Source: an uncultured Flavobacteriales bacterium (GTDB taxonomy: Bacteria > Bacteroidota > Bacteroidia > Flavobacteriales > Flavobacteriaceae). From it: 22,679 nt of DNA. Shown one piece after another: positions 1-22,679 of the stretch; within the stretch, counting starts at the first letter, position 1, and each line of letters starts with the position of its first letter. The stretch spans positions 1 to 22,679 of the forward strand of contig CAJVXR010000017.1 in the NCBI GenBank assembly GCA_913009535.1, in the 5' to 3' direction. The notes beneath the pieces were generated by a model. It ran no database searches. It saw nothing but the letters and a program-made list of their open reading frames with translations, and was not told where the DNA came from. Made by a program: the position numbers and the translations under genes.

Positions 1-26
1 TCTTTTAATTTTGAAATTTCAAACAT
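1..26 (-). CDS. rho: Transcription termination factor Rho, N-terminal 8 codons (partial)
   Basis: Only the start of this gene lies in the window; it runs off the left edge on the minus strand. The visible codons read MFEISKLK from an ATG at 26-24. Flavobacterial Rho proteins characteristically begin M-F-(D/E)-I-S-x-L-K, and rho is commonly found divergent from a DUF4293 gene in this group, which is the arrangement here. Rho is the hexameric RNA helicase that ends transcription at sites without an intrinsic hairpin. The identification rests on eight residues plus gene order, so it is plausible rather than proven. Confidence 0.6.
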
Positions 27-91
27 TTTTTGTTTTTATGTTTATTAATAATATTATTTTGGAAGTATTTTTTCGAAATATTTTTTGGAGT

Positions 92-129
92 ATTGATATA
101 ATTACTTGAAAGAATTAAGTAATATCAAT
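92..129. repeat. Imperfect inverted repeat in the rho/DUF4293 divergent intergenic region
   Basis: The arms ATTGATAT-(aat)-TACTT (92-107) and AAGTAATATCAAT (117-129) pair over 13 bp, with a 3-nt bulge and a 9-nt loop. On the minus strand it would lie in the leader of rho, about 65 nt before its start codon. It could be an RNA hairpin in the rho leader or a protein-binding palindrome. No U-tract follows on either strand, so it is not an intrinsic terminator. Confidence 0.5.
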
Positions 130-210
130 GCAATTATACAACTTTATTTTCAATATTGATTATTTTTGGAGATAAACTATTATTTTTGATTTTTAATTTA
201 ATTCATTTCA

Positions 211-693
211 ATGATTCAAAGAATTCAGTCAGTTTATCTATTTGTAGCTAGTTTGTTTTATTTTATTTATTGGTTTTTTGGTTTGAAATGGTACGAAGAA
301 GGATATTCTATTATTATGAGTTTTGAACCATTACTTACTTCTAGTAAAAATATATTAAGTTTTTTAGATTTATTCTTGTCTATTACTTCATTTATTCCAC
401 TAATAATATCATTGATTTGTTTGCTTGCCTTATTTTTATTTAAACAAAGGCCTATACAAATTAAGCTTACAGCGATATCTGTTTTTTTAAGTTTATTTAT
501 GTCTATATATACTGTAGTTTATTTTAGTTTTACTTTAAACAGCTTGATTAAGATTATGCCTTCATTAATTTTTGAAATTTTACTATATGCTGCAATAGTT
601 AATCCTTTTATTTGTAATTATTTAATTTATTCAGCTTTGAAGTTTATTAAAAAAGACCAAGATCTAGTTTCTTCACTCGATAGAATTAGGTAA
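211..693 (+). CDS. DUF4293 family integral membrane protein
   Basis: A 160-residue membrane protein of unknown function. It opens with MIQRIQSVYL and ends in ...SSLDRIR; both ends are hallmarks of the Bacteroidota-specific DUF4293 family. Four hydrophobic segments are visible, at about residues 8-25, 52-77, 84-108 and 115-145, with a charged C-terminal tail expected in the cytoplasm. It is divergent from rho, and its stop lies 4 nt from the stop of the convergent phosphodiesterase gene. A TAnnTTTG-like box (TATTTTTG, 181-188) precedes the start, but the nearest upstream TTG (156-158) is spaced 22 nt away, so the promoter is uncertain. Family assignment is confident; the role is unknown. Confidence 0.88.
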   Translation: MIQRIQSVYLFVASLFYFIYWFFGLKWYEEGYSIIMSFEPLLTSSKNILSFLDLFLSITSFIPLIISLICLLALFLFKQRPIQIKLTAISVFLSLFMSIYTVVYFSFTLNSLIKIMPSLIFEILLYAAIVNPFICNYLIYSALKFIKKDQDLVSSLDRIR

Positions 694-697
694 TTCA

Positions 698-1189
698 TTA
701 TCTTTTAAATTCTATGACCTCTAAGTTTTTTATTTTACTTTCATCCACTTGAAACCTTACCATAGTCCGTACCTGATGAAATCCTTGCTTTCCAATTGCT
801 CCAGGATTTATATGCAATAGATTTAGTTTTTTATCATTTATTATCTTTAATATATGTGAATGCCCACAGATAAAAATGTCTGGGGGGTTATTGTTTATTT
901 CTTCTTTAATTTTATGATAATATCTATTAGGGTATCCTCCTATATGTGTTATCCATACTCTTACACCTTCGCAGACAAACCTTAAGTTTTCTGGATATTC
1001 CGCGCGTATCCCATTGTTGTCTATGTTTCCATACACGGCTCTTAGTTTCGTTGCCTTTTCTAACTCATCTGTAACCTTTATATCTCCAATATCTCCCGCA
1101 TGCCAGACTTCATCAGATTCTCTTGCATATTGAATTATTTTTTGGTCAATAAACCCATGTGTGTCTGATATTAAAAGAATCTTTTTCAT
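698..1189 (-). CDS. YfcE/MJ0936-type metallophosphoesterase
   Basis: A 163-residue single-domain calcineurin-like phosphoesterase, the usual length for the YfcE/MJ0936 phosphodiesterase group. The di-metal site is complete: D9-x-H11 in ISDTHG, GD at 32-33 in HAGDIGD, N55 in GNIDN, H82, and the GHSH motif with H110 and H112, followed by the family-typical NPGAIG. Members hydrolyse phosphodiester bonds of small substrates in the cytoplasm; the natural substrate is not known. It is divergent from truA across a 60-bp gap. That gap holds a TATTTTTG-like box on the minus strand (1239-1232) and a TATATTTG box on the plus strand (1215-1222), neither with a well-placed TTG. Confidence 0.9.
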   Translation of the reverse strand: MKKILLISDTHGFIDQKIIQYARESDEVWHAGDIGDIKVTDELEKATKLRAVYGNIDNNGIRAEYPENLRFVCEGVRVWITHIGGYPNRYYHKIKEEINNNPPDIFICGHSHILKIINDKKLNLLHINPGAIGKQGFHQVRTMVRFQVDESKIKNLEVIEFKR

Positions 1190-1249
1190 TTTTATTTTAT
1201 CAAGTTAATCTCTCTATATTTGTTACGCTAACAAAAATATTGATTTGTT

Positions 1250-1999
1250 TTGAGATATTTCATGGATCTTTCATATGATGGTACTAATTACCATGGCTGG
1301 CAAAATCAGCCCAATGCTATTTCAGTTCAAAGTTGCATTGAAAAAGCATTAAGTCTTTTGATTAAGGCAGAGACTCAAATTTTCGGTGCAGGAAGAACTG
1401 ACACTGGAGTTCATGCTATGAAAATGTGTGCTCACTTTGATTCTAATCTTCTGCTAGATTTAAGTAAGTTAATTTATGATTTGAATTCATTTTTACCAAA
1501 AGACATTTCAATTAATGATATTTATAAGGTTAACGAAGAGTCTCACGCTAGGTTTGATGCCATTAGCAGGGTATATGACTATAAAATTTCGTTAAATAAA
1601 GATGTTTTTAACATTAATAGAAGCTACTTTATTAATAATGTAATGGATATAAATTTAATGAATCAGGCATGTGTTATCCTAAAATCACATACTAATTTTA
1701 AATGTTTTTCTAAATCTAAAACTGATGTAAAAACATATAATTGTGAGATATTTGATGCCCTATGGATATTTAAAAATGGTAAGTTAGTATTTACAATCAA
1801 GGCAAATAGATTTTTAAGAAATATGGTAAGGGCAATCGTTGGAACAATGATTCAGGTTGGTTTAAAAAAAATTAGCCTAGATTATTTTCAGGAAATTTTA
1901 ATTTCTCAAGACAGAACTAAAGCTGGACCTTCTGCTCCAGCTCATGCTTTATATTTATCAAATATTGAATATCCAAAAGAAATTAGATCCAATGAGTAA
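1250..1999 (+). CDS. truA: tRNA pseudouridine(38-40) synthase TruA
   Basis: TruA converts uridines 38-40 of the tRNA anticodon stem-loop to pseudouridine. The 249-residue length is normal. The catalytic motif GAGRTDTGVHA is present, with nucleophile Asp51, as are the N-terminal LSYDGTNYHGWQ and the late RFLRNMVRAIVG motif. The start is a TTG at 1250, which preserves the family's N-terminal RYF before the first strand; the first in-frame ATG, at 1262, would remove it. The last 8 nt overlap the start of the ABC transporter gene (ATGAGTAA), so the two are probably translationally coupled. Confidence 0.95.
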   Translation: MRYFMDLSYDGTNYHGWQNQPNAISVQSCIEKALSLLIKAETQIFGAGRTDTGVHAMKMCAHFDSNLLLDLSKLIYDLNSFLPKDISINDIYKVNEESHARFDAISRVYDYKISLNKDVFNINRSYFINNVMDINLMNQACVILKSHTNFKCFSKSKTDVKTYNCEIFDALWIFKNGKLVFTIKANRFLRNMVRAIVGTMIQVGLKKISLDYFQEILISQDRTKAGPSAPAHALYLSNIEYPKEIRSNE

Positions 2000-3755
2000 A
2001 AAAGAAAACACATTAAATACTTATTTATTCAAGAGGCTCTTAAATTATGTTAGGCCTTACAATTATATATTTATTTTTTCATTAATGGCTGTTTTTGGAC
2101 TTGCATTATTTGGTGCTCTTAGGCCAGTAGTTTTAGAGAAAATATTAGATGAAAACATCTCATTAGGACTTAGTGATGGGTTTTTACAACTAATTATTAT
2201 AATGGGTGTGCTATTACTTTTAGAGGTGATTTCTAACTATTTATTTATATATTTTGCAGGCTGGTTAGGCCAATCTGTAGTTAAAGATATTAGGGTCTTA
2301 CTTTACAATCATATTATTAACTTTAAAATGAAGTATTATGATAAATCTTCTGTTGGAGTTCTAATAACAAGATCTGTAACTGATATGGAAAGAATTTCTG
2401 ACATATTTGGTCAAGGTCTTTTTATGATTTTTAGTGATATTTTAAAAATGTTAATAGTAGGAATAGTAATGACTACCATGAATTGGGAATTAAGCTTAAT
2501 TGTATTCTTGACTCTGCCTTTAATATTATTTGCAACCAAGATATTTCAGAGGTATATGAAAATAGCTTTTGAAGAAGTTAGATCAGAAGTATCCAATTTA
2601 AATTCTTTCGTTCAAGAGAGAGTTACTGGCATGAAAATTTTACAATTATTTACTCGTGAAGATATAGAACTAGAAAATTTTAAAAACATTAATACTCGTC
2701 ACAAAAAAGGATGGCTAAAAACAGTCTGGTATAATTCAATTTTTTTTCCAATAGCTGAGATTTTATCATCTGTAACTTTAGGTGTAGTTGTTTGGTATGG
2801 GGGTATAAGTATTATAAAAGACAATACTGCTTCAATTGGAGAGTTAACTGCGTTTATAATGATGATCCCTATGATGTTTAGACCATTAAATCAAATAGCC
2901 AATAAGTTTAACACTTTACTTATGGGTATGGTTGCAGCCGAGAGAGTCTTTAAAGTCATTGATACTAAATCGAGTATAATTGATAAAGGAGAAGTTTCGG
3001 TTAGTACGTTTAAAGGTGAGGTTTGTTTCAATAATGTGAATTTCTCATACGATCAGGAAGTTCAGGTCTTAAATAAAATTTCTTTTAATATTGAAAAAGG
3101 TTCTACTGTAGCTTTAGTTGGGTCAACTGGAGCAGGAAAAACATCTGTAATTAATTTGCTTTCTCGTTTTTATGAGATTGATTCTGGCGAAATATTAATT
3201 GATGGACTCAATATCAAAGAATATAAACTTTCATCTCTTAGGAAAAATATTGGTATTGTTCTGCAGGATGTATTCTTATTTTCTGATACAATATTAAACA
3301 ATATTACTTTAAAAAATGAGAGTATTTCAATTGAAGAAGTGAAGCTTGCTGCAGAACAAATTGGTGTTCACGATTTTATTATGAGTCTTCCTAACAACTA
3401 CTACTATAATGTAAAAGAAAGGGGTATTATGCTCTCTTCTGGTCAACGTCAATTAATTGCTTTTTTAAGGGTATATGTTTCTAACCCTCAAATACTAATT
3501 CTTGATGAAGCTACTTCATCAATTGATTCTGCTTCTGAGTTACTCATTCAAAAAGCAATTGAAAAAATAACTAAGAACAGAACTTCATTAATAATTGCAC
3601 ATAGGTTGGCAACAGTTAAAAAAGCCAATAATATTATTGTAATGGATTCAGGAAATATTATTGAACAGGGTTCCCATAAAGAGTTAATCAATAATATAGA
3701 TGGATACTATAAGAAATTATATGATGTTCAGTTTGATATAAAAAAGACGAATTAG
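1992..3755 (+). CDS. MsbA/MdlB-type ABC exporter (fused membrane and ATPase domains)
   Basis: A half-transporter that would dimerise in the inner membrane and drive export of a lipid, peptide or drug-like substrate; the substrate cannot be read from the sequence. From the ATG at 1992 it is 587 aa. An upstream in-frame ATG at 1944 lies inside truA and would add 16 residues that do not look like the family. Six hydrophobic segments span about residues 25-305. The ATPase domain has Walker A GSTGAGKTS (377-385), Q-loop Gln425, signature LSSGQ (481-485), Walker B ILILDE (501-506) and the switch His537. The gene overlaps truA by 8 nt and ends with its stop codon overlapping that of the convergent cdaA. 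Flavobacterial annotations often carry such an exporter beside truA. Confidence 0.93.
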   Translation: MSKKENTLNTYLFKRLLNYVRPYNYIFIFSLMAVFGLALFGALRPVVLEKILDENISLGLSDGFLQLIIIMGVLLLLEVISNYLFIYFAGWLGQSVVKDIRVLLYNHIINFKMKYYDKSSVGVLITRSVTDMERISDIFGQGLFMIFSDILKMLIVGIVMTTMNWELSLIVFLTLPLILFATKIFQRYMKIAFEEVRSEVSNLNSFVQERVTGMKILQLFTREDIELENFKNINTRHKKGWLKTVWYNSIFFPIAEILSSVTLGVVVWYGGISIIKDNTASIGELTAFIMMIPMMFRPLNQIANKFNTLLMGMVAAERVFKVIDTKSSIIDKGEVSVSTFKGEVCFNNVNFSYDQEVQVLNKISFNIEKGSTVALVGSTGAGKTSVINLLSRFYEIDSGEILIDGLNIKEYKLSSLRKNIGIVLQDVFLFSDTILNNITLKNESISIEEVKLAAEQIGVHDFIMSLPNNYYYNVKERGIMLSSGQRQLIAFLRVYVSNPQILILDEATSSIDSASELLIQKAIEKITKNRTSLIIAHRLATVKKANNIIVMDSGNIIEQGSHKELINNIDGYYKKLYDVQFDIKKTN

Positions 3756-4537
3756 TTCAAGTCTTCTTGTATTAGATCACTTAACTTATTTTGATTATCA
3801 TAGGAAACAAATTCTCCGTTTTTAATATAAGATATATGCCCAGTTTCTTCTGATACAACAATAGCAAGTGCATCTGTTTTTTCTGTAATCCCTATTGCTG
3901 CTTTATGTCTAAGCCCAAATCTATTAGGAATTTGATTATCGTTGTTAATTGGTAAAACAACTCTAGTTGCTTTTATAGTATTATTAGCAATAATAATAGC
4001 TCCATCATGAAGAGGACTATTTTTAAAAAATATACTTTCAAGAATGGGTTGTGTTACAGAAATATTCATTTGATCTCCTGTATCTAGTAAAAAATTCAGA
4101 CTATTATTCCTTTCTATAATTATCAATGCTCCAGTCTTAGATTCAGACATGTTTTGACTAGCATTAACAATAGCGTTTATATCAGTAGCAATATTTTCTT
4201 GAGTTTTCAAGAAGTTTATTTTTTTTATAAATGATCCTTTTTTTGAAATATTTGTTGATCCAATCATTAATAAAAACTTTCTAATTTCTGGTTGAAAGAC
4301 TACAATAAGAGCAATAATACCAACACTCATAAAGCCATCTATAATAATACTAAGTAGCTTCATGTTTAAGAAATCAGTAATTCTCCAGGTGAAATAAATT
4401 AGTATTATTCCTATGAAAATATTTATGGCAACTGTTCCTTTAAGTAGTTTGTAGGAAGAGTATAGTAAAAGTGCAACTAAAAAAACGTCTGCAAAATCTA
4501 CTATAGAAAAGTTTAATATTTCTTTAAAAACATCCAT
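3752..4537 (-). CDS. cdaA: Diadenylate cyclase CdaA
   Basis: This enzyme condenses two ATP into the second messenger cyclic di-AMP. The 261-residue protein has the CdaA layout: three membrane segments (about residues 15-32, 36-51 and 61-81), a linker, then a DAC domain from about residue 105. The DGA motif is at 178-180 in SPLHDGAIII. The second signature, normally R-H-R, reads R-H-K (210-212) in GLRHKAAIG, followed by the typical VVSEETG. It lies 22 bp downstream of folP on the same strand, an arrangement shared by many Bacteroidota. Its stop (TAA, 3754-3752) overlaps the stop of the convergent exporter gene. Confidence 0.94.
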   Translation of the reverse strand: MDVFKEILNFSIVDFADVFLVALLLYSSYKLLKGTVAINIFIGIILIYFTWRITDFLNMKLLSIIIDGFMSVGIIALIVVFQPEIRKFLLMIGSTNISKKGSFIKKINFLKTQENIATDINAIVNASQNMSESKTGALIIIERNNSLNFLLDTGDQMNISVTQPILESIFFKNSPLHDGAIIIANNTIKATRVVLPINNDNQIPNRFGLRHKAAIGITEKTDALAIVVSEETGHISYIKNGEFVSYDNQNKLSDLIQEDLN

Positions 4538-4559
4538 TATAAGCTAAATATACACATAA

Positions 4560-5387
4560 TTATTGTTTATTAAATTGGTTTGTAATCTTTATACATTCCA
4601 TTGCTTCTTTAACATCATGAACCCTTAATATAGAAGCTCCATTTATCAGTGCTATTGTGTTTAAACAAGTACTTCCATTTAAGGCATTTTTTGGAGTTGT
4701 TTCTAGTAATTTGTATATCATTGATTTTCTAGAAAGACCAACTAGAATTGGTAGGTTCAAAGATTTAAGTAAACCTAAATTTTTAAGCAGGGTATAGTTC
4801 TGATCAAGATCTTTAGAAAAACCAAAACCTGGATCGATAATTATATCATTGATTTTATTACTCCTAGCGACTGCAACTTTTTCAGAAAAATAGTATATAA
4901 TATCTTTTAATAAATCATCATACTTATTTTTTTTCATCATGTCTTTTGGCATCCCTTTCATGTGCATCATAATGTAAGGGGCATTATGTTTAAATGCTAT
5001 TTTTAAAATATTAGAGTCATATTCACTAGCAGTAATATCATTAATTATTGAAGCACCAGCACTTAAACACTCTTCAGCAACGGTACTTCTAAAAGTGTCT
5101 ATCGATAAGACTATGTAAGGAAACTCCTTAACCAATAACTCAACGGTCTTAATGATTCTATTTTTTTCTTCATCTTCAGAAACATGAGTTGCTCCCGGTT
5201 TAGAACTATAAGCTCCAACATCTATAAAGGTAGCTCCATCAACTATCATCTTTTCAACCTGGTTTAATATTGCTTTTTTATTATTAAACATGTTTCCATC
5301 ATAAAATGAGTCAGGGGTAAGATTTAAAATACCCATTACCTTTGGAGATGAAATATCAATTAATTTTCCCTTACAATTTATATTCAT
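4560..5387 (-). CDS. folP: Dihydropteroate synthase
   Basis: FolP joins p-aminobenzoate to dihydropterin pyrophosphate in folate synthesis; it is the sulfonamide target. At 275 aa it has the full TIM-barrel set of motifs: MGILNLTPDSFYDG near the N-terminus, the SIDTF strand, INDITA, MMHMKG, the pterin-site IDPGFGFSKD, the phosphate-binding VGLSRKSM and the final LRVHDV. The start MNINCKGKLID is the usual form in this group. It leads a minus-strand pair with cdaA. It is divergent from the DUF1599 gene, and a 14-bp perfect palindrome (5417-5430) lies between them. Confidence 0.96.
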   Translation of the reverse strand: MNINCKGKLIDISSPKVMGILNLTPDSFYDGNMFNNKKAILNQVEKMIVDGATFIDVGAYSSKPGATHVSEDEEKNRIIKTVELLVKEFPYIVLSIDTFRSTVAEECLSAGASIINDITASEYDSNILKIAFKHNAPYIMMHMKGMPKDMMKKNKYDDLLKDIIYYFSEKVAVARSNKINDIIIDPGFGFSKDLDQNYTLLKNLGLLKSLNLPILVGLSRKSMIYKLLETTPKNALNGSTCLNTIALINGASILRVHDVKEAMECIKITNQFNKQ

Positions 5388-5416
5388 ATTTATTTATTGA
5401 TAATTTTAAAATTACT

Positions 5417-5430
5417 AACTTTTAAAAGTT
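5417..5430. promoter_or_regulatory. Perfect 14-bp palindrome between folP and the DUF1599 gene
   Basis: AACTTTTAAAAGTT is perfectly self-complementary and sits in the divergent promoter interval, 30 bp before folP and 64 bp before the preferred DUF1599 start. It could be an operator, but in DNA this AT-rich a short A/T palindrome can also arise by chance. Confidence 0.3.
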
Positions 5431-5493
5431 TAATATTGAATGTTTGAAGTTTATAAAAATTTAAGCGAAATTTACGTAAAATTCATCTTAGTT

Positions 5494-6030
5494 ATGCAAA
5501 ATACTATAAAACAATATGATTATGTAATTAATCAATGTAGTGAACTCTTTTCCAAAAAAATGAAAGATTATGGTTCAGCTTGGAGAATTTTGAGATTATC
5601 CTCACTAACAGACCAAATATTTATAAAAGCACAACGTATAAGAGGACTGCAGCAAAATAATACAAGGAAAGTTGATGAAGGTCAATATTCTGAATTCATA
5701 GGTATTATTAACTATTCAATCATGGCTTTAATACAAATTGAAAAAGGGGTAGTTGAACATCCTGATTTAAATTTAGAAGAATCATTGGATTTGTTTAATG
5801 CTCATAGTGAACAAACAAAATCTTTAATGATTGATAAAAACCATGACTATGGAGAGGCATGGAGAGACATGAGAGTTAGTTCATTGACTGATTTAATTTT
5901 ACAAAAGTTATTAAGAGTTAAGCAAATTGAAGATAATAAAGGAGAAACACTCGTTAGTGAAGGAATTGATGCTAATTATCAAGATATAGTAAACTATGCA
6001 GTATTTGCGTTAATACATTTAAAAGAATAA
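5494..6030 (+). CDS. Tandem DUF1599 (nucleotide modification associated domain 1) protein
   Basis: The protein carries two copies of the DUF1599 unit. The first contains MKDYGSAWRILRLSSLTDQI and the second NHDYGEAWRDMRVSSLTDLI; each is followed by a helix with K..R(I/V)(R/K)(G/Q)(L/I). The shared (K/H)DYG-AWR-R-SSLTD core shows an internal duplication. An open frame extends up to an ATG at 5440, but I prefer the ATG at 5494 (MQNTIKQYDYV, 178 aa), because flavobacterial homologues begin there and the extra 18 residues look like translated promoter DNA. The biochemical function is unknown; the domain name comes from association with modified-nucleotide systems in phages. It leads a plus-strand run into the DoxX-type gene 3 nt downstream. 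Confidence 0.87.
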   Translation: MQNTIKQYDYVINQCSELFSKKMKDYGSAWRILRLSSLTDQIFIKAQRIRGLQQNNTRKVDEGQYSEFIGIINYSIMALIQIEKGVVEHPDLNLEESLDLFNAHSEQTKSLMIDKNHDYGEAWRDMRVSSLTDLILQKLLRVKQIEDNKGETLVSEGIDANYQDIVNYAVFALIHLKE

Positions 6031-6033
6031 TAT

Positions 6034-7137
6034 ATGAAATTTTTAGTTAATTTTTCTAGACTATTTGTTGGTCTTCTATTTATATTTTCAGGTTTAATTA
6101 AGATTAATGACCCAGTTGGTTTTTCATTTAAATTAGAAGAGTATTTTGGTCCTACTGTATTTAATATCGATTTTTTGTTGCCATATGTGTTACCTCTTGC
6201 AATTTTTATTGTTGTTGTTGAGGTTTTACTTGGAGTTTTTCTTTTGATTGGATTAAAAAAAGAATTTACTATTTATAGTCTTTTTGTAATGATAGTATTC
6301 TTCACCTTTTTAACTTGGTATTCTGCATACTTTAACAAAGTTACTGATTGCGGATGTTTTGGAGATGCTATAAAATTAACTCCGTGGGAGTCCTTTACAA
6401 AAGATATAATATTACTAGTATTTATAATCATATTAATGATGGGTTTAAAATATATTAAACCACTTTTTACTAATAAATTACTATATACCATTCCAGTAAT
6501 TTCTTTAGTAATATGTATCTTAATTGTAAATCAAGTACTATCACATTTACCACTAATAGATTTTCGTCCATATAAAATAGGTAATAATATCATTGAAAAT
6601 ATGATAACGCCAGAGGATTCAAAGAAAGCTATATTTAGATATGATTGGCTATTTAATGTTGAGGGAGAGAAAAAAATAATTTCTACATCTGGGAACTTTC
6701 CGTCTATAGAAGGAGACTTTATTTCTGTAGAGACTGAACTTTTAGAAGAAGGCTATGAGCCGCCTATTCATGATTTTTCTATGGAATTAGATGATATTGA
6801 TTATACGGATGATTTAATGCAAGAAGAAAACCTTTTAATTTTTGTTTTCTATAACATCTCCAAAATGGAATTAGAAGCTATTGGCGATTTAAAAGAATCA
6901 TTGAGTATAGCAATGGATAATAATTACAAAATCATTGGACTAACTGCATCAGGAAATGAAGATGTAAATAACTTTAAATCGAAATTTTTAGTTGATCTTG
7001 ATTTTTATTTTTGTGATGAAACTGCACTTAAAACAATAGTGAGGTCCAATCCTGCTGCTTTGAAACTACACAAAGGAACTATTATTCAAAAAGCTCATTG
7101 GAATGATTTTCAATCACTTGATTTAATTAATCTTTAA
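6034..7137 (+). CDS. BT_3928-type membrane protein (DoxX/MauE-like with thioredoxin-like tail)
   Basis: A 367-aa protein. The N-terminal half is a four-helix DoxX/MauE-like module (helices at about 5-24, 48-72, 79-97 and 122-138) with GLIKINDPVGF near the N-terminus and a Cys pair in TDCGCFGD (106 and 108), then a fifth helix at about 150-170. The C-terminal part, from about residue 265, resembles a thioredoxin fold (NLLIFVFYNISKME), but the CxxC site is replaced by non-cysteine residues. Such proteins are thought to act in envelope redox chemistry, with the DCGC cysteines as the likely redox pair; that role is inference. The gene sits 3 nt after the DUF1599 gene, and its TAA overlaps the following ATG. 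Confidence 0.87.
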   Translation: MKFLVNFSRLFVGLLFIFSGLIKINDPVGFSFKLEEYFGPTVFNIDFLLPYVLPLAIFIVVVEVLLGVFLLIGLKKEFTIYSLFVMIVFFTFLTWYSAYFNKVTDCGCFGDAIKLTPWESFTKDIILLVFIIILMMGLKYIKPLFTNKLLYTIPVISLVICILIVNQVLSHLPLIDFRPYKIGNNIIENMITPEDSKKAIFRYDWLFNVEGEKKIISTSGNFPSIEGDFISVETELLEEGYEPPIHDFSMELDDIDYTDDLMQEENLLIFVFYNISKMELEAIGDLKESLSIAMDNNYKIIGLTASGNEDVNNFKSKFLVDLDFYFCDETALKTIVRSNPAALKLHKGTIIQKAHWNDFQSLDLINL

Positions 7138-8207
7138 TGTATTTATTAAATAAATTTTTATACTCAATAATTACTTTATTTGGGGTTGTAACTGTTATCT
7201 TTTTTTTATTTAGTGTTTTGCCCGGCGATCCAGCTCAAATGATGTTAGGTCAAAACGAGAATTCAGAACAGCTTTTGAATATCAAAAAAAAATACGCTTT
7301 TGATAAACCAATTAGTAAACAGTATATGTTATACTTAAATGATTTATCTCCAGTTTCAATTCACTCCAAAAAAAACAATGACTACACTTTTTTAGAAGAC
7401 AATAAATATTCTCATTACAAACTTTTTGAAACTAAATCATCTTTTTTGGTAATCAAGTTTCCCTATTTAAGGACTTCGTTTACTAAACAAGGTAAAAAAG
7501 TTAGTGATATTATTAAAGATACACTTCCTAATACGCTTGTATTAGCCGTTTCCTCTATAACTATTGCAATATTTATTGGTATATTTTTTGGAATTATATC
7601 AGCTATATATAAAGATAAATTTATTGATAATTTTATTCAAATCACAAGTACTATTGGGATGAGTGTTCCTTCTTTTTTTAGTGCAATTATATTTGCTTGG
7701 GTTTTTGGATTCCTTCTTAAAGAATATACAAACCTTAACATGACTGGCAACATCTATGAGTTAGATGACTTCGGAGAGTATTATGTGCTTAATTTAAAAA
7801 ACCTAATACTACCATCTATAGTTTTAGGTATCCGTCCATTGGCCGTTATAAGCCAGCTAATGAGAAATGAGCTTTTAGATGTAATGTCTCAAGATTTTAT
7901 AAGAACCGCTAGGTCAAAAGGTTTATCCGAGTATGAGATAATTAAAAACCATGCTATAAAAAATTCATTAAATCCTGTTATTACCGCTATATCAGGATGG
8001 TTTGCATCCATGCTTGCTGGAGCAGTATTTGTTGAGTATATATTTGGATGGAATGGCTTAGGTAAAGAGATTGTAAATGCTTTAAATACATTAGATTTGC
8101 CTGTAATTATGGGTTCTGTTTTGGTGATAGCATTTATGTTTATCACAATAAATATTTTAGTGGATCTAATTTATAGAGTTCTAGATCCTCGAGTTAAGTT
8201 GAATTAA
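7137..8207 (+). CDS. DppB/OppB-type ABC transporter permease
   Basis: A 356-residue inner-membrane permease of the peptide/nickel importer class. The N-terminus has the classic first helix followed by VLPGDPAQMMLG. The central part has the membrane helices of the transport domain. The EAA-type loop that docks on the ATPase is clear: DFIRTARSKGLSEYEIIKNH at about 252-271. The C-terminal FVEYIFGWNGLG and LDPRVKLN are family-typical. There is a roughly 60-residue extracytoplasmic insert after the first helix. No binding protein, second permease or ATPase gene is nearby, so its partners must be encoded elsewhere. It overlaps the preceding gene by 1 nt and is followed 12 nt later by tpiA. Confidence 0.92.
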   Translation: MYLLNKFLYSIITLFGVVTVIFFLFSVLPGDPAQMMLGQNENSEQLLNIKKKYAFDKPISKQYMLYLNDLSPVSIHSKKNNDYTFLEDNKYSHYKLFETKSSFLVIKFPYLRTSFTKQGKKVSDIIKDTLPNTLVLAVSSITIAIFIGIFFGIISAIYKDKFIDNFIQITSTIGMSVPSFFSAIIFAWVFGFLLKEYTNLNMTGNIYELDDFGEYYVLNLKNLILPSIVLGIRPLAVISQLMRNELLDVMSQDFIRTARSKGLSEYEIIKNHAIKNSLNPVITAISGWFASMLAGAVFVEYIFGWNGLGKEIVNALNTLDLPVIMGSVLVIAFMFITINILVDLIYRVLDPRVKLN

Positions 8208-8219
8208 AAAATAAAAAAA

Positions 8220-8972
8220 ATGTTAAGAAAAAAAATTGTAGCAGGAAATTGGAAAATGAATAATGATTTACAAGAAACGGAACTTTTAATAAATGAATTA
8301 GTAGCTGAAACTAACCGTTGTGGATGTGAGGTTATGATAGCTCCTTCATTTGTATGTTTAAAGACTGCAATAGATTTACTAATCGATAATGATATTGAAG
8401 TAGTTTCTCAAAATGTTCATCAAAAGAGTAGTGGAGCTTATACTGGTGAGGTTTCTGAAAAAATGTTGTCAAGTATTGGAGTTAAGACTACAATAATTGG
8501 TCATAGTGAAAGAAGAGAGTATTTTAATGAAACACATGATATTTTAAAACATAAAGTTGATACATCATTAGAGAACTCTATGAGAATTATCTTCTGTTTT
8601 GGTGAAGAATTAAAAGACAGAAAAAGTGAAAATCATTTTTCTGTTATTTCTAATCAAATATCTGAATCTCTATTTCATTTAAAGGAATCAGATTGGAAAA
8701 ATATTGTTTTAGCATATGAGCCAGTTTGGGCTATTGGTACTGGAGAAACTGCTAGTTCTTATCAAGTTCAAGAAATGCATAATTTTATTAGAACTTTTGT
8801 AGCTAAAAAATATAATACTCAATTAGCGGAAAGTGTATCTATTCTTTATGGTGGTAGTGTTAAGCCTGGAAACGCAAAAGAAATATTTTCTATGCAAGAT
8901 GTTGATGGTGGTTTAATAGGTGGAGCCGCTTTGAACTCTAAAGATTTCTTCTCAATTGTAAATTCATTTTAA
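8220..8972 (+). CDS. tpiA: Triose-phosphate isomerase
   Basis: TpiA interconverts dihydroxyacetone phosphate and glyceraldehyde 3-phosphate in glycolysis and gluconeogenesis. The 250-aa length is standard. All catalytic residues are in place: Asn10 and Lys12 in GNWKMN, His95 in IIGHSERR, Glu167 in AYEPVWAIGTG, and the phosphate-binding LYGGSVKPGN and GGLIGGAAL loops near the C-terminus. Its TAA overlaps the ATG of prmA by one base (TAATG), which suggests coupled translation. Confidence 0.98.
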   Translation: MLRKKIVAGNWKMNNDLQETELLINELVAETNRCGCEVMIAPSFVCLKTAIDLLIDNDIEVVSQNVHQKSSGAYTGEVSEKMLSSIGVKTTIIGHSERREYFNETHDILKHKVDTSLENSMRIIFCFGEELKDRKSENHFSVISNQISESLFHLKESDWKNIVLAYEPVWAIGTGETASSYQVQEMHNFIRTFVAKKYNTQLAESVSILYGGSVKPGNAKEIFSMQDVDGGLIGGAALNSKDFFSIVNSF

Positions 8973-9817
8973 TGTCTGATACTGTATTTGTTTGTTATGA
9001 CTTCAATGTAGAGCCTGCAATCCCTGGCTGTGAGATTTTAATTGCTGAATTAAGTCAATTAGGTTTTGATAGTTTTCAAGAACATGAAAATGGAATTTCT
9101 GCCTATGTGGATTCAAAGATTTCATCAGAAATTGATCTTAAAGATATTCAAATCTTTAATACAGAAGAATTTAAAATCTCATTTGAAATTACTTCTGTTG
9201 AAAAGCAAAATTGGAATATTAAATGGGAAAGTAATTTTGACCCTATTTATGTAGATAATATTTGTTGTGTTCGTGCTCCTTTCCACCCAAAAAGTGATTA
9301 CAAATATGACTTAGTGATCGAACCAAAAATGAGTTTTGGCACAGGGCATCATGAAACTACTTCAATGATGATAAGCTTTATCTTAGCTAATGAGTTCACA
9401 AATTCTTCTGTGTGTGATATTGGAAGTGGGACGGGTGTCTTAGCTATTTTAGCAGAGCAAAGAGGCGCTAATAGAATTGATGCTATAGATATTGATAATT
9501 GGTGTTATTTAAATTCACTTGAAAATATTAAGAGAAATAATTCAAAAAATATTAATATTTTTGAAGGTGAAGTTGAGAAGTTAATGCATTTTAATTATGA
9601 TAATATTTTTGCTAATATTAACTTAAATGTTTTATTAAATGATATTTGCATATATGCTAAGATGTTAAACAAAAATGGAGTACTTTATTTAAGTGGATTT
9701 TATAAAAAAGACATTAACAAAATCGAACAAGAAGCAAGAAGTTCTGCTTTAAAATTAATTGAAACGAAACAAGAAAACGATTGGGTTTCGTTAAAACTAT
9801 CTAAAGTCAGTAACTAA
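8972..9817 (+). CDS. prmA: Ribosomal protein L11 methyltransferase
   Basis: PrmA is an S-adenosylmethionine-dependent enzyme that methylates ribosomal protein L11. At 281 aa it has the N-terminal substrate-recognition domain (about 1-100), the PKMSFGTGHHETT motif, the SAM-binding loop CDIGSGTGVLAILA, the acidic AIDID after it, and the NINLNVLL motif in place of the commoner N(I/L)xxxPL. It is the last gene of the plus-strand run. Its stop codon overlaps that of the convergent metallo-beta-lactamase/rhodanese gene, with no terminator visible. Confidence 0.95.
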   Translation: MSDTVFVCYDFNVEPAIPGCEILIAELSQLGFDSFQEHENGISAYVDSKISSEIDLKDIQIFNTEEFKISFEITSVEKQNWNIKWESNFDPIYVDNICCVRAPFHPKSDYKYDLVIEPKMSFGTGHHETTSMMISFILANEFTNSSVCDIGSGTGVLAILAEQRGANRIDAIDIDNWCYLNSLENIKRNNSKNINIFEGEVEKLMHFNYDNIFANINLNVLLNDICIYAKMLNKNGVLYLSGFYKKDINKIEQEARSSALKLIETKQENDWVSLKLSKVSN

Positions 9818-11229
9818 TTTGAGCAAGGTAGTTGTGAATTATAACAACTTTCATTTAAGTCAGTTTTTTGTATTGCACCGAATCCACCAGCTACATCAAT
9901 AACATTATTAAGTCCTTTTGATTTAAATATTGACGCTGCAATTACTGATCTATATCCACCTGCACAATGAATGTAATAGGTGTCATCAGAATTTAAATTA
10001 TTTATTTTATCATATAAATCACTTAATGGTAAGCTAACTACACCCTCAATATGTTTATTTTCAAATTCAGCACTTCTTCTTACATCTAAAACTTTAACCT
10101 TATTCAATTTTAGTGTTTCAACAAAAGAATTAGCAGACACTGATTTGAGTGTAAACACTTCTTTTTTACTTTTTTCCCAAGTGCTAAAACTTCCTTCTAA
10201 ATATCCTATGCAATTATCGTATCCGACTCTAGAAAGTCGTGCTATCGCTTCAAGTTCTTTGCCGATTGGAGCAATTAAAAGAATTTTTTGATTAATATTT
10301 TTAATTAATGTTCCAACCCAAGGGGCAAAAGTTCCATTTAAGCCTATAAATATTGAATTCGGAATATGGCCATCTATAAAATCCTTTTGATTTCTTACAT
10401 CTAGGATTATGTTTTCTTTATCTTTTGCTAGCATCTCAAAGACATTTAGATTTAATGCATTTGAACTTTTATTTAGTACTGTTTCAAAATCTATATAACC
10501 CTGTTGGTTAAGCTTTACATTTAATGGAAAATAAGCTGGTGGCTCAGGTAAATTATCGGTAAGTTCTTTAACGAAATCATCTTTCGATAAGGAACCGTTT
10601 AGAGCATAATTAACTTTTTTCTGATTTTTTAAAGAGTCTACTGTTTCTTTCATCATATTTTTTCCACAAGCAGATCCTGCTCCATGACCAGGGTAAACTA
10701 TTAAGTTGTCAGATAACGGTTTAATTCTATTATTAACTGATTCATATAAAATCCCAGCTAATTCTTCTTTTGATACTCCCATATATCTTTGTGCGACATC
10801 AGGAATACCAACATCTCCTAAAAATAGAGTATCTCCTGTGAAGATACAATGGTCTTCACCAGATTCGTTTTTCAATAAAAAAGAGGTACTCTCTAAAGTA
10901 TGGCCTGGAGTATGTATAGCAGTTAAAGTTAATTTCCCAATTTTAAATTCCTGATTGTCTACGGCTATTATAGCTTCAAATTCAGGCTCTGCCTTAGGTC
11001 CATAAACAATTGAAGCACCAGTTTTTTTGGCAAGTGTTAAATGACCGCTAACAAAGTCTGCATGAAAATGTGTTTCAAACACATATTTAATTTTTGAGTT
11101 AGACTTTTTTGCCAATTCAATGTATTCTGAAACTTGTCTTAACGGATCTATTACAGCCGCTTCACCATCACTTTCAATATAATACGCTCCTTGAGCTAGA
11201 CATTTAGTGTAAATTTGTTCAATTTTCAT
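9814..11229 (-). CDS. Metallo-beta-lactamase/double-rhodanese protein (persulfide dioxygenase-like)
   Basis: A 471-aa cytoplasmic protein in three parts. Residues 1-230 form an MBL-fold domain related to ETHE1-type persulfide dioxygenases, with THFHADFVSGH (H54, H56, D58), H110, D133 and H182 as metal ligands. Residues about 265-350 form a first rhodanese domain whose active-site loop reads IAPIGKE (319-325) with no cysteine, so it should be catalytically dead. Residues about 365-452 form a second rhodanese domain with an intact loop, HCAGGYRS, and catalytic Cys422. The likely role is oxidation or transfer of sulfane sulfur from glutathione or low-molecular-weight persulfides. The exact substrate is inference. 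Its start is 32 nt downstream of the 46-aa gene on the same strand, so it may be co-transcribed with the small genes. Confidence 0.9.
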   Translation of the reverse strand: MKIEQIYTKCLAQGAYYIESDGEAAVIDPLRQVSEYIELAKKSNSKIKYVFETHFHADFVSGHLTLAKKTGASIVYGPKAEPEFEAIIAVDNQEFKIGKLTLTAIHTPGHTLESTSFLLKNESGEDHCIFTGDTLFLGDVGIPDVAQRYMGVSKEELAGILYESVNNRIKPLSDNLIVYPGHGAGSACGKNMMKETVDSLKNQKKVNYALNGSLSKDDFVKELTDNLPEPPAYFPLNVKLNQQGYIDFETVLNKSSNALNLNVFEMLAKDKENIILDVRNQKDFIDGHIPNSIFIGLNGTFAPWVGTLIKNINQKILLIAPIGKELEAIARLSRVGYDNCIGYLEGSFSTWEKSKKEVFTLKSVSANSFVETLKLNKVKVLDVRRSAEFENKHIEGVVSLPLSDLYDKINNLNSDDTYYIHCAGGYRSVIAASIFKSKGLNNVIDVAGGFGAIQKTDLNESCYNSQLPCSN

Positions 11230-11261
11230 TTTCTGACTTAATTTTGTGCTAAGTTATAATA

Positions 11262-11402
11262 CTAATTGGTAAAATAATAAAAAAGAATAGCTCCTATAAT
11301 TAGACCTTTTAAAAAAGAGACCCACATTGCTGTGTAATTACTCATTTTCCAATATTCTAAATTTTTTACAACCAATTTTTTATGCCAAGTAAAGAAAATC
11401 AT
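11262..11402 (-). CDS. Small membrane protein, 46 aa (tandem paralogue 1)
   Basis: From the ATG at 11402 this encodes 46 residues, starting MIFFTWHKK and ending in a hydrophobic helix with MWVSFLKGLIIGAILFYYF. A longer frame opens at 11513, but that start lies inside the neighbouring 44-aa gene; homology to that paralogue begins exactly at the ATG at 11402. The two proteins match at 28 of 44 aligned residues, including MIFF, WHKK, YTAMW, IGA and YYF. The layout suggests a basic, aromatic cytoplasmic N-terminus and one membrane span. I do not recognise the function. Conservation between paralogues supports it being a real gene despite its size. Confidence 0.7.
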   Translation of the reverse strand: MIFFTWHKKLVVKNLEYWKMSNYTAMWVSFLKGLIIGAILFYYFTN

Positions 11403-11455
11403 ATTTTGTATTTTTTTAACGATTAATATTTGATTTAAATATATTATTCTACTAG

Positions 11456-11590
11456 TTAAAAATAATAAATAATAAGAGCTCCTATAAGTAATCCTTCTAC
11501 AAATGATATCCACATTGCAGTGTATTTACTAATTTTCCATTTACTTAATAATTTATAAGTAAATTTTTTGTGCCAACTAAAGAAAATCAT
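11456..11590 (-). CDS. Small membrane protein, 44 aa (tandem paralogue 2)
   Basis: Reading the minus strand from the ATG at 11590 gives 44 codons and a TAA at 11458-11456. The product begins MIFFSWHKKF and ends with a single predicted membrane helix, SFVEGLLIGALIIYYF. It is the closest visible relative of the 46-aa protein encoded 53 bp further on. Its ATG lies inside the last codons of the upstream 67-aa gene (14-nt overlap in another frame), which suggests translational coupling. Its function is unknown. Confidence 0.68.
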   Translation of the reverse strand: MIFFSWHKKFTYKLLSKWKISKYTAMWISFVEGLLIGALIIYYF

Positions 11591-11780
11591 AATTTTTAAA
11601 TTTTGTTTTAAGTTTTAATATAAGAACCCCTGCAAATATATAAGCTATTGTTTTCCATATAGTTGTTCCAGACCCTATCGTCATAACAGTAATACTAAAT
11701 AGTTCTAAATCTACTTCAGAAGCTACAATAAAGCAAACTATAGCTAATATTTGCATTAATATAGATAGTAATTTTTTCAT
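11577..11780 (-). CDS. Small two-helix membrane protein, 67 aa
   Basis: A 67-residue hydrophobic protein starting MKKLLSILMQILAIVCFIVASEV, with a second hydrophobic stretch at about 30-55 and a basic tail (KLKTKFKN). The N-terminal stretch could be a membrane anchor or signal sequence. I recognise no family. It is the first gene of a minus-strand group with the 44- and 46-aa paralogues and overlaps the 44-aa gene by 14 nt. It is divergent from the phzF-like gene across 53 bp that hold no convincing promoter match. Confidence 0.6.
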   Translation of the reverse strand: MKKLLSILMQILAIVCFIVASEVDLELFSITVMTIGSGTTIWKTIAYIFAGVLILKLKTKFKNYDFL

Positions 11781-11833
11781 TTTTTTATTTTAGTTGAATA
11801 GTCTAATTTAACAATTAATTAATCTAATTATAT

Positions 11834-12631
11834 ATGGATTTAAACATATTTCATATTGATGCCTTTGTTGGCGATTCCTGTAAAGGAAGTACAGCTTGTG
11901 TTATCCCTCTAGATAGTTGGTTGCCAGATGAACTTCTTTTGAAAATAAGTAAAAGAAATTCTGTTCCTGAAACTGCTTTTGTAATTATTAAAAAAGACAA
12001 GGTTTTACTGCGTTGGTTTACTCAAGATATTGAAATGGATTTATGTGGTCATGCTACTTTAGCTGCTGCACATTGCTTAAAAAGTGAGTTAAAATTTAAT
12101 TCTGATCAAATTATATTTGAGACCTTAAGTGGTGATTTGGAGGTTTCTGCAAAGAATAAACTTTATCTTTTGAACTTTCCATCTAGAAATCCTATAGAAA
12201 AAACATTGCCTGAAATAATTAAAAAAGCTATAAATATTCAGCCAAAACATGTTTTAAAATCAAGAGATTATATTTTAGTTTATGAAAATGAATCTGATAT
12301 TAAAAACATTAGTATTAACCGATCTGAATTTGATAAAATTAATTTAGATCCTGGTGGTGTATGTGTCACCTCAAAAGGAATTGACTCTGACTTTGTTTCA
12401 AGATTTTTTACTCCTCAGTCTTCAATTCTCGAAGATCCTGTAACTGGTTCTGCTCACTGCTCATTGGTTCCATATTGGTCTCGAATTTTACAAAAAAAAA
12501 ACTTAAAAGCGTTACAATTATCTGATAGGGGAGGTTTACTCATTTGTGAGGATAAAGGAAGTAGAGTTATCTTAGCAGGGAAGGCCAATACGTTTTATAA
12601 AGAAAACTTTATTTTAACTTCATTTATATAA
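11834..12631 (+). CDS. PhzF family isomerase/epimerase
   Basis: A 265-residue protein with the two-domain diaminopimelate-epimerase-like fold of PhzF. Visible signatures are the N-terminal IFHIDAFVGDSCKGSTACV, the catalytic glutamate E46 in VPETAFV, DLCGHATLAAAH, and the second-domain FTPQSSILEDPVTGSAHCSLVPYW. Family members catalyse isomerisations such as the one in phenazine synthesis, but most, including solitary genes like this one, have no known substrate. No other secondary-metabolite gene is nearby, so a phenazine role is not implied. It stands alone between the small-protein genes and the iron importer operon. Confidence 0.92.
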   Translation: MDLNIFHIDAFVGDSCKGSTACVIPLDSWLPDELLLKISKRNSVPETAFVIIKKDKVLLRWFTQDIEMDLCGHATLAAAHCLKSELKFNSDQIIFETLSGDLEVSAKNKLYLLNFPSRNPIEKTLPEIIKKAINIQPKHVLKSRDYILVYENESDIKNISINRSEFDKINLDPGGVCVTSKGIDSDFVSRFFTPQSSILEDPVTGSAHCSLVPYWSRILQKKNLKALQLSDRGGLLICEDKGSRVILAGKANTFYKENFILTSFI

Positions 12632-12643
12632 ATTTATCCTTTT

Positions 12644-12666
12644 TTATTTGGATTTGTTCTAAATAA
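12644..12666 (+). promoter_or_regulatory. Putative metal-responsive operator of the fbpABC-type operon
   Basis: The site is TTATTTGGA-N5-TCTAAATAA, a 9-5-9 interrupted palindrome in which 8 of 9 arm positions pair. A site with the same arm lengths, spacer and right arm lies upstream of the other iron operon (22643-22621, read on the minus strand). It ends 6 nt before the TTTTG of the promoter. The regulator is not in the window; a Fur- or DtxR-type repressor would be the natural candidate. Confidence 0.65.
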
Positions 12667-12672
12667 CCATAA

Positions 12673-12704
12673 TTTTGTTGCTTTAGTAAAAAGCTATAAT
12701 TTTC
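12673..12704 (+). promoter_or_regulatory. Promoter of the ferric iron ABC importer operon
   Basis: TTTTG (12673-12677), then exactly 19 nt, then TAATTTTC (12697-12704), one mismatch from the Bacteroidota -7 box TAnnTTTG. Transcription would begin around 12710, leaving a leader of about 15 nt before the ATG at 12726. It has the same TTTTG-N19 spacing as the promoter of the convergent iron operon. Confidence 0.55.
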
Positions 12705-12725
12705 AGATTAAAAAAAAATAATTCT

Positions 12726-13754
12726 ATGAAAAATTTTACAATATATATATCAATGTTTCTTATGTTAGGTAGCTGTTTAGATACTCCAAAAGAATCAAAT
12801 GAAATTAACCTATATAGTCAAAGGCACTATAAAGTAGATGAAATGCAGTATGCGGCCTTTGAAAAACAAACGGGTATAAAAGTTAATGTAGTTAAGGCTA
12901 ATGCAGATGAACTTATAGAACGATTAAAAAATGAAGGTGAAAATAGTCCTGCTGATTTATTTATCACAGTAGATGCAGGTAAACTTCATAAAGCTAGTGA
13001 TTTAAACTTATTGCAAAAAATATCTTCTCCAGTCATTAATCAAAATGTTGATAGTGCTTTAAAAGATGTTAATGGGTATTGGATTCCTATAACTTACAGA
13101 GCTAGAATTATCGTCTATAGTAAAGATAGAGTGAATGCAGATGAATTGTCAACTTACGCTAATCTAACTAGTGAAGAGTGGAAAAATAAAATTCTAGTAA
13201 GATCTTCTTCCAATGCATACAATCAAGCACTATTATCTTCAATTATCGCTAATAAAGGAGTAGATGCTGCTTCAAAATGGGCTACTGATTTAGTTAAAAA
13301 CTTTGCTAGAGATCCAAAAGGTAGTGATAGAGATCAAGTAAAAGCCATTGCTGCTGGTCAAGGTGACCTTGCGATAGTAAACTCTTATTATATTGGACTT
13401 TTACTTTCATCAGAAAAAGAAGAAGAATTAAAAGCAGGCAATTCTGTAGGCGTATTTTTCCCAAATCAAGGAGTAAATGAATCAGGAAGTCATATAAATG
13501 TTTCTGGAATTGGGTTAACAAAAAATGCTCCTAATAAAGATAATGCTATTAAGTTAATGGAATTTTTAACTAGCGAGTCAGCCCAAAAGACTTACGTAAA
13601 TACTAGTTATGAATATCCAGCAAACCCAATTGTAGAACCAAACGAAATAGTGAAAAAATGGGGTTCCTTCAAAAAAGATAACCTAGATTTGAATCAATTA
13701 GGCGTTTACAGAGGTAAAGCAATTGAAATATTTGATAAATCAGCTTGGAAATAA
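12726..13754 (+). CDS. Ferric iron ABC transporter substrate-binding lipoprotein (FbpA/FutA-type)
   Basis: A 342-aa extracytoplasmic solute-binding protein that would bind Fe3+ and pass it to the permease. The signal peptide ends in lipobox LGSC, with the lipidated cysteine at residue 17. The mature part starts with the FutA-like INLYSQRHY (Tyr30, His34, Tyr35). The middle has ITYRARIIVYS and SSNAYNQ, and the later NSYYIG pair supplies the tyrosines typical of ferric-binding proteins. The residues after the lipid cysteine (LDTPKES) lack the acidic run seen on the two lipoproteins of the other operon, which would suit retention in the periplasm. It is the first gene of a three-gene operon and overlaps the permease gene by 10 nt. 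Confidence 0.93.
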   Translation: MKNFTIYISMFLMLGSCLDTPKESNEINLYSQRHYKVDEMQYAAFEKQTGIKVNVVKANADELIERLKNEGENSPADLFITVDAGKLHKASDLNLLQKISSPVINQNVDSALKDVNGYWIPITYRARIIVYSKDRVNADELSTYANLTSEEWKNKILVRSSSNAYNQALLSSIIANKGVDAASKWATDLVKNFARDPKGSDRDQVKAIAAGQGDLAIVNSYYIGLLLSSEKEEELKAGNSVGVFFPNQGVNESGSHINVSGIGLTKNAPNKDNAIKLMEFLTSESAQKTYVNTSYEYPANPIVEPNEIVKKWGSFKKDNLDLNQLGVYRGKAIEIFDKSAWK

Positions 13755-15358
13755 TAAAGAAAATTGTTCAGATAGAACATAAAAGATGGGTTTTAGGTAG
13801 TGGTTTAGTGGCTTTAGTGCTTATACTACCGATAATATTCCTCTTTAGTAATATTTTTGAAATTGAACAAAGTGCATTTGTATACTTATGGAAAACCCTC
13901 CTTTTAGATTATAGTCTTAATACCCTATACTTAATTTTAATAACAAGTTTTTTTGCATTACTATTTGGAATATTTCCCGCATGGTACGTGAGTAACTATA
14001 GTTTTAAATTCAGGACTTTTTTTGACATAGCACTATTTCTACCTTTAGCAATCCCAACTTATATAATGGCCTTCACCTACAGTGATATATTAAGTTTTAC
14101 TGGACCACTGCAATCATTTTTAAGAAATAACTTTCCTGAATTATCAGATATTTTCAATAACGATTACTTACAAATTGAAATTCTTGGTGTTATTCTTGGA
14201 CTCGCATTGTACCCTTATGTCTATACTGCTTCTAGAGTTTCTTTTAGCCTAATAGGCTCTACGTATATAAATATGTCTAAAAACCTTGGATTATCTTCTA
14301 CTAAACTATTTTTTAAAGTAATTATTCCGTTATCTAAACCTGCTATATTTTCAGGTCTATTTTTAGTTATTATGGAGGTTTTAAACGAGTATGGCGCTGT
14401 AAAATATTTTGGGGTTAATACTTATACTACTGGAATATTTAGAGCATGGTTTTCTATGGGTAATGAAAATGCTGCTATTCAGCTTGCTTGCCTTCTAATT
14501 TTTATTGTATTTACCATACTATTTTTAGAGAAAATCAGTTATAAAAAATCTAAATTTTATTATTCTACAAATACTAAGACTGAAAAATTAAATATACCTA
14601 CCTCTAAGAAATATTTCTATATCTACACCCTTTGTTCTGTTCCTTTTATAATCGGTTTCTTAATCCCCTTTATTTATATTTTGAATAATAGTATACTAAA
14701 CTATAGTAATACGGATTTTGATAAATTATTAGATTTAAGTTTAAATTCTATTTCGGTTTCTGCTATTTCTACAATTTTAATAATAATAATAGCATTACTG
14801 TTTTTGTATGTTGAAAAAATATCAAAATTAAAAATCAATACCTTTATAAGTCAGGTTACATCTATCGGCTATGTTATTCCAGGGGCAGTTATTGGTTTAG
14901 CTGTTATCTTGTTATTTACAAAAATTCCAATGCTGAAATCTTTCTCATTAATAGGTTCTTTTTATGTACTTATTTATGCGTATGTTTTTCGTTTTTTAGC
15001 CGTTGGAAAGTCACCAATTAAATCTAGCCTTGAAAAGCAACCTGAATCTTATGACGAAACAGCTAAAACATTAGGTCTAGGTCCATTTAAAATATTACAA
15101 AAAATTCATTTCCCAATAAATAGACTTGCTTTAATAACTGCTTTTATTGTTACCTTTGTTGACTTATTAAAAGAATTACCTATAACGTTAATTCTAAGAC
15201 CATTTAACTTTGACACCTTAGCTACTCAAACCTACGAGTATGCTATTGAAGAAATGTTAATTGAATCTAGTAGTTATTCATTAGCAATTATATTAATTGG
15301 TAGTTTGATGTTAATACTTTTAAAATATATTATTAATAAACAAATCAATGCATCTTAA
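13745..15358 (+). CDS. Ferric iron ABC transporter permease (fused FbpB-type)
   Basis: A 537-aa inner-membrane protein containing two permease units in tandem, the usual FbpB form, so one chain can build the whole channel. There are about twelve hydrophobic segments. Each half has an ATPase-docking EAA loop: NMSKNLGLSSTKLFFKVIIP in the first and ETAKTLGLGPFKILQKIHFP in the second. The apparent start is TTG at 13745, inside the last codons of the binding-protein gene; there is no ATG before the first membrane helix, and the next candidate, GTG at 13808, would cut into that helix. The 3' end overlaps the ATPase gene by 11 nt, so the three genes look tightly coupled. Confidence 0.93.
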   Translation: MEIIKKIVQIEHKRWVLGSGLVALVLILPIIFLFSNIFEIEQSAFVYLWKTLLLDYSLNTLYLILITSFFALLFGIFPAWYVSNYSFKFRTFFDIALFLPLAIPTYIMAFTYSDILSFTGPLQSFLRNNFPELSDIFNNDYLQIEILGVILGLALYPYVYTASRVSFSLIGSTYINMSKNLGLSSTKLFFKVIIPLSKPAIFSGLFLVIMEVLNEYGAVKYFGVNTYTTGIFRAWFSMGNENAAIQLACLLIFIVFTILFLEKISYKKSKFYYSTNTKTEKLNIPTSKKYFYIYTLCSVPFIIGFLIPFIYILNNSILNYSNTDFDKLLDLSLNSISVSAISTILIIIIALLFLYVEKISKLKINTFISQVTSIGYVIPGAVIGLAVILLFTKIPMLKSFSLIGSFYVLIYAYVFRFLAVGKSPIKSSLEKQPESYDETAKTLGLGPFKILQKIHFPINRLALITAFIVTFVDLLKELPITLILRPFNFDTLATQTYEYAIEEMLIESSSYSLAIILIGSLMLILLKYIINKQINAS

Positions 15359-16307
15359 AGTAAGTAACCTCGTTAAGTTTTATAATAAAAGTCAGCCTCT
15401 TATTGAGTCGCTAGATTTCTCCGTTGAAAAAGGAGAGATTGTGTCTTTTCTTGGTGAAAGCGGGGTTGGTAAAACTACTTTTTTAAAATGTATTTCTGGT
15501 CTAGAAAATATAAATTCAGGATCAATAGTCTTAAACAACAAAACTCTTAATAATAAAGATGTTTTTGTACGACCTCAAGACAGAAAAATTGGTTTTGTTT
15601 TTCAGGATTACCCACTTTTTCCTCATTTAAATTTAAAAGATAATATTGTTTTTAATTTAGATAAAAAGTATTTGTCTAATTTAAATTATATGCTATCTCT
15701 AACTAATCTGACCGATTTAGTGGATAGATTTCCTCATGAACTTTCTGGAGGTGAACAGCAAAGAGCATGCATTGCAAGAGCTCTAATAAGGGAGCCTGAT
15801 TTATTACTACTAGATGAACCTTTTAGTAATCTAGATGTAGCTATAAAACACTCTATAAGAGATGAGATCTACAGAATAATTAAAGCTACAAAAACTACTA
15901 CAATCTTAGTCACTCATGATATTAATGATTCACTTAATATTGCTGATAAGATATTAGTATTTAAAGCAGGTAAACTTCAACAATATGATGATCCTGTTGA
16001 GATGTACTGTAAACCTGCTAATTGTTATTGTGCTAGAATTTTAGGTGGAATTAATAAGCTGACTAAAGACGATAAGCCATATTACATTAGACCAGAAAAA
16101 ATTAAAATTGAGAAAACATCCGACCTCAAACTTATTGTTGAAAAATCACTCTTTCAGGGTAAAGAATACAATATTACAGCTAAATATGAAGATGAGGTAT
16201 GGAGCCTATTTAGTTCTATTGCTTACAAAAAAAATGATGTTATATATGTTAGTTTTAACGATGAAGATTTAATTTATTTCCCTCCCAATTGTCTTAACTA
16301 TTTTTAA
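15348..16307 (+). CDS. Ferric iron ABC transporter ATP-binding protein (FbpC-type)
   Basis: The 319-aa energising subunit of the importer. The ATPase domain (1-235) has Walker A GESGVGKTT (36-44), Q-loop FVFQD, signature LSGGE (132-136), Walker B LLLLDE (152-157), D-loop SNLD and switch His190 in LVTHD. The C-terminal 80 residues, containing YIRPEKIKIE, match the TOBE-like regulatory extension of FbpC/PotA-class ATPases. It is the last gene of the operon. The convergent TonB receptor gene ends 33 bp away, and I see no terminator hairpin between them. Confidence 0.93.
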   Translation: MHLKVSNLVKFYNKSQPLIESLDFSVEKGEIVSFLGESGVGKTTFLKCISGLENINSGSIVLNNKTLNNKDVFVRPQDRKIGFVFQDYPLFPHLNLKDNIVFNLDKKYLSNLNYMLSLTNLTDLVDRFPHELSGGEQQRACIARALIREPDLLLLDEPFSNLDVAIKHSIRDEIYRIIKATKTTTILVTHDINDSLNIADKILVFKAGKLQQYDDPVEMYCKPANCYCARILGGINKLTKDDKPYYIRPEKIKIEKTSDLKLIVEKSLFQGKEYNITAKYEDEVWSLFSSIAYKKNDVIYVSFNDEDLIYFPPNCLNYF

Positions 16308-16340
16308 AATATAGTTAGTTCATCTATTAGATTAAGAATT

Positions 16341-18770
16341 TCAAAATTTAATTTCAAACGTCAAGTAATAATTGCGTGGAGCTGATGGTATAATTCCTGG
16401 CCCAGGATAACCAGTCGCTCTTCTCAAGAAATAATTATTATTTAATATATTATTTACTCCAAATTCTAATTTGTAATTTTTAAATTTATAAGAAGAAGAA
16501 AAATCTAAAATATCATAAGTTGGTATTTGCCCTATAACCCCACTTAAATTACTTTCAATAGAGTTTGACGAATCTGTAAATTGGTCAGAAAGATAGGTGT
16601 ACTGAATATTTAATAATATATTTTTATAGCCAAGCTTAGCTCCAGTTTTAATATTTATTTTTGGAACAAATTCTAATCTTTTTCCAGTGATTCCATTAAT
16701 TTCAGATTTAACATATTTAGAATCAATAATAGATGTATTAATAAAGTAATTTAAGATGAAATTGTTATCGCGAATAAATAATTTATTTAAATTAAAATCT
16801 ACTATTGATTCAACTCCATAAATAACAGCATCTCCTACGTTTCCTCTTTGACTTTTAATGTTTCCATCTGGGGAGACGATTTGAGTAAAACCTATTCTAT
16901 CGTTGTAAAATAAATGGAATAGACTAATATCATAAGAAATTAATTTTTTATTATTTCCTCTTACTCCTATATCAATTGTATACCCTTTTTCATCAGATAT
17001 GTTTGGATCTATAACAAATGCAGGATTAAAAATACTAATATCCGAGAAAGTAACAGATCTGTAATTTTGTGATGCATTAGCATACATTTCTATGTACTTA
17101 TTAGGTTTATAGCTACCACCTAGACCAAATAATAAAAAAGACCTTTTTCTTATTTGATTTTCAAAAACAGTATTATCGAATATTACATTGCCTGCATTGT
17201 CAAAATTAATTTGACTATAATATCCATCACTTTCAGTTCTTATGTTTTCATATCTAATTCCTGGAGTTAGTGAAAACCTTTCAGATACATAAAATATATT
17301 TTCTGTGAATAGTGATATATTTTGATTGGGGTATTTATAATTAGATTGATTATTGTAGTATGGATAATCTTGGTATTGAAAGTCAAAGTTAGGTCCATCT
17401 CCATTTGATCCAGGCCCTTGAACAGATGTATTATTAGATTTATAGTATTTAAGGCCAAACAAGACTATAGATTTCCTGTTCATAAAATTATAATTATGCA
17501 ATATTCGAGATTCTAAACCATAATTATTAAAATCTCCTTTTATTAAATCTCTTTCCTCTCCAGAATCTATTTGATCAACTCTATTGTATCTAATCCCTAG
17601 AGCATTCCTTTGTGAATTTAAACCGAAAAAATTGAGAGAAAAGTTTGTTTTATCTGAAATCTTGTGCTCCAATTTTAAATTGTATAAGAGCCATTTTAAT
17701 TCAAACCAATTCCTTGCTCTGTTAGACTGAAATGGATCTTGATTAAACATATTGTCTGAAAGACCACCTGCTTGCTGAGCCAAATAAGTAAGATAACTTA
17801 CCTCGGATGATAGTTTTGTTTTTTGATTAAAATCATACGCTAAAAACAAATGAGAGTTTGTTGAGTCATAGCTTGAATTATCTCTAAAACCATCTCCTTT
17901 TTTGCTATTTACATATGCATAATAACTAAGTTTTTTGTTCGTACCACTTAGACTTGTGAAATTAGTGTATAAGCCATTACTTCCTAAAGTATTTCTAGAA
18001 ATAACCTCTACAAACTTATCTTTTACTGGCTTTTTTAATATAAAATTTACAAGACCACCAAATTGTGTTCCATACTGTAGTGATGCTGCACCTCTTACAA
18101 TTTGAATTTCTTCTAGAGCTTCAGCTGGAGGTGAATAATAACTTTCAGGATAGCCTAAAACATCAGCACTCATGTCATATCCATTTTGACGTGTATTGAA
18201 GTTTGATGTTCTGTTTGGATCTAATCCTCTACCTCCAATATGAATTTGTAAGCCTGCATCATCATTCTGGTAAATATTTAATCCTGCTATTTGACTATAA
18301 ATCTGTCTAGAATTATTTGAAGCTAAATTTGCCATTGATTGGCTAACGAGTATCACCTCAGATTTTTTTCCAGCATAAATAGATGTTCCTACAATGTCAT
18401 TTAATCTTTTTAATTCAAAAGTTTTCCTATTTATTGTAGTGACAATCACTTCTGATAGCTCTTCAATCAAAACAGGATATACTATGTCAATGTTATAATC
18501 TTTATCTAATAATAAAATTTGTTTTTCAATAAAAGGTCTTCCCTCTAAAGAGTAAAATAAACTTAAGGAGTCTGAATCAGAGTAAAATTCATAATAACCT
18601 TCTGAATCCGAGATGGCTAATAAACCAGAATCATTATCATATATACTTACATTGCTAATTCTTGTGTTGGAACCTTCTTCGAAAATAATTCCAAAAACCT
18701 TATTACTTGCATTGGAGAACATTGAAAGTAAACTTATAAAAATAAATATTTTAAAAACCCTTAATTTCAT
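16341..18770 (-). CDS. FecA-like TonB-dependent outer-membrane receptor
   Basis: An 809-aa outer-membrane receptor, probably for a ferric chelate such as ferric citrate. A signal peptide (about 1-22) is followed by a carboxypeptidase-regulatory-like domain (about 25-100), a plug domain with IHIGGRGLDPNRTSNFNTRQ and EEIQIVRGAASLQYGTQFGG, and a 22-strand-type barrel ending in the outer-membrane C-terminal phenylalanine (FEIKF). The plug motif, and QQAGGLSDNMF with NRARNWF in the barrel, resemble FecA-type receptors; the ligand is inferred from this and from the iron-gene context. No FecR/sigma signalling partner is seen. The start overlaps the end of the carboxylase-like gene by 20 nt, so the two are co-transcribed and probably translationally coupled. 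Confidence 0.92.
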   Translation of the reverse strand: MKLRVFKIFIFISLLSMFSNASNKVFGIIFEEGSNTRISNVSIYDNDSGLLAISDSEGYYEFYSDSDSLSLFYSLEGRPFIEKQILLLDKDYNIDIVYPVLIEELSEVIVTTINRKTFELKRLNDIVGTSIYAGKKSEVILVSQSMANLASNNSRQIYSQIAGLNIYQNDDAGLQIHIGGRGLDPNRTSNFNTRQNGYDMSADVLGYPESYYSPPAEALEEIQIVRGAASLQYGTQFGGLVNFILKKPVKDKFVEVISRNTLGSNGLYTNFTSLSGTNKKLSYYAYVNSKKGDGFRDNSSYDSTNSHLFLAYDFNQKTKLSSEVSYLTYLAQQAGGLSDNMFNQDPFQSNRARNWFELKWLLYNLKLEHKISDKTNFSLNFFGLNSQRNALGIRYNRVDQIDSGEERDLIKGDFNNYGLESRILHNYNFMNRKSIVLFGLKYYKSNNTSVQGPGSNGDGPNFDFQYQDYPYYNNQSNYKYPNQNISLFTENIFYVSERFSLTPGIRYENIRTESDGYYSQINFDNAGNVIFDNTVFENQIRKRSFLLFGLGGSYKPNKYIEMYANASQNYRSVTFSDISIFNPAFVIDPNISDEKGYTIDIGVRGNNKKLISYDISLFHLFYNDRIGFTQIVSPDGNIKSQRGNVGDAVIYGVESIVDFNLNKLFIRDNNFILNYFINTSIIDSKYVKSEINGITGKRLEFVPKINIKTGAKLGYKNILLNIQYTYLSDQFTDSSNSIESNLSGVIGQIPTYDILDFSSSYKFKNYKLEFGVNNILNNNYFLRRATGYPGPGIIPSAPRNYYLTFEIKF

Positions 18771-20124
18771 CGTCTATTGGAATTATCCATTTTTTATTTT
18801 TAAAAGATTCTTTTTCTTTGTAGAGATCTACTTCCGAGTTTACAAAACGTTTATTAGACCTTCCGTTTAATGACACATAACTTTCTGCATAAACTTCAAC
18901 TCTCCCATACCCTTTATTTAAATAATAATCCCCTAAATAGTGAGCATATTCTAAAATAAAGTCTGGCTGAAAACTCATTTGCTTTTCTTGAAAGGAAGTT
19001 AAAAACTCTTCATTATTTACATAAAAGTAAGATTCGCTATTTTTACTTTTTATTTTAAAAGTTGTGTAACCTATTTTCTCAACCAACATAACTCTCCAGG
19101 AAAACCTATAACCTTCCTCGCTCCAAAACAATTCACTTGGATATAATAGATATCTAAAGGGCAAAAATAGTTGAATTACAAAAAACACAGAAATTATTGA
19201 CAACACAATTTTCCTATTTTTTATAGTTATACTTTCTTCTTTTATTTTTTTATTAATAATAAACTTTTTTCTAATTGGCTCAATTATTTTTTTAATCCAT
19301 TTAATTATTTTTTCATGAACATTATAATCGAAGAATATAAGAGAACCAACAATCATAATGTATGGAAACATTCCTATAGGAAAGAGAACTCCGGTAAAGA
19401 GATGAAAAAATATTACAAGAATAAACCCAATTATTCTAGTCTTTTTGTACAACAATAAAAATGGTATGGATAAATCATAAAACATACCACCCCAGCTCAT
19501 AAAATAATGAACCCATTCTTGCTGCATGAATGTCTCACCAATTAAAGGGATATCATATTTTGAAGGTAACCATAACTTTAAAGGCATGGCATTGAAAAGC
19601 CAGTCTGAGTTAATTTTTGCTAAACCAGAGTAAAAATATACAATTGAAAGTAATAGTTTAATGCAATCAATTGACCATTTTGGGATTTCTTTGTAGCTTT
19701 TTTTTCTTAAAATATTATCTATTGAGAAACATGCATTAGCAGGCAAAAAAATCATTAAAAAACTTAGAATACTTATAAAGTAATAATGATTCAAATATGT
19801 AGTCTTATCAATTAATTCTATGTAGGTAAAGGACAAAAAGAACAAAACCATTGAAGCTCTATATTTATAACCAATTGTTATAAAAATTGAGCTAATTATA
19901 CAGATAATAAATATTATGTAGTTGTAATTACCTAAATCTTTAACCCAATCAAATCCATAGTATTTAAAATGAAATTTAGGTTCAATGTACAGTGTATAGA
20001 TCCATCCTTTATTCCAAAATCTAAGAATACTATATAGCATCATTAAACCAAACCCAATTCTAAAAACAGCTAAAGGACTAGAATTAGTTTTTAAATTTAT
20101 ATATGTACTAATTTTTGAATTCAT
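18751..20124 (-). CDS. HTTM / vitamin-K-dependent gamma-carboxylase-like membrane protein
   Basis: A 457-aa protein with several membrane helices (about 20-300) and a soluble C-terminal domain. It aligns along most of its length with the animal vitamin-K-dependent gamma-glutamyl carboxylase. IDKTTYLNHYYF contains His113, matching human His160. YFYSGLAKINSDW contains Lys170, matching the catalytic base Lys218 (human GVKKLDADW). HLFTGVLFPIGMFPYIM matches the conserved FxIGMF segment, and YVSLNGRSNKRFV resembles human WVSINDRFQQRIF. Carboxylation or quinone oxidation in bacteria is unproven. Its place between an imelysin gene and a FecA-like receptor suggests a role in iron uptake. An intrinsic terminator ends 6 nt before its start codon, so expression probably depends on read-through. 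Confidence 0.9.
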   Translation of the reverse strand: MNSKISTYINLKTNSSPLAVFRIGFGLMMLYSILRFWNKGWIYTLYIEPKFHFKYYGFDWVKDLGNYNYIIFIICIISSIFITIGYKYRASMVLFFLSFTYIELIDKTTYLNHYYFISILSFLMIFLPANACFSIDNILRKKSYKEIPKWSIDCIKLLLSIVYFYSGLAKINSDWLFNAMPLKLWLPSKYDIPLIGETFMQQEWVHYFMSWGGMFYDLSIPFLLLYKKTRIIGFILVIFFHLFTGVLFPIGMFPYIMIVGSLIFFDYNVHEKIIKWIKKIIEPIRKKFIINKKIKEESITIKNRKIVLSIISVFFVIQLFLPFRYLLYPSELFWSEEGYRFSWRVMLVEKIGYTTFKIKSKNSESYFYVNNEEFLTSFQEKQMSFQPDFILEYAHYLGDYYLNKGYGRVEVYAESYVSLNGRSNKRFVNSEVDLYKEKESFKNKKWIIPIDDEIKGF

Positions 20125-20130
20125 ATTTAT

Positions 20131-20165
20131 AAAAAAAAGATTCTCTAATATAGTTAGAGAATCTT
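20131..20165 (-). terminator. Intrinsic terminator/attenuator between imelysin and carboxylase-like genes
   Basis: On the minus strand a perfect 12-bp stem (arms 20165-20154 and 20148-20137, AAGATTCTCTAA and its complement) closes a 5-nt loop and runs into an uninterrupted U-tract ending at 20131. It lies 28 nt after the imelysin stop and 6 nt before the ATG of the carboxylase-like gene. There is no room for a separate promoter after it, so it most likely reduces, rather than abolishes, transcription into the last two genes. Confidence 0.82.
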
Positions 20166-20193
20166 AAAAGAAATTTAATTATTTCAAAATAAT

Positions 20194-21276
20194 TTAGTCA
20201 CCATCAGCATCAACGTAATCAGTTGGAATTTGTAAAACAGAAAGCATGTCTGTTTTCAACAAAATAGTTCCTTGTTGAATTGCATCATAAGCTTCAAGTA
20301 CTTGAATATTATTTGTTGAAATTTGATTATAAAAATTATCGTCAAGATCATTTATTAAACTTTCAGCAATATTAAACTGATCTAATATGTCTGTCGATAA
20401 ATCAGAATACTCATCAGTTGAAACTTCAGAAATGTATTGTCTTAAACTAACTCCTCCATTGCCATTGTAAAAGTTTTTAATTGCTTGAAAACCTTCCAAG
20501 GCTAATGCTTTAGAAATATTTTGATTGTAAAAAGCCTCAACTTTCTCAGGTAAAGCACCTCCAGAAAATACTCCAGCTGGTATACCAAATTTGTTCGCTC
20601 TAAATCCTTTTTCGTAATAGTAGATAAAGTCATTAGTCATTTTATTTACACTAGATGTAGCGGTATTTTCAACCGAACTAATAAAGGTATTTCTATAACT
20701 TTGCCAATCTTCAACAATAGGAGAAGTATTTTGAAGCATTTGGTTGATAACCTGTGATAAATAGGATAAATATTGAGGTTCAGTATTATATTTTGAAAGA
20801 ATAAGTTCATCACTAGAATTAATTCCATACAATAAGTAATCAAGCGCAGGAAAACCTTGTGCTGAGTAATTATTGCTATTGTTAAAATCAGTGTTCCCAT
20901 TTTGAATATTTAACTCAATCCTAGAGACAGTAGTTGGATAAATATTCATTTTAGATTTGTAATAGTTTACTTCTGCAAGTCCAATGTCAAACATTTCTAC
21001 ATGTTGCCATGACATATATGCATTGATGAAACTTGTCCTTAGCATATCTAGATTTTGTTGATCTGGTAAATTAGCAAATGTATTGCCAGATTCTTCTAAT
21101 AATACTAGTTTGTTTGTTAATGTTGTATAAGACGGGCTGATAAAATTATCGGCCCAATTTGTAAGCATTTCAGATTTTTGTTCCCATACTTCACTGGAAT
21201 TGTCATCACTGTCAGAACTACAGGAAAAAATTAGTAAGGTTAATATGAATGAAAATGAGAATATTTTTTTTATCAT
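20194..21276 (-). CDS. Imelysin (M75) family iron-uptake lipoprotein
   Basis: A 360-aa lipoprotein counted from the ATG at 21276. An in-frame ATG at 21303 would put nine unlikely residues before the signal peptide and lies in a hairpin stem. The signal peptide MIKKIFSFSFILTLLIFSC gives lipid cysteine 19, followed by the acidic run SSDSDDNSSE that resembles a Bacteroidota surface-export signal. The helical imelysin domain has the early FINAYMSWQHVEMFDIG and the mid-protein GFPALDYLLYG (141-151), the position of the GxHxxE motif but with Pro143 for His and Asp146 for Glu. Imelysin-like proteins are linked to iron uptake, not proven to be peptidases. Hairpins flank the gene on both sides. Confidence 0.92.
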   Translation of the reverse strand: MIKKIFSFSFILTLLIFSCSSDSDDNSSEVWEQKSEMLTNWADNFISPSYTTLTNKLVLLEESGNTFANLPDQQNLDMLRTSFINAYMSWQHVEMFDIGLAEVNYYKSKMNIYPTTVSRIELNIQNGNTDFNNSNNYSAQGFPALDYLLYGINSSDELILSKYNTEPQYLSYLSQVINQMLQNTSPIVEDWQSYRNTFISSVENTATSSVNKMTNDFIYYYEKGFRANKFGIPAGVFSGGALPEKVEAFYNQNISKALALEGFQAIKNFYNGNGGVSLRQYISEVSTDEYSDLSTDILDQFNIAESLINDLDDNFYNQISTNNIQVLEAYDAIQQGTILLKTDMLSVLQIPTDYVDADGD

Positions 21277-21282
21277 AGCTCG

Positions 21283-21290
21283 CAAATATA
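21283..21290 (-). promoter_or_regulatory. Possible internal -7 promoter box before the imelysin gene
   Basis: On the minus strand TATATTTG matches TAnnTTTG and is followed by C, as is common in this phylum. It ends 6 nt before the imelysin ATG, so any transcript would be leaderless or nearly so. No TTG lies 19-21 nt upstream, because that position is occupied by the hairpin. It is a weak candidate. Confidence 0.3.
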
Positions 21291-21291
21291 A

Positions 21292-21325
21292 AGAACTCAG
21301 CATCTAAATAATGATGCTGAGTTCT
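21292..21325 (-). terminator. Strong hairpin between DUF4856 and imelysin genes (weak terminator or processing site)
   Basis: A perfect 13-bp inverted repeat, AGAACTCAGCATC (21292-21304) and GATGCTGAGTTCT (21313-21325), with an 8-nt loop. It begins 15 nt after the DUF4856 stop. On the minus strand the tail is only TTATATTTG, so termination should be inefficient. The hairpin may instead protect the 3' end of the upstream mRNA or set the ratio between the two lipoproteins. Confidence 0.65.
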
Positions 21326-21340
21326 AAAAAAAAGTTAAAA

Positions 21341-22555
21341 TTAGTCAATCATTAAAGTATTTCCGTAAGCAGCTTTAATAACATCAATCATACCTTGACC
21401 TGAAGCCGTAATGTAGATTGGGTTGATGTTATGAAAATCAGCAAAGTATGTATCTAAGAAATACTCAACATCTCCTTTAGACATGTATGGCTCATCATTA
21501 CCATTATTGGTAAATTGTAAGCTTAAAATGAATCCATATGCTTCAGATAAAGAGTGATGAGCTTTTGCTACATTTCCTTCTTCAACTTTAGCCAAGTAAT
21601 CATTTAAATAGTGTATTGCATAGTATCCAATTACTTTTGATAATTCAACTTGAATAATATCAGCTTGTGCTTCTCTAAGATCATAATCTCTATTAACAAT
21701 TGCAGTTCTTCCCATAATAAATGCATCATATACTGTTTGACCAATGCCTGGCTCATAACCACCTTCAGCATTTACTTTTTTAAAATATTTCATAAGTAAG
21801 TTACCTGAACCTGCTGGCGCACTTCCTATAGTAGAACCTACGTCATCTAAATCACCTTCTTGTCCATATAAATATCCAAATCCTTCATCCCATTTGTGTT
21901 CCATATCTGTATAAGGTTTCCCATCAGATAATACACCATTATCATTGTCATCAATTCTTGATCCAGAATCTAATTGATTTGGATGAATATAATTGTTAAC
22001 GATTTGGTCTAAAGTAAATGCACCAATTAATCCTTTGAAGAATAACTGATCTAATTCTTGACCCATAGCATTAATTTGGTATGTAGAACCTCCGTCAGGT
22101 GAAGTAATTGAACCAGGCATTCCTGGAGCCGCATCCATATTCCAATTTGGAGCTACGTTTGAAGCAAAATCAGCAATATACTGGTTGAATCTTTCCTTGG
22201 TAGTAGCGCTTCCTGCTAAAGTAGATGAAGCTGTTTTGCTACCGATAATTTTTGATGTTCCATTTAATAAATCATTAGTAAACCCTGCTGAGGAACCGTC
22301 AGATCCATTAAACATTAAGTCTAATCCTGTTGCAGTTGATCCTTCAGAGTTTAATGCTGCATATAATTCATCAGCTTGTTCTAATCTGGTTGTTTGACCA
22401 GAATAACTAACTGTAGACTCATTATTTCTTTCAAAAGAATATGTTTCTGGAGCTTGAAGAGCTGGTACAACTGGATCATTGTTATCATCATCATCACAAG
22501 AAGTGAAAGTGAATGAAATTAAAGCCAATGGTAGTAATAATAAATAATTTTTCAT
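21341..22555 (-). CDS. DUF4856 domain-containing lipoprotein
   Basis: A 404-aa lipoprotein and the first gene of the minus-strand iron operon. The signal peptide ends in TSC with lipid cysteine 20, followed directly by DDDDNND, an acidic run typical of lipoproteins sent to the cell surface in Bacteroidota. The family motif MEHKWDEGFGYLYG lies near the middle (about residues 218-231). The rest is mostly helical, with imelysin-like features such as EAQADIIQVELSKVIGYYAIHYLN. The function of DUF4856 is not known; it regularly neighbours imelysin genes, and an iron-binding or capture role is inference. Its composition is less AT-skewed than its neighbours (many Gly, Ala and Asp), which fits a highly expressed surface protein. 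Confidence 0.9.
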   Translation of the reverse strand: MKNYLLLLPLALISFTFTSCDDDDNNDPVVPALQAPETYSFERNNESTVSYSGQTTRLEQADELYAALNSEGSTATGLDLMFNGSDGSSAGFTNDLLNGTSKIIGSKTASSTLAGSATTKERFNQYIADFASNVAPNWNMDAAPGMPGSITSPDGGSTYQINAMGQELDQLFFKGLIGAFTLDQIVNNYIHPNQLDSGSRIDDNDNGVLSDGKPYTDMEHKWDEGFGYLYGQEGDLDDVGSTIGSAPAGSGNLLMKYFKKVNAEGGYEPGIGQTVYDAFIMGRTAIVNRDYDLREAQADIIQVELSKVIGYYAIHYLNDYLAKVEEGNVAKAHHSLSEAYGFILSLQFTNNGNDEPYMSKGDVEYFLDTYFADFHNINPIYITASGQGMIDVIKAAYGNTLMID

Positions 22556-22587
22556 TGTTTTGTGTTTTTTTGTTAATTATAAAGCAG

Positions 22588-22619
22588 CAAATATATTACA
22601 GGATATTTGTTTAACAAAA
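22588..22619 (-). promoter_or_regulatory. Promoter of the DUF4856-imelysin-carboxylase-like-receptor operon
   Basis: On the minus strand TTTTG (22619-22615) is followed after exactly 19 nt by TATATTTG (22595-22588) and then C, a full match to the Bacteroidota consensus TTG-N19-TAnnTTTG. Transcription should start near 22580, giving a leader of about 25 nt before the ATG at 22555. The candidate operator abuts the -33 element on its upstream side. Confidence 0.75.
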
Positions 22620-22620
22620 T

Positions 22621-22643
22621 TTATTTAGACTAATTTTAAATAA
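22621..22643 (-). promoter_or_regulatory. Putative metal-responsive operator of the receptor/imelysin operon
   Basis: Read on the minus strand this is TTATTTAAA-N5-TCTAAATAA, with 8 of 9 arm positions paired. The right arm is identical to that of the site at 12644-12666, and the left arm differs by one base. It ends one nucleotide before the TTTTG of the promoter. An extra TCTAAATAA half-site on the plus strand (22657-22665) lies further upstream and faces it. Confidence 0.65.
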
Positions 22644-22679
22644 TATTTTTATTAAATCTAAATAAAACAATTTTTCTTG

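Follow-up and report, generated by a model that had tools for sequence, protein, structure and literature searches.

A GGCX-family membrane protein in a conserved flavobacterial imelysin-receptor operon with a putative role in iron uptake

The operon, its conservation and its Fur-box-like sites

The window, which is the whole stretch of 22,679 nucleotides analyzed here, carries the following genes and upstream sites:

12726..16307, plus strand: FbpABC-like ABC transporter (binding protein, permease and ATPase, by Pfam), convergent with the operon
16341..18770, minus strand: FecA-like TonB-dependent receptor (best PDB match FecA, E 2e-19), overlapping the enzyme gene by 20 nt
18751..20124, minus strand: GGCX-family membrane protein of 457 aa (HTTM plus VKGC lumenal domain; by ORF, Pfam, phmmer and predicted fold), hereafter the enzyme
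20194..21303, minus strand: imelysin lipoprotein (Peptidase_M75, PF09375), in which the GxHxxE motif reads GFPALD
21341..22555, minus strand: DUF4856 lipoprotein, first gene of the operon (an FEA1-related model matched weakly, below cut-off)
22621..22643, minus strand: Fur-box-like palindrome TTATTTAAAATTAGTCTAAATAA upstream of the operon, 17/18 specified bases
22645..22663, minus strand: second Fur-box-like match ATTTAGATTTAATAAAAAT, 16/18 specified bases of a second pattern

The original prediction had called 18751..20124 a carboxylase-like gene and its product a full-length relative of the human carboxylase, and both statements held. The boundaries are exact on the minus strand, and both Pfam domains scored above cut-off (HTTM, PF05090, E 6e-76; VKGC_lumenal_dom, PF22777, E 3e-57). 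A phmmer comparison with human GGCX chains gave an E value of about 1e-42 covering query residues 5-450, and a GGCX fold was predicted across the entire enzyme. The resemblance to GGCX in fold and sequence far exceeds that to anything else and is far beyond chance expectation. On the predicted fold, the enzyme closely resembles in structure the human vitamin K-using enzyme that acts on blood-clotting proteins. It would be an inner-membrane protein whose active site faces the periplasm, an orientation with which its loop charges are compatible.

The enzyme gene does sit between an imelysin lipoprotein (PF09375) and a FecA-like receptor (PDB match, E 2e-19), as proposed. A survey of how often the family lies beside imelysin and DUF4856 found the order imelysin-enzyme-receptor in 80/80 nearest loci and DUF4856 in 77 of these 80. 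Among the 97 enzyme matches of a phylum sample, imelysin adjoins in 70 and the receptor in 72; short loci of about 3.4 kb (L081-L110) are unable to show DUF4856. Imelysin was present in 72/82 genomes with the lumenal domain versus 18/313 genomes without it. At one locus (L010) the imelysin and enzyme genes are ~1.9 kb apart. The FbpABC-like transporter is convergent with the operon in L001 and L003, and any Fbp-like match occurs in 6/80 loci.

For residue counts, enzymes were assigned to groups A and B by their neighbor genes, so the lack of imelysin in group B holds by definition. As a sequence-level check on the groups we built a FastTree tree with L001-L080 thinned to every eighth, and the imelysin-linked enzymes formed one clade (support 1.0). 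One protein counted in group B (L134) nevertheless fell in clade A and has no partner genes close by, and L169 lay outside both large groups. The group B bacterial VKGC proteins have a RibF-type gene directly upstream in 16/24 loci, and the receptor is not adjacent. Two divergent clade A members (L161, L230) come after a di-haem oxidoreductase and imelysin; a di-haem oxidoreductase gene is absent from 104 of the 114 long group A loci.

The Fur-like pattern was fixed before any upstream region had been inspected and was then applied to operon starts. A Fur-like box scoring at least 16 was found at 55/58 operon starts examined versus 11/142 control genes, counts that are not independent because the loci are related. 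The palindrome at 22621-22643 resembles the Riemerella Fur box as given in PMC5609570. From its sequence, we consider this a probable Fur-regulated iron operon with a predicted Fur box at its start. The iron-uptake context put forward in the original prediction agrees with the conserved gene set, the Fur-box-like sites and a like-named Riemerella operon that appears as iron-regulated in PMC5609570.

Active-site residues and the Glu-side linker

Residues were counted in an alignment of the window protein, the human segment and 176 relatives. One gene split over two ORFs (L175) was omitted, leaving 96/97 phylum matches in use. The positions discussed below are encoded at:

19075..19125, minus strand: Glu-side linker, codons 334-350 (human 390-406), with the bacterial pattern W-S/T-E-E-G-Y-R-F-S-W-R-V-M-L-x-E-K
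19615..19617, minus strand: Lys170 codon (human Lys218, the base), Lys in 176/176 relatives by alignment
19786..19788, minus strand: His113 codon (human His160), preceded by the codon for Asn112 (human Asn159); His and Asn in 176/176

The phmmer alignment agrees with the proposed pairing of Lys170 and His113 with human Lys218 and His160. GLAKINSDW of the enzyme aligns with human GVKKLDADW, and DKTTYLNH with DKTSWNNH; human Lys217 is Ala169 in the enzyme, and Cys99 and Cys450 of the human protein are not kept. The equivalents of K218, H160, N159, W223, G259, F286 and F299 are kept throughout the 176 relatives, and none of the 152 group A proteins, which share the genomic context, lacks the catalytic pair. 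Roles for these seven residues are assigned in PMC12589487, where N159 and H160 grip the Glu side chain. Group B shares both domains and the same catalytic residues with the window enzyme. A purely structural role, in which the protein would assist assembly of the lipoproteins or the receptor and keep its catalytic residues for quinone or lipid binding only, is very improbable, since the Lys170 base and the quinol pocket in 176/176 relatives are hard to explain without chemistry.

The linker spanning human residues 390-404 is a defining feature of metazoan GGCX. Between human WTNGLYGYSWDMMVH and window WSEEGYRFSWRVMLV, 5/15 positions are identical and 10/15 are replaced, including human M401. 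The equivalents of 392 Glu, 394 Gly and 399 Trp are present in 176/176 relatives, and the linker Arg residues equivalent to 396 and 400 in 174/176 and 170/176. At the human-401 equivalent, group A has Val (152/152) and group B Met (23/24). Human Tyr395 corresponds to Tyr339 and is Tyr or Phe in all 152 group A proteins; group B carries His there. Asn290 equivalents are likewise present in 23/24 group B proteins and Asn158 in 17/24, as in human. The enzyme has Leu111 and Gln382 in place of N158 and R436, the human ligands of the Glu backbone according to PMC12589487.

As originally predicted, the match to the human protein reaches the C-terminal domain, where YVSLNGRSNKRFV aligns with human WVSINDRFQQRIF. 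The alignments stop at about human 505-511 with nothing beyond in the enzyme, so that the later portion of the propeptide-binding domain is missing; I532, G558 and T591, residues of that domain according to PMC12589487, have no counterpart. Judged by alignment, the vitamin-K-side residues appear intact and the substrate side remodeled, which makes the target of the enzyme a testable question.

This pattern bears on the main rival, a quinol epoxidase without protein carboxylation. Such an enzyme would keep the quinol/O2 half-reaction and put the base, or the very consumption of O2 and quinol, to other use in iron-handling chemistry, for example deprotonating or oxidizing a ligand that it binds, or controlling redox conditions locally. 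We regard it as unlikely, though a serious contender. The kept quinol-side residues fit it, as do the changed linker and backbone ligands on the Glu side and the di-haem oxidoreductase and imelysin that precede L161 and L230; a Leptospira relative reportedly epoxidizes without carboxylating, and its Glu-interaction region is said to be diverged. Against it stand the equivalents of N159 and H160, the holders of the Glu side chain in GGCX, in 176/176, and the conserved Tyr or Phe at the Tyr395 position. In animals, VKOR is needed for epoxide recycling. A vitamin K cycle through VKOR found no support among the comparison genomes surveyed: VKOR was present in 19/82 carriers and 74/313 non-carriers, a lack of enrichment that also suits the epoxidase.

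Candidate substrates and proposed chemistry

The original prediction had raised the hypothesis that Gla is made on the adjacent lipoproteins. This is weakened in part by the 5/15 linker identity, the loss of N158 and R436, the end near 511 and the VKOR counts, and by the partner proteins themselves. In a search of the operon for a Gla-domain-like substrate, no cluster of conserved Glu was seen in 124 linked imelysin sequences, in 105 DUF4856 rows (window included) or in 116 full-length receptors. Single conserved Glu residues do occur: E231 (124/124) and E256 (123/124) of linked imelysins; E167, E219, E224 and E338 of DUF4856, each in at least 90% of rows; and, scattered along the receptor, nine Glu that are conserved to at least 95%.

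The 124 imelysins exclude cut copies from L081-L110 and two duplicates, and include that of L183, whose enzyme gene is just past the stretch taken. Glu231 is Glu in 124/124 linked, 4/13 related unlinked and 1/40 canonical copies, and Lys350 follows the same 124/124 pattern; 80 of the 124 derive from the 80 nearest loci, and this pattern may reflect descent because the linked imelysins share ancestry. GxHxxE is not kept in the linked copies, where the His position is Pro in 103/124 and His in 1/124, versus His in 39/40 canonical copies.

A small-molecule substrate would accommodate the missing Glu cluster. The enzyme would then carboxylate or isomerize a polycarboxylate or citrate-type siderophore that is imported by the FecA-like receptor and bound by the two linker Arg. 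FecA as the closest PDB relative of the receptor and the overlap of the receptor's longest ORF with the enzyme gene in 136/151 group A loci favor this idea, along with the conservation of both Arg. We nevertheless consider it improbable: the Arg are present in most of group B, where the receptor is not adjacent, and may therefore be general.

Carboxylation of a partner protein is the reading that we prefer. How the enzyme works is less certain than the original prediction implied. We tentatively propose, as plausible if a little short of probable, that the enzyme is a periplasm-facing, menaquinol/O2-dependent GGCX-family member of a Fur-controlled uptake system and carboxylates a partner, imelysin being likeliest. 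The system would comprise the DUF4856 and imelysin lipoproteins, the GGCX-type membrane enzyme and the FecA-like receptor, serving iron uptake under Fur. Lys170 would deprotonate menaquinol, and O2 would convert it to a strong base with menaquinone epoxide as by-product. The base would abstract a proton from a carboxylate-bearing substrate gripped by Asn112/His113 and the linker, and CO2 addition would give a malonate-type (Gla-like) metal ligand. The likeliest substrate would be a carboxylate residue of imelysin in transit through the periplasm, with Glu231 as the best single candidate. The more specific version, in which this Fur-controlled chemistry provides a surface lipoprotein that captures iron, or the iron chelate of that lipoprotein, with a Gla-type, malonate-like metal ligand, is doubtful but worth entertaining.

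COX1 occurred in 80/80 tested carriers (80 of 82), consistent with O2 use; the association is weak because 74/80 tested non-carriers (80 of 313) have COX1 too (73/80 above the family cut-off), and we do not count it as an argument for O2 dependence. Quinone-linked redox chemistry on iron, the other role originally suggested, found no direct support here, and the link to di-haem oxidoreductase-imelysin clusters keeps redox roles alive.

Comparison with known systems

In a literature search covering few subscription journals, we found no text that joined HTTM with imelysin or named "HTTM domain-containing protein" or DUF4856, and HTTM with carboxylase returned human GGCX phenotypes only. "Vitamin K-dependent gamma-carboxylase" with "Flavobacteri" and "iron" gave only PMC5609570 among the matches listed. 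That paper includes Riemerella anatipestifer RAYM_09779-09794 in a Fur/iron-regulated listing as raised under iron limitation. These genes are named as a TonB-dependent receptor, a 'Vitamin K-dependent gamma-carboxylase', an imelysin lipoprotein and a hypothetical protein, and their numbering follows the window operon order. The comparison uses names and the expression table, and Table 5 of PMC5609570 gives no Fur box for this operon.

Imelysin/di-haem oxidoreductase/imelysin clusters, such as the Leptospira LruB cluster, are described in PMC7567364 and PMC13066512. They are alike in that imelysins adjoin an oxidative enzyme and are iron or peroxide responsive, and differ in that their enzyme is a di-haem protein. 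Leptospira also has a bacterial GGCX relative (PMC4555120), likened to the window enzyme by description rather than by sequence.

The operon places the enzyme in the defined setting of iron starvation, next to three proteins that are candidate substrates and one residue that is a candidate site; its active site is strictly conserved, and the function of a bacterial GGCX relative is therefore now testable. If an enzyme of iron uptake uses menaquinol, the respiratory quinone pool would be tied to flavobacterial metal acquisition. GGCX chemistry is familiar from animal clotting and bone proteins. Unlike metazoan GGCX, the enzyme sits in a Fur-linked operon in which a Gla-type partner was not seen; if the carboxylation reading is true, prokaryotes would have a vitamin K-dependent carboxylation system devoted to iron, and with it a candidate counterpart of the animal pathway.

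Operon conservation and probable iron regulation

The order imelysin, enzyme, receptor, all on the same strand, was found at every one of 80 loci, with the DUF4856 gene ahead of the imelysin in 77; these loci are the best 80 of 569 confirmed relatives and so are skewed to close kin, mostly Flavobacteriaceae. Tandem DUF4856 pairs precede the imelysin at two loci of relatives (L225:2563-5368 and L018:3945-6665). For a broader view, 395 genomes were drawn evenly across the phylum, of which 82 carry the VKGC lumenal domain, yielding 97 matches; the enzyme is flanked by imelysin in 70 of these 97 loci and by the receptor in 72. Imelysin is present in 72 of the 82 carriers versus 18 of 313 non-carriers and DUF4856 in 53 versus 5, comparisons for which Fisher p values disregard kinship and have descriptive value only. 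We call sequences with an imelysin and/or receptor neighbour group A (152) and those with neither group B (24). Measured from longest-ORF starts, the enzyme and receptor genes overlap at 136 of 151 group A loci, with 20 nt the commonest overlap, and the median imelysin-enzyme gap is 35.5 nt (n = 150). The 10 carriers that lack imelysin are those yielding nothing but group B proteins or L175 (G240 contig 45). In L175 the VKGC gene is broken over two ORFs, through sequencing error or because it is a pseudogene.

Two features of the window bear on iron:

22621-22643, minus strand: Fur-box-like palindrome that agrees with the pattern at 17 of its 18 specified bases; another match lies adjacent
12726-16307, convergent with the operon: FbpABC-like transporter

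The Fur-box-like pattern was fixed before the upstream regions were viewed, and it resembles the published Riemerella box (ATTTAGAATTATTCTAAAT; PMC5609570). A score of at least 16 was reached at 55 of 58 operon starts versus 11 of 142 other genes at the same loci. Table 4 of PMC5609570 places four Riemerella genes among those putatively regulated by Fur: RAYM_09779 (TonB-dependent receptor), 09784 (vitamin K-dependent gamma-carboxylase), 09789 (imelysin) and 09794 (hypothetical). Their WT-Fe/WT+Fe values are printed as 2.11 to 3.07 and their Δfur+Fe/WT+Fe values are lower, at 1.36 to 1.93; Table 5 of that paper gives no Fur box for these four genes. The closest match of the window receptor is FecA. 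L001 and L003, both near relatives, likewise have the transporter convergent with the operon. Given the Fur-like box, the Riemerella listing, the FecA-like receptor and the FbpABC-like transporter, the iron-uptake setting named in the original prediction is well supported.

Lipoprotein partners as candidate substrates

With helix bounds taken from a predicted model, loop charges obey the positive-inside rule when the TM3-4, TM5-6 and TM7-8 loops and the C-terminal domain are outside, which fits a periplasmic position for these parts. Both lipoproteins have an acidic stretch right after the lipid cysteine (means of 2.0 and 3.0 acidic residues per eight). Such a stretch suits surface export in Bacteroidota lipoproteins, making both putative surface-exported proteins.

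In imelysins encoded beside the enzyme, the His position of the GxHxxE motif is Pro in 103 of 124 and His in 1, and the Glu position is Asp in 104; a GxPxxE-type variant occurs in a solved Psychrobacter imelysin (PMC3143127). Glu231 is Glu in 124/124 linked imelysins, 4/13 related unlinked copies and 1/40 canonical ones. Because Lys350 shows an equal 124/124 pattern, Glu231 is a lead rather than proof, and Glu256 is almost as constant yet common outside linked copies too. The DUF4856 lipoprotein (21341-22555) has a confidently predicted fold with no PDB match at E 0.001, and it conserves EHxWDE and HxxxE elements, which even unmodified could bind metal. No Gla-like cluster was found in the candidate substrates. 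Modification of lipoprotein glutamates, as originally proposed, is one good option. We tentatively favor imelysin-linked carboxylation of a protein or ligand, and regard a small-molecule substrate as improbable.

Bacterial subfamilies and imelysin clusters

In a tree built from a thinned sequence set, a clade of imelysin-linked proteins (clade A) split from the remaining sequences with support of 1.0. It includes L134, which has no partner genes nearby, and L230 (Persicobacter), with an adjacent imelysin. In L230 and L161, both divergent members, a di-haem oxidoreductase and imelysin lie directly ahead of the enzyme:

L230:5198-10311, upstream of the VKGC gene: di-haem oxidoreductase (PF06537) and imelysin
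L161:7989-11928, upstream of the VKGC gene: di-haem oxidoreductase (PF06537) and imelysin

This arrangement bridges two kinds of imelysin cluster. Nine more group A loci have the di-haem enzyme on the opposite strand, eight with an adjacent imelysin match, and it was absent from 104 of 114 long group A loci. We infer that the GGCX-type enzyme joined an arrangement of imelysin and oxidative enzyme. Group B is another VKGC subfamily in bacteria, marked by an upstream RibF-type gene (e.g. L123, L128, L132, L137, L141 and L142); members of one gene cluster lie directly upstream at 16 of its 24 loci, RibF by Pfam in the sole member scanned.

Active site and vitamin K chemistry

Residues were mapped by aligning the window protein and the human segment with 176 relatives from bacteria (the 80 above plus 96 of the 97 phylum-sample matches), with human roles taken from a cryo-EM study (PMC12589487). 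Equivalents of Lys218, His160, Asn159, Trp223, Gly259, Phe286 and Phe299 are present in 176/176, and the prediction of a carboxylase-like protein with the catalytic Lys/His in an iron-uptake operon was correct. The linker, human 390-404 WTNGLYGYSWDMMVH versus window WSEEGYRFSWRVMLV, is identical at 5/15 positions; in bacteria Glu, Gly and Trp at the 392, 394 and 399 equivalents are each invariant (176/176), and Arg occupies the 396 and 400 equivalents in 174 and 170. By these residue counts, the quinol half is retained and the substrate half is also conserved, but to another pattern.

VKOR was not enriched in carriers (19/82 versus 74/313 non-carriers). Flavobacteria make menaquinone, so quinone recycling may be dispensable, although the loss of unrecycled quinone would then be a cost. 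The window enzyme ends near human residues 505-511 in the alignment and therefore lacks the arch and the distal portion of the propeptide-binding domain. Epoxidation without carboxylation is a less likely reading than carboxylation and its main rival. A Leptospira GGCX relative reportedly forms the epoxide with no carboxylation. The VKOR pattern, the C-terminal truncation and this Leptospira report count against a classical vitamin K system. Leptospira does possess a GGCX-type gene (PMC4555120). No publication on the function of the imelysin-linked subfamily was found in the portions of the literature searched.

The distinctive feature is a subfamily of GGCX, tied to a Fur-type iron operon, whose active-site pattern is its own and strictly conserved. 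Compared with human GGCX, neither position of the Cys99-Cys450 disulfide is Cys in the window enzyme, and Lys217, which affects substrate binding, reportedly without effect on catalysis (PMC12589487), is replaced by Ala169. On the Glu side, Asn158, Arg436 and Met401 become Leu111, Gln382 and Val345, with Tyr395 retained as Tyr339. Group A has Leu at the 158 equivalent, Thr at 290 (151/152), Tyr/Phe at 395 and Val at 401, versus Asn (17/24), Asn, His and Met (each 23/24) in group B, whose active site, by Asn158, Asn290 and Met401, is the closer to that of human GGCX.
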